Position numbers and translations under genes: made by a program. A stretch of 64,000 nucleotides of DNA, taken from contig CAISLN010000086.1 in assembly GCA_903886275.1 (NCBI GenBank), positions 1 through 64,000 on the forward strand, given 5' to 3'. The DNA is from an uncultured beta proteobacterium. Lineage in GTDB: Bacteria > Pseudomonadota > Gammaproteobacteria > Burkholderiales > Burkholderiaceae_C. This document shows positions 1 through 64,000 of the stretch, piece after piece. Under the pieces are notes generated by a model. That model had not been told where the DNA came from, did not search any database, and saw only the letters and a program-made list of their open reading frames with translations. Position 1 is the stretch's first letter, and every line of letters begins with the position of its first letter.

Positions 1-1876
1 CAAGGATTTGGGTTTGCGCAGCATCCAGATCCGCACATTCAGCGACCGTTATTTGTGCGTTGCCCATGCCTACTGTTTGCGCAAGGGTGCGCCCCAGCAG
101 CGCGCAAAAGGCCGGATTGGCATGCAGCACATCGCCTTGCAAATTGCGCACCGCCACCCCAATCGGCAGTTGCTCCAGCAACTGGCGGGTGAAGTCGGCC
201 TCCTCTTGGCGCGAGCTATTCGACTGGCGCAAGGACTGGTCCTGCGTCTCACGCCGGCCCATAAAGTACAGCAAGGTGGCGCACAGCAGCCCACTAAAGA
301 CCAGTGACAGCCAAGCGTTCATGTGGTGCGCAGAGGGCCCTGCGTTGGCTCCGGGGCGCAAGACCATCAGGCGCTGGCGTCCGGCTAAGCTGAACCGGTG
401 CTCGGCATGCAGGTCTTGGCGCAAGCTTGCCAGGTCCCTATTTGGCGGGGGCAGCGCATGCACATCGGGCGATGACCAGGCAATCAGCTGGGCCGAGGTT
501 TCATCGGAATTGCTTCCCAGATCGAAGACGAAAAACTCGATCGAACTCGGGCGCAAGGCACTGCGGATGCTGGCGAACCGCTTGTTCGGCTCGAAGGAAC
601 TGCATACCACCCCTCTAAATGCCTGTTGACGCTGCGCCATGGTAGCCAGCGGCATGGAGGCCCGGTAGACCGGCAATGCGGTCAATACGGCGGGTAAGGT
701 CTCATCACTGTGCAGCAGGCGAAGCGGGGCACTGGCGGCTAATTCACCGCTGTCGCGGGCACGCGCATAGAGGTCCATTCGCAAGGGGTCCCGCGCCATA
801 TCCATTCCGATGGTCTGCGTATAAGGCAGCCGCGGCGCAATATAGGTGACGGGAAAGAAGGTATCACCTCGCGAAGCCTGCGTGCCGTTCGGGCCCGCTT
901 CGGTAATCTGAAACAGGGCTTGTCCTAGCTGTTGCAAATGCCGTTCAAAGCCAAGCCGTTCTATAGCGGTCACTTTGGCGATCCAGCTCATGGCGTGCAG
1001 CGTCGGATCAATGGCCAGCAGTGAGGTGGCAAAGGCATCAAACCCGTTGGCCGTAACGTCCGGTGAAGACTCCATAAATGCCTTGAGTGCCACCAGCTTC
1101 GATATCTGCGCCTGCATCAAACCGATGTGAACGGTGCTTACCCCTACACCGTAGGCAAGCAGCATGTCCGTCTGCTCTCCTCTGTCGGACAGCTGGATGG
1201 CAGCAAACACCGACACGCCTCCTCCCGCAATCAGGCCCGCCAGACAGAAAGTGGGCAGATCGCGCGGGAGGGTGCGCTTGGACCAATAAAGCCCCGCAAA
1301 ATACATCAACGGTCCGAAAGCAAGCATTCCGCCCAAGCTGTCTAGCCAGTCCATTTGCCAGTCGGCGCCCGACCATGCACGACCAGCATCGCCCGAGAGC
1401 CACGCCGTGAGGGCGGCCACGCCGGGCGCCAGGGTGCTCATCAGCAGCATCAAGACGCCAAAGTAGACACCTATGCGCCAGGGCGCCATGGTGCGCATGC
1501 GCGCCATACTGGCCTGGGTGGCAAAAGCGCCAAGGCCCCCTAAGCGACCGGTGAGCCATGCGGCCCATGCAGCTTGCAGGGTGGGGCCAAGGGTCATGGT
1601 AGCCATCACGGGAAGGCTGTGATTGGCGAGAGGCTGCGCAGCATAAAAGGCGAGCGTTCCCAGTCCGACCACAGAAAGACCGCCCCAACCGCGCACCATG
1701 AAGACCGCAAGTGCCATTCCTGACAGGGGTAAGTACGAGGGCCTCCGGTCCGGCAGCAGTGCGTGCTGCAGCAACCCAAAAATGCTGGCCAGCACCGCAA
1801 ACAGCGCGGCCAGGGCGATGGATTCCAACAGCAAGCGAGAGGCCGGTGAACGGCTGAGATACCAGCGCATCTTCAT
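1..1876 (-). CDS. MASE1-CHASE-PAS membrane sensor protein (C-terminus outside window)
   Basis: Partial gene: an open minus-strand frame runs from ATG 1876 past base 1 without a stop (about 625 codons). Residues 1 to about 270 hold several hydrophobic segments with a MASE1-like PLSGMALAVFM motif. A CHASE-like periplasmic domain follows (ATSLLAIDPTLHAMSW, FFPVTYIAPR, DPLRMDLYARARDSGELAAS). Then comes one membrane helix (LSLVFSGLLCATLLYFMGRR) and the start of a PAS domain (LLEQLPIGVAVRNLQGDVLHANPAF split over two lines). The output domain (GGDEF, EAL or histidine kinase) lies beyond the window and cannot be named. The ATG overlaps the stop of the 47-codon ORF upstream (ATGA), and a c-di-GMP riboswitch precedes both, so expression probably answers to c-di-GMP. 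A second ATG two codons later (1870) is an alternative start. Confidence 0.85.
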   Translation of the reverse strand, partial: MKMRWYLSRSPASRLLLESIALAALFAVLASIFGLLQHALLPDRRPSYLPLSGMALAVFMVRGWGGLSVVGLGTLAFYAAQPLANHSLPVMATMTLGPTLQAAWAAWLTGRLGGLGAFATQASMARMRTMAPWRIGVYFGVLMLLMSTLAPGVAALTAWLSGDAGRAWSGADWQMDWLDSLGGMLAFGPLMYFAGLYWSKRTLPRDLPTFCLAGLIAGGGVSVFAAIQLSDRGEQTDMLLAYGVGVSTVHIGLMQAQISKLVALKAFMESSPDVTANGFDAFATSLLAIDPTLHAMSWIAKVTAIERLGFERHLQQLGQALFQITEAGPNGTQASRGDTFFPVTYIAPRLPYTQTIGMDMARDPLRMDLYARARDSGELAASAPLRLLHSDETLPAVLTALPVYRASMPLATMAQRQQAFRGVVCSSFEPNKRFASIRSALRPSSIEFFVFDLGSNSDETSAQLIAWSSPDVHALPPPNRDLASLRQDLHAEHRFSLAGRQRLMVLRPGANAGPSAHHMNAWLSLVFSGLLCATLLYFMGRRETQDQSLRQSNSSRQEEADFTRQLLEQLPIGVAVRNLQGDVLHANPAFCALLGRTLAQTVGMGNAQITVAECADLDAAQTQIL

Positions 1877-2016
1877 TGCAAAGGCCTTGGTGCAGCGGTG
1901 TTGGCGATGCCACTCGCTTCCCTGCCCCAGCGCTGTAACAATGTGAATGCCGCCACGTCAGGTACCCAGCCGAGGGCTAGGCGTATTGCAACGCGCATCG
2001 GGTTGGGGGTTGCCAT
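1873..2016 (-). CDS. 47-residue ORF overlapping the sensor gene
   Basis: Short frame beginning MATPNPMRVAIRLALG. A good ribosome binding site (CAGGAG) lies five bases before its ATG, and its TGA overlaps the ATG of the MASE1 sensor. It sits between the riboswitch and the sensor, so it could be a small protein or a leader that couples translation to the sensor gene. I recognise no family. An in-frame extension to 2076 exists but lacks a comparable ribosome binding site. Confidence 0.45.
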   Translation of the reverse strand: MATPNPMRVAIRLALGWVPDVAAFTLLQRWGREASGIANTAAPRPLQ

Positions 2017-2185
2017 TGAAACTCCTGAGCTGCAAAAAATTGAAAACCTCTTTGTGCTTAGGGCCACGCCGTTCAATGTTCTCTCGTGTTTTTCCGTGAA
2101 CGGGGGGCGCTGAGCAGCGTCTGGAGCGCAAAAGGCTTAGAAGATGGTTGCAAGAGCTTCGCGGTGAAAGCGTGCTGGGCTACCT

Positions 2186-2203
2186 CCTCACCTCGCGGTG
2201 AGG
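2186..2203 (-). promoter_or_regulatory. Hairpin just downstream of the riboswitch aptamer
   Basis: Perfect 7-bp inverted repeat (CCTCACC / GGTGAGG, 4-base loop), about 20 bases downstream of the aptamer in the transcribed direction. On the minus strand the 3' arm runs into AGGAGG, a ribosome-binding-like stretch. There is no following T-run, so it is more likely part of an expression platform than an intrinsic terminator. Confidence 0.4.
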
Positions 2204-2223
2204 CTATCGATCAGGGCTGAACC

Positions 2224-2313
2224 TGAGCGCTACGGCAACCCCGCTGACACGACGCATCAATGCGTCAAGACCGGAAGCTTTGCGACCCCGACTTTCGCGC
2301 GGGTGTGCTCTTG
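2224..2313 (-). promoter_or_regulatory. Cyclic di-GMP-I (GEMM) riboswitch
   Basis: Read on the minus strand, the region shows the conserved GEMM landmarks in order: a P1 5' arm (GAGC), a P2 stem capped by GCGAAAG, the core GGGGTCGCAAAGC, CCGG, a P3 hairpin (GACGCATTGATGCGTC), then AGCGGGGTTGCCG and the P1 3' arm (GCTC). These match the class I c-di-GMP aptamer (core GCAAAGCC.CCGG ... AGCGGGGTTACCG). It lies about 210 bases upstream of the 47-codon ORF and the MASE1 sensor on the same strand, and so probably controls them. Confidence 0.88.
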
Positions 2314-2403
2314 ACGTTTCAGAGTGTATAGCAATATTGCCGATTTAAGTGTTTTAGGCACTTTAAGCGCTTTAAACACTCTTATGAATTGCGTTGAAAG
2401 AAT

Positions 2404-2737
2404 TCATATCCCGAATGGCGCAGATACCTTGCCTCATATCTTGGCCAACCACCCTGCTTGATCACCGACGAGGGCCGCTATCACGATGGAGTTTTCGCAG
2501 CCCATCCTCTCGATCCGGCAGCAAGCGCAAGCGTCTGGGCACGGGACCAAAGAACGTGGAGAAAAAGTAGCGTGCACGCGGCAATGAATGACCCAGACTG
2601 CGGTTGGCACCCAATGCCTCGGCTGCAGGGCAGGCTTGAAGAATCACAGGAGCAAAGCGAGGTGCGGGTTGCTACGACTCCCAAGTGGGCTGACAGCGCA
2701 GTGCATCCCAATGGAATTTCATGGACCACAAAGAAGA
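2404..2737. other. Intergenic stretch without a convincing gene
   Basis: Between the riboswitch promoter region and the tRNA-Arg terminator. Short frames occur on both strands (up to about 100 codons), but none has a ribosome binding site or a recognisable motif. It may hold decayed sequence; I see no defined element. Confidence 0.4.
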
Positions 2738-2769
2738 AAGGACTTACATCCTTTCGAATGTAAGTCCTT
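2738..2769 (-). terminator. Intrinsic terminator of tRNA-Arg
   Basis: Perfect 12-bp inverted repeat (AAGGACTTACAT / ATGTAAGTCCTT) with an 8-base loop. It lies just beyond the tRNA 3' end and is followed on the minus strand by a T-rich tail (TTTCTTCTTT). Confidence 0.7.
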
Positions 2770-2777
2770 GATTCATT

Positions 2778-2854
2778 TGGTGCGGCTGGCAGGAATTGAA
2801 CCCACGACCCCTTGGTTCGTAGCCAAGTACTCTATCCAACTGAGCTACAGCCGC
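2778..2854 (-). tRNA. tRNA-Arg (anticodon ACG)
   Basis: A 77-nt cloverleaf with encoded CCA. The acceptor is GCGGCTG paired with CAGCCGC, the D-arm is GCTCAGTTGGATAGAGT, the anticodon arm CTTGG-CTACGAA-CCAAG gives ACG, and the T-arm is GTGGGTTCAATTCCTGC. ACG (read as ICG) decodes CGU/CGC/CGA arginine codons. Confidence 0.95.
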
Positions 2855-3023
2855 CAAGCTTCGTATTCTAGCACAGGAAAAACGGCACTCCGACATCGCC
2901 ACACACAAATGCAATAACTACCCACTCTTTTTTGCAAAAACCCTTGTGCCGGCACGCCGGGTCTGGGAGCTGCGACACTGGCAGGCTATACAAACGCACA
3001 CCGCAGTTCAACCGCAGACGCCC

Positions 3024-3980
3024 ATGCCAATCAACAACCTGTCCACCTGGACACACGACCACATCTTTGACCAGAGCAACCCCCTGGCCGAACGCAGCAC
3101 CAGGCTGGTGATGTGGATTACCGCCGCCATGATGGTGGTGGAGATTTCCGCCGGTTGGTGGTTCAACTCCATGGCCCTGCTCGCCGATGGCTGGCACATG
3201 AGCTCACACGCAGTGGCCATTGGCCTGAGCGCATTCGCCTATGCCTCGGCAAGGCGCTATGCGATGGATGCGCGCTTTGCCTTTGGCACCTGGAAAATTG
3301 AGATTCTGGGCGGCTTTGCCAGCGCCATCTTTTTGCTGGGTGTGGCCGCACTGATGGTTTTCGGCTCGGCCGAACGCATTCTTGCGCCGCAAGCCATTCA
3401 GTACAAAGAGGCCATCGCCATCGCCGTGCTGGGCCTGCTGGTCAACATCGCCTGCGCGCTGATACTGGGAAAGGCGCACCACCATGACCACGCGCATGGG
3501 CACGCGCATGGGCATGACCATGGCGCACACCAGGACCTGAACCTCAAGTCCGCCTACATCCACGTGATTGCCGATGCCGCCACCTCGGTGCTTGCCATTG
3601 TTGCGCTGCTCGGTGGCTGGCTGTATGGCTGGTCCTGGATGGACCCGGTGATGGGGCTGCTGGGCGCACTGCTGGTTGCGGTCTGGGCCAAGGGCCTGAT
3701 CGGCGACACCGGCCGGGTACTGCTGGACCGAGAAATGGACCACCCCGTGGTGGAGGAAATTCGCGAGGTAGTGGAAGCCAGCGGCGCCGCTGCTAGCATC
3801 ACAAGGGTGACCGACCTGCATGTGTGGCGGGTCGGCAAAAATGTCTACTCCTGCGCCCTCAGCTTGGTCACGCAGGACGCCAGCCTCACGCCAGATCGGG
3901 TACGCGCCTGCATTGCGGTGCATGAGGAAGTGGTGCACGCCACTATCGAAATCCACCACCTACCCGCAGTGGCCGGTTAG
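3024..3980 (+). CDS. dmeF: Cation diffusion facilitator, DmeF-type divalent metal efflux
   Basis: A 318-residue CDF protein with six predicted membrane helices. The start is M-PINNLSTWTHDHIFDQSNP, since DmeF proteins open with an HDHxF-like motif; the frame stays open upstream to 2946. Metal-site features are HMSSHA after LLADGW in TM2, an HVIADA motif in TM5, and a long His/Asp-rich cytoplasmic loop (HHHDHAHGHAHGHDHG). A C-terminal domain follows. DmeF-type CDFs export Co2+/Ni2+ and other divalent cations by proton exchange. The stop lies 10 bases before an MFS transporter gene, so the two are probably cotranscribed. Metal preference is inferred from family only. Confidence 0.85.
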   Translation: MPINNLSTWTHDHIFDQSNPLAERSTRLVMWITAAMMVVEISAGWWFNSMALLADGWHMSSHAVAIGLSAFAYASARRYAMDARFAFGTWKIEILGGFASAIFLLGVAALMVFGSAERILAPQAIQYKEAIAIAVLGLLVNIACALILGKAHHHDHAHGHAHGHDHGAHQDLNLKSAYIHVIADAATSVLAIVALLGGWLYGWSWMDPVMGLLGALLVAVWAKGLIGDTGRVLLDREMDHPVVEEIREVVEASGAAASITRVTDLHVWRVGKNVYSCALSLVTQDASLTPDRVRACIAVHEEVVHATIEIHHLPAVAG

Positions 3981-3990
3981 CGCCGCCGCC

Positions 3991-5196
3991 ATGCCCGAGC
4001 ACCAGCCTACTATTACAAGCCGCATACCGCGCGGCGTTTGGGTACTGGGCTTTGTCAGCATGCTGATGGACATCTCATCCGAGATGGTCCACAGCCTGCT
4101 GCCCATGTTCTTGGTCACGGTGCTGGGCAGCTCGGCCCTGACCGTGGGGCTGATCGAAGGACTAGCCGAATCCACCGCGCTGATCGTTAAAGTTTTCTCC
4201 GGTGTGCTGAGCGACTACTGGGGCAAGCGCAAGGCACTGGCCTTGTTTGGCTACACCCTGGGCGCTTTTACCAAGCCACTTTTCGCGCTGGCCGACAGCA
4301 CCGGCCTGGTGGTCACGGCGCGCCTGCTGGACCGCGTTGGCAAGGGCGTGCGCGGCGCTCCCCGCGATGCACTGGTGGCCGACATCACGCCGCCTGAGCT
4401 GCGCGGCGCGGCCTTCGGACTGCGCCAGGCGCTAGACACCGTGGGCGCATTCCTGGGGCCGCTGCTGGGCGTGGGCCTGATGCTGCTGTGGGCCAATGAC
4501 TTTCGCGCCGTGTTCTGGGTCGCCGCTGTGCCCGGCCTGATGGCGGTGGCCCTGCTGCTGTTTGGCATACAAGAGCCTGCGCTAGCAGACAACCACAAGC
4601 GCAGCAACCCGATTACGCGCGCCAATCTGCGACGCCTGGGGTCTGCCTATTGGTGGACGGTGGGCGTGGGTGCTGTGTTTACGCTGGCGCGCTTTAGCGA
4701 GGCCTTCTTGGTGTTGCGGGCCCAGCAGATCGGTGTGGCCATAGCCTTGGTGCCACTGGTCATGGTGGCGATGAACCTGGTGTACAGCGCGTCGGCCTAT
4801 CCGTTTGGCAAGCTGTCGGACCGGGTCAGCCACGCGGCCTTGCTTTTTGGAGGCCTGCTGGTGCTGGCCGCCGCCGACCTGCTGCTGGCACAAAGCGACC
4901 ACTGGGCTACGCTCTTGGCCGGCATTGCCCTGTGGGGAGTTCACATGGGCATGACCCAGGGCCTGCTCGCCACCATGGTGGCCGACTGCGCACCCGCCGA
5001 CCTGCGCGGCACGGCCTTTGGCTTCTTTAACCTGCTCAGCGGTGTTGCCCTGCTGCTGGCCAGTGCCATGGCCGGTTGGCTGTGGGACCGCTTTGGTGCG
5101 GCTTATACCTTTTATGGCGGCGCTCTCATGTGCCTGCTGGCACTCGCCTGTCTGGCACTGCGCCCGCTACAGCACAGCCTGCCCGAGGGAGGCTGA
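3991..5196 (+). CDS. MFS transporter
   Basis: A 401-residue protein with about 12 hydrophobic segments in two halves. MFS signatures include DYWGKRKALALFGY after TM2 and RLLDRVGKGVRGAPRDALVAD in the fourth segment region. ATG 3991 follows the dmeF stop by ten bases; the frame extends upstream into dmeF but without support. The RVGKGVRGAPRDAL motif is common in the subfamily that includes fosmidomycin-resistance-like and metal-associated MFS proteins; the substrate cannot be told from sequence. Adjacency to a metal efflux pump suggests, weakly, a stress-export role. Confidence 0.8.
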   Translation: MPEHQPTITSRIPRGVWVLGFVSMLMDISSEMVHSLLPMFLVTVLGSSALTVGLIEGLAESTALIVKVFSGVLSDYWGKRKALALFGYTLGAFTKPLFALADSTGLVVTARLLDRVGKGVRGAPRDALVADITPPELRGAAFGLRQALDTVGAFLGPLLGVGLMLLWANDFRAVFWVAAVPGLMAVALLLFGIQEPALADNHKRSNPITRANLRRLGSAYWWTVGVGAVFTLARFSEAFLVLRAQQIGVAIALVPLVMVAMNLVYSASAYPFGKLSDRVSHAALLFGGLLVLAAADLLLAQSDHWATLLAGIALWGVHMGMTQGLLATMVADCAPADLRGTAFGFFNLLSGVALLLASAMAGWLWDRFGAAYTFYGGALMCLLALACLALRPLQHSLPEGG

Positions 5197-5284
5197 AGGC
5201 ATGTAGGTACGCGGGTGAAGTAATTGGGATGTTGGCGCTTGCGGCGCAAAGCCAGCAAAATGCTTCAAAACAAAAGCTGCAGCC

Positions 5285-5923
5285 GTGCAAACAATCGCCT
5301 TTATCGTCTTGGCATTCGCCATGGGAGCGACGGTCCTGTTCTTGACAGCCAGGCTGTTGCGTGCCCGCGCGGTCGAAGCCGAATTGCGCGAAACCCTTGA
5401 GTCGTTGCAGGCAACCGAAAAATTCCTGAAGGCGCAGGCCTATTACGACCACTTGACCGGACTGGCGAACCGAGCCCTGCTGGTGGATAGATTTCAGCTA
5501 GCGATTGAACGCTCCAAGCGCAGCGGCGTACCCTTCGCCACGGTCATGATCGACCTCAACAACTTCAAATGCATCAACGACAGACACGGCCATGCTGCGG
5601 GGGACCAGGTGCTGATGACCATCGGCAAGCGCCTGCTGGAGGCGGTGCGCGCCTCAGACACGGTGTCACGCCTGGGCGGTGACGAGTTCGTTCTGATCAT
5701 CGAGTCGATTAACGACAGGCACGAACTGGCCCACATCGGCCAGAAGTTGATGGCCCTGCTAACAGAAGATGTGCTGCTGGATTCCGGCACCGTGGTCAGT
5801 TTAGGCGGCAGTCTGGGCTTTGCGCTCTATCCCAGCGATGGCAGCAGCATGGAGCGCATGCTGCAGGTTGCCGACCAGGCCATGTACGACTGCAAAACCT
5901 CGGGCCTGGTGCCCCTGTTCTAG
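5285..5923 (+). CDS. Membrane-anchored diguanylate cyclase (GGDEF)
   Basis: A 212-residue protein starting at GTG. One N-terminal membrane helix (TIAFIVLAFAMGATVLFLTA) leads into a short helical linker. A GGDEF domain follows (YDHLTGLANRALL, MIDLNNFKCINDRHGHAAGD, RLGGDEF). The inhibitory I-site is intact: RASD sits exactly five residues before GGDEF, so product inhibition by c-di-GMP is expected. There is no separate sensory domain. It is a minimal cyclase making c-di-GMP from two GTP. It stands alone, followed by the shared terminator hairpin at 5968. Confidence 0.9.
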   Translation: MQTIAFIVLAFAMGATVLFLTARLLRARAVEAELRETLESLQATEKFLKAQAYYDHLTGLANRALLVDRFQLAIERSKRSGVPFATVMIDLNNFKCINDRHGHAAGDQVLMTIGKRLLEAVRASDTVSRLGGDEFVLIIESINDRHELAHIGQKLMALLTEDVLLDSGTVVSLGGSLGFALYPSDGSSMERMLQVADQAMYDCKTSGLVPLF

Positions 5924-5967
5924 CCGCCGGAAAGTGTCACCGTGTGGCCGCGGACTGCTGGCACCCA

Positions 5968-5998
5968 CAAAAAAGCCCCGGTCTTGTGAACCGGGGCT
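5968..5998 (-). terminator. Terminator of the split tRNA-Met gene (possibly bidirectional)
   Basis: Perfect 9-bp inverted repeat (AGCCCCGGT / ACCGGGGCT, 7-base loop) followed on the minus strand by TTTTTT. It lies 17 bases beyond the tRNA-Met 3' end. On the plus strand it may also end the diguanylate cyclase transcript. Confidence 0.75.
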
Positions 5999-6014
5999 AA
6001 GTTGTTGATTTAAT

Positions 6015-6060
6015 TGGTAGGCCGTCACAGACTTGAACTGTGGACCAAAGGATTATGAGT
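6015..6060 (-). pseudogene. 3' half of a split tRNA-Met(CAU) gene
   Basis: Minus-strand sequence ACTCATAA-TCCTTTGGTCC, then T-arm CACAGTTCAAGTCTGTG, acceptor ACGGCCT and ACCA, is the anticodon-to-3'-end part of an elongator tRNA-Met. The missing 5' part lies at 8995-9033 in the same orientation. Using one copy of the shared octamer ACTCATAA, the halves join to a perfect 77-nt tRNA. Its native terminator follows at 5968-5998, so this is the ancestral 3' end. Confidence 0.88.
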
Positions 6061-6087
6061 TCGAACGTCTAGAGGACGCTCACTTAA

Positions 6088-6133
6088 AAATCAATCACTT
6101 ACGAATTCTTGCATGATCGTAAGTGGTTGATTT
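6088..6133. repeat. Imperfect palindrome near the left end of the insert
   Basis: AAATCAATCACTTACGA and TCGTAAGTGGTTGATTT are 17-bp inverted arms with one mismatch and a 12-base spacer. The same arm sequence recurs at 6507-6590 and, more diverged, at 8951-8993. It may be a recombinase or regulator binding site. Confidence 0.7.
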
Positions 6134-6186
6134 CCATACCAATTGAACTGATTTTGTAGCCTGAAATGTAGCCTGGAAAACGCTGT

Positions 6187-6260
6187 GCCAGTAGAGAACA
6201 AATAGTCCTTTACTCTAGCGGACACCTCCATTTAAGGCTGAAAAAATCCTGTCTACTGGC
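6187..6260. repeat. Inverted repeat and partial direct repeat
   Basis: GCCAGTAGA (6187-6195) and TCTACTGGC (6252-6260) are perfect 9-bp inverted arms. The first 20 bases recur at 6364-6383 with three differences (GCCGGTAGAGAACACGTAGT). The latter is itself followed by GTTCTC, complementary to its GAGAAC. No gene was recognised here. Confidence 0.5.
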
Positions 6261-6397
6261 TTGAATATCAATAAAAAAGTGATTACAACCACCAAGTTTC
6301 ACACTCATACGTGCAAGCCAGAAATTTTCCGTAGCCTAAATTTACCGTAACCGAGTCGGATTCGCCGGTAGAGAACACGTAGTTCTCCAGGCTACCT

Positions 6398-6414
6398 CGC
6401 CCATCAGATGGGCG
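6398..6414. repeat. Short GC-rich hairpin
   Basis: CGCCCAT / ATGGGCG perfect 7-bp arms with a 3-base loop inside the gene-free left part of the insert (6061-6680). No T-run on either side, so probably not a terminator. Confidence 0.4.
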
Positions 6415-6483
6415 GTCATGATAAATGTTGATAGATTTTGGTTTACTGCGTCTCTCAACCCTCGCTGACTTTCTTAGCTTGGT

Positions 6484-6611
6484 CACCCGAGTTCGACAGT
6501 TAATTGCGTAAGTGATTGATTTTGTTAAACTTTTATTTTTTAATGGCACGTTTTCGATGCCAAAAATCTCTTTTAAATCAACCACTTGCGAGCAACTGTC
6601 GAACTCGGGTG
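6484..6611. repeat. Large two-tier inverted repeat
   Basis: Outer arms CACCCGAGTTCGACAGTT (6484-6501) and AACTGTCGAACTCGGGTG (6594-6611) are perfect over 18 bp. Inner arms CGTAAGTGATTGATTT (6507-6522) and AAATCAACCACTTGCG (6575-6590) are the recurring motif of the insert. The centre is AT-rich and holds a small GGCA...TGCC hairpin. GAGTTCGA also occurs beside the left tRNA junction (6057-6064). The arrangement resembles a folded recombination site. A 100-codon minus-strand frame crossing it (6283-6585) looks non-coding. Confidence 0.7.
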
Positions 6612-6681
6612 GTCAATGTTTGCTGTCGGTGAGGGGCTTGACATCACTCAGCTTTGGGTTCGTCAGTGCGCGCCAAGTGCT

Positions 6682-6706
6682 ACTCATAGTCTGTAGACCC
6701 ATAGTC
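6682..6706 (+). promoter_or_regulatory. C-box operator of the restriction-modification controller
   Basis: ACTCATAGTC, TGTA and GACCCATAGTC form two adjacent half-palindromic operators. They match the C-box layout (GACTnnnAGTC repeated with a TGTR-like centre) of PvuII-type controller proteins. The box ends 23 bases before the controller ATG, where it would let the controller dimer first activate and then repress its own operon with the endonuclease. Confidence 0.82.
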
Positions 6707-6729
6707 ATCTAATTTGCACGATATCACCT

Positions 6730-6945
6730 ATGGAAATACCTCAAAACCAACTTGGCAAAAAAATTCGAGAGTTGCGGATAGCGCTTGCTATTTCTCAAGA
6801 GATGCTGGCCGAGCTAACAAACCTCCACCGAACTTATATCGGCTCAGTGGAACGAGGCGAAAGAAATATTAGTTTGCGAAATATTTTAACTATTTCCAGG
6901 GCATTAAAAACAACACCATCAAATCTACTACAAGGAATCGAATGA
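6730..6945 (+). CDS. Controller (C) protein of the restriction-modification system
   Basis: A 71-residue Xre/Cro-type helix-turn-helix protein. The LGKKIRELRIALAISQEMLAEL and LHRTYIGSVERGERNISLRN parts form the HTH (RTYIGSVERGERN is typical of C proteins), followed by ILTISRALKTTPSNLL. A C-box lies just upstream and the endonuclease gene overlaps its stop (ATGA at 6942). Known C proteins delay endonuclease expression until methylation is established after entry into a new host, which fits a mobile context. Confidence 0.9.
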   Translation: MEIPQNQLGKKIRELRIALAISQEMLAELTNLHRTYIGSVERGERNISLRNILTISRALKTTPSNLLQGIE

Positions 6946-7538
6946 ACACCAATTCACCCTACTATGGGTTAACGCAAGATAAGTGGCAAATCAAAACACA
7001 AGAACTAATAAATCAACACCCCTTAAAAGAACAGGAAATAATTAAATTCTGTTTGGATGCCTGGGATGGAATTTTCACGTCATCAATCGGGAAAAATGGC
7101 TTAAAAATCGGCGAGCACTTATTTCCTGCACCTCAGATTATTGGTGCACTTTTACATGAATTAATTCCTGCAGAAATTAGCACAAAATACCCTATAAACT
7201 GGAGAGGGGAACAAAATAAAAAGGATAAAGATATTGTTTTCATTCCAGATGATAGGTTCTCTATTGAGTTAAAAACATCATCAAACAAAAATCAAATTTT
7301 TGGAAATCGCAGTTTTGCTCAACAGCAAAATTCTGGCGGAAAAAGTAAAGATGGCTACTACTTGACCGTCAATTTCGAAAAAATTAACGGCACAAATAAT
7401 GCCCCATCAATTCAATTGATACGATTTGGTTGGATTGATCATACTGATTGGATTGGACAATCATCACCTACAGGCCAACAGTCAAGATTATCAGCAGATA
7501 CGTACAACTTAAAACTTAAAACTCTACTCCAAAAGTAA
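6942..7538 (+). CDS. Type II restriction endonuclease, ScaI-like
   Basis: A 198-residue protein. The putative PD-(D/E)xK core is KDKDIVFIPDDRFSIELKTSS, with the catalytic D and the E-x-K of IELK. The downstream GNRSFAQQ, GYYLTVNFEK and IRFGWIDHTDWIGQ segments resemble what I recall of the ScaI endonuclease family (AGT^ACT cutters). The start codon overlaps the controller stop, so the two are translationally coupled. The gene converges on the methylase with a 15-bp tail overlap. The AT-rich codon use differs from flanking genes. Specificity is inferred; at least two AGTACT sites (2826 and 16715) exist in the window and would need protection. Confidence 0.78.
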   Translation: MNTNSPYYGLTQDKWQIKTQELINQHPLKEQEIIKFCLDAWDGIFTSSIGKNGLKIGEHLFPAPQIIGALLHELIPAEISTKYPINWRGEQNKKDKDIVFIPDDRFSIELKTSSNKNQIFGNRSFAQQQNSGGKSKDGYYLTVNFEKINGTNNAPSIQLIRFGWIDHTDWIGQSSPTGQQSRLSADTYNLKLKTLLQK

Positions 7539-8387
7539 AGACTCTTGGGCATTTGACATCTTCCTATCCATCAAATGCCTTTCAATACGCTTTGAAATAA
7601 TATCAATATATTGTTTATTTATTTCAAAACCAACCACAAATCTCTCATTCTCGATAGCTGATATAGCCGTACTACCAGAACCCATAAATGGATCAACAAT
7701 CAAGTCTCCTTTATTGCTGCCCGACTTGATTACTCTGTCCACCATTTCGGTTGGAAATTGGGCGGGATGAGCCGTTCGTTCTTTGGATGATCTATTTTGA
7801 CCAGACGTGACTTTTGCAATCTGCCAAACATCAGATGGATTCTTTCCTAATGGATTGCACTTTAGTTTTCCATTTTTCTTTTGATTTGGGTATTTTACAT
7901 TTGGGTCTCTTACCTCATCCAAGTTAAAAATGTAACTACCCTCATTCTTTACATACCAAAGAATTTTCTCATTGCGTGGAGAAAATCTTGTTCGGCACGC
8001 CACGCCTGCAGCATAGTTCCAAACGATTTCTTGCAAGAGGAAAAAATCTGTTTTATCCCAAAGCAAATAAGATATTGGAACAGCCAGACCTTTTCCCTCT
8101 ACCTTCAGATACCCGACATTTAACCAAAATGAACCATCACTTTTAGTAATTCGATGGATCTGAGCAATCCACGAACGGCACCACTCCACATATTTTTTTA
8201 GATCAACAATATCCTCGTACTCCTTTCCAATGTTATAGGGAGGCGACGTTATGGTTAAATCAACTAAAGAGTCTGGCAATTTTTTCATGGCTTCAATACA
8301 GTCCATGTTGTAGATAGCCACCCTTTCTGCTTGATATGCAGGCCTACCGAGAGCGGAAAGGACTTTATCGAATTTGTCTTTTTGCAT
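7524..8387 (-). CDS. DNA methyltransferase (probably N4-cytosine) of the restriction-modification system
   Basis: A 287-residue beta-class methylase. Catalytic motif IV TSPPYNIGK comes early (near residue 48) and the AdoMet-binding motif I DPFMGSGST comes late, followed by GFEINKQYI. The SPPY tetrapeptide favours N4-methylcytosine, though N6-adenine is possible. The start is the ATG of MQKDKFDKVLSALG; the frame stays open upstream to 8489, into the terminator of the tRNA-Ile, so that extension is unlikely. Convergent with the endonuclease gene. It protects host DNA from the partner enzyme. Confidence 0.88.
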   Translation of the reverse strand: MQKDKFDKVLSALGRPAYQAERVAIYNMDCIEAMKKLPDSLVDLTITSPPYNIGKEYEDIVDLKKYVEWCRSWIAQIHRITKSDGSFWLNVGYLKVEGKGLAVPISYLLWDKTDFFLLQEIVWNYAAGVACRTRFSPRNEKILWYVKNEGSYIFNLDEVRDPNVKYPNQKKNGKLKCNPLGKNPSDVWQIAKVTSGQNRSSKERTAHPAQFPTEMVDRVIKSGSNKGDLIVDPFMGSGSTAISAIENERFVVGFEINKQYIDIISKRIERHLMDRKMSNAQESLLLE

Positions 8388-8474
8388 GATGCTACTTATA
8401 GTATTCAATACATGCCACTGAGTCAAGTCAACAGCAGCATTCGTGTTTTGTCTTGTGAGGACTACGCCAAGCGA

Positions 8475-8510
8475 TAAAAAAAGCCGCAACCTGTTACCAA
8501 GCTGCGGCTT
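8475..8510 (-). terminator. Terminator of the intron-bearing tRNA-Ile
   Basis: AAGCCGCA / TGCGGCTT perfect 8-bp arms followed on the minus strand by a run of seven T. It lies 8 bases beyond the tRNA 3' CCA. Confidence 0.75.
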
Positions 8511-8517
8511 TCATGTT

Positions 8518-8847
8518 TGGTGGGCCCCCCGAGAGTCGAACTCGGCACCAACGGATTATGCTTACCAACTACGGCTTTCGCCGCCCCTTTCGGGTTTGTG
8601 GTCTGGACTGTCTCTTGTCTTTACGACCTGCCCGTACAGTCTCTACACGTTCTCTCTAACGAGAGCTTCGCTCGGGATTGCCACGCTGCCTAAGCAACAG
8701 AGGTTTCCCCGAATTTGAACAGTTCTACCAAGGGACAGAGTGAACTTATCCCAAGGCAACCCATCTTTGCACCATCCGTATTCTTGCGAACCGTAGGACG
8801 ATGCAGACTTAAGTCCGCTGCTCTAACCAAGCATGAGCTAGAGGCCC
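8518..8847 (-). tRNA. tRNA-Ile (CAU) interrupted by a group I intron
   Basis: Exon 1 (8812-8847) is acceptor GGGCCTC, D-arm GCTC-loop-GAGC and GCGGACT. Exon 2 (8518-8560) is CATAATCCGT, variable loop TGGTG, T-arm CCGAGTTCGACTCTCGG, acceptor GGGGCCC and ACCA. Joined, the anticodon arm reads GCGGA-CTCATAA-TCCGT, anticodon CAU. Exon 2 is nearly the same as the 3' exon of Azoarcus tRNA-Ile(CAU), which also has a group I intron, so the lysidine-modified Ile tRNA is more likely than Met. The D-loop (11 nt) is two bases longer than in the Azoarcus tRNA. The exact 5' splice site is my inference. Confidence 0.8.
8561..8811 (-). ncRNA. Self-splicing group I intron (251 nt, no ORF)
   Basis: On the minus strand the conserved group I core elements appear in order. 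P is AAATTCGGGGAAACC and Q is AATCCCGAGC, giving P4 TTCGGG/CCCGAG. P5 is a CTGTTGC/GCAGCG hairpin and P6 is CTCTC/GAGAG. R is GTGTAGAGACTGTACGG and S is GACAGTCCAGACC, giving P7 GACTGT/ACAGTC. P9 is CCCGAAAGGG, with a second GGCGAAAGCC hairpin. A terminal G precedes exon 2. An 8-bp P2 (CATCGTCC/GGATGGTG) ends in a GCAA tetraloop. The layout resembles the Azoarcus intron. It lies between U33 and C34 of the anticodon loop. Confidence 0.85.
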
Positions 8848-8950
8848 TTAAAACGCTAAATCCTACCGCATCAGGCTACATCTGAAACCAAAAATCTGCC
8901 CATCTGTAGCCTATGTGTAGCCTTTCCTAATTTTTTACCTTGACGACAAT

Positions 8951-8993
8951 CGTAACTCATTGATTTTATTGAAATTTTAAAATCAACTATTTG
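8951..8993. repeat. Diverged palindrome at the right end of the insert
   Basis: CGTAACTCATTGATTT and AAAATCAACTATTTG form weak inverted arms that share the AAATCAA core with the palindromes at 6088 and 6507. The element abuts the 8-bp junction octamer at 8995. Confidence 0.45.
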
Positions 8994-8994
8994 T

Positions 8995-9033
8995 TTATGA
9001 GTCCTCTGCTCTAACCAACTGAGCTAACGGCCC
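8995..9033 (-). pseudogene. 5' half of the split tRNA-Met(CAU) gene
   Basis: Minus strand: acceptor GGGCCGT, TA, D-arm GCTCAGTTGGTTAGAGC, A, anticodon stem GAGGA and loop CTCATAA, then unrelated AT-rich DNA. The 3' half lies 2.9 kb downstream at 6015-6060. The 5' end is 23 bases beyond the hrcA stop, so this is the ancestral position. As it stands no intact tRNA is encoded, so another tRNA-Met copy must serve the cell. Confidence 0.88.
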
Positions 9034-9056
9034 AACCGAAGGCGTGATTGTAAGGG

Positions 9057-10061
9057 CTACTTGTGGTGACTCAGGGCGTTGCTCATCAGCTTGGAGGTGA
9101 TGTCCACGATCTGGATCATGCGGTCGTAGGGCATGCGGGTGGGGCCGATCACGCCCAGGGTGCCTACGATCTTGCCGTCCACCTCGTAGGGGCTGGTGAC
9201 GATGGACAGGTCTTCAAAGGGCACGACCTTGCTCTCCCCGCCAATAAAGATGCGCACACCATCGGCCTGGCCGGCAATGTCGAGCAGGCGCATGAGCTGG
9301 GCCTTTTGCTCGAACAAATCGAAGGCGCGGCGCAGATGGCCCATGTCGCTGGAAAAGTCAGACACGGACAGCAGGTTGCGCTCGCCGGCAATCACCACCT
9401 CGTCATCGGTGTCTTGAATCGCCTCGGAGCTGACATTGACAGCGGCCTGCATCAGGGCGGCAATTTCAGAGCGCAGGCTCTCCACCTCGCCCTGCAGGCG
9501 CCCACGCACCTGGTCTATGTCCAGACCCACGTAATTGCTGTTGAGAAAGTTGGCCGCCTCGATCAGCTGGGCCTGGGTGTAATCGACCTCGGTGTAGATG
9601 ACGCGGTTTTGCACATCGCCCTCGGGCGACACGATGATGACCAGCAAGCGCCGCTCGGACAGGCGCAGAAACTCCATGTGGCGAAAGGCCGAGCCGCGCT
9701 TGGGCGTGATCACCACGCCGACAAACTGCGACAGACTCGACAGCAGATTGGCCGCGCTGGTGATGACTTTTTGCGGCTGGTCGGGTGCCAGACTGTGGTT
9801 GGAGTATTGGCTAGGCTGCACTGTGAGCATGGTGTCCACGAACAGGCGGTAGCCGCGCGCTGTGGGAATGCGTCCGGCCGAGGTATGCGGGCTGACGATC
9901 AGGCCCATGTCCTCCAGGTCCGACATCACATTGCGGATGGTGGCCGGCGACAATTCCATGCCCGATGCTTTCGAGAGCGTGCGGCTGCCCACCGGCTGCC
10001 CATCGGCTATGTAGCGCTCCACCAGCGCCTTGAGCAACATCTTGGAACGTTCATCGAGCAT
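9057..10061 (-). CDS. hrcA: Heat-inducible transcription repressor HrcA
   Basis: A 334-residue repressor. The N-terminal winged-helix domain reads [18 protein letters not shown], then [31 protein letters not shown] and [16 protein letters not shown], all diagnostic for HrcA. The rest is the dimerisation domain. HrcA binds CIRCE operators of groE-type genes and depends on GroEL for folding. No CIRCE element was seen near this gene. The start is the ATG of MLDERS; a GTG two codons upstream (10067) is possible. Divergent from nadK, 28 bases away. Confidence 0.95.
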
Positions 10062-10089
10062 CGTCACATTTTAGTGATTTAATTTGCCG

Positions 10090-10992
10090 ATGAAGATGCC
10101 CACTCAATTTCGCCAGGTCGCGCTCGTAGGCAAGTACCAAACCACCATTTCCGGCCCGGCCGGTACGCACTCGCGCCAAGCCTTGGAAGAGATCGCCCAT
10201 TTCCTGCTGGACCTGGGCTGCGATGTGGTGCTGGAGGCCGACACCGCCGCCAACATGGGCATGAGCGGCCACACCACCATGGATGTGGAAGGCATTGGCA
10301 GCGCCTGCGACCTGTGCCTAGTGGTGGGCGGCGACGGCACCATGCTGGGCGTGGGTAGGCAACTAGCGCAGCACAAGGTGCCCCTGGTGGGCATCAACCA
10401 GGGTCGCCTGGGATTTATCACCGACATCCCCTTTGAGCAATACAAGGCCGTGCTCGGGCCCATGCTGGCCGGCGAATACGAAGAAGACCAGCGCAGCCTG
10501 ATCCATGGCCGCGTCATGCGCGACGGCATCTGTGTGTTCAGCGCCCTGGCCATGAACGATGTGGTGGTGAACCGCGGTGCCAGCTCCGGCATGGTCGAGC
10601 TGCGGGTGGAGGTGGATGGACACTTTGTGGCCAACCAGCGGGCCGACGGCCTGATCATCGCCTCGCCCACCGGCTCCACCGCCTATTCACTGTCGGCCGG
10701 AGGCCCGCTAATGCACCCAGCCATAGACGGCTGGGTGATCGTGCCGATTGCGCCCCACACCCTGTCCAACCGCCCCATCGTGCTGACCAGCGCCGGCGAA
10801 ATTGCGGTGGAGATTGTGGCCGGGCGCGATGCCAGTGCCAGCTTCGACACCCAAAGCCTGGCTTCCCTGATGCATGGAGACCGGATTGTGGTGACGCGCT
10901 CCCAGCACAAGGTGCGTTTCTTGCATCCCAAGGGTTGGTCTTACTTTGATACCCTAAGGCAAAAAATGCATTGGAATGAAGGAGTCGTATAA
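10090..10992 (+). CDS. nadK: NAD kinase
   Basis: A 300-residue enzyme phosphorylating NAD+ to NADP+. Diagnostic motifs are [10 protein letters not shown] (catalytic GGDG), [24 protein letters not shown] and [21 protein letters not shown] 10090 is taken as start; a second ATG two codons on (10096) is equally possible. Four bases separate it from recN, forming a nadK-recN-rapZ run, a common order in the group. Cytoplasmic. Confidence 0.95.
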
Positions 10993-10995
10993 GCC

Positions 10996-12645
10996 ATGGC
11001 CTTGAAGCGAATTGTTCTGCGGGACTTTGTCATCGTCAGCGAACTGGAACAGGATCTGGAGCGCGGCTTTACCGTGCTCACCGGCGAGACTGGGGCCGGC
11101 AAGTCGATTTTGGTTGATGCACTGCAACTGGTAACAGGCGCGCGCGCCGATGTGGGCGTGATCCGCGAGGGCGCAGCGCGCACCGAGGTGAGTGCCGAAT
11201 TCGACAGCGCACCCGCCCTGCAGGCCCTACTGGAGGAGGCCGGCTTTGAGGGCGGAACCAGCCTGCTGCTGCGCCGCACGATAGACACGCAAGGCAAGAG
11301 CCGCGCCTGGGTCAATGGCAGTCCGGCCACGGCACAGCAGTTGCGCAGCATTGGCGAACAGCTGATCGACATCCACGGCCAGCACGCCTGGCAAAGCCTG
11401 ACCCGGCCCGATGCCGTGCGCGGCCTGCTCGACGCTTACGCCCAACTCTCTACCACCGAACTCGACAAGCGCTGGACAGGATGGCGCCTGGCACAGACTG
11501 CACTGCAGAAGGCCGTACAGGCGCAGGACTCACTGCAGCGCGAGCGCGAGCGCCTGGTCTGGCAGATCGGCGAGCTCGACAAGCTGGCCCCACAGCCCGG
11601 CGAGTGGCCCGATCTCAACACCAGCCACAGCCGGCTGGCCAACGGTCAGGCCCTGATGGACGCGGCCCAGGCCACGGTGGAGCTGCTGGAAGACGCCGAC
11701 AGCAATGCCCTGCAGGCGCTTAACAATGCGCTGCAAGCGCTACAAAGCCAGGCCCACCTAGAGCCCGACTTTGCCGATCCGATTGCGGTGCTGGCCTCCA
11801 GCGTGGCCCAAGTCGAAGATGTGGCCCACACCCTGCGCGGCTATATCAGGCGCACCGAACTAGACCCCCAGCGCCTGGCCGAGCTGGACGCGCGCATGAC
11901 GCTATGGATCTCGTTGGCGCGGCGCTACAAGCGCGCGCCCGACGAATTGCCAGCCTTGCTGGCAGGCTGGCACGAAGAGCTGACGCGGCTCGATGCGGCG
12001 GCCGACCTGCAGGGCCTGGAGGCGGCTGAGCGCAAGGCAGGCGCCGCCTTCATGTCAGAAGCCACATCCATTTCCGGCCAGCGCGCCAAGGCTGCACCGC
12101 GCCTGGCCAAGGCCATCACAGAGGCCATGCAGGGCCTGGGCATGCAGGGCGGGCAGTTTGTAGTGGAGCTCGTGGCCCTCGCCCAGCCACAGCAAAGCGG
12201 CCTCGAAGACGTGCAGTTTCTGGTAGCGGGGCATGCTGGCAGCACACCGCGCGCCGTCGGCAAGGTTGCCTCGGGTGGTGAACTCTCGCGCATGGCGCTG
12301 GCCATTGCCGTCACCACCAGCCAACTGGGCACGGCGCAAACCCTGATTTTTGACGAGGTGGACGCCGGAGTCGGTGGCGCCGTGGCCGAGACCGTGGGAC
12401 GCTTGATGCGCCAGCTCGGCGTGGATCGCCAGGTGCTGGCCGTGACGCACCTACCCCAAGTGGCGGCCTGCGCCGACCACCATATGCTGGTATCCAAACA
12501 ACTGCAGGGCAAGACCACGCTGAGCAGCGTGGCAACCGTCCTGGGCGAGCAACGCGTGGGCGAGATTGCCCGCATGTTAGGCGGCGAAAAACTCTCCAGC
12601 ACGACCCTGGCCCACGCCAAAGAAATGCTGCAGGCCGGCCCATGA
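10996..12645 (+). CDS. recN: DNA repair protein RecN
   Basis: A 549-residue SMC-like ATPase. Walker [18 protein letters not shown] lies near residue 30, with long coiled-coil arms in the middle. The C-terminal [14 protein letters not shown] signature is followed by Walker [13 protein letters not shown] and [14 protein letters not shown]. Normal family length. RecN acts early in double-strand break repair with RecA. The stop overlaps the rapZ start by four bases (ATGA), indicating translational coupling. Confidence 0.96.
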
Positions 12646-13568
12646 TGGCTCTGCCCACCACGATCACAGATGCCCTTGAAATTGTGCTGATTACCGGCAT
12701 GTCGGGCTCGGGCAAGTCGGTCGCCCTGCATGCGCTCGAAGACGTTGGCTTTTACTGCGTCGACAACCTGCCACCCGAACTGCTGCTGCCCTTTGTGGAG
12801 CTGGAACTGCAGCACCATGCCAAGCGCCTAGCGATTGCCATGGATGTGCGCAGCGCCACTTCACTGCCACAGGTTCCGCAGCAGCTCGATGCACTGCGCG
12901 CCTGCGGCATTGTGATCAAGCCGCTGTTCCTGGATGCCAGCACCGACACCCTGGTGCGCCGCTATTCCGAGTCGCGGCGCCGCCACCCGCTGTCCCAGAC
13001 CGAACAGCACGACGACTTCAATGGCCAAGCCCAGGTGGACCGCGACGAGCGCCGTGCCCTGATCGAGGCCATTGAGCTAGAGCGCAAGCTACTGGAAGCC
13101 CTGCGCGCACAGGCCCATGTAATCGACTCCAGCATGATCCGCGCGACCCAGTTACAAAGCTATATCAAGAGCCTTGTGTCGAGCCCCGGCGCGCAACTGA
13201 CGCTGGTCTTTGAATCCTTTGCATTCAAGCGCGGCGTACCCACCGACGCCGACTTCGTGTTTGATGTGCGCATGCTGCCCAACCCGCACTATGCGCCCGC
13301 GCTCAAGAATCTGACGGGTCAGGATCAGCCGGTTATCGACTTCCTGATGGAGCAGCCCGACGTACAGCGCATGCTGCGCCAGGTCAGCCGTTTTCTGGAC
13401 AGCTGGTTGCCCGATCTGGCACGCGACAACCGCAGCTATGTGACGGTGGCGATTGGCTGCACCGGCGGCCAGCACCGTTCGGTCTATCTGGTGGAGCAGC
13501 TGGTCAAGCGCTTTAGCACGCAATGGGCCACACTCAAACGCCACCGTGAAATGGATGCAAGGATATAG
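12642..13568 (+). CDS. rapZ: RNase adapter protein RapZ
   Basis: A 308-residue protein with Walker [21 protein letters not shown], the [12 protein letters not shown] motif, and RRRHPL in the middle. The C-terminal [19 protein letters not shown] and [20 protein letters not shown] blocks are diagnostic for RapZ (YvcJ family). In enterobacteria RapZ binds nucleotides and guides RNase E to GlmZ sRNA; in betaproteobacteria its role is less clear. Overlaps recN by four bases. Confidence 0.95.
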
Positions 13569-13622
13569 CCCCCACGGTTGTCCACTGCCCAGGAAAGCGT
13601 ATTAGCGCATGACGCTTGTGGC

Positions 13623-14663
13623 TTAGGCACGTTCCAGTAGTTTGCGCACCGGTGCCGGCAGGCCCAGTGTGGGCCATTCCTCGGCGCTGACCCAGCGCCC
13701 CTCGCCCAATTCCGTCTTGTGCGTAAGCGGTACGCGGCAGGGATGCAGGTGCAGGTCCTTGTGCGTCAGCACATGGACAAAGGCCGGATCACACAGCAAC
13801 TGTTCCTGCGCCGGAGCGCCCAAGACCAGACGCAGGGCCGCTTCACTGTCAAACAGCGGCAGACAATACAGGCCGGCCCAGACACCGGGTGTGGGCCGGC
13901 GTGCCAGCCAGACCGCACCGGCGTGGCTTTGGGCCCAGAGCATCCAGATGGCCTGGCTGCTGCGCTTGAGCTTGCGGCTACGCACCGGGTAGCGCTCAGG
14001 GTCGCCCGCACTGAACGCCACGCAGGCAACCTGCACCGGGCATACCGCGCAAGCTGGCTTTTTGGGTGTACAAACCATGGCGCCCAAGTCCATCATGCCC
14101 TGGGTGTAGCGTGCCATGTCGGCCTGCGCGCGCGCAACCGATGGCAACAGACTAGAGGCTGCGTCCCACAGGGCGCGGCCATTGGCGGCCACGGACACAT
14201 CGGCATCAAAGCCACGCACCCTTGTCACCACCCGCTTCACATTGGCATCGAGTATCGCCACGCGCTCCGAAAAACACAGCGAGGCAATCGCCGCCGCCGT
14301 GGACGGGCCAATGCCGGGCAGGCTGGTCAACGTGGCAGCGTCCTGCGGAAAGGCGCCACCGTGCAGTTGCATGACCTGCTGGGCACAGCGGTGCAGATTG
14401 CGTGCGCGGCTGTAGTAACCCAGGCCACTCCACAGACCCAGCACCTCGTCCAGGCTGGCGAGCGCCAGCGCCGCCACGTCGGGACAGCTGGCAAGAAAGC
14501 GCACAAAGTAGGCCTTGACAGTTGCCACCTGGGTTTGCTGCAGCATGATTTCGGACAGCCAGACGCGGTAGGGGTCGCGCGTGTTTTGCCAGGGCAAATC
14601 GTTGCGGCCCTGGGACGCCTGCCAGTGCACCACGCGGGTGGCAAAGTCTGCAGTCTTGGGCAC
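13623..14663 (-). CDS. mutY: A/G-specific adenine glycosylase MutY
   Basis: A 346-residue base-excision enzyme that removes adenine mispaired with 8-oxoG. It shows the catalytic Glu segment WLSEIMLQQTQV, the HhH motif SLPGIGPSTAAAI, and the catalytic Asp region VAILDANVKRV. The 4Fe-4S ligand set C-X6-C-X2-C-X5-C is present (CTPKKPACAVCPVQVAC). A C-terminal NUDIX-like 8-oxoG recognition domain follows (GVWAGLYCLPLF). It lies two bases downstream of the dynamin-like GTPase gene and in one direction with mutM, so both GO-repair enzymes are probably in one unit. Confidence 0.95.
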   Translation of the reverse strand: MPKTADFATRVVHWQASQGRNDLPWQNTRDPYRVWLSEIMLQQTQVATVKAYFVRFLASCPDVAALALASLDEVLGLWSGLGYYSRARNLHRCAQQVMQLHGGAFPQDAATLTSLPGIGPSTAAAIASLCFSERVAILDANVKRVVTRVRGFDADVSVAANGRALWDAASSLLPSVARAQADMARYTQGMMDLGAMVCTPKKPACAVCPVQVACVAFSAGDPERYPVRSRKLKRSSQAIWMLWAQSHAGAVWLARRPTPGVWAGLYCLPLFDSEAALRLVLGAPAQEQLLCDPAFVHVLTHKDLHLHPCRVPLTHKTELGEGRWVSAEEWPTLGLPAPVRKLLERA

Positions 14664-14665
14664 GT

Positions 14666-16615
14666 TCAGGCGAGTTCCAGGTCCAGCGGGGCCGCAACCG
14701 GTGCGGCCATCAGGTGCGAGGTCAGCTCCATCAATTTTTGCTCCAGCTGTTCGAGCGCGGCGTCTTGCTGGGCGATCTCGGCAATGCGCGCATCGAGCCC
14801 ACCGGCAGCTTGCTGTATGCGGTCAATCGCCTCCATACGGCGCGCAAAGCTGCGTCGGCGTTCGCGCAGTTGGGCGTCTAACTGTGCCGCCGCCGACTTG
14901 CTCCAGAACTCGACCTCACCCAGGGCCGACTCGTGGATGGAGCGTATGCGTGCATACAAAGCGCGCACCAAGCGGTCGGCAAACTCGGGCTGTGCCAGCT
15001 TGAATACATTGCTCAGGCCCAGGTACTGCAAATGGCTGCGCTGCGCCAGCTCAAAATCGTTCAGGTAAAAACCCAGGTCAGGCGACTTGATGGCCTGCAG
15101 CGAAAACCCGTATTCGGTGTTGAGTTGTTTGAACATAGCCGACAACATGCTGTGCATCTCGGCGCTTAAGGCCTGCACCTTGGCAAAGTTGGCGCGCAGG
15201 CGCTCGAAGGTTTCACCATAGGATTTTTTGACGCCCAGTTTCAGGCCTTTTTGCGTCAAGGCCCCGGTCAACTGCGCCATCTCCGCCTTGAGCACCTGGG
15301 AGCCCAAAAGGCCAAACACCTCCTTGAGCAGCCTGAGGTGCACCGAGCGCAGGGCGTGCAGCTTGGCCCCGCCCAGATCGAAGTCCACCTGCTCTTGGGC
15401 AATGCGTCCGCGCATGTGCCGGATGACGCCGGTATTCTTGCCGCGCAATGCCTGCAATTCCAGGCTCTGCTCGGTGCAATCGCGCCTGCGGGTGTGGATG
15501 ACGCACCCGGCTTCGGCCCTCAGCTCGACAACTCCGCTCTGCATGAGCCGGCGCAGGACGCGCTGGCGCTCCAGCAGCATGCCGTCGCCCAGGGCTTCTT
15601 CCAGTTGGCCCAAGCAGCTCTTGTGCAGCAGGGCTTTGTCCTGATTGACCTTGGCCACCAGGCCCTTCTGAGCCGACACGGCAATTACCTGCTCGGGGCG
15701 CAGCCCCAAAATCTCGGCCGTGCTGGCCTTCTGACTTTCGATCTGCGCGCTGATCTGCTCGGGCGTGCTGAGCTCGTCCCACAGAGTGTCAATTTTGTTG
15801 AGCACCACCAAGCGCGTATCGGTGCCGCTGGCGTCGGGCATCAGGTGCTCGCGCCAGATCGCCAGATCGGACTTGGTGACGCCGGTATCGGCGCCCAATA
15901 TGAACACCACCGCCTGCGCCTGCGGTATCAGACTGACGGTCAGCTCGGGCTCAGCGCCAATCGCATTGAGTCCGGGGGTATCCAAAATCGCCAGACCTTG
16001 CTTGAGCAGGGGGTGGGCAATATTGATCAGGGCGTGGCGCCACTTGGGCACCTCCACCAGGCCATCACTGTCTTGCAGCGGGTTGTCCTGCGGCGCCTGG
16101 TTGTGCCAAAAGCCCAGGGCACGGGCCTCGTCGGGCGTGACCTTGCGGGTTTGCGACACCATCTCAAAAGAGGCTGCCAGTTGCTGCGGGTTGTCCACAT
16201 CCAGGTCTACCCTGACCCACTGCTCGGGCACCATGCGCCACTCCATCAGAGCCTGGGGCTGCAGACGGGACTCTATGGGCAGCAGGCGCAAACAGGGCGG
16301 CACCTCGGCGTCATAGCCCATTTCGGTGGGGCACATGGTGGTGCGCCCGGCGCTGGCCGGCATGATGCGCCGCCCGTATCCGGCAAAGAAAATGGCGTTG
16401 ATCATTTCCGACTTGCCACGGGAAAACTCCGCCACAAAGGCCACCATTACTTTGTCGGTGCGCAGTTGCGACTCCAGCCTTGTAAGGCGCTCCTGCACGG
16501 CCGAATCCAGCAGGTCGTGATCGTTCATCCACTCGGCCAACAGCTTCAGGCGCAGCGCGAATTCGCGCCGCCATGTGCTGTGCTGGTCTAGTTGATCATT
16601 GAATGAAGTGGCCAA
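14666..16615 (-). CDS. Dynamin-like GTPase
   Basis: About 649 residues from a TTG start preceded by GGGGGA; the frame is open up to 16690, so the start is uncertain. The GTPase domain shows G1 AEFSRGKSEMINAI (first Gly of the P-loop replaced by Ala, as in several bacterial dynamin-like proteins), G3 LDTPGLNAIG and G4 VLNKIDTLWDE. Helical, coiled-coil-rich regions follow. There is no clear membrane helix, so membrane contact would be peripheral. Bacterial dynamin-like proteins remodel or protect membranes. Its place between mutM and mutY (mutY follows after two bases) is noteworthy. Confidence 0.85.
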   Translation of the reverse strand: MATSFNDQLDQHSTWRREFALRLKLLAEWMNDHDLLDSAVQERLTRLESQLRTDKVMVAFVAEFSRGKSEMINAIFFAGYGRRIMPASAGRTTMCPTEMGYDAEVPPCLRLLPIESRLQPQALMEWRMVPEQWVRVDLDVDNPQQLAASFEMVSQTRKVTPDEARALGFWHNQAPQDNPLQDSDGLVEVPKWRHALINIAHPLLKQGLAILDTPGLNAIGAEPELTVSLIPQAQAVVFILGADTGVTKSDLAIWREHLMPDASGTDTRLVVLNKIDTLWDELSTPEQISAQIESQKASTAEILGLRPEQVIAVSAQKGLVAKVNQDKALLHKSCLGQLEEALGDGMLLERQRVLRRLMQSGVVELRAEAGCVIHTRRRDCTEQSLELQALRGKNTGVIRHMRGRIAQEQVDFDLGGAKLHALRSVHLRLLKEVFGLLGSQVLKAEMAQLTGALTQKGLKLGVKKSYGETFERLRANFAKVQALSAEMHSMLSAMFKQLNTEYGFSLQAIKSPDLGFYLNDFELAQRSHLQYLGLSNVFKLAQPEFADRLVRALYARIRSIHESALGEVEFWSKSAAAQLDAQLRERRRSFARRMEAIDRIQQAAGGLDARIAEIAQQDAALEQLEQKLMELTSHLMAAPVAAPLDLELA

Positions 16616-16720
16616 GTGTCCCCCTACGGTCAGGCAATATAGCATTGCCAGCGTTGAATCCCGCGTATCGGCACGACCAGAGAGCCACATGCAATGGGCG
16701 AACGTGGGGGCTTCAGTACT

Positions 16721-17536
16721 TTATGGCTTTTGGCACTGCGGACAGAAAAATGTGGAGCGCTGACCTTGGCGCAGGGACTTGATGGCAGTGCCGCATTGGC
16801 GGCAGGCCTGACCCTGGCGGGCATAGACCATGGCTTCGAGCTGGAAGTGACCGGATTCGCCCTGGGCATTGGAAAAGTCGCGCAGCGTGCTGCCGCCTTT
16901 CTCGACCGCCCGCGCCAGCACCTGACGAATGGCAGCCTGCAGGCGCAGCACGCGTGGGCGACTCAAGCGATTGGCCCTTGTGGTGGGACGAATGGCGGCC
17001 AGAAACAGGGCCTCTGACGCATAGATATTGCCCACCCCCACCACCAGCTCTCCAGCCAACAACACCTGCTTGATGGCCGTCTTGCGCTGCTGCAGGCCCT
17101 GGTAAAAAACGACCGCATCAAAGTCCTCACCCAAGGGCTCCACCCCTAGGCGGCCCAGCAGCTTGACGGCGACCGGGTCGGCTTCACTGCTGGCAAACAC
17201 CACGGCGCCAAAGCGCCTGGGGTCGTTCAGGCGCAGCGTGCCCTGCGAAGTCTGCAGGTCAAAATGGTCGTGCTTACCAGCCTCGGCCAAGCCCGAGGCA
17301 AAGCCCACACTGCCCGACATGCCCAGATGCACCAGCAACAAGCCGGCGCTCAGATCAAACAACAAATACTTGCCACGCCGGCGCACCGCCAGCACCCGTT
17401 GCCCGGTCAGACGGCCAGGCTCCACGCCCAATGGCCAGCGCAACGGTTTACCAAGGGTGGCCGAAAGAATGGTGGCGCCGCTAATGCCAGCGGCCAGGCT
17501 CAGGCGGGTAACCTCTACTTCGGGCAGTTCAGGCAT
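16721..17536 (-). CDS. mutM: Formamidopyrimidine-DNA glycosylase (Fpg/MutM)
   Basis: A 271-residue bifunctional glycosylase/AP lyase excising 8-oxoG. The N-terminal catalytic [11 protein letters not shown] gives Pro2 and Glu3. Also present are LVHLGMSGS with the beta-turn Lys in RGKYLLFDL, the H2TH motif ([20 protein letters not shown]), and a C-terminal zinc finger CRQCG...CPQC. Standard length. It heads a minus-strand run with the dynamin-like gene and mutY. Confidence 0.96.
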
Positions 17537-17587
17537 GGCTTAGTCATAGGTGTACGAATGCTTTTCATGTTGGATTATTATGGCCCG

Positions 17588-19321
17588 ATGACTGAACCCA
17601 AGCGCCTGAAGTTCCCCACGCTGTTGCTTGCACTGGCTCTAACAGCGCCCATGGTCTGGGCCCAGACCAATGCACCGCTCAACTCCGAGCTCAACAGCAG
17701 CCTGCTGTACGAGTTGATGTTGGCGGAAATCAGCGACTACAACAACGATCCCGTTTCGGCCTTCCAGCTGATGCTCGACGCCGCGCAGAAAAGCCGTTCC
17801 GACCAACTCTTTGAGCGCGCGGTAGAAATTGCCCTGCGCGCTCGCGCCGGCGAGTCGGCACTGCAGGCATCCCAGGCTTGGAGCCGCAACGCCCCTGGCA
17901 ACAAGGACGCAACGCGCTACTTGCTGCAGATCCTGATCGGGCTTAACAAACTGCAGGAAACGGTGGACCCCATCAAGCGCGAACTGGGCGCCATGGCGCC
18001 CAGGGAACGCAGCGCAGCCATCAACCTGGTACCGCGTTATTTCGTGCGCGCCACCGACAAAAAGCTCGCCACCCATGTGGTAGAGCAGACGCTGGCCCCT
18101 GAACTGGCAAACCCCGTCACCGGGCCGGCTGCCTTTGCCGCCATAGGCACCATGCGCCTGTTGGCCGAAGATAGCCATGGCGCACTAGAGGCCGCCAAAA
18201 AAGGAGCCGCACTGAACCGCAAGGCCGAAGAGCCGGTGCAACTGGCATTGGCCTTGACCGACCCCAGGCTGCCCGATGCCGAGGCGCTGGTCATAGCCCA
18301 CCTGCAAACGGGTGCACGCCCGGAAGTGCACATGGCCTATGTGCGCAAGCTGCTGGACATGCAACGCTATGCAGACGCGAATGCGCAGGCCAGACAAATC
18401 AACGCAGCAGCACCGGACTTTGCCGAGGCCTGGTTGGTGCGCGGCTCACTGGCGCTACAGAAGAAAGAGCTGCCAGATGCGCAATCAGCGCTCAGCAACT
18501 TTGTGCGATTGCGCGAGGCGGCCCAGGCTAGCGCAGCCACCGAGACATCCAGCGACCGGGGCCTGGCACAGGGCTACTTTTTGCTGGCTGAAATTGCCGA
18601 ACAAAGCCAGAAACCCGATGAGGTAGAGCATTACCTGGCCCTCATCGACAACCCGCAGGACGCGATTCGCGTGCAGGCCCGCCGCGCCGCCATCCTGGCG
18701 CGCCAGGGCAAACTCGAAGAGGCGCGCGCCCTGATACGCGCCACACCGGAAAGCCTGCCGGAAGACGAGCGCGCCAAGATCAATGCCGAGGCCCAATTGC
18801 TACGCGACAACAAGCAGTTCCAGCTGGTGTACGACTTCCTGCAAGAGTCGCTGCAGCGCAACCCAGAGGACGCCGATCTGCGCTACGACCTGGCCATGGC
18901 GGCAGAGAAGCTCGACAAGATAGACGAGATGGAAAAGCTGCTGCGCCAAGTGATTGCCGACAAGCCCGAATACCACCACGCCTACAACGCACTGGGCTAC
19001 TCGCTGGCCGATCGCAAGCTGCGCCTGCCCGAGGCCAGGGAACTGGTCAAAAAGGCCTTGGCATTCGCACCCAACGACCCCTTCATTCTGGACAGCCTGG
19101 GCTGGGTGGAATTTCGCAGCGGCAACCTGGACCAAGCGCGGCAAATTTTGCAGGGCGCCTTTGAGGCCAAGCCAGACGCCGAAATCGCCGCCCACCTGGG
19201 CGAGGTGTTGTGGAGCCTGGGCGACAAAGACCAGGCCCACGCGGTTTGGAACAGCGGCTTGCTGCAAAATCCCGACAACGACACCCTGCTAGACACCATC
19301 AAGCGCCTGAGCACGCTGTGA
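17588..19321 (+). CDS. Exported TPR-repeat protein
   Basis: A 577-residue protein starting at ATG 17588, with a signal peptide (FPTLLLALALTAPMVWA, cleavage near residue 26). A chain of tetratricopeptide repeats follows, with typical units such as YHHAYNALGYSLADR and DPFILDSLGWVEFRSGNLDQA near the C-terminus. It lies directly upstream of lolB with overlapping stop/start (TGATG), a conserved neighbourhood in betaproteobacteria. It is probably a periplasmic scaffold linked to outer-membrane biogenesis; the exact role is unknown. Confidence 0.88.
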   Translation: MTEPKRLKFPTLLLALALTAPMVWAQTNAPLNSELNSSLLYELMLAEISDYNNDPVSAFQLMLDAAQKSRSDQLFERAVEIALRARAGESALQASQAWSRNAPGNKDATRYLLQILIGLNKLQETVDPIKRELGAMAPRERSAAINLVPRYFVRATDKKLATHVVEQTLAPELANPVTGPAAFAAIGTMRLLAEDSHGALEAAKKGAALNRKAEEPVQLALALTDPRLPDAEALVIAHLQTGARPEVHMAYVRKLLDMQRYADANAQARQINAAAPDFAEAWLVRGSLALQKKELPDAQSALSNFVRLREAAQASAATETSSDRGLAQGYFLLAEIAEQSQKPDEVEHYLALIDNPQDAIRVQARRAAILARQGKLEEARALIRATPESLPEDERAKINAEAQLLRDNKQFQLVYDFLQESLQRNPEDADLRYDLAMAAEKLDKIDEMEKLLRQVIADKPEYHHAYNALGYSLADRKLRLPEARELVKKALAFAPNDPFILDSLGWVEFRSGNLDQARQILQGAFEAKPDAEIAAHLGEVLWSLGDKDQAHAVWNSGLLQNPDNDTLLDTIKRLSTL

Positions 19322-19806
19322 TGCGAACGCATCGCTTGTGGCTGCAAGGCGGCCTGCTGCTGGCCTGCTTGGCGGGCTGCGCTACTGCGCCTGTGGCAAG
19401 CAGGCCGGCCGAGGAAACGCACTGGCAGGGCCGACTGGCGCTCAGGGTCTACAGCAAGCCGGTGCAGGCTTTTTCGGCCAGTTTCGATTTGCAGGGCCGA
19501 CCCGCCAATGGCACGCTAACGCTGACATCCCCGCTGGGCACCACGTTGGCGCGCATGCAATGGGACCAAGGCTCGGCCACCCTTCTGGCCAACGGCGAAC
19601 AAAAAGATTTCGATTCGCTGCAGGCGCTGGCACTCAGCCTCACAGGAACCGACCTCCCTGTGGCCAGCCTGTTTGCCTGGTTGCAGGGCAAGGACGAGGC
19701 AGCGCCCGGTTGGCAAGTCGATCTGAAAGACCTGTCCGATGGTCGCCTGCAGGCGCGCCACATTGAAGAAGTGCAGGCCGAGCTGAAAATCATTCTGGAA
19801 CGCTGA
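19321..19806 (+). CDS. lolB: Outer-membrane lipoprotein insertion protein LolB
   Basis: A 161-residue lipoprotein with lipobox LLACLAGC (Cys at residue 20). The body ETHWQGRLALRVYS, FSASFDLQGRP and GTLTLTSPLGTTLARMQW is characteristic of LolB, which accepts lipoproteins from LolA and inserts them into the outer membrane. The ATG overlaps the TPR gene stop by one base. ispE follows, the classic lolB-ispE-tRNA-prs order. Confidence 0.93.
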   Translation: MRTHRLWLQGGLLLACLAGCATAPVASRPAEETHWQGRLALRVYSKPVQAFSASFDLQGRPANGTLTLTSPLGTTLARMQWDQGSATLLANGEQKDFDSLQALALSLTGTDLPVASLFAWLQGKDEAAPGWQVDLKDLSDGRLQARHIEEVQAELKIILER

Positions 19807-19838
19807 GCCCCACACCCTGCGCCACCGATAATGCCGCC

Positions 19839-20705
19839 ATGCAGGCGCTCTACGACATACCGGCTCCGGCCAAACTCAATCTCTTTTTGCACATCACCGG
19901 GCGCCGTGCGGATGGCTACCATCTGCTGCAATCGGCCTTCATGCTGATTGACTGGTGTGACACCCTTCATTTTGAAATCCGCAACGATGGCGCAGTGACG
20001 CGTGAGGACCTGAGCTGGGCCCTGCCCGCAGACGATTTATGCGTACGCGCTGCCAAGGCCTTGCAGCTTGCCAGCGCTTGTTCCAAGGGAGTGCACATAG
20101 GCATACGCAAGTCGGTGCCAGCGCAGGCTGGCATGGGCGGCGGCTCGTCAGATGCGGCCTCCACCCTGCTGGCGTTGAATCGCCTGTGGGGTCTGAAGCT
20201 ATCGCTGCAGGAGCTGATGTCCATCGGCCTGGCGCTGGGCGCCGACGTGCCTTTTTTCCTCAGCGGCGGCCATGCATGGGTCGAAGGCATTGGCGAGAAA
20301 ATAACGCGGCTACAATTGCCAGCTGCGCAGTTTGTTGTGGTCAAGCCGGAAGCCGGTTTGGACACCAAATTGATTTTTTCTGACCCAAGCCTAAAACGCG
20401 ATTCTTTGCCTGCTACAATTGCAGGCTTCGCTGCAAACGAACTGACCTTCGGTCAAAACGACTTGCAAGCCGTAGCCCAGAAGTTGTGCCCCGGAGTGAA
20501 GCAAGCCCTTCTTTGGCTTGCGTCGCAAGGGCTTGATGGCAGGATGACCGGTTCAGGAAGTGCAGTGTTTGCGCAGTTGCGCCAAGCCGTAGATTTGGAT
20601 AGCGCACCGGGTGCGATGCAAGTCAGGTTGTGCAGCAGTTTGGATGTTCACCCGCTCAGCGGTTGGGCAGACAGCAATGGTTTATCGGTTGTTAGCATTA
20701 GTTAG
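19839..20705 (+). CDS. ispE: 4-diphosphocytidyl-2-C-methyl-D-erythritol kinase
   Basis: A 288-residue GHMP kinase of the MEP isoprenoid pathway. [22 protein letters not shown] is the N-terminal substrate signature (catalytic Lys, His). The ATP loop is [16 protein letters not shown], followed by [21 protein letters not shown]. The C-terminal motif is [12 protein letters not shown]. Full length. Followed after 10 bases by tRNA-Gln. Confidence 0.95.
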
Positions 20706-20715
20706 CAACCCGTGT

Positions 20716-20792
20716 AGGGGAGTCGCCAAGTTGGTTAAGGCACTGGATTTTGATTCCAGCATGCGAAGGTTCGAGTCCTTCTTCCCCTGCCA
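20716..20792 (+). tRNA. tRNA-Gln (anticodon UUG)
   Basis: A 77-nt cloverleaf: acceptor AGGGGAG with TTCCCCT, D-arm with GCCAAGTTGGTTAAGGC, anticodon arm CTGGA-TTTTGAT-TCCAG giving TTG, T-arm AAGGTTCGAGTCCTT, discriminator G and encoded CCA. It lies between ispE and prs, a conserved position in many gamma- and betaproteobacteria. Confidence 0.95.
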
Positions 20793-20869
20793 AATCTGTT
20801 GTTGGATCGTTGTCCACAACAGGTTGCGCAAAATTGCAACGTAAACCTCTATCTTTCGCTGGAACCCGA

Positions 20870-21847
20870 ATGCAGGCACCCACTCCTCCCGATTTCATGG
20901 TCTTTACCGGTAATGCCAATCCCGGCATGGCCGCATCGATCGCCGAGAACCTCGGCATTTCGCTGGGGTCTGCTACGGTAGGCCGCTTCTCCGATGGAGA
21001 AGTCACCGTCGAGATCAACCAAAACGTGCGGGCACGCGATGTGTTTGTGGTCCAGAGCACCTGTGCCCCGACCAACGAAAACCTGATGGAGCTGCTGATC
21101 ATGGTGGATGCGCTCAAGCGCGCATCGGCCGAGCGCATCAGTGCCGTCATCCCCTATTTTGGTTATGCCCGTCAGGACCGCCGCCCACGCTCCACCCGCG
21201 TGCCGATCACGGCCAAGGTGGTGGCCAATATGCTGCAGGCAGTCGGTGTGGCACGCGTGCTGACCATGGACTTGCATGCCGACCAGATCCAAGGCTTCTT
21301 TGATATCCCGGTGGACAATATTTACGCCTCGCCGGTGCTGCTGGGCGATCTGCGCCAAAAGAATTACGAAGACCTGATCGTGGTCTCGCCCGATGTGGGT
21401 GGCGTGGTGCGTGCCCGTGCGCTGGCCAAGCAGCTCAATTGCGATCTGGCCATCATCGACAAGCGCCGCCCCCGCGCCAATGTGTCTGAAGTGATGCATG
21501 TGATCGGCGAGATTGACGGACGCAACTGCGTCATCATGGACGACATGATTGACACCGCCGGGACCCTGGTCAAGGCTGCCGAAGTGCTCAAGGCACGCGG
21601 CGCCAAGAAGGTCTATGCCTATTGCACGCACCCGATTTTTTCGGGCCCAGCCATCGAACGCATTGCCAACGGCAGCGCGCTCGACGAAGTGGTGGTGACC
21701 GACACCATCCCCCTGAGCGCTGCAGCCTTGCAGTGCGCCAAGATTCGCCAACTCACCGTGGCTCCGCTGATCGCCGAGACGATACAGCGCATTGCCAAGG
21801 GTGAGTCGGTGATGAGTTTGTTCTCTGACCAAGAGAACTTATTCTAA
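20870..21847 (+). CDS. prs: Ribose-phosphate pyrophosphokinase
   Basis: A 325-residue PRPP synthase. Motifs are [76 protein letters not shown] and the PRPP-binding loop [16 protein letters not shown]. The start is the ATG of [20 protein letters not shown]; the frame runs upstream through the tRNA and is discarded. It makes PRPP from ribose-5-phosphate and ATP for nucleotide, His and Trp synthesis. Confidence 0.96.
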
Positions 21848-21852
21848 AAAGC

Positions 21853-21885
21853 AAACGCCGCTGCATCCTGCAGCAAGCGTTTTTA
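21853..21885 (+). terminator. Probable terminator after prs
   Basis: AAACGC...GCGTTT outer arms with an inner CTGCA/TGCAG stem, followed by TTTTATT. It lies 6 bases beyond the prs stop. Confidence 0.6.
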
Positions 21886-21933
21886 TTAAACCGGAGTCGC
21901 ACTGGTCGCGGTGGATTCCTCTAGGAGTAAGTT

Positions 21934-22608
21934 ATGAAATTTGTCGCTTTTGAGCGCGCTAAGCAGGGCACGGGTGCGAGCCGCCGTCTCCGCAATTCGG
22001 GTCGCACACCTGGCATCGTTTACGGTGGATCGGCTGATACCACCCTGATCGAACTCGATCACAACGCCCTGTGGCACACCATCAAGAAAGAAGCCTTCCA
22101 CGCTTCCGTGCTGAACATGGAACTCAATGGCGTCGAACACAAGGTTCTTTTGCGTGACCTGCAAATGCACCCCTACAAGCAGTTGATTCTGCACATCGAC
22201 TTCCAACGCGTGGACGCAACCACCAAACTGCACATGAAGGTGCCATTGCACTTCTTCGGTGACGAACTGTCACCCGCGGTCAAGACCGACGGTTGCATCG
22301 CCAACCACGTGCTGACCGAAATCGAAGTGCTGTGCCTGCCCACCGATCTGCCTGAGTTCATCAAGGTGGACCTGAGCGGACTCAAAAAAGGCCGTTCCCT
22401 GCACGTGACTGACGTCGTCCTGCCCAAGGGCGTGACCGCCGCCAAGCACGGCAGCGTCAACCCCGTGGTGGTCTCCGTGGTGATGATCGCCGGTGCCGTG
22501 GTCGAAGCCCCTGCTGCCGATGCCGCTGTACCCGCCAAGGGTGGCAAAGCCGGTGCCAAGCCTGCTGCCAAGGCCGCTCCCGCTGCCAAGCCTGCTGCCA
22601 AGAAGTAA
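21934..22608 (+). CDS. rplY: 50S ribosomal protein L25/general stress protein Ctc
   Basis: A 224-residue long-form L25 (TL5/Ctc type). The N-terminal 5S rRNA-binding domain contains [23 protein letters not shown]-terminal beta domain follows, with an Ala/Lys/Pro-rich tail (residues about 190-224). A strong ribosome binding site (AGGAG) lies eight bases before the ATG. It binds 5S rRNA in the large subunit. Confidence 0.95.
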
Positions 22609-22626
22609 TCTACTTTTTGTTTGCAC

Positions 22627-22654
22627 AAAAGGCCCACCTCGGTGGGCCTTTTTT
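22627..22654 (+). terminator. Intrinsic terminator of rplY
   Basis: AAGGCCCACC / GGTGGGCCTT perfect 10-bp arms with a 2-base loop and a run of six T. A textbook intrinsic terminator, also flanked by A on the other side. Confidence 0.9.
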
Positions 22655-22721
22655 GTTGCCTGAAAGACCTGCAGACGCAGGCCACTTCCATGCGATTTCC
22701 AAACTCTTTTACCATCGGCAC

Positions 22722-23390
22722 ATGATCAAACTGTTTGTCGGCCTGGGCAATCCGGGCCCGGAATACGAGGCCACGCGGCACAACGCCGGCGCTTGGTGGA
22801 TAGATGCCTTGGCGCGTCAACTGAAAGTGCCCATGGGGATGGACCGCAGCTACCACGGCTTTGTGGCGCGCACCACCATCGGTGGGCAAACCGTCTGGCT
22901 ACTGCAACCACAAACCTTTATGAACCTGTCGGGCAAGTCGGTTGCTGCGTTGGCGCGCTTTTTCAAAATCCTGCCCAACGAAATTCTGGTGGCCCACGAT
23001 GAGCTCGACGTGGTGCCCGGCGAGGCCAAGCTCAAGTTCGGCGGCAGCCATGCCGGCCACAACGGCCTGCGCGACATCCACGCCCAGCTCGGCTCTCCCG
23101 ACTACTGGCGCCTGCGCCTGGGCGTGGGCCATCCCGGCGACAAGGCCGAAGTGGTGAACTGGGTGTTGAAGAAACCCTCGCTAGACCATCGCATTGCCAT
23201 TGAGCAGGCCATAGACCGCTCCCTCAAGGCCGTGCCACACCTGCTAGCCGGTGAAATGGACAAGGCCACCATGCTGATCCACACTAGCAAAGCGCCGCGC
23301 CCCAAGCTGCCCAAACCGGTGCTAGCGACGCCGGCTGAAACCGGCTTGCCCAGCGCGTCTGCGCCACCAGACTTCGGCGGTGCGGTCTAG
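22722..23390 (+). CDS. pth: Peptidyl-tRNA hydrolase
   Basis: A 222-residue protein beginning [20 protein letters not shown], with Asn and His catalytic residues (GNPG, TRHNAG). [41 protein letters not shown] and the C-terminal KAVPHLL segment complete the Pth signature. A Pro-rich tail of about 20 residues extends beyond the usual end. It releases tRNA from dropped-off peptidyl-tRNA. rplY-pth is a conserved pair. Confidence 0.95.
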
Positions 23391-23427
23391 CAAACTTTTC
23401 CTCCACGTGCGCGAAAGGGAAGAAGCC

Positions 23428-23865
23428 ATGCAGCGTTTGAAATCCCTTGCCATCACCGCCCTGCTGTTAGCAGTCGGCAGCGCTGGTGCACAAACCGTGT
23501 ATCGCTGCGGCAGCAGCTACAGCCAGACCCCTTGCGCCAACGCTGTCGAGGTGCAGACCGATGACCCACGCAGCGATGCGCAGCGCGCCGCCGCCCGCGA
23601 GGGACTGGCGCGCGACAAGGCCTTGGCAAAGGACCTGGAGGCAAGCCGGCGCAAAGACGAGGCGGCTGCGTTGGCCGCCAACAAGCAGGCAATGGAGCAG
23701 GAGAAGCTGGCCATTGCCCGTGCTAGCGCCGCACGCAAAAAGCAGGAGACCGTTGTCCCTAAAAAGGCCAGCAGCGCAACTAAGCGCAAGGCCAAGCCGC
23801 CTGAAGTGTTCATGTCAAACTCCACCGCTGGCAGCGGCAAAAAGAGCAAAACCAAAAAACCCTGA
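23428..23865 (+). CDS. Small exported DUF4124-like protein
   Basis: A 145-residue protein with a signal peptide (LAITALLLAVGSAGAQ). The sequence then opens with VYRCGSSYSQTPCANAVEV, the two-cysteine motif of DUF4124-type periplasmic proteins. A long charged Lys/Ala-rich helix and a basic tail (GKKSKTKKP) follow. The ATG follows an AGGGAAGAAG ribosome binding site. Function unknown. It follows pth by 37 bases. Confidence 0.7.
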   Translation: MQRLKSLAITALLLAVGSAGAQTVYRCGSSYSQTPCANAVEVQTDDPRSDAQRAAAREGLARDKALAKDLEASRRKDEAAALAANKQAMEQEKLAIARASAARKKQETVVPKKASSATKRKAKPPEVFMSNSTAGSGKKSKTKKP

Positions 23866-23893
23866 GTAGGACCGGCCTCCTCAAGCAACTTTT

Positions 23894-24193
<300 letters not shown>

Positions 24194-24249
24194 TTATCGC
24201 AAGCCAGCCGACAACAACCCCTGCACTCCACCAATCACCTACTGCCGCA

Positions 24250-25671
24250 ATGCGCACCGCAACCGAGCAATCCCTGCCCCTGCACGATTGGAGCGCATAC
24301 GCGCTGGTGGCCGCCTACCGTTGCCGGGCGCTGTCGCCAGTGGAGGTAGTGGAGTCTGCGCTGAACCATATCGCGCAGTGGGAGCCCCATATCCGCGCCA
24401 GCTACTTGCTGCGCCCCGAGCGGGCCATCGCCAGCGCCCAAGCGTCTGAAGCCCGCTGGCTGCGCCGGGAACCGCTCAGCGCCCTGGACGGTGTGCCCGT
24501 CACACTCAAGGACAACATCGCCACCCAGGGCGACCCCAGCCCTTTGGGCACGCGCGCCACCGACTGCGTTGCGGCAAAGGCCGACTCCCCACCCGCCGCG
24601 CGCCTGCGCGAGGCTGGCACAGTGCTGCTGTGCAAAACCACCATGCCCGACTACGGCATGCTGTCCTCCGGTGTCTCCAGCTTTCACCCGCTGGCACGCA
24701 ACCCCTGGGACCTGCGCAAGACACCGGGCGGCTCCAGCGCCGGGGCAGCGGCCGCTGCGGCTGCCGGCTACGGCCCCCTGCATGTGGGTACCGACATAGG
24801 CGGCTCACTGCGCCTGCCCGCCAGCTGGTGCGGTATCTTCAGCCTCAAACCCAGTCTGGGACGCATCCCGATTGACCCGCCCTACACCGGCCGCGCCGCA
24901 GGTCCAATGACCCGCTGCGTCAGTGACGCCGCGCTGATGATGCGCGCCCTGAGTTGGCCCGATGCGCGCGACAGCATGAGCCTGCCGTTTGAGTCGATTG
25001 ACTGGGACAACTGGGACCGCCCATTGAACCAGCTCGACGGCGTGCACATAGGCCTGTTGCTCGATGCCGGTTGCGGCCTGACTGTGGAGCCCGAGGTGCG
25101 GTCGGCCGTGCTGCGCGCCGCCAGACTGTTCGAGGGTGCGGGCGCCATCGTCACCCCTATGCAGCCGTTTTTGACACGGCAGATGCTCGACGGCATGGAC
25201 CTGGCCTGGCGCATGCGCTCGCAGCTCGATCTGGTGGCCCTGAGCGAAGAACGCCGCGCCACCGTGCTGCCCTATATCCGGGCCTGGGCCTACAGCGCTC
25301 ACGGCCTCTCGGGCGCAGAGATGTTCCTTGCCACCAGCCAGTTCCACGCCACCCGCGTGGCCACGGTGAACGCCTGCAACGCCTTTGACTATGTGATTTC
25401 GCCCACCGCGCCGATTGCCGCCTTTGACGCCGAGCTGCCCTCGCCCACCAACGACCCGCTGCGTCCGCTAGAGCACATCGCCTTCACCGTGCCCTTCAAC
25501 ATGTCGGAGCAACCCGCCGCCAGCATCAACTGCGGCTACACCCAAGCCGGCCTGCCCATAGGCCTGCAGATTGCGGGAAGGCGCTTTGATGACCTAGGGG
25601 TGCTGCAGCTGAGCCGTGCCTTCGAGGTTTTGCGCGGGCCGCAAAGACCCTGGCCGCTGCCACCGGCCTGA
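24250..25671 (+). CDS. Amidase-signature hydrolase
   Basis: A 473-residue amidase-signature enzyme. The Ser-cisSer-Lys triad is visible: Lys in VPVTLKDNIATQGD, cis-Ser in TPGGSSAGAAAA, and the nucleophile Ser in GTDIGGSLRLPASWCG. Also present are FSLKPSLGRIP and the C-terminal GLPIGLQIAGRRFDD. The start is the ATG of MRTATEQSLPLHDWSAYALV; an upstream in-frame extension is open but unsupported. It may act on amides of unknown structure; it is not gatA, as no gatB/C is adjacent. Confidence 0.85.
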   Translation: MRTATEQSLPLHDWSAYALVAAYRCRALSPVEVVESALNHIAQWEPHIRASYLLRPERAIASAQASEARWLRREPLSALDGVPVTLKDNIATQGDPSPLGTRATDCVAAKADSPPAARLREAGTVLLCKTTMPDYGMLSSGVSSFHPLARNPWDLRKTPGGSSAGAAAAAAAGYGPLHVGTDIGGSLRLPASWCGIFSLKPSLGRIPIDPPYTGRAAGPMTRCVSDAALMMRALSWPDARDSMSLPFESIDWDNWDRPLNQLDGVHIGLLLDAGCGLTVEPEVRSAVLRAARLFEGAGAIVTPMQPFLTRQMLDGMDLAWRMRSQLDLVALSEERRATVLPYIRAWAYSAHGLSGAEMFLATSQFHATRVATVNACNAFDYVISPTAPIAAFDAELPSPTNDPLRPLEHIAFTVPFNMSEQPAASINCGYTQAGLPIGLQIAGRRFDDLGVLQLSRAFEVLRGPQRPWPLPPA

Positions 25672-25697
25672 ACAGCGCCGGGCAACGCCCGTCCGTT

Positions 25698-26186
25698 TCA
25701 GCCCTTGAGTTTTTCCATCAGGCGCGCATGCACCTCGGGCGCCACAAACTGCCGCACATCGCCCTTAAGCGTGGCGATCTCACGCACCAGGGTGCTGCTG
25801 ATGAACTGGTAACGCGCATCCGGCGTCAAAAAAATCGTGTCCACGTCGGGCGCCAAGGCGCGGTTCATGCCGGCCAGTTGGGCCTCGTAATCGAAGTCGG
25901 TTACCGAGCGCACACCACGCACCATGACGCTTGCGCCCTGTGCCACAGCAAAGTCGCGCACCAGCCCGCTGAAGGGCTCCACGCGCACATTCGCAAGCGC
26001 TGCAAACACTTCGCGCACCGTCTCCAACCGCTCCTCCAACGTGAACATCGTCTTCTTGTGGTGGGCCGCCGCCACCGCCACCACCACGTTGGCAAACAGG
26101 CCGGCGCTGCGCCTGATCAGGTCCTGGTGGCCCAGGGTGATGGGGTCAAAGGTGCCGGGAAAAACGGCGCTCACTGGCTTGGCCAT
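25698..26186 (-). CDS. coaD: Phosphopantetheine adenylyltransferase
   Basis: A 162-residue nucleotidyltransferase. FPGTFDPITLGHQDLI carries the (T/H)xGH motif; also present are MVRGVRSVTDFDYEAQLAGMNR and YQFISSTLVREIATLKGD (ISSTxVRE). Catalyses the penultimate step of coenzyme A synthesis. Lies 30 bases downstream of rsmD, the usual rsmD-coaD pair. Confidence 0.96.
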   Translation of the reverse strand: MAKPVSAVFPGTFDPITLGHQDLIRRSAGLFANVVVAVAAAHHKKTMFTLEERLETVREVFAALANVRVEPFSGLVRDFAVAQGASVMVRGVRSVTDFDYEAQLAGMNRALAPDVDTIFLTPDARYQFISSTLVREIATLKGDVRQFVAPEVHARLMEKLKG

Positions 26187-26216
26187 GCTGCTGCTCCAGA
26201 AATCAACAAACGGGGC

Positions 26217-26840
26217 TCAGGCCAGGCGCAACAAATGCGCGTGCACCGCGCCAGCCTTGAGGTATTTGTGCACGACCAGACCCATGGGCGCAAGCAGCTC
26301 ATCGGTCCATTTGGTGGGTGACTCCAGGTAGATCCAACCGGTGGGCGTGATGGCCTTGGCGCAGGCATTGAGTGCGGGCACCAGCAGCGGCGCATCGAAC
26401 GGCGGGTCCAGAAAAATCAGGTCACAGCTGGCGGGTGCCGCCTGGCGTATGGACACCACGCCGTCGCCGCGCTGCAACTGCACCGCTGTGGCGGCCAACT
26501 GGTCCTTGGTCTTTTGCAACTGGGCCACCAGGGCTGAGTCAGACTCCACCAGCACCACATTAGTGGCGCCGCGCGAAGCGGCCTCAAAGCCCAGCACGCC
26601 GGTGCCGGCAAAGGCGTCTATGCAGCGCCAACCGGTCAGATCCTGGCCCAGCCAGTTGAACAGGGTTTCGCGCACCCGGTCGGGCGTGGGGCGCAGACCC
26701 GGTTTGTCGGACACCTTGAGTTTGGTGCGCTTCCACAGGCCTCCAATGATGCGGACTTCGTGGGTTTGCGCGGCGCGTGGTTTGTGCACACGTTTGGGTT
26801 TGCTGGCAGGGGATGCTCTTTTGGTGACTTTGGTACTCAT
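26217..26840 (-). CDS. rsmD: 16S rRNA m2G966 methyltransferase
   Basis: A 207-residue protein with a basic N-terminal tail (residues 1-25). RIIGGLWKRTKLKV, GLRPTPDRVRETLFNWL, the AdoMet motif DAFAGTGVLGFEAASRGA and the catalytic LIFLDPPFD are diagnostic for RsmD. In related genomes M16 peptidase genes adjoin it; here the pilus cluster separates them. Confidence 0.95.
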   Translation of the reverse strand: MSTKVTKRASPASKPKRVHKPRAAQTHEVRIIGGLWKRTKLKVSDKPGLRPTPDRVRETLFNWLGQDLTGWRCIDAFAGTGVLGFEAASRGATNVVLVESDSALVAQLQKTKDQLAATAVQLQRGDGVVSIRQAAPASCDLIFLDPPFDAPLLVPALNACAKAITPTGWIYLESPTKWTDELLAPMGLVVHKYLKAGAVHAHLLRLA

Positions 26841-27376
26841 GGGGATAGCTTAATTGCTTTTTGTCAGCCCGGGCCCATTCCACAGGGAACGCACAAACGG
26901 ACAGCTGACATTTTTCGATGCTGTGCATGGACTCCATCACGCATAAAAAAGTCCATCTAAACCTGCGATTTCTCAAGTATCTCCCGGTTTTTTATGCAGG
27001 GCTTACTTCACACATTCAAATACAAACTTCACTCGCAAGGGTGAAGAAAAAATAACAATGGAATCCCCAATAAAATACAATCCACATTGAGAATTATCAA
27101 AAAATTCATTGCAGAAAATCAATAACCACAACACCTATTCATCACAGATATTTTTGAGAAATATCAAAATTTACGCCAACGGAAACGAATAGACTCCAAG
27201 CCTCAAAAAATTCAATGCCCTGTTCACGCATGCGCCAATATGAAAATATATGGCATATACCATATAGAAAAGTGAATTTTTAAATAACATACTGACTACA
27301 CACTCCGACCAAGCGACGAATGCCAGTCGGGTGTAAATGGTGTTTTATTATCCGACATTTTTTTATGGAGTATTAC
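26841..27376. other. AT-rich region upstream of the pilus operon
   Basis: About 530 bases with no credible gene, strikingly AT-rich from about 27000 on. It probably holds the pilus promoter and operator sites, including the palindrome at 27247-27266. GGAG lies nine bases before the pilin ATG. No insertion-sequence or tRNA remnant was seen that would explain the insertion. Confidence 0.6.
27247..27266. promoter_or_regulatory. 20-bp palindrome, candidate operator
   Basis: TATATGG and CCATATA are perfect 7-bp arms around CATATA, centred 120 bases upstream of the pilin ATG. Size and symmetry fit a LuxR/NarL-type dimer site; the LuxR-type response regulator at the end of the operon is a plausible binder. 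Inference only. Confidence 0.4.
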
Positions 27377-27850
27377 ATGAAAAATCTAAAAATGAACGTT
27401 CTCGCCGCGGCTTGTGTCGGCACGATGCTCGTTGCGGGTAGCGCCTCTGCTACCGATGTCAGTACCCTGACCGTCAATGGATTCGTACCCGCCATGTGCG
27501 AATTTGCATCGCCAAACTACGTCATTAACTTCGGTACACTGGACCCAACCAGTTCTGTGTCTGCAGTTTCTGGCACCAACCTGACCTACCGCTGCACCAG
27601 GGGTACCTATGCGCAATACATCAGGATTGACGGAGGTCCTGGGACATCACCCCGCCCAGTTACTCTTCACAATGGCATCAACGGCATGGCAGCAACTCTG
27701 AACTGGGCCCTTCCGATGACTCCTGGTGGCGGTTTTGGCGCGGTGGCGCCTATCTCCACGCCGGTGACGGCGACGATTGCTGCAGCCGATCTCAACTCCG
27801 CAGTGGCGGGTGTTTACACCGGCACCTACATGATGCTGATCCAACCGTAA
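27377..27850 (+). CDS. Spore coat U/Csu-type pilin subunit
   Basis: A 157-residue secreted protein: signal peptide MKNLKMNVLAAACVGTMLVA with cleavage near SASA-TD. The mature domain has the two-Cys arrangement CEFASPNYVINFGTL...YRC of spore coat protein U (SCPU) domain pilins. A conserved N-terminal donor-strand-like stretch and a hydrophobic C-terminal beta strand (GVYTGTYMMLIQP) complete it. It is first in the operon and probably the major pilin of an archaic chaperone-usher fibre. Less GC-rich than the surrounding core genes. Confidence 0.82.
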   Translation: MKNLKMNVLAAACVGTMLVAGSASATDVSTLTVNGFVPAMCEFASPNYVINFGTLDPTSSVSAVSGTNLTYRCTRGTYAQYIRIDGGPGTSPRPVTLHNGINGMAATLNWALPMTPGGGFGAVAPISTPVTATIAAADLNSAVAGVYTGTYMMLIQP

Positions 27851-27857
27851 GCAGCAA

Positions 27858-28631
27858 ATGCAGTGCCAAAACACGAACTGGTTGAAGGCACTCGTCAAGG
27901 CAGCCCCTTTCGGGGTCGCCTTGATGTGGTGGACTGCTATTGAGCCGCTGCCTGCACAGGCGGCAGAGTTTTCCATCTACCCCACCGGAATGGAATTTGC
28001 ACCTGGGTCACGTGCATCGGTTATTGGAATACAGAATAAGGATAAGCGCTCCATACGTTTTCAAATGACTTTGGTTGAATGGACGCAAGATGCAAAAGGT
28101 GAAGATGTTTACACGCCGAGTGATGACCTTATTTATTTCCCGCGGCAATTGACCATAAAACCGGGCGATAGGTCCGTGGTGCGCGTTGGACCCAAAGTTA
28201 TTCCAACGAACACCGAGAAGACGTACCGATTGAAGGTCGAGGAATTGCCTGAGCCCATACCAGAGAATATAGGTTCTGCCATTGGCCTGACGATCACCTT
28301 TGCCATACCCGTATTTTTGGGAAAACCAGATACAAAGCCTATTGCCTCCATCGCTTCGCTGGCGATGCAAGATGGAAAGTTGGCTGCCACCGTACAAAAC
28401 AAGGGCAATTCGCACTTCCGGATTGAGACATTGGAGGTTAAGAGTGCCAATGGCTATACCCAGAGCATTGGAGGATGGTATTTACTCTCCGGTGCAAGCC
28501 GGCAATACACCTTGGACATACCGCCCGATGTGTGCCGCGCGCAAAAGCGCATCAGCCTGAACGTCAAAGTGGGCGAGCACAACTTCTCATCCGATTTGGA
28601 CATCAACCCCTCCATGTGTGGAACCACATGA
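27858..28631 (+). CDS. Periplasmic pilus chaperone (CsuC-like)
   Basis: A 257-residue protein with a signal peptide (GVALMWWTAIEPLPAQA). The chaperone fold motifs are FSIYPTGMEFAPGSRASVIGIQNK, then IYFPRQLTIKPGDRSVVRVG (G1/F1 region) and YRLKVEELPEP. A second Ig domain follows. The family is PapD-like, archaic class. It delivers pilin subunits to the usher. Seven bases after the pilin stop. Confidence 0.85.
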   Translation: MQCQNTNWLKALVKAAPFGVALMWWTAIEPLPAQAAEFSIYPTGMEFAPGSRASVIGIQNKDKRSIRFQMTLVEWTQDAKGEDVYTPSDDLIYFPRQLTIKPGDRSVVRVGPKVIPTNTEKTYRLKVEELPEPIPENIGSAIGLTITFAIPVFLGKPDTKPIASIASLAMQDGKLAATVQNKGNSHFRIETLEVKSANGYTQSIGGWYLLSGASRQYTLDIPPDVCRAQKRISLNVKVGEHNFSSDLDINPSMCGTT

Positions 28632-28650
28632 CATAGAAAGCACCCTCACC

Positions 28651-31008
28651 ATGCAGCGGCTCCATAAAAACAAAAATATCGGACTTGCGCTTGCCCTCGC
28701 TCTCCTCTTGGGTACCGCCGTGGCAGTTGCTGCTGAGGAAGAAGGCATGTTCCTGGACATCAAGGTCAACCAGCAGCAGCGCGGAGAGTTTGCAATTTAC
28801 CGAAACGCGGAGGGTGACGTTTTTGTTCGCCTGTCAGATTTCCCCCAACTGGGGCTCAAACATGACAGCAGCCTGCCGCGTGTGCGCATTGCGGGCGAGA
28901 GTGGCAGCTTTGTCTCCTTGCGTGACATGGGTGCCACCCACTTGGAACTGGACATCGTCCGCATGGCATTAGAGGTGGAGTTGCCGCCGGATGTGTTTGA
29001 TCAAACCGCCCTTGATTTTGGCAATCAACAGACACGCAATGCGCTGGCGGCAGCGCAAAACAGTGGATTCCTGAACTACCGTCTGGCCGACACCGCATAT
29101 GGTTCAGCAGACCCCTCCCGTACCCTGGCTACCGAAATCGGGCTGCGCTATGGCAGCGTTCTGTTTCTCAACCAAAGCCAGTTCCGCGAGAACGCAGGCA
29201 CTTCACGTTATCTGTCGCAGTTGGTCTACGACAGACCCGAGGACCAGCAGCGCCTCATCGCCGGTGATTTCATAGGCACATCTGGCGAACTGGGCTCCAC
29301 GCTCAACATGGGTGGCTTGAACTTTTCCAAGGTCTACAACATGACCCCGGAGCTGATTCCCCAACCGGTAGCCGGGTTTGCCGGCATTGCCAACTCGCCC
29401 TCGCAGGTGGAGGTACGCATGGGCGGCGTGCCTGTGGCCTTCTCACAGGTAGGAACGGGGCCATTTCAATTGCAAAACCTGCGCCAATACGGCGGCGCCA
29501 ATGATGTGCAGGTCATCGTTCGCGACGCCTTGGGCCGCGAGCAGTTGTACACCTTCCCCTTCTATTATTCAGACCAGTCCCTGCGCCAAGGCTTGCATGA
29601 GTACAGCTATTCACTTGGAAAAATTCGCAGCAACCCGGGCCAACCCGATGAAGACTACGGCACAACGGCGTTATCGGCATTCCACCGTTTTGGCTACAGC
29701 GATGCGCTGACGCTGGGTGGACGCGCCGAGGCAGCAGAGAACCTGAGCAATATCGGCGTGAGCGCCATCTGGCGCAGCGACCAGTGGGGCGTGCTGTCTG
29801 GCGCCTTGTCGGGCAGCAGTTACGCAGGGCTTACCGGTGATGCGCAAATGCTTTCATATCACTACCAGCAGTCCAGTTTCGGACTGCGCACGGTTGCCCG
29901 CAACTACAGCGCCAACTACGCACCCCTGGAAGCCCTGGTGGGCCGCTTCAACCGCAGCGGCGACTACGGCATCAACCTGTCTTGGTACCAGGGTCTGGGC
30001 CGCAGCCTGAGTCTGGATTACACACTGACCCAGACGCGCGATCAGGGCGACACGCATGCGACCAGTCTCAACTACTACCAAAACTTAGGAAGCAATAGCG
30101 TGCTGTATGCCACCTTGCAACGCACAGATGGCAGCAACGGCTCCGAACCCAACACATCGTTGTTTGTCGGCTGGATCTACCGTTTTGGTGACAAGTTCAC
30201 CGCATCCGCAAGCGCCAACACAGACGAGAAGGGGAATCAGCGACTGTTCACCCAACTGGCGCGTGACGTACCTGTGGGTGAAGGTCTTGGATACCGGGTC
30301 GGCTGGAGCGGAACCCAGCCTGACAACTCCGACCGCTTCAATGGCTATGCGCAGTGGAACCTGCCTGCGGCCAGCCTGTCCTTGGACGCAAACACCTATC
30401 CCGCCCAGGGTGGTAATCAAGACTACCGCGAACTTGCCGTTGGAGGCTCGGTCGCATTTGCTGGCACCGCCTGGGGCTTTTCAAGGCAGATCACTGACAG
30501 CTTTGCCATCGTCCAGATGGGGGCTCCTGTAGCCGGGGTGCCGGTCATGGCCAACAGCCAGCAAATTGGCGTCAGCAATGCCAGTGGGCAGGTCATCAGC
30601 CCCTACCTAGGGTCTTTCTACGAGTCGCGCATTTCCATGGATGACAAGCGTGTTCCGTTGGATTACGCGATGGGCAAGGAATACTTCACCGTCAAGCCCG
30701 CGTACCGCAGTGGCGTGGGTGTGAACTTCGGTTTGCGGCGTGTGCAAGGGCTAGCCGGCGTGATCCGTATGCGCGTGGGTGACGACACACCCACGGCAGA
30801 CAACCAACTCGTAGCTCTTACCAAGGATGGCCTGCTCGTACAGGAAATTCAGATCGGTAGGGACGGTCATTTCTATATCGAAAACATAGCCCCCGGCGAC
30901 TACCGCGGTGAGATACAGGGCACCAAAAGACCCTGTGGCTTTGCAATGCAGGTGCCGGACACCGGGGAAGCTGTTTTCACTTTGCCAGGAGACCTCATCT
31001 GTGAATAA
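28651..31008 (+). CDS. Outer-membrane usher (CsuD-like, archaic/FimD family)
   Basis: A 785-residue usher starting at ATG 28651; a GTG at 28618 overlapping the chaperone stop is possible. A signal peptide (IGLALALALLLGTAVAVAAE) precedes a short N-terminal domain. A beta-barrel core with MGGLNFSKVYNMTPELIPQP and EVRMGGVPVAFSQVGTGPFQLQNL (plug region) follows, then C-terminal domains ending CGFAMQVPDTGEAVFTLPG. Slightly short compared with classical FimD, as expected for archaic ushers. It secretes and assembles the pilus. Confidence 0.88.
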   Translation: MQRLHKNKNIGLALALALLLGTAVAVAAEEEGMFLDIKVNQQQRGEFAIYRNAEGDVFVRLSDFPQLGLKHDSSLPRVRIAGESGSFVSLRDMGATHLELDIVRMALEVELPPDVFDQTALDFGNQQTRNALAAAQNSGFLNYRLADTAYGSADPSRTLATEIGLRYGSVLFLNQSQFRENAGTSRYLSQLVYDRPEDQQRLIAGDFIGTSGELGSTLNMGGLNFSKVYNMTPELIPQPVAGFAGIANSPSQVEVRMGGVPVAFSQVGTGPFQLQNLRQYGGANDVQVIVRDALGREQLYTFPFYYSDQSLRQGLHEYSYSLGKIRSNPGQPDEDYGTTALSAFHRFGYSDALTLGGRAEAAENLSNIGVSAIWRSDQWGVLSGALSGSSYAGLTGDAQMLSYHYQQSSFGLRTVARNYSANYAPLEALVGRFNRSGDYGINLSWYQGLGRSLSLDYTLTQTRDQGDTHATSLNYYQNLGSNSVLYATLQRTDGSNGSEPNTSLFVGWIYRFGDKFTASASANTDEKGNQRLFTQLARDVPVGEGLGYRVGWSGTQPDNSDRFNGYAQWNLPAASLSLDANTYPAQGGNQDYRELAVGGSVAFAGTAWGFSRQITDSFAIVQMGAPVAGVPVMANSQQIGVSNASGQVISPYLGSFYESRISMDDKRVPLDYAMGKEYFTVKPAYRSGVGVNFGLRRVQGLAGVIRMRVGDDTPTADNQLVALTKDGLLVQEIQIGRDGHFYIENIAPGDYRGEIQGTKRPCGFAMQVPDTGEAVFTLPGDLICE

Positions 31009-31483
31009 ATCTACCTTCAACCTCCATGCGCTGCAAGCCTTTTGGGTCGCAATGGCATGCATCTCGGGCAGCAGTTGCCTCCACGCCGGCATCGTGTGCC
31101 ACGTTACCAGCGCAGCGTTGGCATTTGGCATGTACGACCCGTCCGTCAACAGCCCCACCGACGGGGTGGGAACCGTCAATTTGACATGCACCAACCTTAT
31201 GACAGCCCACCCCAACGGCGCCACGGTCGCACTCAGCATCAGTCCCACCGGCAAGCGCCAGATGGGCGGCAATGGGGATGCCCTGAGCTATGGCATCTAC
31301 AGCAACAGCGCACGCTCCGCAAACTGGGGGGACGGCGCAGCAGCACCCCAATTGGGTACCGGGGCCATGCAGGCCAATGAGACCAAAAACTTACGCTTCA
31401 CGCTGTACGGCCGCATACCGCCGCTGCAGAACATTGCCGCAGGCCACTACTCAGACTCCCTGCTAATCACCATCACACCTTGA
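31001..31483 (+). CDS. Second SCPU-type pilin (probable minor/tip subunit)
   Basis: A 160-residue secreted protein starting at GTG 31001, overlapping the usher stop by eight bases. After a signal region ending near ISGSSCLHAG, the domain begins IVCHVTSAALAFGMYDP with a second Cys at NLTCTN. It ends in HYSDSLLITITP, the usual SCPU C-terminal strand. Position after the usher matches CsuE-like tip subunits, but it is shorter, with a single domain. Confidence 0.72.
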   Translation: MNKSTFNLHALQAFWVAMACISGSSCLHAGIVCHVTSAALAFGMYDPSVNSPTDGVGTVNLTCTNLMTAHPNGATVALSISPTGKRQMGGNGDALSYGIYSNSARSANWGDGAAAPQLGTGAMQANETKNLRFTLYGRIPPLQNIAAGHYSDSLLITITP

Positions 31484-31491
31484 TTCCAACC

Positions 31492-32379
31492 ATGACGACC
31501 ACTCCCCATACGATGGCATCGCCCTTGCCCTTGGGCATGTTTCTAAGCTCTGCAGGACTGGTGCAGCCGGATCAGGTGAAGTACGCGCTGGACTTGCAGC
31601 GCGCCACCGGCGAAAAGCTGGGCGAAGTTCTGGTCCGGCAGGCGGCAATAGACCCCAAAGATATCGCCGCAGCCGTGGAAGTGCAGCAGCAGGTGCGCCA
31701 ACATTTGGCCAATGGCAAAACAACCCACATCCTGCCGGAATGTTTGAGCATGGGCGAACTGCTGGTAGCCCGGGGCGATGTGTCGCGTGCGGTGCTCAAC
31801 AAAGCCCTGCAAAGTAAACCCAAGGGTACGCCACTGGGTGAGGTATTGGTCAAGATGGGAGCCGTGAAGCCCGAAACGCTGTCCCATGTCTTGCCGCTGC
31901 AAAAGCGCCTGCTCAGTGCGGTGCTGTGTGCAGGCTTGGGGTTTGCATTTGCAGCACAAACGCCCAGAGCCGCAACCGGCAGTTCATCGCGCTTGCTGAT
32001 CACGGCCACCGTGGCCAAAAGCATGCAGGTCACCATCAAGAGCCACCCTGGCGGGTTTACGGTAACCGAGCAGGACATGGCACGCGGCTACGTGGACGTT
32101 GCGCTTGCCAGCCAGTTTGACATCAAGACCAATAGCGCCGAGGGCGTGGCTTTGGAGTTCCATGGCGCGCACAAGGGTGGCGTCATCCAACAGGTGCACA
32201 TCACCGGTGGCGCCAGCGGATTCCAGATGCCGGCATCTGGCGGCGTCATGCTGCTTCAAGGGGGCTGGCGCCCTACGGTCACCCGGAGTTTCAAGCTGCG
32301 CTACCGCTTGCACCTGGGTCCCAACGCCGAACCAGGCACGCATGACTGGCCCTATGCGATGACCGTCACCGCCCTGTAA
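31492..32379 (+). CDS. Fusion of tandem MshEN-type repeats with an exported C-terminal domain
   Basis: 295 residues. The N-terminal part (about 1-135) consists of MshEN/GspE-N-like repeats: LGMFLSSAGLVQPDQVKYAL, KLGEVLVRQAAIDPKDIAAA, MGELLVARGDVSRAVLNKAL and PLGEVLVKMGAVKPETLSHV. MshEN domains of this pattern bind c-di-GMP in MshE-type ATPases. One hydrophobic segment follows (LLSAVLCAGLGFAFA). The rest is a beta-rich domain (about 155-295) ending RYRLHLGPNAEPGTHDWPYA, resembling pilus-associated Ig-like folds. The start may also be TTG 31480, overlapping the pilin stop. It probably sits in the inner membrane with cytoplasmic repeats. I know of no named family with this architecture. Confidence 0.7.
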   Translation: MTTTPHTMASPLPLGMFLSSAGLVQPDQVKYALDLQRATGEKLGEVLVRQAAIDPKDIAAAVEVQQQVRQHLANGKTTHILPECLSMGELLVARGDVSRAVLNKALQSKPKGTPLGEVLVKMGAVKPETLSHVLPLQKRLLSAVLCAGLGFAFAAQTPRAATGSSSRLLITATVAKSMQVTIKSHPGGFTVTEQDMARGYVDVALASQFDIKTNSAEGVALEFHGAHKGGVIQQVHITGGASGFQMPASGGVMLLQGGWRPTVTRSFKLRYRLHLGPNAEPGTHDWPYAMTVTAL

Positions 32380-32403
32380 CGCAACACATTTGACTCTACC
32401 CTC

Positions 32404-33063
32404 ATGAATACCTGGCCTTTGATACTGATCGTGGACGACTCCAGCGCAGATACACAGAACCTCGCCGACATGCTCAGTCTGGAATACCGAATCAAGCTTG
32501 CACACAACGGCGTAGACGCACTGGATATGGTTCAGAGAAGTCCGCGTCCGGATCTGATACTGCTGGACCTTCTAATACCGGGAATGGACGGCCTTGCGTT
32601 GTGCAAACGCTTGAAGCAATCTACCACCACGCGTGACATTCCGGTGGTCTTTGTGACCGCAGTGCAAGATGCATCGCAAGAAGCCAGGGCTCTGGAACTG
32701 CAGGCCGCAGACTACATCACCAAACCCTTTTCGGTGGACGTGGCACGGGCACGGATTCGCAACGCCCTGTGGTCAAGGCTCAAGTCACATCCCACTCCTG
32801 CACTGCCCAACGGCCATTCCAATGGTGGTCAGTCTCATGGAGACCTCCCTCCCCCGGAATCATTGCCGCGCCTAGGCAAGCGGGAGATGGAAGTGATGGC
32901 GCTCATCGTCGAGGGTCTGACCTCCGCAGAAGTTGCCGCACAACTCTTTATCGCCAAGGGCACGGTCGAGGTGCACCGGGAAAACATCATGCGCAAACTG
33001 GGCGTGCGCAACATCGCCGGACTGGTGAAGTGCGCCGTGCGCAACGGGCTAGCTGCGCCCTGA
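32404..33063 (+). CDS. LuxR/NarL-type response regulator
   Basis: A 219-residue protein. The receiver domain (1-120) has LIVDDSS, the phospho-acceptor Asp in LILLDLLIPGMDG, a conserved Thr-Ala (FVTAVQDAS) and Lys in YITKPFS. A linker of about 25 residues precedes a LuxR HTH (LGKREMEVMALIVEGLTSAE, KGTVEVHRENIMRKLGVRN). Last gene of the pilus operon; no histidine kinase lies nearby. It is the obvious candidate to regulate the pilus genes. Convergent with the M16 gene, with one base between the stops. Confidence 0.9.
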   Translation: MNTWPLILIVDDSSADTQNLADMLSLEYRIKLAHNGVDALDMVQRSPRPDLILLDLLIPGMDGLALCKRLKQSTTTRDIPVVFVTAVQDASQEARALELQAADYITKPFSVDVARARIRNALWSRLKSHPTPALPNGHSNGGQSHGDLPPPESLPRLGKREMEVMALIVEGLTSAEVAAQLFIAKGTVEVHRENIMRKLGVRNIAGLVKCAVRNGLAAP

Positions 33064-33064
33064 G

Positions 33065-34414
33065 CTATTTGACCTCTTCTGCCCCCAGCACCACTGTCAC
33101 CATTTTTTCGGGCTGCAGGGTGCGGGCAAAGGCAGAGCGGATATCGGCCACGGTGAGCTGTTGCACCTGTGCCGTCCAGGTCTCCAGGTAGTCCAGCGCA
33201 AGTCCGTTCCAGGCGATGTTGGCCACGTTGTCGAGCAGCTTGCGGTTGCTGTCCAAGCGCAGGGCAAAGCCGCCTATCAAATTGTCCTTGGCCGCCTGCA
33301 GCTCCTTTTCGGTCGGGCCGTCGGCCACGAACTGGGCCAGCACCTCGCGCACCAGGGCCAGCGCCTGCTGGGCCTGGTCGGGGCGGGTCTGCAGGCCTAT
33401 GGTGAAGGCACCGGCATGCAGACCTGGCGCAAAGCTGCTGGAGACACCATAGGTCAGGCCCCGCTTTTCGCGCACCTCCTCGGTCAACCGCGCGGTAAAG
33501 CCCCCGCCACCCAAAATGTGGTTGCCCACCGTCAGCGCAAAAAAATCCTTTGAATCGCGCTTGAAGCCGGGCTGGCCCACCAGCACATGGGCCTGTGCCG
33601 AGGCAAAGGCCATGCGCTCCTCATGGGCAGCCGCAAGCGGCGCCACCTCGACAACGGCTGGCAGGGCCACGCAGTTGCCGCTCGGTAAATGCGCCAGCAA
33701 CTTGGCCACCAGCGCATCGGCCTGGGCGCGGTTCAACGCACCGACGATGCTGACCTTGGCACCGCAGGCCTTGAGCGATTGCGCATGCTGAGAGCGCATG
33801 TCGGAGGCGCTGATGCGGCCCAGGCTCTGCTCGGTGCTCTCAAAACCATAGGGATGCTCGCCATAGACGGCGTGGGCATAGGCGCGAGCGGCCAGGGTGG
33901 CGGGCCGGGTATTGGCCTCCTTCAGGCTGGCCACCAGCTTGGGCCGGTCGCGCAGCCAGGGCGCATCCGGAAACACCGGCTCACCCAATTGGCGCGCGGC
34001 CAGCGCCGTGGCCTTTTCCAGCAGGTCCGCATAGGTCAACGAGCGCAGCGAGAAGCTCAGTCGATCGGCATTGGCGCCGCCGCCAAAACTAGCACCCAGG
34101 TCGGCCCAAGCGTCGCTCAGGCCGTTCTCATCGAGCGCCGGTTCGCCGCCACTGGCCTTCACGCCGTAGGCCGTGGCTGAGGCCATCAAGTTGGCAAGAC
34201 CAGGCCTGGCTTGCGGGTCACGCCTGCCACCGGCATCGAAATCAATCTGCACATCGACCATGGGGTTGGCCGGGCTTTGCACCAAATACAACTGGGCGCC
34301 CGAGGCCTGACTCCATTGTTCAATCGGAATGGCCGCCTGGCTGACGCTCGCCAGCAACAGACCGGCGAGAGACGCCAGCAGCCTGCGCGTGTTGTGGGGG
34401 AAAAAAGGTTTCAT
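33065..34414 (-). CDS. M16 peptidase-like protein lacking the zinc motif
   Basis: A 449-residue exported protein (signal peptide LLASLAGLLLASVSQA). It follows the M16 fold with FDAGGRRDPQARPGLANLMAS, where active members have HxxEH; that motif is missing here. The C-terminal partner residues R/Y are retained (EVREKRGLTYGVSSSF). It is therefore the non-catalytic partner of the active M16 protein encoded just upstream, 18 bases away. Such pairs form periplasmic heterodimers. Confidence 0.88.
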   Translation of the reverse strand: MKPFFPHNTRRLLASLAGLLLASVSQAAIPIEQWSQASGAQLYLVQSPANPMVDVQIDFDAGGRRDPQARPGLANLMASATAYGVKASGGEPALDENGLSDAWADLGASFGGGANADRLSFSLRSLTYADLLEKATALAARQLGEPVFPDAPWLRDRPKLVASLKEANTRPATLAARAYAHAVYGEHPYGFESTEQSLGRISASDMRSQHAQSLKACGAKVSIVGALNRAQADALVAKLLAHLPSGNCVALPAVVEVAPLAAAHEERMAFASAQAHVLVGQPGFKRDSKDFFALTVGNHILGGGGFTARLTEEVREKRGLTYGVSSSFAPGLHAGAFTIGLQTRPDQAQQALALVREVLAQFVADGPTEKELQAAKDNLIGGFALRLDSNRKLLDNVANIAWNGLALDYLETWTAQVQQLTVADIRSAFARTLQPEKMVTVVLGAEEVK

Positions 34415-34432
34415 GCTGAGGGGCTCGCTGGT

Positions 34433-35866
34433 TCAGTGGCGCATGCCGGCGGGCGCTAAGCGGGGCCTGCGCGCCCTGTCCAAGGGCTGGGGCAGCAGGG
34501 TTGCTACGGTGAGCGCATCGTCGCCAAAATAGCTCGCCGCCACCGCCTGCACTTGAAGCACGGTGACGCCGCGCAGGCGGGCAATCAGTTTTTCATCGGC
34601 ATCGATGGGCAGGCCTATGGCCCAGTTGCTGCCCAGGATACGGCCCTGGTTAAAGACGCTGTCCATCTTGTAAACCTCGCTGGCCACCCACTGGTTTTTC
34701 ACACGCCGCAGTTCGGCCTCGGCCACTCCTTCCTTGGCGACCAGCACGAGTTGGGCGCGCAGGGCGGCCTCCACCTGAGCGGCCGTCTTGCCCGCTGCGG
34801 GCACGCCGTAGAGCATGCAGAACTCGGGACCGCGCGCGCCCAGACCGCAGTAGGCGCCGGCGCTGTCGGCCACATGGTCGTCGGACTGGGTCAGGGCGCG
34901 GTCCAGCCTGGCGTTGTCATAGCCGCTGAGCACGGCGGCCAGCACCGTCAGGGCCAGGGCGTCGTTGCTGGCGGCGTCACTGTCACCACTGCTCTCCAGT
35001 GCGGCAGGCGCCAAGCTGGGAATCTTGAAGGCCAGGGTCACGCTGGCCTGCTCGGCCGGGGCCTTGAAGTCCAGGCGGCGCATGCCCGCCTGCTGTGGCT
35101 CCACACGCGGCTTGCGCGCCGGCAGGGCATGGCCGGCAATGCTGCCGTAGTACTTTTGCGCCAGGGCGTAGACGGCGTCTGGCTCCACATCGCCGGCCAC
35201 CACCAGAGCGACATTGGCCGGGGTGTACCAGCGCTGGTAGAAGGCGCGCGCGTCATCGGGCGTCATGGCGTCAAGGTCGTTCATCCAGCCCACAATCGGG
35301 CGGCGGTAAGGGGATGCGGTGAGCGCCACCGCGTTCAAGGCCTCGCCCAGCAGGGCATGGGGGTTGTCCTCGGTGCGCAGGCGGCGCTCTTCTTTGACCA
35401 CCTCCAGCTCCTTGCGGAAATCTTCATCGCTCCACTGGTTATGGGCAAAGCGGTCGGCCTCCAGCTCCATCACATCGGCCAAGCGGTTCGCAGGAATCTG
35501 CTGGTAAAAGCCGGTGTAGTCCTTGCTGGTAAAGGCGTTCTCACGCCCGCCCAATGCCGCCACGCGGCGCGAGAAGTCGCCCGCCTTTACCGTGGGCGTG
35601 CCCTTGAACAGCATGTGCTCCAGCACATGGGCCACACCGCTGGTGCCGTCCACCTCGTCCATGGAGCCCACGCGCACCCACAGCATGTGCAAGGCGGTGG
35701 GGGCGCGATGGTCCGGGCGCACGATCAGCGTCATGCCGTTTTGCAAGCTGTATTCCCGCACGCTAGGTGCTTGCTGAGCGAGCGACGCAGCGGCCAGTGT
35801 GCCCAGGCCCAGCAGCAGCGCAAGCCGGGAATAGGTCCGCAATATCCAGTGGTTTGTGTGTTTCAT
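34433..35866 (-). CDS. M16 family zinc metallopeptidase
   Basis: A 477-residue exported enzyme (signal peptide ending SLAQQ). It carries the inverted zinc motif HxxEH: SGVAHVLEHMLFKGTP, with the third ligand Glu in the downstream ELEVVKEERR segment. The start is the ATG of MKHTNHWILR at 35866; the frame remains open for another 1.2 kb antisense to ftsY, which is not coding. Divergent from ftsY, 28 bases apart. Substrate unknown. Confidence 0.9.
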   Translation of the reverse strand: MKHTNHWILRTYSRLALLLGLGTLAAASLAQQAPSVREYSLQNGMTLIVRPDHRAPTALHMLWVRVGSMDEVDGTSGVAHVLEHMLFKGTPTVKAGDFSRRVAALGGRENAFTSKDYTGFYQQIPANRLADVMELEADRFAHNQWSDEDFRKELEVVKEERRLRTEDNPHALLGEALNAVALTASPYRRPIVGWMNDLDAMTPDDARAFYQRWYTPANVALVVAGDVEPDAVYALAQKYYGSIAGHALPARKPRVEPQQAGMRRLDFKAPAEQASVTLAFKIPSLAPAALESSGDSDAASNDALALTVLAAVLSGYDNARLDRALTQSDDHVADSAGAYCGLGARGPEFCMLYGVPAAGKTAAQVEAALRAQLVLVAKEGVAEAELRRVKNQWVASEVYKMDSVFNQGRILGSNWAIGLPIDADEKLIARLRGVTVLQVQAVAASYFGDDALTVATLLPQPLDRARRPRLAPAGMRH

Positions 35867-35894
35867 AGAATGGCCCATTCTAAGAACGGCATTC

Positions 35895-37049
35895 ATGTTC
35901 AGCTTTTTCAAGAAAAAACAACCTTCCATTGCACCGGCGCCCGCAGCCCCGGTGGCGAACGCAGCCGCGTACCCGCCAGATTCTGCTGCGCCTTCATTGG
36001 GTGGGGGCTCGCCCTCTGGCGGTTCGCCCACACCCATAGGGGGTTCTTCCACACCCGCAGGGACTTCGCTCGCAGCCGCTGGGGGCTCCCTGATCGGCAG
36101 CGCGCTGGCCGCACCGATTGCGGTGGACGCGAGCCCTGCCCCTCCACAAGAGCGCCAGAAATGGCTGGCCAAGCTCAAGGCCGGGCTGGGTAAAACGGCG
36201 GCCAGCCTGTCCGGCGTTTTTGGCGGTGCCCGGGTCGATGAGGCCCTGTACGAGGAGTTGGAAAGCGCCCTGCTGATGGCCGACGCCGGTGTGGCGGCCA
36301 CCCAGTTCCTGACCGACACCCTGCGCAAAAAGGCCAAGGCCGCAGGTGTGACGCATCCGGTGGCGCTCAAAAATCTGCTGATCTCCATCCTAGCCGAGCT
36401 GCTGCAACCGCTGCAAAAACCGCTGGTGATTGGCAAGCACCTACCCACCGTGGTGATGGTGGCCGGCGTCAATGGCGCGGGCAAGACCACCTCGATTGGC
36501 AAGCTCACGCGCCACCTGGCCGAGGACGGCGCCACGGTGCTGCTGGCTGCGGCCGACACCTTCCGCGCAGCCGCGCGCGAGCAGCTCAGCGTTTGGGCCG
36601 ATCGCAACACGGTGGAGATCATCAGCCAGGCCGGTGCCGATCCGGCGGCGGTGAGCTTTGACGCGGTGAGTGCGGGCAAGGCGCGCGGCAAGGACGTGGT
36701 GCTAATCGACACGGCCGGGCGTCTGCCGACCCAGTTGCACCTAATGGAGGAGCTGAAGAAAATCAAGCGCGTGATCCAAAAGGCCGACCCCACGGCACCG
36801 CACGAGGTGCTGTTGGTGATAGACGGCAACACCGGCCAAAACGCGGTGTCGCAGGTCAAGTCGTTTGACGATGCGCTGGGCCTGACCGGGCTGATCGTGA
36901 CCAAGCTCGACGGCACGGCCAAGGGCGGCGTGCTGGCGGCGATTGCGCGTGAGCGGCCCATCCCCGTGTACTTCATTGGCGTGGGCGAGCAGCTCAACGA
37001 ACTGGAGACCTTTAACGCCCGCGAATTTGCCCAGGCCCTGCTGGCCTGA
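35895..37049 (+). CDS. ftsY: Signal recognition particle receptor FtsY
   Basis: A 384-residue protein. MFSFFKKKQP starts a low-complexity Gly/Ser/Pro/Ala N-terminal region (to about residue 75). The N and G domains follow: VNGAGKTTSIGKLTRHL (P-loop), DTFRAAAREQL, LIDTAGRLPTQ, TKLDGTAKGG. It docks SRP-ribosome complexes at the inner membrane. The acidic A domain of other FtsY proteins is replaced here by Gly/Ser/Pro repeats. Confidence 0.95.
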   Translation: MFSFFKKKQPSIAPAPAAPVANAAAYPPDSAAPSLGGGSPSGGSPTPIGGSSTPAGTSLAAAGGSLIGSALAAPIAVDASPAPPQERQKWLAKLKAGLGKTAASLSGVFGGARVDEALYEELESALLMADAGVAATQFLTDTLRKKAKAAGVTHPVALKNLLISILAELLQPLQKPLVIGKHLPTVVMVAGVNGAGKTTSIGKLTRHLAEDGATVLLAAADTFRAAAREQLSVWADRNTVEIISQAGADPAAVSFDAVSAGKARGKDVVLIDTAGRLPTQLHLMEELKKIKRVIQKADPTAPHEVLLVIDGNTGQNAVSQVKSFDDALGLTGLIVTKLDGTAKGGVLAAIARERPIPVYFIGVGEQLNELETFNAREFAQALLA

Positions 37050-37074
37050 CCGACCCGATAAAGACGAACCCGCT

Positions 37075-38298
37075 TTGAAAACACAGAACCCGCACGCCCT
37101 GAACCGCCGACACGCCATGGCCCTGCTGGGCAGTGGCCTGGCCAGCGTGAACAACGCCTTGGCCGCCCCGCCCACCCATGCCGCCTGGGATGGCATTGCC
37201 CAGGAGGCGCGTGGCCAGACCGTTTACTTCAACGCCTGGGCCGGTGCCGAGCCCATCAACGCCTATATCCGCTGGGCCGCCCAACAGGTGCAAGAGCGCA
37301 ATGGCGTGCGCGTGGAGCATGTGAAGATCAGCGACGCGGCCGATGTGGTCAAGCGCGTGCGCAGCGAGAAGGCGGCGGGCAAGTTGGACGGCACGGTGGA
37401 CCTGGTCTGGATCAACGGCGCAAACTTCTTGGCCATGAAACGCGAGGGCCTGCTCTACGGGCCGTTTGCCGCCGCGCTACCAAACTACACGCTGGTCGAT
37501 GTGCAAGGCAAGCCCACCACCCGGCTGGACTTTGCCGAACCGGTGGAGGGCATGGAGGCACCCTGGGGCATGGCCCAGCTCACTTTTTTGGTGGACGCCA
37601 AGCGCACGCCACAGCCGCCGCAAAACACGCAAGAGCTGCTGGCCTTTGCCAAGGCCCACCCGGGCCGCGTGACCTACCCGCGCCCGCCGGACTTTCACGG
37701 CAGCACCCTGCTCAAGCAATTGCTGCTGGACCTGAATCCGGCGCGCGAGGCCTTTTACAAGCCCGTCACACCAGAGGCCTTTGCCAAAGCCACAGCGCCC
37801 CTGTGGAACTACCTGGACGCCCTGCATCCGCATCTGTGGCGCGCTGGAAAACAATTTGCAAGCAACGCCGCCGCTACGCGCCAGATGCTGGCCGATGGCG
37901 AACTGCTGTGGGCCCTGACCTTCAACCCCAACGACGCCGCCAATGAGATTGCCGCCGCGCGCATGCCCGCAAGCGTGGTGAGCTACCAGTTTCCCACCGG
38001 CACCATAGGCAACAGCCACTTTGTGGCCATTCCTTTCAATGCCCGCGCAAAGGCCGGTGCGCAGCTGTTTGCCAACTTCTTGCTCAGCGCCGAGGCACAG
38101 GCACGCAAGGCCGACATCGGCGTCTGGGGCGACCCCACGGTGCTAGACATCGCCAAGCTGCTGCCTAAGGAAAAGGCCCTGTTTGCGGCCAAGGTCGCGC
38201 CCGGACAGGTGCACAATGCAGCCCCCGCCCTGCCCGAACCGCAGGGCTCCTGGGTGCAGCCGCTGGAAAAGGAATGGCTCAGGCGCTACGGCGTTTGA
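37075..38298 (+). CDS. ynjB: ABC transporter substrate-binding protein, YnjB-like
   Basis: A 407-residue protein starting at TTG, 25 bases after ftsY. It has a twin-arginine-like leader (NRRHAMALLGSGLASV). VYFNAWAGAEPINAYIRWAA and VDLVWINGANFLAMKREGLLYGPFA match the YnjB solute-binding family. The gene set of permease and ATPase downstream is the ynjBCD arrangement, with three extra genes between. Substrate not established; thiamine- or metal-type compounds have been proposed for relatives. Confidence 0.82.
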   Translation: MKTQNPHALNRRHAMALLGSGLASVNNALAAPPTHAAWDGIAQEARGQTVYFNAWAGAEPINAYIRWAAQQVQERNGVRVEHVKISDAADVVKRVRSEKAAGKLDGTVDLVWINGANFLAMKREGLLYGPFAAALPNYTLVDVQGKPTTRLDFAEPVEGMEAPWGMAQLTFLVDAKRTPQPPQNTQELLAFAKAHPGRVTYPRPPDFHGSTLLKQLLLDLNPAREAFYKPVTPEAFAKATAPLWNYLDALHPHLWRAGKQFASNAAATRQMLADGELLWALTFNPNDAANEIAAARMPASVVSYQFPTGTIGNSHFVAIPFNARAKAGAQLFANFLLSAEAQARKADIGVWGDPTVLDIAKLLPKEKALFAAKVAPGQVHNAAPALPEPQGSWVQPLEKEWLRRYGV

Positions 38299-38365
38299 GA
38301 CGCCCCATCGCTCCCCATCGCCCACTCATCACCGTTGACCGCCCGTTTTCGCCACCTGTTTCCCC

Positions 38366-39046
38366 ATGCAAAAAAAACTCTTGCCCCGTTTCGAAATGGA
38401 ATCGGCCCCCTCGCCCACCGCTGCGGTGATCCTGTTACACGGCCTGGGCGCCGATGGCCATGACTTTGCCGGTCTGGTGCCCGAGCTCGACCTTGGCGGT
38501 TGCCAGGGCATACGCTTTGTGTTTCCCCATGCCCCCTCGATCCCGGTGACGGTGAACGGCGGCCACTCCATGCCGGCCTGGTACGACATCAGCGGCACCG
38601 ACCTGATCAGCGACCAGGACGCCGCTGGCATCCAGAACTCCGAGCTGGCGGTGCTGGCCCTGATCGCCCACGAAATCGGGCGCGGCATCCCGGCCGAGCG
38701 CATCGTGCTGGCCGGCTTTAGCCAGGGTGCTGCCATGACCCTGCACACCGCCCTGCGCCTGCCCTTCAAGCTGGCCGGCATCGTGGTGCTGTCGGGTTAC
38801 CTGCCGCTGGCTGAGCGCCTGGCCATAGAGCGCACCCATGCCAACCTGCGCACGCCCATCTTCATGGCGCATGGACTGCAAGACAGCGTGGTCGTGCCCC
38901 GGCGCGGCGAAGAGGCGCGCGACGCCTTGCGGGCCCAGGGCTATGCGGTGCAGTGGCACGCCTATGAGACCGAGCACAACGTCATCCCCCAAGAAATCGA
39001 AGACATGGGCGCATTCCTGCGCCAAGTGCTTCCGGCTGCGCCGTGA
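38366..39046 (+). CDS. Alpha/beta-hydrolase carboxylesterase
   Basis: A 226-residue phospholipase/carboxylesterase family member: oxyanion HGLGADGHDF, nucleophile elbow GFSQGAAMTL, acid in MAHGLQDSVV, and catalytic His in YETEHNVIPQE. Normal length. Its stop overlaps the GTG start of the Hsp70-like gene. Physiological substrate unknown. Confidence 0.88.
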   Translation: MQKKLLPRFEMESAPSPTAAVILLHGLGADGHDFAGLVPELDLGGCQGIRFVFPHAPSIPVTVNGGHSMPAWYDISGTDLISDQDAAGIQNSELAVLALIAHEIGRGIPAERIVLAGFSQGAAMTLHTALRLPFKLAGIVVLSGYLPLAERLAIERTHANLRTPIFMAHGLQDSVVVPRRGEEARDALRAQGYAVQWHAYETEHNVIPQEIEDMGAFLRQVLPAAP

Positions 39047-40380
39047 GCGGGGTAACTATGGTTTGCGCCGACGCGCACAGCACAGCGCCTGTGCAGGACC
39101 AGCGCACTGCGCCAAGCGAGAAGCGTGGGGGCTCCATCGTCCTGGGCATTGACTTTGGCACCTCCAACTCCGCTGCCGCGCTGATCGACGCCAATGGCGT
39201 GATGCAGGTGGTGCCGCTGGATGGCGCGCGCGCCGAAATGCCCACCGCCGTTTTCTTCAACCAGGAGACCCACAGCGTGCTCTACGGCAGCGAGGCCATG
39301 CAGGCCTATCTGAGCGGCACCGAGGGCCGACTGCTGCGCTCGCTCAAGAGCCTCTTGGGCAGCAGCCTGATGGACGAGCACACGGCCGTGGGCGACCACA
39401 GCCTGCGCTACTTCGACATCGTGGTGCTGTTCTTCAAGGAGCTCAAGCGCCGCTGCGAGGCCCATGCCGGCCATCCCCTGACGCACGCCATGCTGGGGCG
39501 CCCGGTGCATTTTGTAGACGACAACCCCGAGCGCGACGCACTGGCACAGGCCACCCTGGGGCGCGCGGCCATGGAGGCCGGCTTTACCCACATCGCCTAC
39601 CAACTCGAACCCATTGCCGCAGCCCTCGACTACGAGCAGCGCGTTGCCGCCGAGACCGTGGTGCTGGTGGTGGACATTGGCGGAGGCACCTCCGACTTCA
39701 CCACCATCCGCCTGAACCCGGCGCGCAGCCGACAGACCGAGCGCAAGGCCGACATCCTGGCCACCACAGGCGTGCACATAGGCGGCACCGATTTCGACCG
39801 CCTGCTCGACCTGTCCACCGTCATGCCCAGCCTGGGCTACCGCCACATCGGACGCGGCAACCGCCCTGTCCCCAACAGCGTGTTCTTTGATTTGAGCACC
39901 TGGCATCTGATCCACCAGGCCTATACCCGCAAGGCCATGCACTTTGCCAAGGAGCTGTGGACCGACTTCACCGACCAGGCCCTGCACAAGCGCTTGATGT
40001 CGGCGCTGGAGGGCCAGTACGGCCACCGCCTGCTGGCCGAGGTAGAGACAGCCAAAATTGCCTGCTCCATCAGCGGCCAGGACGCCGCCGTGCACATGGA
40101 GTTTTTGGATGCCGGCGCCACCCCGATGGTCACCGCCGCTGGCATGGAACTGGCGCTGCAAGACGCGCTGGCCCAGGTGGTGCGCTGCGCCCAGGAATGC
40201 GTGGTGCTCTCTGGACTGGAACAGGTGGATGTGGTCTACCTCACCGGCGGGTCTTCCGCCCTGCGCCCCTTGGTGGCCGCATTGCAAGCGGCCATGCCGC
40301 AGGCCACGCTGGTCAGCGGCAACCGCTTTGGTGGTGTGGCTGCCGGCCTGGCCTATGCCGGCGCAGTGCAGCAGGACTGA
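39043..40380 (+). CDS. yegD: YegD-type Hsp70-like chaperone
   Basis: A 445-residue actin/Hsp70-fold ATPase: phosphate 1 LGIDFGTSNSAAALIDANG, phosphate 2 VVDIGGGTSDFTTIRL, adenosine motif VYLTGGSSALRPLVAAL. It ends after the nucleotide-binding domain, without a substrate-binding domain, as YegD does. GTG 39043 overlaps the esterase stop; ATG 39058 is an alternative. Lies inside the ABC transporter operon, 20 bases before the permease. Confidence 0.88.
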   Translation: MSGVTMVCADAHSTAPVQDQRTAPSEKRGGSIVLGIDFGTSNSAAALIDANGVMQVVPLDGARAEMPTAVFFNQETHSVLYGSEAMQAYLSGTEGRLLRSLKSLLGSSLMDEHTAVGDHSLRYFDIVVLFFKELKRRCEAHAGHPLTHAMLGRPVHFVDDNPERDALAQATLGRAAMEAGFTHIAYQLEPIAAALDYEQRVAAETVVLVVDIGGGTSDFTTIRLNPARSRQTERKADILATTGVHIGGTDFDRLLDLSTVMPSLGYRHIGRGNRPVPNSVFFDLSTWHLIHQAYTRKAMHFAKELWTDFTDQALHKRLMSALEGQYGHRLLAEVETAKIACSISGQDAAVHMEFLDAGATPMVTAAGMELALQDALAQVVRCAQECVVLSGLEQVDVVYLTGGSSALRPLVAALQAAMPQATLVSGNRFGGVAAGLAYAGAVQQD

Positions 40381-40400
40381 TACGCAGCGAGCCTGAGCCC

Positions 40401-42113
40401 ATGCAGGCACCCAGCCGCCGCCCTGCCCTGTGGCCACCCCTGCTGCCCGGCCTGCTGTTGCTCCTGCTGTCGGTGCCAATGCTGTGGAGCCTGGCGCAGG
40501 CCGCGCTGGGCGCCTGCGACGCTTCTGCCTGGCTAGCCCTGTGGCGCAATAGCCAGACCCTGGCGGCCTGGCGCATGAGCCTGTGGACCGGCCTTGCCAG
40601 CGCGGCCCTGGCCACAGCGGCCTGCACCTGGCTCTTGTCGCGCACCACCACAGCGGCCCTGTTGCAGCGTCTGATCGCACGCCAAGGCTTTTTGCTGGCC
40701 TTGCCCCATGCCGCCTTTGCCATGGGACTGGTGCTGCTGATCGCGCCCTCGGGTTGGCTCTTACGCGCCCTCTCGCCCTGGGCCACCGGCCTGCTGGTGC
40801 CCCCGCCCTGGCCGACCACGCAGGACCCCTGGGGCCTGGGTCTGATCGCGGTCTTGGCACTGAAAGAAATTCCGTTTTTGCTCTGGGCTGGTGGCGCCCA
40901 TTTGCTGCGCCCGGAGGTGGCACAGCGGCTGCGACGCGAACTGCAACTGGCCGCCAGCCTGGGCTACGGCGCGCAAACGGCCTGGTGGCGCATCGTCTGG
41001 CCACAGCTGTTGCCACGCCTGGCCGCACCCCTGCTGGCGGTGCTGGCCTATAGCCTGACGGTGGTGGATGTGGCGCAGGTCATAGGCCCTGGCGCACCGC
41101 CCACCCTCGCGGTCCTCGCCTGGCAATGGCTGCAGGACGCCAGCCCGCTGGAAAATGCCAGGGGCGTGGCGGCGGCCTGGGCGCTGGCCGCCACGGTGCT
41201 TCTCTGTGGGGCCGCAGCCTGGTCCCTGCTGAATACGCCGGTCTGGCGCAAGCGCTGGACCTTGGGCCCCAAGCGCGCCGTGATCCAAACGCCAGTGACC
41301 CAAGCCGCAGCGGGCGCTCTCAAGGCGCTTACTCCCAACCTGGCCAACGGCCTGCTGCTGGGCATCTACCTGGCAGTGCTGCTGGCCCTGCTGCTGGGCA
41401 GCTTGGTTGGCAACTGGCCCTTCCCGGATCTGCTGCCCAGCCGCTGGACGGTCGCCGCCTGGCTGAGCGTTTGGGACAGCCTGCCCACGCTGTGGACCAC
41501 GCTCTGGCTCGCCATGGCCAGCGCCGCTTGCGCCCTGCTGTGGGTGTTGGCTTGGCTGGAATGGGCACCGCCACGCTGGCAGCGCCCCATGCAAACCCTG
41601 GCCTACGCGCCGCTCTTGCTGCCAGGACTGCTGTGGGCCATAGGCCTGCACCGCCTGACTCTGGCCTGGGGAATCGACGCCAGCGCCACCGGTGTCTGGC
41701 TGGCCCACACCCTGGCCTGTCTGCCCTATGTGCTGCTGAGTTTGGCCGGCCCTTACAGCGGCTTCGATGGGCGCTATGCGCAACTGGCCGCGTCTCTGGG
41801 GCGGGGCCGCTGGCACTTTTTGCTGCGCGTGAAATGGCCGCTGTTGCGCGCACCCCTGGCCGCTTGCTTTGCGGTGGGCTTTGCGGTCAGCGTGGCCCAG
41901 TACCTGCCCACGCTGTATGTGGGTGCCGGGCGCTTTGCCACCGTCACCACCGAGGCCGTGAACCTGGCCGCAGGTGGCCAACGCAGCCTGATGGCTGCCT
42001 TTGCCTGGCTGCAGTGGTTGCTGCCCCTGCTGGTGTTTATGGCCGCCGCCCGCTTAGGGCGGACAAGGCGTTTCCCACGGCGCGCGCAGGCCTTGGGCAC
42101 AATCCAGCCATGA
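40401..42113 (+). CDS. ynjC: ABC transporter double permease, YnjC-like
   Basis: A 570-residue protein with about 12 membrane helices in two halves. Each half has an EAA-like loop: LAASLGYGAQTAWWRIVWPQ and LAASLGRGRWHFLLRVKWP. It is thus a fused homodimer-like permease of the YnjC type. The ATG follows the yegD stop by 20 bases. The stop overlaps the Rieske gene start (ATGA). Confidence 0.85.
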   Translation: MQAPSRRPALWPPLLPGLLLLLLSVPMLWSLAQAALGACDASAWLALWRNSQTLAAWRMSLWTGLASAALATAACTWLLSRTTTAALLQRLIARQGFLLALPHAAFAMGLVLLIAPSGWLLRALSPWATGLLVPPPWPTTQDPWGLGLIAVLALKEIPFLLWAGGAHLLRPEVAQRLRRELQLAASLGYGAQTAWWRIVWPQLLPRLAAPLLAVLAYSLTVVDVAQVIGPGAPPTLAVLAWQWLQDASPLENARGVAAAWALAATVLLCGAAAWSLLNTPVWRKRWTLGPKRAVIQTPVTQAAAGALKALTPNLANGLLLGIYLAVLLALLLGSLVGNWPFPDLLPSRWTVAAWLSVWDSLPTLWTTLWLAMASAACALLWVLAWLEWAPPRWQRPMQTLAYAPLLLPGLLWAIGLHRLTLAWGIDASATGVWLAHTLACLPYVLLSLAGPYSGFDGRYAQLAASLGRGRWHFLLRVKWPLLRAPLAACFAVGFAVSVAQYLPTLYVGAGRFATVTTEAVNLAAGGQRSLMAAFAWLQWLLPLLVFMAAARLGRTRRFPRRAQALGTIQP

Positions 42114-42532
42114 CTGCGCCAGACACATCCCCCCCCAATCCTGCGCCTTGGCACAGCCTGCCCCACGCGCCTGCACCCGGCACGCTGCTGGGCCAGCGCG
42201 ACGCACTGCAGGACGGCCAGGTGCTGCTGCAACAGGTTTTTGCCGCTGACGACAAGGCGCAACAAAACCCCTTTCGCATCCTCTTGCTGCGCAGCGGTGA
42301 AGAGCTCAAGGCCTATGCCAACCGCTGTGCCCACTTCGGTGTGCCGCTGGCTGCAAAACAGGCGCAGATGCAATTCGTGCCCCATGTCAGCCTGAGCTGC
42401 AATGTGCATTACGCGCGCTACCGCTGGAGCGACGGGGTATGCGACCGCGGCGACTGCGTGGGCGAGGCCCTCATTCCCATCCCGCTGCACATCGATGCAT
42501 TGGGTGCGATCCGCATCGCGCCAGCCCCATGA
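42110..42532 (+). CDS. Small Rieske-type [2Fe-2S] protein
   Basis: A 140-residue protein. The cluster ligands are visible as CAHFGVPL (C-x-H) and SLSCNVHYARY (C-x-x-H). Two further Cys (VCDRGDCVG) follow. There is no signal peptide, so it is cytoplasmic. It overlaps the permease stop and the ATPase start by four bases each, so all three are translated together. An electron-transfer role is possible; the partner is unknown. Confidence 0.75.
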   Translation: MTAPDTSPPNPAPWHSLPHAPAPGTLLGQRDALQDGQVLLQQVFAADDKAQQNPFRILLLRSGEELKAYANRCAHFGVPLAAKQAQMQFVPHVSLSCNVHYARYRWSDGVCDRGDCVGEALIPIPLHIDALGAIRIAPAP

Positions 42533-43161
42533 GCCTGTGCATCCATGTTGAGACGGTGAGCAGCCCGGCCGGCATCCTGTTGCAAGGCCTGCAGCTGGAG
42601 ATTGCCCCGGGCCAGGTACACACGCTGATGGGCGAAAGCGGCAGCGGCAAGTCCAGCCTCTTGGGTGCCATCTGCGGCACGCTCGATGAGGCCATGCGCT
42701 TTACAGGCAGCGTGTTTCTGAACGGCAGCCGCATTGACCTGCTACCCACACAGGCCAGGCGGGTCGGCATTTTGTTCCAAGACGACCTGCTGTTCCCTCA
42801 CATGACGGTGCGCGAGAACCTGCTGTTTGCACTGCCCCAAGGCCACAGGTCTTCGCGGGAGGCGCTGGCCTTGCAGGCCCTGCGCGATGTGGAGATGGCC
42901 GACCATTGGCAGGCCGACCCGGCCACCCTCTCAGGCGGCCAGCGCGCCCGCATCGCCCTGGCCCGCGCCCTGCTGGCGCAACCCCAAGCGCTGCTGCTGG
43001 ACGAGCCCTTCTCAAGGCTGGACGCGGCGCTGCGGGTGCGCATGCGGGCAATGGTGTTTGGCATGGTGAAGGCTCGCGGCATACCAGCGCTGCTGGTGAC
43101 GCATGACACGCAGGACATTGCCGATGTGGCGGCGCTGACAAGGATTGCGCCGGTTGTCTAG
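42529..43161 (+). CDS. ynjD: ABC transporter ATP-binding protein, YnjD-like
   Basis: A 210-residue ATPase: Walker A GESGSGKSSLLGAI, Q-loop LFQDDLLFPHMTV, signature LSGGQRARIALARALL, Walker B ALLLDEPFSRLD, H-loop VTHDTQD. It completes the YnjBCD-like importer. Starts at ATGA overlapping the Rieske gene. Confidence 0.9.
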   Translation: MSLCIHVETVSSPAGILLQGLQLEIAPGQVHTLMGESGSGKSSLLGAICGTLDEAMRFTGSVFLNGSRIDLLPTQARRVGILFQDDLLFPHMTVRENLLFALPQGHRSSREALALQALRDVEMADHWQADPATLSGGQRARIALARALLAQPQALLLDEPFSRLDAALRVRMRAMVFGMVKARGIPALLVTHDTQDIADVAALTRIAPVV

Positions 43162-43255
43162 CGGCGCTGATGGAGCTGACTGCGGTCGTACACGACGGTC
43201 AGCGCAAGGGTGGCCCAGCTCACACCACAGGCTGTTTTTCACAGATGCCTTCCTG

Positions 43256-43735
43256 TCAAAGCTCACCCAGATGGGCCCACTTCTCGAAATCGGCGTCAGC
43301 AAGGGAACCAAGCGTTACCAGGCTTCTCCCTCTGCGGTCTGTCAATTCGTTGCGCGGCAACTCTCCGTGCCAGTCTGGAGATATTTCATACTGCAGACGT
43401 TCTACAAAATCATCGGCATACACCAGCGACCGGGTTGGCTTGACGCCCGCGGCTGCCAATCTTTTGCTCAGGGTCGCAGCGTAGCGCATGCCATCCGTGT
43501 TGATAAACACAAACGCCATATCCGGATGGCGTTTGATGCGTTCGGCCCATTGGGGAAGTTCAGCCAGACAGGGCGTGCATGTCAAGGACCACACATGCAT
43601 CACCAGGGGACGGTTTTTGAAACGGTCGCGCAGGTGCGCCATATCACCCGCATGCAGACCTTCCACACCCTGCGCCAAAATGGACAAGGGCGCCATCCAC
43701 AGCGCAAAAGCGAGAGCAACAAAAAATCGCGTCAT
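43256..43735 (-). CDS. Exported thioredoxin-like protein (TlpA/redoxin)
   Basis: A 159-residue protein with a signal peptide (VALAFALWMAPLSILAQG) and a thioredoxin-fold VMHVWSLTCTPCLAELPQW with CTPC. Followed by VFINTDGMRYAATLSKR. Periplasmic thiol-disulfide function is likely. It overlaps the BNR-repeat gene by four bases and ends the metal cluster, where it could keep Cys ligands reduced. Confidence 0.82.
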   Translation of the reverse strand: MTRFFVALAFALWMAPLSILAQGVEGLHAGDMAHLRDRFKNRPLVMHVWSLTCTPCLAELPQWAERIKRHPDMAFVFINTDGMRYAATLSKRLAAAGVKPTRSLVYADDFVERLQYEISPDWHGELPRNELTDRRGRSLVTLGSLADADFEKWAHLGEL

Positions 43736-44979
43736 GGCTTATTCAACCTTTTCAAGCGATACCCTTCGTCCCGGGTCAGCCAGGAGAGATAGACGGAATC
43801 CCCCGAATACACCAGCAAGGGATGGTCACTGGCACCGTTGGTGCGCGCCGCTTCGGATATTGCTTCCCAATGGAGCCCGTTGTCAGCAGAGCGCTGGACG
43901 TTGACCGTCGTGACGTGACCGTCAAACTCTTTCCAGGCGCGCCACACGCTGTTGCCAACCCCTGCCAAAACCTGCGGGCGTGCCGGACTTTTAGCGGGGT
44001 TCCCTATCGCCTCTGGCGTACTGAAAGTAGCGCCCTGGTCCATCGAGCGTGCGTATTGCAGGGCCGACTTTCCCGCGGCACCCGTGAACCAGGTCGCATG
44101 CCAGGTGCCATCCGGGCCGATAGCCAAGCTCGGTCCATGGCGCGGGCAGGCATCGATTTTCCAATCGTCCACCGCTATCCTTCGCAAGGGGCCAAAGGTG
44201 CCGTTGTCGTTCAGTTTCGCAGCGGCGTGGTCGCGGGTCGTGCCCTCAAAAACGTGGCGCCAGGCAAAAACGGCAAGGCCGTCCCGGTCCACCGCTGCAG
44301 CCATGCGGCAGCAGTCGCACGAGTAGTCGGCAAGAATCGATTTGCCTTGAAAGGTCTGGCCGTTGTCGTCCGACCACGCCACCGCAATGCCACTGTCCTT
44401 GTAGGCCTGCCCCTTTGCCTTGGCCGCTGCCTGGTTGCGCCAATCCAGCCATGCCATGACCAGGCGACCACTCGGCAGCACCAGGGGCGTTTCAAAGCGC
44501 TGACCAACACCACCCAGCATCGGCTTGAAGGGCGTAAAAGTCTGCCCGCCATCGACGGAGCGCGCAGTCAGGAGACGCCCCACATAGTGGCTGTCGCGCT
44601 GGGTGACGGCTGCCAACAGACTGCCGTCAGAAAGCAATACCAGCTTGGGGCGGGCTTCAGAATTGTCATCCAGCACCGGCATTTTTTCAGATATCACAGT
44701 GGTCACCGAAAAGTTGCTCCCTCCGTCCAACGAGGTGGACAAATGCAGCCGGTCCTCGTGACTCCACAGCAACCAGACCTTGCCCTCGGGTCCAAACACC
44801 GGCGTGGCTGAGCGTGCACAGTGCACCAAAGCTTGAGCGCACGCAGATGAAGCCACCGGCATGGCGTCGCTTTTTCCATGCTCATGGGCCAGCACTGGCT
44901 GCAGACAAGCGATCAGCGCAGTGCAAAAAAGAAACCTGAAAAGGGGAAGCATCCAAACTCCAAAAAAATTCCTCTTCAT
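43732..44979 (-). CDS. Exported BNR/Asp-box (sialidase-fold) repeat protein
   Basis: A 415-residue protein from ATG 44979 (signal peptide LFRFLFCTALIACLQPVLAHE). Asp-box-like repeats SLDGGSNFSV, SVDGGQTFTPF, SDDNGQTFQG, SMDQGATFSTPE and SADNGLHWEA indicate a six-bladed propeller. A Cys-rich ADYSCDCCRMAAAV segment and His residues near the N-terminus (AHEHG) hint at metal binding. The context (TonB receptor, copper-associated proteins, TlpA) suggests metal acquisition rather than sialic acid cleavage. In-frame extension to 45081 is unlikely. Confidence 0.75.
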   Translation of the reverse strand: MKRNFFGVWMLPLFRFLFCTALIACLQPVLAHEHGKSDAMPVASSACAQALVHCARSATPVFGPEGKVWLLWSHEDRLHLSTSLDGGSNFSVTTVISEKMPVLDDNSEARPKLVLLSDGSLLAAVTQRDSHYVGRLLTARSVDGGQTFTPFKPMLGGVGQRFETPLVLPSGRLVMAWLDWRNQAAAKAKGQAYKDSGIAVAWSDDNGQTFQGKSILADYSCDCCRMAAAVDRDGLAVFAWRHVFEGTTRDHAAAKLNDNGTFGPLRRIAVDDWKIDACPRHGPSLAIGPDGTWHATWFTGAAGKSALQYARSMDQGATFSTPEAIGNPAKSPARPQVLAGVGNSVWRAWKEFDGHVTTVNVQRSADNGLHWEAISEAARTNGASDHPLLVYSGDSVYLSWLTRDEGYRLKRLNKP

Positions 44980-45070
44980 CGCAAATACCCCGGACTCCAG
45001 AACCTGACGGGGCGGGTTGCCTTGGCCCGCTGCCAGGTGTTTTGATAACGGATGCAGGTTCATGGTTTTC

Positions 45071-47467
45071 TTAGAAGTCATACTTCAGCTCCGCCACAAA
45101 AGTGCGCCCCGGGTAGGGATGGAAATTCCAGTATTCCGCGTTGGTCAGGTTGTCAATGCCAAAGGCCGCCACCAGTTTGGGCTGGATGGCGTAACGCGCC
45201 CGCAAGTCCAGCACGGTAAAGCGGCTGGCCGCCGTGTAGGCAAAGCCGTTGACATCCGTGTTGTTGAGCGACGAGAACTGGTCACCGCTGTAGCGCAGGC
45301 CCAGCGAGGTGCTGAGTTGGGCGTCCCAGTGGTAATTGGCCAGGGCGCTGGCGCGCCACTGCGGCACGCGTGGCTGCAGCTTGCCAAGGGTGTCGCCTGG
45401 CGTGAGCACATAGGAGCTGTTGGCTTTGATGCGCGAGTCGGCATAGGTGATGCTGCCCGACAGGTCCAGCCCCCTTGTGATCACGTTCTCGCCCTGGAAG
45501 GCAATTTCGATGCCCTGCGTGCTGATGGCATCGATGTTTTGCACCATATTCACCACGGTACCGTCGCTCTTGGTGCCCACTGCCTGGGAATAGAGCGAGT
45601 CCGTCACGTCTTCGTTGAAGAAGGTCATGCGCAGCAGACCATTGCCCAGGTCTTTCTCCAGGGTCAACTCGGTGGTCCACGATTTTTCGGGCCGCAAGCC
45701 AGGGTCGTTCAACCAGGTCTGGCCGCTGGGGCAGGCACTGGCCAGGGTCTTGGTGGCGATGTCCGAGCATTTGCTGGTCGAACCATACAGCTCGGACACG
45801 GTAGGCATGCGCACCGCGCGCCCGACCGAACCTTTGAGTACGGTGTCCTGTGACCACTGGTAGGCCAGGGCTGCTTTGGGTGAAGCAAAGACTTCGTTGC
45901 GCGAGACAAAGCTGTCGGTTTTGACAATGCCGGATACCACGCTCCTGGCGTAGCCGTCCGACGCGCTCCAGTTCTCCAGGCGCACACCGAGCACGGTCTT
46001 CCAGTCGGTCGCAAAGGCCCAGGCGTCCTGACCATAGATGCTTTGCAGCTTGCTTTGGCCGCCCACGTCGGCATTCAGGCCAGCCGTGCCGCTGACCGCG
46101 CTGCTGGTGAACCAGTTGTCGCTTGTACTGAGGTTGGTTTTATAGATGTGCAACTGGTAGCTGTCTTGCTGCACACCAAAGTCGGCAACATGGGCGCCGC
46201 CGTCCGGGCGCCAGATGCCCTTGGCTGCCAGTGTGGTCCAGCCTGTGCCCTTTTGGTCGGTCAGGGTGGCGGCATTGGCAAGAGCGCCGGTAGTCATCGT
46301 GCCAGCCAGATTGAGCGCGCTGTTGATGGCGGACTGGCGGGCCTGGTCGGTGCTGTAGTCCACCATGCTCGCCGCAACTTCCCAGTCCCAAACGCCCCTG
46401 GTATTGCTCTTGACCGACAGGCCATGCATCCAGTGGTCCAGGGTTTCTTTGGTGGCGTTGAACAGGTTGTTGGCGGAGTAGGTCTGACCATTGATGACAT
46501 GGTTGCCGCCATAAGGGTTGGCCGTGTCCGTCAGGTAGCTTGTTGGCTTGCCGTCGGAGGTGTTCTTCCAGTTGCCCAGCAGATAGCTCGCGCGTACGCT
46601 GGAGGACAGGTCATAGGCCAGCTTGAGCTTGGCGTGGTCCTGCACCGTGTGGTACTGGGTGTTGGTGCCCAGGAGGTACCAGGGTGTGTTGGTTTTGTCC
46701 AAACCATACACCGCGCCGTTGTTGCTGCTTTTTACGGGGTCGGTGGCGAAGGATTTGGTCGCAAACACCAGCGGCTGGCCCTGGCTGTCGGTATGGTTCA
46801 GGCTCAGCAACCAGGCCCAGTCACCACTCTTGCTGCCTAGCGAGGCACTGGCTTGGGTGGCGTTGTCGGTTTCGTGGCTGTTGTAGAGATCAAAGTTTTG
46901 CTGTGTGGCGGTGAATTTTGCGTGGCCTTCAAACTGCGTGGGCATGCGCGTCACATAGTCCACCACCGCACCCACGGAATTGCCGGGATAGGCGGCGGAA
47001 AACGGACCGTACATGACATCGGCACGCTCAATTTCTTCCGGTGTCACCATGCCCCAGCGCGGCGCGTAGGTGGCACCATTGCCCAGATAGTTCGACAGCA
47101 AAATGCCATCGGCATAGACGGCAGAGCGTGCGCTGTTGCCGGTGCCCGACGCGCGACTGGACAGCACGGCATGGTTGTAGTCGCCGATGTAGCGCCGGCG
47201 CACGACCAGGCTGGGAAAGTATTTGAGAGCGTCTTCGCTGTCGGTGGCGTTGATGGTCTGCTCGATTTGCGCGCGCGTGACGCCCTCGATGGTGGTGGGA
47301 ATCTGGGTGGGCAGCGATGTGGGCGCGCCGCTGGTGATGGTGACCACGCCCAGTGATTTGACGGGGGCTCCCGTATCCGAAGCGGTGGTGGACTGCGCCA
47401 GGGAAATGGCGGGCAGGGCGAGGGGGAATGCAATGGCAACAGCCATCGCAATGCGACTCTGGTTCAT
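45071..47467 (-). CDS. TonB-dependent outer-membrane receptor
   Basis: A 798-residue receptor: signal peptide ending SLAQ, then a TonB-box-like LGVVTIT. The plug domain reads ALKYFPSLVVRRRYIGDYNH, SAVYADGILLSNYLG and EEIERADVMYGPFSAAYPGNSVGAVVDYVTR. A barrel follows, ending in EYWNFHPYPGRTFVAELKYDF with terminal Phe. Transcribed after two DUF2946-like genes and a copper-uptake-associated gene, so the ligand is probably a copper or other metal complex; this is context inference. Confidence 0.88.
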   Translation of the reverse strand: MNQSRIAMAVAIAFPLALPAISLAQSTTASDTGAPVKSLGVVTITSGAPTSLPTQIPTTIEGVTRAQIEQTINATDSEDALKYFPSLVVRRRYIGDYNHAVLSSRASGTGNSARSAVYADGILLSNYLGNGATYAPRWGMVTPEEIERADVMYGPFSAAYPGNSVGAVVDYVTRMPTQFEGHAKFTATQQNFDLYNSHETDNATQASASLGSKSGDWAWLLSLNHTDSQGQPLVFATKSFATDPVKSSNNGAVYGLDKTNTPWYLLGTNTQYHTVQDHAKLKLAYDLSSSVRASYLLGNWKNTSDGKPTSYLTDTANPYGGNHVINGQTYSANNLFNATKETLDHWMHGLSVKSNTRGVWDWEVAASMVDYSTDQARQSAINSALNLAGTMTTGALANAATLTDQKGTGWTTLAAKGIWRPDGGAHVADFGVQQDSYQLHIYKTNLSTSDNWFTSSAVSGTAGLNADVGGQSKLQSIYGQDAWAFATDWKTVLGVRLENWSASDGYARSVVSGIVKTDSFVSRNEVFASPKAALAYQWSQDTVLKGSVGRAVRMPTVSELYGSTSKCSDIATKTLASACPSGQTWLNDPGLRPEKSWTTELTLEKDLGNGLLRMTFFNEDVTDSLYSQAVGTKSDGTVVNMVQNIDAISTQGIEIAFQGENVITRGLDLSGSITYADSRIKANSSYVLTPGDTLGKLQPRVPQWRASALANYHWDAQLSTSLGLRYSGDQFSSLNNTDVNGFAYTAASRFTVLDLRARYAIQPKLVAAFGIDNLTNAEYWNFHPYPGRTFVAELKYDF

Positions 47468-47551
47468 GGGTGGGGACCTTGGAGAAAACGAATGGATAGC
47501 GTCCGCTGTGCGGACACCTAAAAAGCGACAAGAGCTTGCTGCGCTGGGCAG

Positions 47552-47914
47552 CTATCCAAGCGTGGGAGGGCCCCTGCCAGGTGGCGGGGCGGCCGTGCGC
47601 AAAGGCGCACAGGTGGCCGGTGGGCAACAAGGCACGAAATACCGTGGAGCCTTGTGCGCAACGACTTTTGAAACGGTTCCCGACGGGGCGCAGATACCTG
47701 CACACAGTGGGCAATCCATTTTGAGAATGGACTTTTCACCACCACTGCCGCCCTGGTTTGTGGACACCACTTTCATAGCCTGCATGGCTGCGCAATGCGG
47801 CGCGTCTGACGCGGCATTGACAAATGGCGATGCGATGGCCACGCCAAGAAATAGCGCAAACCACACCAGCACAAGGCGGGTGATCAGGTGTTCTGTGCGC
47901 AAGCTTGAGGTCAT
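47552..47914 (-). CDS. DUF2946-like exported protein (copy 1)
   Basis: A 120-residue protein with one N-terminal hydrophobic segment (LVLVWFALFLGVAIASPFV). The MDCPLCAGICAP motif near the middle and a Pro-rich end match DUF2946-type proteins often found by copper-related TonB systems. A paralogue lies at 48664. ATG 47914 is preferred over TTG 47920. The CPLC and two more Cys could bind metal. Confidence 0.7.
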   Translation of the reverse strand: MTSSLRTEHLITRLVLVWFALFLGVAIASPFVNAASDAPHCAAMQAMKVVSTNQGGSGGEKSILKMDCPLCAGICAPSGTVSKVVAHKAPRYFVPCCPPATCAPLRTAAPPPGRGPPTLG

Positions 47915-47937
47915 CCGCAATCAGGCCGGTGATGGGT

Positions 47938-48423
47938 TTACTTGCCTACCGGTTCGGTGTGACCGGCATGCTGGCCATGCACGCTGTGCGCGTCATGGTC
48001 AGCTGTCTGGTCCACTTTGACCATGCCTTCAAAACCGTCAAAGAGCTTGCGTTTGTCTGCATCCAGCTTGCCCTCTGACGCACGCACCGCGGCGGCCAAC
48101 CGGGCGGCTGCGACGCTTTCCATGCCAATGGACTTGAATGCATCGGCTTGCGTCAGGCCCGAGCCTGCGCACACAGAAATGGCCCATTGACTCTTGTATT
48201 TTTGTAAAAATGCCCGGCCGCCACGACCACCCTGCAACCAGCCTGCCACGGCATAGTCGCCTTCCAGACTGATGGGGGCAACAGTGAGTGGCGCCCCGGG
48301 TTTTTCAAACAACTGCTTCATCACCATGGTGATCTGGTGTTCGTTCGTATCTTGTGCGGCTGCCTGGCCCGCATACAGTAGTTGGGCCAATCCAATGGCT
48401 ATTGCAGAAATCCAGCTATTCAT
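47938..48423 (-). CDS. Copper-uptake-associated periplasmic protein
   Basis: A 161-residue exported protein (signal ISAIAIGLAQLLYAGQAAAQ). HQITMVMKQLFEKPGAPLTVAPISLEGDYAVAGWLQ fits the family annotated as copper uptake system-associated, as far as I recall. The C-terminus is His-rich (DHDAHSVHGQHAGHTE), a likely metal site. A strong ribosome binding site AGGGG precedes the ATG. The name is by recollection and context. Confidence 0.65.
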   Translation of the reverse strand: MNSWISAIAIGLAQLLYAGQAAAQDTNEHQITMVMKQLFEKPGAPLTVAPISLEGDYAVAGWLQGGRGGRAFLQKYKSQWAISVCAGSGLTQADAFKSIGMESVAAARLAAAVRASEGKLDADKRKLFDGFEGMVKVDQTADHDAHSVHGQHAGHTEPVGK

Positions 48424-48663
48424 AAACGTCCCCTTTTTTTACTTGCTTGCGTGTGTGTGCGCCATGGATGGATAACGGCTGCGGATTGGTGCGCGCATTG
48501 CCGGTTCGGTTCCTGGATGGAACGAAGGCGAGCGACTGAAGGCTTCCACACCAGCCTGGAACGGCCAGCACCGCTCAGGCTTCAAATGGATAGAACCCCA
48601 GAAGCAAACTGTTTCCCGTGGTACGTGGCGCTGCCCATGCAATGGACGGCGCCAGGCAAAGCT
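48424..48663. other. Intergenic stretch inside the metal cluster
   Basis: 240 bases between the second DUF2946-like gene and the copper-uptake-associated gene. No credible gene, and no riboswitch or terminator recognised. It may hold an internal promoter. Confidence 0.4.
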
Positions 48664-49020
48664 TCAGAAAATAGCGGGAGGTCCGCGCGCAGGAGGTGGC
48701 GCGGCCAGTACGAAAAAGACGGTGTCGCCACCCGCAGCAGGTGGCTCGAATCTGGAAGGTGCCGCAGCACTGAAATCCAAAATTTCCAAGGGCGGAGGTG
48801 CGCTGATACTTGCACACAAGGGGCAATCCAGCGTGCGGGTAAATAAAGGTTCCTGGCCATCGTCACCCGCAACAAGCACCTTGCCGGCACTGGCGCCGGA
48901 GCAGACCGTTTGCAACCCTTGGGGCTTGACCATCGGGGAAGCGATAGCAACTCCGATAGATAGCACAAACCAGACCAGCATGAAGCGGGCTATCAGTTTG
49001 GCGTTGCGCAAGATTTGCAT
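48664..49020 (-). CDS. DUF2946-like exported protein (copy 2)
   Basis: A 118-residue protein of the same layout as the one at 47552: FMLVWFVLSIGVAIASPMV membrane/signal segment, LDCPLCASISAPPP motif, and the Pro-rich ending APPPARGPPA. Both copies share W-F-x-L-x-x-G-V-A-I-A-S-P, so they derive from a duplication. First gene of the metal cluster. Confidence 0.7.
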   Translation of the reverse strand: MQILRNAKLIARFMLVWFVLSIGVAIASPMVKPQGLQTVCSGASAGKVLVAGDDGQEPLFTRTLDCPLCASISAPPPLEILDFSAAAPSRFEPPAAGGDTVFFVLAAPPPARGPPAIF

Positions 49021-49358
49021 TCACGCATTATTGCAGCAAGCACTCCGCAATACGCCAGGTGGGGATGTGATGATCAGAACGCAAAAGCACAAATGGGTAA
49101 TTTCCAGCACAAACCTTCTTTTTAACAACAGAGCCTCTGATAGCTGAGGACGATTCGTCGATGAACATCTTGCTGATGGCGATTGCCTTCGCGCACCCTT
49201 TGCATTTCTTGAAAGCCGGCTTGAACAGCACCGGTGAGAGATTGGCCAACCGACGACCTCACTGACCGCTGTTCCACTGAAGCCAATGTAGGGTTTACGA
49301 GGGGCTATTGGAACTTCTGTATGTCGGCTTGCCCTGCCTAACTGAGATTGCCAGCGTT
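49021..49358. other. Gene-poor gap between the metal cluster and the mdc operon
   Basis: 338 bases without a recognised gene. A 73-codon minus frame (49028-49249) with FKKCKGCAKAI is open but has no family match I know and no clear ribosome binding site; it may be a relic. The stretch should contain the promoter of the metal cluster. Confidence 0.4.
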
Positions 49359-50279
49359 TCAGTCTTGGCGCGCGCTGCGCTGCAGCCAGCGCGCCGCACC
49401 CGCCGCGTCCCTGAACTCTTGCAGCGAACGCGCCGGGATGTCGGGGTGGCGCTGGTTCCACATGTTGCCAAGCGTAGTGCCAGCGCCAATTTCCATCACG
49501 CAGGCCACGCCCTGCTCGGCCAGCGCGTCCATGCAGGCGGACCATTGCACGGTATGGTCGATTTGCGCTGCCAGCGCGCTGCGCAAAATCTGCGGGTTGC
49601 GGCTGCCGGCACCGCTGGCATTCAGGACCAGGCAGGCATGGGGACGGGCAAAGGCCAAGGCTTCAAGTTGCGAAGCAAAGCCGACTGCCGCACTGGCCAT
49701 CCAGCGCGAATGGGAGGCCACGCGCACCTCCAGTGGTTTGCACAGCGCACCCTGCCTTGTCAGCGCCTCGGCCGCTGCAGTAAGCGTGTCTGCCTCGCCC
49801 GCGTAAATGCCCTGATCGGCGCTGATCTCGATCGCACAATCCAGCGCCGGATGGGTTTGCAGTATTGGCGCCACAGGCAGGCCAGACACTGACAGCAGCC
49901 CGGTGTCCAGCCCCTCAACCGCAGCGTCCATCAGCGCCGCACGCTGAACCGCCAGCGCCAGCGCAGTCTGCGCCGAGAAGACACCGGCGCAGGCAAAGGC
50001 GGGCAGCTCGCCCACGCTGTAGCCGGCAATAGCGGCAGGCGCTGAGTCCAAGCAAGCGGCCAGCGCGGCCCAAGCGGCCAATGCCGTGCCCACGATCAAG
50101 GGCTGGGCAAAGCCATTGCGGCTGCGCGTGGCTGCGTCCGCAAGACCGGCACGCCAGTCGCTGCCGATGGTATCCACCATGGCCTGCAGCAGCGGCTGGC
50201 TGACGGGGGTGTACTCCAGCCAGGGCAGCATGTCGGGATGCTGCGTGCCCTGCCCGGAAAACAGCAGGGCGTAAGTCAT
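49359..50279 (-). CDS. mdcH: Malonyl-CoA:ACP transacylase of malonate decarboxylase
   Basis: A 306-residue FabD-like acyltransferase: LLFSGQGTQHPDML at the N-terminus, nucleophile in IAGYSVGELPAFA, and His in VRVASHSRWM. It loads the first malonyl group on the Mdc acyl carrier protein. The start is the ATG of MTYALLFSGQG, overlapping the mdcB stop (ATGA). Last gene of the mdc operon. Confidence 0.9.
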   Translation of the reverse strand: MTYALLFSGQGTQHPDMLPWLEYTPVSQPLLQAMVDTIGSDWRAGLADAATRSRNGFAQPLIVGTALAAWAALAACLDSAPAAIAGYSVGELPAFACAGVFSAQTALALAVQRAALMDAAVEGLDTGLLSVSGLPVAPILQTHPALDCAIEISADQGIYAGEADTLTAAAEALTRQGALCKPLEVRVASHSRWMASAAVGFASQLEALAFARPHACLVLNASGAGSRNPQILRSALAAQIDHTVQWSACMDALAEQGVACVMEIGAGTTLGNMWNQRHPDIPARSLQEFRDAAGAARWLQRSARQD

Positions 50280-51289
50280 GCGGCCCAGACGGACGCGAGC
50301 GCGGCAGGGGACGCCGCAGCCTGTGCCGAACTTTTGGCCGCGCTTCGTGCCAAGCTGCGCCGACTGGGCGCTACAGCGGCATGGAGCTTGCCTTGCAGTT
50401 CCGGCGCTGCAGACGCCACATCCGCATGGGTCTGCAACTCCTGCAACCAGCAGGCCGCAGCCAGCACATCGGCCGAGCCACCGGGAGACAGGCGGCGCGC
50501 CACAAAGTCCGCGTGGATGGCGCGGGCCTGCGCCAACCAGTCGGACCGGGCCACACCCCCAGCGTCGAGAAAACCCTGCGCTGCAGCCTTGACAAACTGC
50601 GCGCCTTCGAGGCCACCGCGGTGCGCGGTGTTGGTGTCGTCGAGCAGCGCCATGGTGGCAAAAAAGGCCTGCACACGGGCCGCACGCGGCGCGTGGCCCG
50701 CCTGCAAGGCCGCCTGCAAAGCTGGCAGGGTGCAATCGAACAGGGTGGGAAAACCCATTGCCGCTTCTTCGCCCGCGCTGCGCAGGCCAAAGCGTCTGGA
50801 TGCACGTTGGCCATTGGAGAGGGGCGCTGCCTGCGCGGCAGAGGCCGCACGCCAGCGCAGGGCCTGGCCCCATTGCTGCATCAGGCAGTCACGCAGGGCC
50901 GGTGCAGAAAAGCGCTTGCCCTTTGCTGCCAGGCGCCCGGCCGCGGCACACAGCAGGCCCAGCGCAAACACCGCGCCACGGTGCGTGTTGACGCCGCCTG
51001 TGGCCAAGAGCATGCGCTCCTCCGCACCCAGGCCCAATGCCTGCAGAAATTCAAACGGGTGGGCCAGTGCGCCGGCGCGCGCCATATGGACAAAGTAGTG
51101 GCGCAGGGCAAACAGGCTTTTGACAAAGGTGGCGGCCGTCATGTCGGTATGGCTGCCGTTGTCGCGCAGGGACACCAGACCGGGCTTGGGCTCCAGCACC
51201 ACCTCGGCATACAGGGCGCGCACGGCGCAGCGCGCAATGCACTGCACCTGGGCATCCACGGACGCGGACATCATGTGCTGCGCTGCCAT
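50276..51289 (-). CDS. mdcB: Triphosphoribosyl-dephospho-CoA synthase
   Basis: A 337-residue CitG/MdcB family protein: EVVLEPKPGLVSLRDNGSHTDM, LLATGGVNTHRGAVFALGLL and LLDDTNTAHRGG are family hallmarks. It makes the prosthetic-group precursor for MdcC from dephospho-CoA and ATP. The start is the ATG of MAAQHMMSASVD. Overlaps mdcH by four bases. Confidence 0.92.
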   Translation of the reverse strand: MAAQHMMSASVDAQVQCIARCAVRALYAEVVLEPKPGLVSLRDNGSHTDMTAATFVKSLFALRHYFVHMARAGALAHPFEFLQALGLGAEERMLLATGGVNTHRGAVFALGLLCAAAGRLAAKGKRFSAPALRDCLMQQWGQALRWRAASAAQAAPLSNGQRASRRFGLRSAGEEAAMGFPTLFDCTLPALQAALQAGHAPRAARVQAFFATMALLDDTNTAHRGGLEGAQFVKAAAQGFLDAGGVARSDWLAQARAIHADFVARRLSPGGSADVLAAACWLQELQTHADVASAAPELQGKLHAAVAPSRRSLARSAAKSSAQAAASPAALASVWAA

Positions 51290-51296
51290 GCTGCTC

Positions 51297-52007
51297 TCAG
51301 TCCACGCTTGCAAGCGCAGGCTGCACTGGGGCTGGCACACCCTGCATGGATGCCGACCCAAAACAGGAGCGCAACTCCGCCATGCCCAGCAACTGCACGC
51401 CGCTGCGGTGCTTGACCAGCACCTGCTCCACCTTGGCGCCCATGAGCTGCGCGTACTCGCGCCAGGCCACCGCCCAGCCACCGGGGAACACCAGTTCGCC
51501 ATCCACCCTGCACACCAGTTGCAGCCCCTGAAGCAGCCAGACCAATTGGCCAGCCGTGTCCAGATCGGGCACATGGGCCAGCAGGTCCAGGTCCGAGCCC
51601 ACACGCACACAGGGCAGACCCGTCAAGCGCTGCCAGCCGTAGGAGCCATAGACCTCCACGCGGGTTTGCAAGGCATCGGTGTGCAGCAAGAAGCCCTGCA
51701 CCTGCGCCGCGTCCGCAGGGCTGAGTGCGATGTCGCGCAGCAGCGGAAAAGTTGCCACGCGCGCGATATTTTTCAAGGCCACTTCCAAGGCCAGCTTGCG
51801 CCTGTCCCATTGCAGGGGTGCGGGCAGACCCAGGCTGACGGTTGTTGGATGTTCCAATGCACGCTGGCGGCACACCACCAGCGGCAGTTGCCCGGTACGC
51901 CAGTGCATCAAAAGGCTCTGTGCCTGGGCATCCCACGCGCCAGCCAACAACTTTTGCCAGACGCTATCGTGCAAGCACACCAGTTGGTTGCGTTGCAAAA
52001 CTGCCAT
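51297..52007 (-). CDS. mdcG: Phosphoribosyl-dephospho-CoA transferase
   Basis: A 236-residue MdcG-family nucleotidyltransferase. RNQLVCLHD and PLVVCRQR are N-terminal landmarks; VEVYGSYGWQRLTGLPCVRVGSDLDLLAHV contains the G-S/D-x-D catalytic pair. It attaches the 2'-(5''-phosphoribosyl)-3'-dephospho-CoA group to a Ser of MdcC. ATG 52007 is chosen; GTG 52022 is possible. Confidence 0.9.
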   Translation of the reverse strand: MAVLQRNQLVCLHDSVWQKLLAGAWDAQAQSLLMHWRTGQLPLVVCRQRALEHPTTVSLGLPAPLQWDRRKLALEVALKNIARVATFPLLRDIALSPADAAQVQGFLLHTDALQTRVEVYGSYGWQRLTGLPCVRVGSDLDLLAHVPDLDTAGQLVWLLQGLQLVCRVDGELVFPGGWAVAWREYAQLMGAKVEQVLVKHRSGVQLLGMAELRSCFGSASMQGVPAPVQPALASVD

Positions 52008-52025
52008 CACTATTGCGCCCACCGA

Positions 52026-52724
52026 TCAGGCCGCCACAACGCGCTGCGTCACTGCGTGAGAGAGCTTGCGCCCGCCGCGTGTGGCGCCCAGAGCCGCGCG
52101 CTGGTCGGTGATGTCGGCGTCACCCAGCGCCACCAACAGACTGGCCTGCAAATCGCCACGCCACAGCGAGGCAATGCCGCCCATGGCCACATAATTTTCC
52201 ACGCCCGGTGCGAACACCGGGTTGGACAGCGACAGGGCTTCCAATACATCTTCGCTGATCTTGGTGACGCGGCTCATGGCGGGCAGGCGCATGACGCGGA
52301 TCTCGGCCTCGGGCAATGCGTGGCAGGTATCTGCCATCAGGCCCGAGGTGATAAAGCCGCCCGACAGGGCCTGGTCATACACCAGCGCAATCACGCGGTG
52401 GCCGCTGCGCCGCGCCAGGTCCACGCAGCAAGCCATGTGGGCCATAAAGCGGTTGATGCACAGCAGCTCGTCGCGGTGGCGCAGGCGTTGGCCTTGGGTA
52501 TCGACCAGCAGCAAAATGGGCCGGCCCGGATGCAGTTGCACCGTCTGCAAAATCGCCTTGGCCTGCGCCAAGGCGGTCTCTACGCCGATGGCCGCATGGG
52601 CTGTGGTGCCGACCACGGCGATCGTTTGGCCCTGCAGTTGCGCCGTGCCCAGGAGGACATCGCCATTGCGTTCAATCGTGTGTTCGTTGCCAAATAAGGC
52701 CTGCGCCAAGGTTTGCCAGTTCAT
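52026..52724 (-). CDS. mdcE: Malonate decarboxylase gamma subunit
   Basis: A 232-residue crotonase-like carboxylase subunit: LLLVDTQGQRLRHRDELL, ALSGGFITSGLMADTCHALP and PVFAPGVENYVAMGGIASLW. With MdcD it decarboxylates malonyl-S-ACP to acetyl-S-ACP. Start overlaps the mdcD stop (ATGA). Confidence 0.92.
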   Translation of the reverse strand: MNWQTLAQALFGNEHTIERNGDVLLGTAQLQGQTIAVVGTTAHAAIGVETALAQAKAILQTVQLHPGRPILLLVDTQGQRLRHRDELLCINRFMAHMACCVDLARRSGHRVIALVYDQALSGGFITSGLMADTCHALPEAEIRVMRLPAMSRVTKISEDVLEALSLSNPVFAPGVENYVAMGGIASLWRGDLQASLLVALGDADITDQRAALGATRGGRKLSHAVTQRVVAA

Positions 52725-53608
52725 GCGAGCTCCATCGCATTTTCAGTAAGCAGGTGCTGCATTTGCGCGGCTTCCATATTGCTCACCTGCTCGGGATGGT
52801 CCACGCCCAGGCGCTGCCAGATCTCCAGCGCGTCATGGCAATCGCCAAAGCGTTCTATGCGCTCGCTCAGCATCGCCTGCTCGGCCAACAAGCCTTCAAG
52901 CGTCAACTTTTTGCTGTCGCCCAGCAGGGCTGCAGCGGCGGCGCGAAACGCATCCATATCGTCTTCCACCAACTGGTCACAGTCGCCCATCAAAAAGCGG
53001 TGCTTGCCGCCGGTGGTGCGCCAGACCAAGGCGCGGTCGCGCGAATCAAATTCTTCCACGCCATGCGAGGACTCGATCACCTCGGGGCCGGACATGGACA
53101 TGCGCGCCGCATCGCTCATCACGATGTGGTCGGCGCAGCGGGCAATCAGGCCCATGCCGCCAAAGCAACCGTTGGCGCCACCAATCAGCATCACCACCGG
53201 GATGCCGGCGGCGCGTACATCGAGCAGGGCGCGCATGACTTCGGAGATGGCGATCAAACCGGCATTGGCCTCGTGCAGGCGCACACCGCCGGACTCGGCC
53301 AGCACCAGCACGGCGGCCGGTTTCGTTGTGAGCGCGCGGTGCAGGATGCCGACCAGCTTGGCGCCATGCACTTCGCCGACGCCGCCGCCCATGAACTCGC
53401 CCTCTTGCGCGGCGATCAGCACCGGTTGCGCGTTCAGCCTGCCACTGCCAATGACGACGCCATCGTCAAAGGAAAACGGCACGCCCAAGAGCGCCAGATG
53501 CGGGCTGACCACGCGCTCAGACGGCCCCAGGATTTCTTTGAAGGATGCGGCATCGAGCAGATGGGCCACGCGCTCACGGGCGCTCAGTTCGGAAAAGCTC
53601 AGCTTCAT
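52721..53608 (-). CDS. mdcD: Malonate decarboxylase beta subunit
   Basis: A 295-residue subunit beginning MKLSFSELSARERVAHLLDA. EFMGGGVGEVHGAKLVGIL, LAESGGVRLHEANAGLIAISE and GGANGCFGGMGLIA show the carboxyltransferase fold. It pairs with MdcE. The ATG overlaps the mdcC stop by four bases. Confidence 0.93.
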   Translation of the reverse strand: MKLSFSELSARERVAHLLDAASFKEILGPSERVVSPHLALLGVPFSFDDGVVIGSGRLNAQPVLIAAQEGEFMGGGVGEVHGAKLVGILHRALTTKPAAVLVLAESGGVRLHEANAGLIAISEVMRALLDVRAAGIPVVMLIGGANGCFGGMGLIARCADHIVMSDAARMSMSGPEVIESSHGVEEFDSRDRALVWRTTGGKHRFLMGDCDQLVEDDMDAFRAAAAALLGDSKKLTLEGLLAEQAMLSERIERFGDCHDALEIWQRLGVDHPEQVSNMEAAQMQHLLTENAMELA

Positions 53609-53928
53609 GGATGGCCCCCTTCTGCAATGGGCAGGGATGCCGCCGCTTGGTCCAGCCGCAGGCTGACCACGGCCGGGGTGGCACCCATGTCGTTGATGGA
53701 AATGGCCACACCGCCGAGCTGGTGCTGTGCGTGAAAGTTTTGCGCCACCGCCTCCCAAATCGGGCCAAAACCCCTTGCCGAGGTGGTGATGGAGATGGTG
53801 CAATGGGCCGGGTCTGCGCCCTGCTCCATTAGCACTTCCAGGTTGCCCGATCCCACGACGCCCACCAAAATGGCTTCAAATTTTTGCGGCGCATGCTGGC
53901 CCGCAAACTCAAATTTCAAATATTCCAT
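53605..53928 (-). CDS. mdcC: Malonate decarboxylase acyl carrier protein (delta subunit)
   Basis: A 107-residue carrier starting MEYLKFEFAGQHAPQKFEAI. VGVVGSGNLEVLMEQ holds the Ser that carries the phosphoribosyl-dephospho-CoA arm. Ends GGVAISINDMGATPAVVSLR. Overlaps mdcD by four bases and follows mdcA closely. Confidence 0.92.
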   Translation of the reverse strand: MEYLKFEFAGQHAPQKFEAILVGVVGSGNLEVLMEQGADPAHCTISITTSARGFGPIWEAVAQNFHAQHQLGGVAISINDMGATPAVVSLRLDQAAASLPIAEGGHP

Positions 53929-53933
53929 AGCAC

Positions 53934-55610
53934 CTACCAATTGCGAAAACGTTTGGGCGGGTTGTAAAGCCCACCGGAGGCCCGCACCAGGTCGCGCATG
54001 CTGCGCGCGGCCAGCAGGCTGCGCGTGGCCAGTCGCTTGTCGATGCCCAACTCTTCGGCGCGCCGAATGATGCCGCGGTCGCGCAGGTTTTCCACCATGC
54101 GCTTATCGCGTGCCAGGCCCACCGGGGTGTAGCCGGCCACACCGCGAATCGCCTGCTCGCGCTCCTCATCGGTGCGGCACAAGAGCAGGTTGGCAATGCC
54201 CTCTTCGGTGAGGATGTGGGTGACGTCGTCACCGTAAATCATCACCGGCGGGATTTCCATCTTGGCCTGTTCGGCCAGCTTCCAGGCGTCCAGCGTTTCG
54301 ACAAAAGCGGGCTGCATGTGCTCGCGAAAGGTCTCGACGATTTGCACCACCAGCTTTTGGCCGCGCGGCATGGCGTGCACGCCACTACGTCCCTGCCGCG
54401 CTTGTGCTCCAGCCTTTAGCCAGGCGGGTGAGGCGTGGCGGCGTCCGCGTGCGTCGGCCCCCATATTGGGTGCGCCACCAAAGCCGGCAATGCGCCCGGC
54501 TGTGGCCGTGGAGCTGTGGCCGTTGAGGTCGATCTGCAGCGTGCTGCCAATGAACATGTCGCAGGCGTAATGGCCGGCCGCTTGGCACAGGGCGCGGTTG
54601 CTGCGCAGGCTGCCGTCGGCACCGGTGAAGAACACATCGGGGCGTGCCCGCACATAGTTTTCCATGCCCAGCTCGGAGCCAAAGGAATGGATGGACTGCA
54701 CCCAGCCGGCTTCAATCGCGGGGATCAGCGCCGGGTGCGGATTCAAGGCCCAGTGCTGGCAGATCTTGCCCTTCAGACCCAAGGATTCGGCATAGGTGGG
54801 CAGCAGCAGCTCAATCGCTGCCGTGTCAAAGCCGATGCCGTGGTTCAGGCGCTGCACGCCGTATTCGGCATACAGGCCCTTGATGGCCATCATCGCCATC
54901 AGCACCTGGATCTCCGAAATCTGCGCCGGGTCGCGCGTGAACAGCGGCTCGATCACATTGGGCGTGGGTGCCAGGATGACAAAGTTCACCCAGTCGCCGG
55001 GGATGTCCACGCGCGGCAAGTGGTCCAGCATCTCGTTGACCTGGGCGATGACGATGCCGCCCTTGAAGGCCGTGGCTTCCACAATGGCCGGGGTGTCTTC
55101 GGTGTTGGCGCCGGTATACAGATTGCCCTGTGCGTCGGCCGCCTGCGCGCAGACCAGCGAGATGCGCGGCGTCAGGTCCACAAAGTAGCGGGCAAAGAGT
55201 TCCAGATAGGTGTGGATGGCGCCTATCTGTATGCGCCCCGTTGCCACCATCTTGGCCAGGCGCGCGCTCTGCGGGCCCGAAAAAGAAAAGTCGAGCTTGG
55301 AGGCGATGCCGTTCTCAAACAGATCCAGATGCTCGGGCAGGGCCAGCACCGACTGCACCATGTGCAGGTCATGCACCAAGGCCGGGTCGAGTTGCGTCAG
55401 GGCCCGGGCCAGAAAGTCGGCCTGCTTTTGGTTGTTGCCTTCCAGACAGACGCGGTCCCCGCATTCGATCACGGCGGTGAGCAGCTTGACCGTGTCGTCC
55501 GCCGCCACCTGCTTGCCGCGCAGGTTTGCTCCCAACGCACTGACGGCGCGGGCCAGGCGGCGCGCACGGCTTTGCGCCTGGGTGTTCCAGATGGCGTCCG
55601 GCGCGTTCAC
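53934..55610 (-). CDS. mdcA: Malonate decarboxylase alpha subunit (acetyl-ACP:malonate transferase)
   Basis: A 558-residue CoA-transferase-like protein starting at GTG 55610, overlapping the dctM stop (GTGA). WNTQAQSRARRLARAVSALG, CGDRVCLEGNNQKQADFLAR and PRVDIPGDWVNFVILAPTP are typical of MdcA. It swaps acetyl for malonyl on MdcC. First mdc gene, following the TRAP transporter. Confidence 0.93.
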   Translation of the reverse strand: MNAPDAIWNTQAQSRARRLARAVSALGANLRGKQVAADDTVKLLTAVIECGDRVCLEGNNQKQADFLARALTQLDPALVHDLHMVQSVLALPEHLDLFENGIASKLDFSFSGPQSARLAKMVATGRIQIGAIHTYLELFARYFVDLTPRISLVCAQAADAQGNLYTGANTEDTPAIVEATAFKGGIVIAQVNEMLDHLPRVDIPGDWVNFVILAPTPNVIEPLFTRDPAQISEIQVLMAMMAIKGLYAEYGVQRLNHGIGFDTAAIELLLPTYAESLGLKGKICQHWALNPHPALIPAIEAGWVQSIHSFGSELGMENYVRARPDVFFTGADGSLRSNRALCQAAGHYACDMFIGSTLQIDLNGHSSTATAGRIAGFGGAPNMGADARGRRHASPAWLKAGAQARQGRSGVHAMPRGQKLVVQIVETFREHMQPAFVETLDAWKLAEQAKMEIPPVMIYGDDVTHILTEEGIANLLLCRTDEEREQAIRGVAGYTPVGLARDKRMVENLRDRGIIRRAEELGIDKRLATRSLLAARSMRDLVRASGGLYNPPKRFRNW

Positions 55611-56956
55611 TTGATCCCCATCACCATGTTGGGCAGGCCAATGGCAATGCCTGGGAAGGCGCAGAGCAGGAACACGGCCACGAACATCAGTCCGACAAAG
55701 GGCATCACACCCCAGATCACATCCTTCAAGGGAATGTCGGGCGCCACGTTCTTGATGACGAAAATATTCAATCCCACGGGCGGATGGATCAGGCCCATTT
55801 CCATCACGATGGTCATCACCACACCAAACCAAATCAGATCAAAGCCGGCGGCTTTGAGCGGCGGCAGGATGATGGGTGCGGTCATCAAAATAATGGAGAC
55901 CGGCGGCAGGAAGAAGCCCAGCACGATGACCATCACCAGCACCACGGCCAGCAGCACCCATTTGGAAAGCTGCATGCCAACAATCCACTGGGCCGCACCC
56001 TGGCTGATGTGCAGATGGCTCATCACATAGCTGTAGAGCAGCGACATACCGATGATCAGCATCAGCATGGTGGACTCTTTGAGCGTGGCACCCAGAATGG
56101 GCGCCAGGTCTTTCGGACGCCACAGGCCGTAGACGACTGCCACCAGACCCAGGGCCAGCAGGCCACCCAGACCGGCGGTTTCCGAGGGCGTGGCCAGACC
56201 GCCATACAGCGCCACCATCACACCGAGCAGCAGGATCAAAAAGGGCAGCACGCGCGGCAGCATCTCCACTTTTTGCGCCAGCGTGAAATGTTCTTTTTCA
56301 AGGTAGGCGGACTTGGGTCCACCGTTCTCGTAAATGGCGAGTGCCGCCTTGTATTCCTGGCGCGCCTTCACCACCGCATAGCCGGCAAACAGGCTGACCA
56401 TCAAAATGCCGGGACCAATGCCAGCCAGAAAGAGACGACCCAGCGACTGCTCTGCGGCCACCGCGTACAGAATCATCACCACAGAAGGCGGCAACAAAAT
56501 GCCCAGCGTGCCACCTGCGGCGATGATGCCGGCCGCAAAGCCGGGCGAGTAACCGCGCCTGCGCATCTCGGGGATGCCGGCCGAGCCTATGGCCGAGCAG
56601 GTGGCAGGGCTTGAGCCGGCCATGGCGGCAAACAGCGCGCAGGCAAACACATTGGCAATGCCCAAGCCACCCGGCACCTTGTGCAGCCAGGCGTGGATGG
56701 CGGAATACAAATCCTTGCCGGCGCGCGAGCGGCCAATGGCTGCGCCCTTCAGGATGAACAGCGGGATCGCCAGCAGGGTGATCGATGCCATCTCCTCGTA
56801 AACGTTTTGCGCCACGGTTTCCAGCGAGCTCGCAGGCATGAAGAAATACATAAAGGCCACGGCCACCGTGCCCAGCGCAAACGCGATGGGCATGCCGGAG
56901 AACATCACCAGCAGGGTGGCTGCGCCGTAGGAGAGGCCTATGCCGAGTTCGCTCAT
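55607..56956 (-). CDS. TRAP transporter large permease (DctM)
   Basis: A 449-residue membrane protein with about 12 helices. Motifs are LLAIPLFILKGAAIGRSRAG, FAAMAGSSPATCSAIGSAGIPEM and ITLLAIPLF-type repeats; the second half ends EMGLIHPPVGLNIFVIKN. The start is the ATG of MSELGIGLSYGAA, overlapping dctQ. Directly upstream of mdcA, so it is probably a malonate importer. Confidence 0.92.
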   Translation of the reverse strand: MSELGIGLSYGAATLLVMFSGMPIAFALGTVAVAFMYFFMPASSLETVAQNVYEEMASITLLAIPLFILKGAAIGRSRAGKDLYSAIHAWLHKVPGGLGIANVFACALFAAMAGSSPATCSAIGSAGIPEMRRRGYSPGFAAGIIAAGGTLGILLPPSVVMILYAVAAEQSLGRLFLAGIGPGILMVSLFAGYAVVKARQEYKAALAIYENGGPKSAYLEKEHFTLAQKVEMLPRVLPFLILLLGVMVALYGGLATPSETAGLGGLLALGLVAVVYGLWRPKDLAPILGATLKESTMLMLIIGMSLLYSYVMSHLHISQGAAQWIVGMQLSKWVLLAVVLVMVIVLGFFLPPVSIILMTAPIILPPLKAAGFDLIWFGVVMTIVMEMGLIHPPVGLNIFVIKNVAPDIPLKDVIWGVMPFVGLMFVAVFLLCAFPGIAIGLPNMVMGIK

Positions 56957-57522
56957 TTTTGGTCTTTCGATACTTCGCCGCCGGTGACTTGCACCAGGGT
57001 TTGCAATAACAGTTGCAGGGTCAGCACGCTCATGCCCAAGGCCATCAGCGCATAGGGAATCCACAGGGGTGGTGCAAAGCTACTCGAGGTGGTCTGGCCC
57101 TCGCTCCAGGCCTCATGGAACAGCGTCCACGACTTCCAACTAAAGAAGCTGCAAAACAGCGCCGAGAGGATGTCCACCAAAAACAGCCGGGCCCGGTTCA
57201 CCAAGGGCGGCAACAGATTGGTAAAGGCTTCAATGCCCACATGGCCGCGCAGCGACTGCACATGGGCCGTGGTCATAAAGGTGGCGCCCACCAACAAAAA
57301 CACCGCCACCTCGTCTTGCCAGTCGGTAGAGGTCTTGAGGAAGTAGCGCGTCACCACCGACCAGGTCAGCACGGTGGCTGCCAGCACCAGGGCCAGCATG
57401 GAGATGCGCAGCACCAGGGCGTTGAGCAGATTCAGGGCCGTGGCCAGTGCGGCCACCACCGCGTTTTTGGGCCGCATCGTTCCCGGAGCCAGCGAGGGCT
57501 CCAGCTCGAAACCGTGGCTCAC
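56953..57522 (-). CDS. TRAP transporter small permease (DctQ)
   Basis: A 189-residue protein with four helices: TWSVVTRYFLKTSTDWQDEVAVFLLVGATF is the DctQ landmark (spread over 30 positions), then VQSLRGHVGIEAF. Overlaps dctP and dctM by four bases each. Confidence 0.9.
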   Translation of the reverse strand: MSHGFELEPSLAPGTMRPKNAVVAALATALNLLNALVLRISMLALVLAATVLTWSVVTRYFLKTSTDWQDEVAVFLLVGATFMTTAHVQSLRGHVGIEAFTNLLPPLVNRARLFLVDILSALFCSFFSWKSWTLFHEAWSEGQTTSSSFAPPLWIPYALMALGMSVLTLQLLLQTLVQVTGGEVSKDQK

Positions 57523-58544
57523 AGGGTTTGCTCGGCCAGGGCCAGCAGCTTGGCGCTGCCTTCATTCTTGGCGGCGTAATCCTTCCAGGCGGTCTGGCGG
57601 GCAATCGCCTGCCACTTTTTGATGGAGGCGGGTGACAGGTCGGCAATCTTGGCACCGGCCTTCTCATACACCTTGGCCACTTCGATATCGTCCTTTTTGG
57701 CCGCTTCCAGGGCGAACTTTTCCATGTCAGCGCCTACCGTCAGGACGGCGTCGCGCTGGTCCTTGGGCAGGGCGTCGAAGATCTGCTTGGACATCATCAG
57801 CGGCTCAAACATGAACCAGTAGGCACCGGTGCGCCCGGTGGTCAGCGACTTGGCCACTTCTTCCAGGCGGAAGGAGATAAACGAAGTGGAAGAGGTCATG
57901 GCCGCGTCCATGGCGCCGGTTTGCATGGCGGCATAAATTTCGTTGCTAGGCAGGCTGACCACCGAGGCACCGGCCTCTTTCAGGATCATGTCCACCTCGC
58001 GTGAGCCGCCGCGCACCTTCATGCCCTTGGCATCTTCCGGATCGATGATGGGCTTGCCGCGGGAAGCCACGCCACCGGCCTGCCAGACCCAGCTGATGAG
58101 CTGAATGCCCTTGGCCTGCAGCACGCGGTCGAGCTCGGCGCCCACCGGTTTGGTCTTCCAGCTGTAGGCCTGCTCGTAGGACACCACCAGGCCGGGCATC
58201 AGCCCGATGTTCACTTCCGGAATCTCACCGCCAGCGTAAGAGAGAGGAATCAACGCCATGTCCAAAGCGCCCTTGCGCATGGAGGAGAACTGGGCATTGG
58301 TCTTCATCAGCGAGGAACCTGGATAGATCTCGAACTTCAGGGCGCCCTTGGTGCGCTTTTCCACCTCCAGCGCGAACTGGCGCACCAGGCGGTCGCGGAA
58401 GTCGCCTTCTTTGAGCGTGCCGCCGGGAAACTGGTGCGAAATCTTCAGCGTGGTGCTCTGGGCGAACGCGCTGGTGGCCGGAACCAGGGCACAAGCGCCC
58501 AGGGTCAGGGCTGCAAGGGATTGAATCAGGTGTCTGCGCTGCAT
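57519..58544 (-). CDS. TRAP transporter solute-binding protein (DctP)
   Basis: A 341-residue periplasmic protein with a leader containing RRHLIQSLAALTLGACALV. KISHQFPGGTLKEGDFRDRL, KFEIYPGSSLMKTNAQF and the substrate-Arg region MKVRGGSREVDMILKEAGAS fit the family. A GAGGAGA ribosome binding site precedes the ATG. First gene of the transporter-mdc operon; the ligand is presumably malonate. Confidence 0.92.
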   Translation of the reverse strand: MQRRHLIQSLAALTLGACALVPATSAFAQSTTLKISHQFPGGTLKEGDFRDRLVRQFALEVEKRTKGALKFEIYPGSSLMKTNAQFSSMRKGALDMALIPLSYAGGEIPEVNIGLMPGLVVSYEQAYSWKTKPVGAELDRVLQAKGIQLISWVWQAGGVASRGKPIIDPEDAKGMKVRGGSREVDMILKEAGASVVSLPSNEIYAAMQTGAMDAAMTSSTSFISFRLEEVAKSLTTGRTGAYWFMFEPLMMSKQIFDALPKDQRDAVLTVGADMEKFALEAAKKDDIEVAKVYEKAGAKIADLSPASIKKWQAIARQTAWKDYAAKNEGSAKLLALAEQTL

Positions 58545-58579
58545 GGTTTTGTCTCCTCAGGAATGGATGGGGTCCAACG

Positions 58580-58591
58580 TTTGTATACGTT
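58580..58591. promoter_or_regulatory. Candidate operator of the malonate regulator
   Basis: TTTGTATACGTT in the divergent promoter region between dctP and the GntR gene matches 9 of 12 bases of the MdcY site ATTGTATACAAT known from Acinetobacter, including its central GTATAC. Confidence 0.55.
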
Positions 58592-58682
58592 AATGTATTG
58601 CTTTGTATTTATTGATGTTATCGGTGGATACCCTGATGCCGAATTAGAATCCATTACTCAAAAGAGATGGGACAATCTGGCC

Positions 58683-59348
58683 ATGAAAATTTCCGACACC
58701 TTGCGTGAAAAAATTGAAGAACAGATCGCCACAGGCACCCTGGCGCCGGGCAGTTCGCTGGACGAAGCCACCCTGGTGGAGCAATACGGTGTGTCGCGCA
58801 CGCCGGTGCGCGAAGCCCTGATCCAACTGGCCGCCGAGGGCTTGATTGAAATCCGTCCGCGCCGCGGCGCCGTGGTCACCAGCATTGGCCCCACGCGCTT
58901 GAGCGAGATGTTTGAGGTGATGGCCGAGTTGGAGGCCATGTGCGCCCGGCTGGCGGCGCGGCGCATGACGGAAGGCGAACGCAAGGACTTGCAGAGCGCC
59001 CACGAGGCCTGCGAGGCCGCCCGCGCCAAGGACGACTCCGACGCCTACTTCTATTGCAACGAGCAGTTCCACTCGGCCATTTATGCCGGCAGCCACAACG
59101 CCTTTTTGATCGAACAGGCCAGCCAGTTGCAGCGCCGCCTGCGCCCCTACCGGCGCCTGCAACTGCGCGTGCGCAACCGCATGGGCACCTCCTTCCAGGA
59201 ACATCAGACGGTGGTGCAGGCCATAGCCGCTGGCGACACCGAGGGCGCCGCTCTCGCCCTGCGCAGCCATGTGGTGGTGCAAGGCGAACGCTTTGCCGAT
59301 TTGCTGGCCTCACTGCACGCGCTCCAACCCCAAGCCGAAGCGGCCTAA
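58683..59348 (+). CDS. GntR/FadR-family regulator of malonate genes (MdcY-like)
   Basis: A 221-residue regulator. The winged HTH reads LREKIEEQIATGTLAPGSSL, EYG-like VEQYGVSRTPVREALIQLAAEGLIEIRPRRGAVV. A FCD effector domain with metal-site-type residues (EQFHSAIYAGSHN) and a trailing HQTVVQAI...HV follows. Divergent from the TRAP-mdc operon with the operator candidate between them. Probably a repressor released by malonate or malonyl-CoA. Confidence 0.85.
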   Translation: MKISDTLREKIEEQIATGTLAPGSSLDEATLVEQYGVSRTPVREALIQLAAEGLIEIRPRRGAVVTSIGPTRLSEMFEVMAELEAMCARLAARRMTEGERKDLQSAHEACEAARAKDDSDAYFYCNEQFHSAIYAGSHNAFLIEQASQLQRRLRPYRRLQLRVRNRMGTSFQEHQTVVQAIAAGDTEGAALALRSHVVVQGERFADLLASLHALQPQAEAA

Positions 59349-59566
59349 GGCCCCCTGTGCATCCGCAGCAGCGGATGCCTTTTGGCGCTACCGGCGCGCC
59401 ATACCGTCCTGCATCTACTTAAAATTTATCCAACAGCAACATCAGCATGTAAATTACGTTTTTTCAAAACATGATTACAAATTGAAATAAAAAAGCAGCC
59501 AATTATTTGCTTAAAACCTCTGAACGACGTGAATAATCCATCACGCACTACAAAGGAATTGGGCTC

Positions 59567-60739
59567 ATGCGTCACAAAATAAATCACCTGGCCGCCTGCA
59601 TGGCGCTTGGCTTGTTAGCCGGAACCGCATCTGCCGTTGAGGTCGATTTCAGCGGCTTTGGGCAGGCCACCATAGGCCGTGTAACCGGTGGCTCGCCCAC
59701 CGTCGATCAGACCAGCGACATTCCCTACCCCCTCGTTCCCGGCAGCAGCTACCAAAACTTCAACTGCCCCTGTGCCGTTGGCAACTACGAACGCGCCGGT
59801 GTCTATGAATATGGAAAAACCCAATTAGAGCCGGAGTCCCTTATCGGCCTGCAAGGCAAGATGACGTTTAGTCCGGACCTTACGGCCGTGGCGCAGGTGG
59901 TGGCGCGCGGCATTGGCAAGGGCGTTGAACTCGACTGGGCCTATGGCAGCTACAACCTGACGCCGTCTCTCACGCTGCAGGTAGGGCATAAACGCCTGCC
60001 GCTCTACTACTACTCCGACTTCATGTATGTGGGTTACGCCTATCCCTGGGTGCGCCCGCCGCAAGACCTGTATGCCTGGCAAATCTATGCCTACGATGGC
60101 GCCAACCTGATGCACAAGTCCAATGTGGGCGACTGGTCGCTGACCAGCAATGTCTGGGTGGGCAGTGGGCGCGACAAAGACAACAGCATGCTCTCCAAGC
60201 TCTACTACGGAATAAAAATAGACGAGGAGTGGAAAGACATGCTGGGCGCCTATGTCGAGGGTACCAATGACATAGTGACCGCACGCGCCGTCTACATGCA
60301 CACCACCGTGAACCGCTTTGGCCTGGTCAACGGCAGCATGACACCCGTCATGCACGGTGAGAACGGCATCGTCAATGGGGTGGGGCAGGACTTCTACGGT
60401 TTCTCTCTCAATGCCGATTACAACAACTGGTTGCTGCGCACCGAGGTGAACTACGTGGACCGCCCCACGGTCAAAAACAGCTACACCGCGCAGTCTTACT
60501 CGGGCGGCTACCAGTTTGGACCCCACACGGTGATGCTCGGCTGGTCGCAGTTCCGCGAGCGCTCCGAGCTGTGGCCCGATGGCGTCGAGTTCCACACCAC
60601 CAAGACCCTGTCCTACCGCTGGGACTACGCCAAATCACAGGCCCTCAAACTGCAATACGACCAGATCAGGGATGGGTCCAAATGGCTCTTTACCGGCAAC
60701 GCCGACCTGCTCTCTGGCTCGGTGCAGTTTGTTTTCTGA
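59567..60739 (+). CDS. Outer-membrane porin-like beta-barrel protein
   Basis: A 390-residue protein with signal peptide (MALGLLAGTASAVEV). The mature part opens VDFSGFGQATIGRVTGG, has alternating beta strands, and ends in SGSVQFVF with terminal Phe, the outer-membrane barrel signal. A CPC motif (FNCPCAVG) lies near residue 66. Substrate unknown. A GGAATTGGG ribosome binding site precedes the ATG. Thirteen bases before the small binding-protein-like gene. Confidence 0.75.
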   Translation: MRHKINHLAACMALGLLAGTASAVEVDFSGFGQATIGRVTGGSPTVDQTSDIPYPLVPGSSYQNFNCPCAVGNYERAGVYEYGKTQLEPESLIGLQGKMTFSPDLTAVAQVVARGIGKGVELDWAYGSYNLTPSLTLQVGHKRLPLYYYSDFMYVGYAYPWVRPPQDLYAWQIYAYDGANLMHKSNVGDWSLTSNVWVGSGRDKDNSMLSKLYYGIKIDEEWKDMLGAYVEGTNDIVTARAVYMHTTVNRFGLVNGSMTPVMHGENGIVNGVGQDFYGFSLNADYNNWLLRTEVNYVDRPTVKNSYTAQSYSGGYQFGPHTVMLGWSQFRERSELWPDGVEFHTTKTLSYRWDYAKSQALKLQYDQIRDGSKWLFTGNADLLSGSVQFVF

Positions 60740-60752
60740 GGACACAAGAATC

Positions 60753-61181
60753 ATGAATATTTTGTACAAGTCCGCATTCCCCCTCACCGTTTTTATCGCG
60801 CTCTGCGCCACCGCAGCGCAGGCCGAAGAGGTGGTTGTCGCCAACCCAAAGTCGGGCCTGACCGAACTGAGCAAGCAGGAAGTCTCCGACCTCTTTTTGG
60901 GCAAACGCGCCACCTTTCCGGATGGCCGAATGGCGGTGCCCCTAGACCACGCCGAAGGCACGCCAAGCCGGGAGGACTTTCACGGCAAGTTCACTGGCAA
61001 GTCGCCAGCCCAACTCAAAGCCTATTGGTCCAAGCAGGTTTTCTCCGGCAAGGGCACGCCACCCAAAGAGGTTCCGGGATCGGCCGACGCCAAAAAACTC
61101 GTGGCCGAGAACCCCAGCATGATTGCCTATATCGACAAGAGCCAAGTCGATGCGTCCGTCAAGGTCGTGGCCGCCCCCTGA
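60753..61181 (+). CDS. Small phosphate-binding-like periplasmic protein
   Basis: A 142-residue exported protein (signal FPLTVFIALCATAAQAEEV). VVANPKSGLTELSKQEVSDLFLGKRATFPDG is the opening of PstS-like (PBP-like) domains. FHGKFTGKSPAQLKAYWSKQ and ENPSMIAYIDKSQVD follow. Only about half the size of a full binding protein. With the kinase and receptor-like genes downstream it may be a sensory rather than a transport component. Confidence 0.8.
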   Translation: MNILYKSAFPLTVFIALCATAAQAEEVVVANPKSGLTELSKQEVSDLFLGKRATFPDGRMAVPLDHAEGTPSREDFHGKFTGKSPAQLKAYWSKQVFSGKGTPPKEVPGSADAKKLVAENPSMIAYIDKSQVDASVKVVAAP

Positions 61182-61217
61182 GCGCTGAGCACCCTTGCCT
61201 AATGGAGACTTACCGCC

Positions 61218-63506
61218 ATGCATGCTGAGACATATACGACACCGGCCGATCAAACTAGCGCAACGAAAGCCCCTTCGGTGGCAAGTGAGCCTACCCAAGC
61301 GAGCACCCAACCCATGCGCAAAATCATTGTGATGGTGGGTGTCGCGATCTTTGTGTTTCTGGCCTTCACCACCTATAGCGTACAAAAGTCTATCCAGACC
61401 AGCCAAAAACAGGCCGCCATCAAGGACCTGTACTTCCCCGTGCTCGAACGCGTCGATGCCAACATCGTGCGCCTGGACAAGATGGAAGAGCGCTTCTTGC
61501 AAGCGGTGATGACGGGTGAGCGCGACCCTATCGACGAAGCCGCCAACTTGAATGCTGCGGGCGACAAGGCCTTTGAGGACATGCTGGAGCGCTACCCGCA
61601 GCGCGCGCAGGACATTGCCAAACTGCGCGCCGAATTCCAACACTACAACGCGTTTGCCGCGACCACCTCGGCCGCCTTGATGGCGCAAAAGGGAGGGGAC
61701 GCCAAGGGCATGAACCTCGCCTTGAGCGATTTGCGCCAACACATCAAGGCGTTTCGCGAGTCCAGCTATGCCAACTTCTTGCAGACCCTGGAAGAGTCGC
61801 AGGCAGCGGTCAAGTTCAATCTCTATATGGGCATCGCGCTGGGCCTGATGAACCTTGCTTTCATGGCGGTGCTGGTGTTTTTCATCCGCAACAACGTGAG
61901 GATGATGACGGTCATCGCCGAGCAAAATGCCACCCTGGAAAACCGTGTCGCCGAGCGCACCGCGCAGTTGAGCCAGAAGACCTCCGACATCAACGCCATG
62001 TTGCACAACATGAGCCTAGGCGTGTGCACGGTGGTGCCTGGCAACACCCTTCACCCGGAATATTCGAGCCACATGCATAGCATCTTTGGCAGCGACAGCT
62101 TGGACGGCCAAGATGTGCTGGAGCGCTTGTTTGCCATCTCGAATCTCGGCGTGGACGCCAAGGACCAGGTCGCCACGGCACTGGGCTCCATCATCGGCGA
62201 AGACAACATGATGTTTGACTGCAACGGGCATCTGCTGGTGCGCGAAATGCAAATCGAAGGCAACGACGGACGGGCCAAGATGCTGCAAATGGACTGGAGC
62301 CCGATTGTCAGCGACCAAGACGTGGTTGAAAAAGTGCTGCTGATCGTGCAAGACGTGACCCACCTGCGAGAGCTGGAGCTGGCCTCTGCGCACCAGAAGG
62401 AAGAACTCGATCTCATCTCGCAGATCCTGAAAATCTCCATCGGCAAATTCAATGACTTCCTGGACAATGCAAAGAAACTGGCCGCCGACAACCGCCGCGT
62501 GATCCTGCAGAGCCCGGGCCGCGACCCCCAGGCCATCACCGCCCTGTTTCGCAATATGCACACCATCAAGGGCAATGCGCGCACCTACGAATTCAGGCTG
62601 ATTACCGACGCCGCCCATGCAGCGGAACAGGAATACGACCGGCTGCGCAAGAACGAAGAGGCAGCCTGGAATAGCGAGGCGCTGTTGGACGAACTCGGCG
62701 CGGTCGAAGTCGCCATTGCGCGTTATCAGGCGGTCAGTGAAGACAAACTCGGGCGCAAGGGTCGGGCCTCTGACCTGCTCACCACGCGCGGTGTCTTTGT
62801 CTCCCATGACGCCATTGCGGATCTCAAGGCCCTTGCTGCCACGCTGGAAAAATCGGGCACCGACCTGACTGCGCTGACCAAGGGGCTGGACCGACTGGGC
62901 CTCATTCCACTGGAGCGCATTGTTTCGGGATCGGTGGATTCCATTGCGTCACTGGCCAAGGAACTGGAGAAACCCACCCCAAGGGCCCAACTGGTGGGCG
63001 GCGATATGGCGCTCAACAGTGCCTTTTCCGAGGCGCTCAAGAGCGCGCTCATGCACATCGTGCGCAACGCGCTGGACCACGGGATTGAGTCACCCCTTGA
63101 GCGCATCCAGGCGCACAAGCACGCACAAGGGCAGCTCCACTTTGTTTGCACGCGCCAAGGTGACGACACCGCTGAGCTGCAGGTGTTCGACGATGGCCGT
63201 GGCCTGGCGCTGCACAAACTGCTGCAAAAAGGCGTTGCCTGCGGCATGTTTGCGCCCCACGCCCAACCCACCCCCGAAGCCATTGCCGAACTGGTCTTTC
63301 ACTCCGGACTCTCCACCGCAGAGGCACTGACACAGGTATCGGGGCGCGGCGTCGGCATGGACGCAGCCCGAGCCTTTCTGACCGCGCAGGGCGGCAGCAT
63401 TCGAGTGGCGCTCAACGCAGCGACTCCCGGCGTGGATGCCCAAGCAATCGGGTTCACCCCGTTCAAGTTTGTGATCGAACTGCCCCCTTGTGCATTTACC
63501 CACTGA
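61218..63506 (+). CDS. Membrane sensor kinase with CheA-like Hpt and ATPase domains
   Basis: 762 residues. TM1 (about 35-54), a periplasmic helical domain (55-200), TM2 (about 205-225), then a coiled-coil and a PAS-like region (260-395). An Hpt domain with His448 in RNMHTIKGNARTYEF follows. The CheA-type ATPase has N-box MHIVRNALDHGIESP near residue 618, DDGRGLAL near 658 and GRGVGMDAAR near 712. There is no P5/CheW domain and no receiver. It thus resembles CheA but carries its own input. A receptor-like gene follows. Confidence 0.85.
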   Translation: MHAETYTTPADQTSATKAPSVASEPTQASTQPMRKIIVMVGVAIFVFLAFTTYSVQKSIQTSQKQAAIKDLYFPVLERVDANIVRLDKMEERFLQAVMTGERDPIDEAANLNAAGDKAFEDMLERYPQRAQDIAKLRAEFQHYNAFAATTSAALMAQKGGDAKGMNLALSDLRQHIKAFRESSYANFLQTLEESQAAVKFNLYMGIALGLMNLAFMAVLVFFIRNNVRMMTVIAEQNATLENRVAERTAQLSQKTSDINAMLHNMSLGVCTVVPGNTLHPEYSSHMHSIFGSDSLDGQDVLERLFAISNLGVDAKDQVATALGSIIGEDNMMFDCNGHLLVREMQIEGNDGRAKMLQMDWSPIVSDQDVVEKVLLIVQDVTHLRELELASAHQKEELDLISQILKISIGKFNDFLDNAKKLAADNRRVILQSPGRDPQAITALFRNMHTIKGNARTYEFRLITDAAHAAEQEYDRLRKNEEAAWNSEALLDELGAVEVAIARYQAVSEDKLGRKGRASDLLTTRGVFVSHDAIADLKALAATLEKSGTDLTALTKGLDRLGLIPLERIVSGSVDSIASLAKELEKPTPRAQLVGGDMALNSAFSEALKSALMHIVRNALDHGIESPLERIQAHKHAQGQLHFVCTRQGDDTAELQVFDDGRGLALHKLLQKGVACGMFAPHAQPTPEAIAELVFHSGLSTAEALTQVSGRGVGMDAARAFLTAQGGSIRVALNAATPGVDAQAIGFTPFKFVIELPPCAFTH

Positions 63507-63537
63507 TAGCCCGGTCCATCGCCCATCCACAGACCCC

Positions 63538-64000
63538 ATGACCTATACAAGCTCCATTTTGTTGTGCGTGGCAGTGGCAGTAGCGTGTTATTTAGCCTGG
63601 CGGCTTGTGACCCTGCGGGACCTGTTGGCGACCATGGTCAACGCACAGGAGGCCCAGGCGCTGGTGCAAGAGTTGCAAGCTGCCTTGGATGCACAAAGCG
63701 CCGAGAACCATGCACTTCAAGTATCCGTTGCGCAGCAAGGCGCCCTGTGGGAAGCCCAAATGCAGCGCCTGCGCCAGGACGCCCAGCCCGAGGCCGTCGC
63801 CTTGCTCGCGCAAGGCCGGCAATCGGGTGCCACGGCGCTGGGCAGCAGCAAGGCCTTGGCCGGGGAAATCCTGACGCTGCTGGATGTGGCGAAAACCTTT
63901 GAGCGTTGGCATGCCGACATGAACGAACTGATCATCCACAACCGTGCCATGCACGACAAAAATGACGAGTTCGCCTCCATCGTCAAGTACATGGTCATCG
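63538..64000 (+). CDS. Methyl-accepting chemotaxis-like protein (truncated by window end)
   Basis: 154 codons visible from ATG 63538. An N-terminal membrane helix (SSILLCVAVAVACYLAWRL) is followed by a coiled coil and a region ending NDEFASIVKYMVI, which looks like the approach to an MCP signalling tip (typically continuing VALNAS..EAAR). The rest lies beyond the window. Probably the partner of the CheA-like kinase 31 bases upstream. Confidence 0.6.
   Translation, partial: MTYTSSILLCVAVAVACYLAWRLVTLRDLLATMVNAQEAQALVQELQAALDAQSAENHALQVSVAQQGALWEAQMQRLRQDAQPEAVALLAQGRQSGATALGSSKALAGEILTLLDVAKTFERWHADMNELIIHNRAMHDKNDEFASIVKYMVI

Follow-up and report, generated by a model that had tools for sequence, protein, structure and literature searches.

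A small integrative element in a probable tRNA-Ile2(CAU) gene carries a complete, intron-interrupted replacement tRNA

We analysed a stretch of 64,000 nucleotides (the window) from an uncultured beta proteobacterium. A 2.9-kb insert with three protein genes splits a tRNA gene, very probably tRNA-Ile2(CAU), in the anticodon loop and appears to bring along a complete replacement tRNA that is itself interrupted by a group I intron. We hold this arrangement, a split resident gene with an element-borne complete replacement, to be highly likely. At the level of sequence, it is documented by the split resident gene, the empty site in relatives, the complete replacement, the group I fold, the cargo and the recurrence of the arrangement. 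The explanation that we favour as a whole, and regard as probable, is whole-gene replacement with an intron that would hide the spare tRNA from the integrase.

The split gene and the element within it

The features of the element and its junctions are as follows.

6015..6052, minus strand: 3' half of the resident tRNA, very probably tRNA-Ile2(CAU), attR side
6053..6060, minus strand: core repeat ACTCATAA, attR copy
6155..6173, minus strand: GGCTACA/GGCTACA doublet within the attR end, probably arm sites for an integrase
6479..6616, no strand assigned: 23-nt inverted repeat (91%) with arms 92 nt apart, inside the attR end
6730..6945, plus strand: HTH protein, probably the controller (C) of a restriction-modification system (PF01381; PADLOC Control_protein, 1.7e-21)
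6942..7538, plus strand: ScaI-type restriction endonuclease (PF09569, E 1.1e-71; PADLOC REase_II, 5e-83)
7524..8489, minus strand: N6/N4 DNA methyltransferase, given as the longest ORF; translation may begin at an ATG within it, near 8387 (PF01555, E 6e-60; PADLOC MTase_II, 3.7e-65)
8518..8560, minus strand: 3' exon of the replacement tRNA, 43 nt, CCA encoded
8561..8811, minus strand: group I intron, 251 nt, within the core, separating U33 from C34 (RF00028, 27.5 bits, E 0.00028; covariation, 15 sequences)
8812..8847, minus strand: 5' exon of the replacement tRNA (CAU), 36 nt, ending at U33 (exons adjacent in the intronless G037, G039, G043 and G049 genes)
8905..8922, minus strand: GGCTACA/GGCTACA doublet within the attL end, probably arm sites for an integrase
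8995..9002, minus strand: core repeat ACTCATAA, attL copy
8995..9033, minus strand: 5' half of the resident tRNA, very probably tRNA-Ile2(CAU), core included, attL side (uninterrupted in G116 and G018)

Both copies of the 8-bp core lie exactly at the tRNA breakpoints, although the repeat count in the window is weak evidence by itself (2 seen against 0.37 expected, with 2 reached in 9 of 100 shuffles). Joining the flanks in silico gave a 77-nt cloverleaf with anticodon CAT (ARAGORN). Uninterrupted sites were found in two relatives, the flank and whole tRNA aligning over 111 bp at 97% in G116 and over 100 bp at 99% in G018. The hrcA side of the window aligns with G116 over 1.1 kb, while on the far side conservation ends approximately 10–20 bp beyond the tRNA in the three relatives compared. 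Like tRNA-targeting genomic islands, the insert is flanked by direct repeats derived from a tRNA gene, and relatives have the site uninterrupted. A preliminary description of this DNA had proposed a site-specific insertion that breaks the tRNA in the anticodon loop, an 8-bp direct repeat at the junctions and the lack of a replacement half, and had suggested looking for the empty site in relatives; all of this was borne out, and the junctions hold 8 bp of core and no target-restoring fragment.

Its further statement that the element does not restore the tRNA does not hold, as a complete second CAU tRNA is encoded inside the element on the minus strand (8847-8518). This copy was missed by ARAGORN at default settings and by Rfam at gathering score. 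Its core is interrupted by the intron (ACT^CATAA), whose score against RF00028 stays below the gathering score of 50 bits; among ten relatives' loci scanned with the same model, two reach that score (L069, L081), both with introns at another site. The assignment to group I is based on 15 aligned introns of the window's type, in which 98.8% of cells are paired and 25 of 54 pairs display double-sided changes, including one covarying pair in P7. The fold scored 0.429 compared to at most 0.080 for slid structures, and all 15 introns are preceded by U and end with G. Covariation supports the conserved core helices, taken to be P3, P4-P6, P7 and P8. All 37 assembled tRNAs fold with anticodon CAT. 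The window's replacement is identical to the resident gene at 63 of 79 positions and to the copy in a Herbaspirillum element at 78 of 79, and over its first 527 bp the element aligns at 80.6% with one from Janthinobacterium that carries different cargo; together, these similarities indicate a foreign origin of the replacement. Scans for consensus promoters and for terminators around the replacement tRNA both returned zero.

The cargo is a Type II restriction-modification system of the ScaI type, consisting of a ScaI-family endonuclease adjoining an N6/N4 methyltransferase and accompanied by a controller protein. None of the three genes encodes an integrase, and no PF00589 match occurs in six frames on the contig (C86). 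A tyrosine integrase is present in several of the larger relatives; six small ones lack it, and three of these six share paired arm-like repeats. Of 10 closed elements, 7 have such repeats within each of their two ends, as opposed to 4 of 1000 base-shuffled ends, and 3 have no doublet. In the 5.2-Mb genome of the window, its doublet occurs only twice, at the two ends of the element, a count that a reversed control of the doublet also reaches. Comparison of 12 of the genome's 15 PF00589 places with known element integrases, as candidates for a helper, yielded one weak local match and no convincing helper. Viral contigs searched with the architecture pattern gave no match, the only hit among phages was short and lay in the 3' region of the tRNA (a Bordetella phage), and the 14 records from the plasmid search matched partially, none reaching 80% query coverage.

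Recurrence and the proposed role of the intron

The arrangement was found in 39 loci with distinct junction sequences, mostly in Betaproteobacteria. The pattern of the genome scan was independent of intron presence; 5 of its 35 hits were dropped, four in which the first copy seems to have an uninterrupted core (L088, L100, L117, L122) and one that was unclear (L095). In all 39 loci attL is followed by a short arm region and then by a complete tRNA, with the tRNA halves 136–271 bp apart; in closed loci different cargo and attR follow, in some together with an integrase. An intron is present in 35 of the 39 replacements (30 complete and 5 truncated at a contig end or assembly gap: L096, L097, L103, L105, L114) but in only 11 of 67 resident genes of the same genus (Fisher 4e-14), and within the genus alone in 8 of 9 element copies (Fisher 3e-5), values that overstate independence, the 39 loci being partly related. 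The element introns fall into three length and sequence classes and occupy two sites, 33/34 or 36/37, both within the core; the short ones at 36/37 presumably resemble the Azoarcus pre-tRNA-Ile intron. Among the four intronless replacements, two have an altered anticodon stem (L104, L106) and two do not (L120, L121).

The genus counts derive from 82 genomes with a 5' half: 56 with an intronless resident gene, 11 with an intron-bearing resident, 9 with an element-borne copy, 3 cut inside the tRNA (G083, G091, G102), 2 with an intron and no upstream sequence (G036, G109) and 1 with a split half only (G117). No match to the 5'-half pattern was obtained in a further 21 genomes of the genus. Three of the 56 intronless residents are accompanied by a stray or unresolved 5' half (G006, G079, G098). 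An extra intron copy in G022 (C196), with no half in 655 bp upstream, was left out of the counts. In G162, a core-intact copy is itself split and followed by an intron copy.

We propose that the small element enters the anticodon loop of the resident tRNA-Ile2(CAU) gene by recombination at the 8-bp core and brings an entire tRNA-Ile2 gene as a replacement, which lies within the element next to the attL junction and has the orientation of the resident gene. The group I intron is predicted to self-splice from the transcript, giving a normal tRNA, while in the DNA it would remove the attachment site from the replacement copy. As the core of the copy is interrupted, the copy should be closed to the integrase, both as a target for a second insertion and as a site of wrong excision. 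We lean towards this shielding role, with less assurance than for the arrangement itself. The element of the window, which encodes no recombinase, probably either owes its movement to an integrase that acted in trans and recognised the paired arm sites, or once encoded an integrase and lost it. We infer that the replacement is spliced and functional, that tyrosine recombination took place in trans and that the intron has a shielding role.

The intron could instead be a passenger acquired from intron-bearing resident genes, in which case the whole-tRNA replacement would be real and shielding would play no part. Anticodon loops of tRNAs are favoured sites of group I introns anyway, and intron-bearing resident tRNA-Ile2 genes are common in the order: apart from the 11 residents in the genus, 15 of 18 type-A intron loci in an order-wide sample were resident genes with no split half within approximately 1.2–1.5 kb upstream (18 of 20 intron-overlapping places were fetched; G343:C60 and G453:C23 were left out). 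A passenger does not readily account for the excess of introns in element copies over residents, for the involvement of two sites and three classes, or for the changed anticodon-stem bases in two of the four intronless copies, and we consider it unlikely, if still deserving some weight. Far less probable, and already disfavoured, is a decayed ordinary genomic island that has lost its replacement half and integrase and carries the inner tRNA as unrelated cargo. The window element does lack an integrase, and islands duplicating the 3' half exist at the same tRNA gene in the genus (G061, G062, G090), but the constant order in 39 loci and the varied cargo, attR and occasional integrase of the closed loci speak against decay.

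Identity and fate of the interrupted gene

The split gene had been labelled tRNA-Met, and it was suggested to search the genome for other elongator tRNA-Met copies. Such a copy exists: among the 40 tRNAs found in the assembly, all typed, three have CAU, one elongator tRNA-Met (C119) and two initiators. The uninterrupted G116 gene has a CAU anticodon and is nearer to known Ile2 than to Met genes. Among the E. coli matches listed for it, four of five are annotated as tRNA-Ile and one as tRNA-Lys; the one checked, a close tRNA-Ile gene, has anticodon CAT. The genome also contains tilS; a lysidine at position 34 would be predicted for tRNA-Ile2. That ARAGORN calls every CAU tRNA Met would suit a true elongator tRNA-Met with something else as inner tRNA; given the separate elongator gene, the two initiators, tilS and the E. 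coli annotations, this is hardly credible, and tRNA-Ile2(CAU) remains the very probable identity of the split gene. tRNA-Ile(GAU) is also missing, indicating that the assembly is incomplete, and the genome may hold an additional, unassembled tRNA-Ile2 copy.

The tRNA was also thought to be lost unless RNA or DNA is rejoined, a view superseded by the entire replacement tRNA, which makes rejoining unnecessary. Although the window shows the two halves and the downstream hairpin intact and core-to-core excision would rebuild the gene, RNA trans-splicing or frequent DNA excision is most improbable given the replacement and the sequence changes in the resident 5' halves of G032 and G013.

Significance and comparison with known systems

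As a rule, tRNA islands use a fragment to restore their target; the arrangement is an exception, and represents a compact carrier of a defence system that default tRNA searches missed here. It adds many bacterial cases to the idea, hitherto argued for Archaea, that introns protect tRNA genes from integration, and suggests a reason, open to test, why group I introns of bacterial tRNA genes are positioned as they are. We see evenly balanced prospects for the wider proposal that a whole-gene design need not match the host tRNA sequence, lets integrase-less defence cassettes share a site in trans and provides a selective reason for anticodon-loop group I introns in bacterial tRNAs. Among the open-licence papers listed in our searches, a scope outside which most subscription papers lie, no title or abstract opening shows the arrangement for bacteria.

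In the portions of PMC4383910 that define Islander-type islands, a fragment carried by tRNA-targeting islands with tyrosine integrases rebuilds the target. The elements described here share with them the anticodon-loop crossover, the direct repeat, precise ends, the class of target gene and, in larger relatives, the tyrosine integrase; in contrast, they leave the target split and supply a second, complete gene, mostly with an intron in the core. A group I intron in tRNA-Ile is also known from the Azoarcus pre-tRNA-Ile named in PMC3984707, but the window intron is of a different type and located at 33/34. The tmRNA T-loop group I introns (PMC11915505) go back to several founding invasions at one small gene region, likewise used by islands; the parts of that paper covered draw no link to shielding or element-borne copies. 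Satellites with doubled attP motifs resemble our elements in the doubled arm-like motif, and tRNA-Ile2 is among the targets of related elements (PMC10111431); the word intron is absent from the main text of that paper, and its relevant parts describe no whole-tRNA replacement. The closest parallel is the Caldiarchaeum tRNA-Thr locus, in which a recombinase lies between a 5' tRNA fragment and an intron-bearing tRNA downstream of it, and for which the authors suggest that a gained intron could exclude further elements (Sugahara et al. 2012, PMC3293823). For Archaea, one locus and a comparable idea are already published. As given there, that case concerns an archaeal, protein-spliced intron at one locus in one population, whereas the present arrangement involves group I introns in 39 loci of Proteobacteria, several of them with defence cargo.

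The split tRNA and the complete copy carried by the element

The element lies within a tRNA gene on the minus strand, and the following features define the locus:

9033-8995, minus strand: 5' half of the resident (host) tRNA, after hrcA, ending in ACTCATAA
8847-8518, minus strand: complete second CAU tRNA (replacement), exons of 36 and 43 nt with 251 nt between
6052-6015, minus strand: 3' half of the resident tRNA with encoded CCA, preceded by a second ACTCATAA and followed by a hairpin

The preliminary description of a tRNA split with a direct repeat was confirmed: the two ACTCATAA copies (the core) enclose 2934 bp of unique DNA, and joining the flanks yields a CAU tRNA. The empty site it proposed to look for in relatives occurs as an uninterrupted gene in 56 of 103 genomes of the genus (55 with a single match spanning the whole tRNA, plus G028), the nearest being G116 (97%) and G018 (99%). 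Synteny extends 1.1 kb into the hrcA side, but in the three relatives compared the match on the opposite side ends 10–20 bp beyond the tRNA. In the window, a GGDEF diguanylate cyclase gene (5285-5923, plus strand) adjoins the element end at the resident 3' half (attR), and a c-di-GMP-I riboswitch (2231-2319, minus strand) scores above the gathering score.

The gene had initially been named tRNA-Met. The window's own assembly has 40 tRNA matches (Rfam), and three of the 40 tRNAs typed by ARAGORN have the anticodon CAT; the search for other elongator tRNA-Met copies returned one, on contig C119, the remaining two being initiators. The default search finds neither the split resident nor the intron-bearing replacement. 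Among the E. coli matches to the uninterrupted G116 gene, four of the five listed are annotated as tRNA-Ile and one as tRNA-Lys, with anticodon CAT in the one checked. The genome encodes TilS, the enzyme making lysidine. Bacteria depend on tRNA-Ile2(CAU), which is essential for reading AUA. On this evidence the split gene is very probably tRNA-Ile2(CAU) rather than tRNA-Met. Because tRNA-Ile(GAU) is missing from the 40 tRNAs, the assembly must have gaps, and a second Ile2 gene may sit in unassembled sequence.

The element had also been thought not to restore the tRNA, but it holds the complete CAU tRNA at 8847-8518. This replacement is identical to the copy in a Herbaspirillum element at 78 of 79 positions; aligned with the resident, it shows 16 differences in 79 positions. 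Exchange of one half would yield a mismatched acceptor stem, which carriage of the whole gene would avoid. In all 39 loci of the family described below the copy lies just inside attL, the element end at the resident 5' half, on the resident's strand, an orientation and distance that our scan imposed on 30 of them; because of this position the replacement may use the resident promoter.

The group I intron model aligns to part of the 251-nt insert, at a score below the gathering score (27.5 bits, E 0.00028). The boundary of the insert follows from related tRNA genes that lack an intron and have the two exons side by side; the insert divides the core as ACT^CATAA. Fifteen aligned introns of this type (type A, at 33/34; 244–285 nt, residents among them) are consistent with a group I core in which P3 and P7 form a pseudoknot: 98.8% of cells are paired, 25 of 54 pairs show changes on both sides, and the fold scores 0.429 versus 0.026–0.080 for slid versions. 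Bradyrhizobium plasmids (e.g. CP094621.1:160748-160926) contain an unannotated 70% match to the intron core.

A family of 39 loci and its introns

A species-genome collection was scanned for a tRNA 5' half followed by another within a set distance, with no intron required. This gave 35 stretches, 30 with this arrangement and five not clearly so. The 30, many of them metagenome bins, include Rhodoferax, Limnohabitans, Undibacterium, Janthinobacterium, Herbaspirillum, Castellaniella, Nitrosomonas and Methylotenera; two are Gammaproteobacteria in the NCBI taxonomy, a Litoricola bin with an intron and a Pseudohongiella isolate without. Adding seven loci from the genus (the window, G033, G077, G022, G032, G074 and G013) and two from an order-wide sample (L184 and L186) brought the total to 39 loci, no two of which share a junction sequence, with 136–271 bp between the halves.

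An intron occurs in 35 of the 39 replacements (30 complete, five truncated at a contig end or assembly gap), either at 33/34 or, after the anticodon, at 36/37 (a short class of 203–215 nt and a longer one of 245–264 nt); at either site the core is interrupted. The 37 tRNAs that were assembled, some of them resident or intronless and some fetched twice, all fold and have the anticodon CAT.

Among resident genes of the genus, 11 have an intron (G078, G021, G106, G107, G108, G019, G004, G010, G097, G031 and G100), with no split half in at least 323 bp upstream, and 56 have none, whereas eight of nine element copies do (Fisher 3e-5; 4e-14 with all 39 element copies against the genus residents, both probabilities being too small because the loci are partly related). 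Of the 18 type A intron loci retrieved in a sample of 399 genomes from the order, 15 are resident genes, which counts against an exclusive link. Introns are thus frequent in residents too, and much more frequent in element copies.

One locus is suggestive for this link: L203 of genome G162 (G162:C4:84000-103700), where insertions are stacked. After the resident half comes a second half, which had itself been split while its core was intact. A type A copy is next, then an integrase-like gene (BLAST relates it to the Limnohabitans integrase) and type I restriction-like genes (named by eye), and after these a fourth tRNA 5' exon with the start of a 36/37-type intron, and IS-like genes. The order of the insertions we infer, because matching 3' halves were not found at the locus.

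Cargo and possible routes of movement

Six closed elements (both ends known; 1.2–6.5 kb) had no six-frame match to Phage_integrase within their bounds; other recombinase families were looked for through Pfam scans of single proteins only.

Cargo of the six integrase-free closed elements
Window: controller protein, ScaI-family endonuclease, N6/N4 methyltransferase
G032: beta-lactamase-fold protein
Undibacterium pigrum (L157): HindVP-type restriction-modification
Janthinobacterium (L156): ABC-3C system
L158: RES and Xre-type toxin-antitoxin genes
L159: one unmatched ORF

Directly past the replacement tRNA, the elements of Limnohabitans, G114 and G074 carry integrases that form one family (35–99% identical) with the integrase-like gene found at this position in G162; further relatives are at L099, L204, L092, L101, L113, L155 and L094, some cut by locus ends. 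The integrases of G033 and G077, near attR, belong to another lineage with an arm-binding domain. Three integrase-bearing elements have, in addition to the tRNA-adjoining integrase, short tyrosine-recombinase-like genes of 188–191 aa (L160:7911-8483, L073:6107-6673, L076:5925-6500).

Paired short repeats occur inside both element ends, spaced 11 bp in the attL end. With word length 7 they were found in 7 of 10 closed elements versus 4 of 1000 base-shuffled ends, and with word length 8 in 4 of 10 versus 0 of 1000. The word AGGCTAC is common to the window, Janthinobacterium and Undibacterium elements; the doublet GGCTACA-N2-6-GGCTACA occurs twice in the window's genome, at the element's two ends, as often as its reversed control. 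The pattern suggests that these repeats are arm sites for a tyrosine integrase supplied in trans. Comparison of 12 of the 15 PF00589 places of the window's genome with the known element integrases gave one weak local match and no convincing helper. We consider mobilisation in trans plausible, at about even odds. Inverted and direct repeats (TAAGTGATTGATTT-like, with a 23-nt pair) cluster in the attR end (6087-6616), and a further one lies at 8951 within the attL end; the cluster is possibly a set of further recombinase sites. At locus L078 (G079:C1:1989300-2001900) an intact tRNA and a 5' half, separated by 12 kb, share one upstream flank sequence; this is perhaps an island restoring the 5' half instead. 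Bordetella phage vB_BaM-IFTN8 contains a short stretch (OM293957.1:23968-24022) that matches the tRNA 3' region and may be an ordinary attP for the same gene.

Relation to known islands and introns

The ordinary-looking split tRNA belongs to a recurrent design. We hold the structural reading with high confidence; that the intron in the replacement's core shields this copy from the integrase is likely, if considerably less certain. No bacterial description of the arrangement was found in the open-licence literature searched. According to the Islander paper, islands supply sequence of their own that restores the gene they split (PMC4383910). In a review devoted to group I introns of bacteria, the words 'integrase' and 'genomic island' are both absent from the main text (PMC3984707), and a tmRNA survey reports one loop invaded several times by group I introns (PMC11915505). 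The idea that introns protect tRNA genes has been put forward for Archaea, where a Caldiarchaeum locus contains a fragment of a tRNA, a recombinase and a tRNA with an intron that, as its authors remark, could exclude other elements (PMC3293823, PMC4390854).
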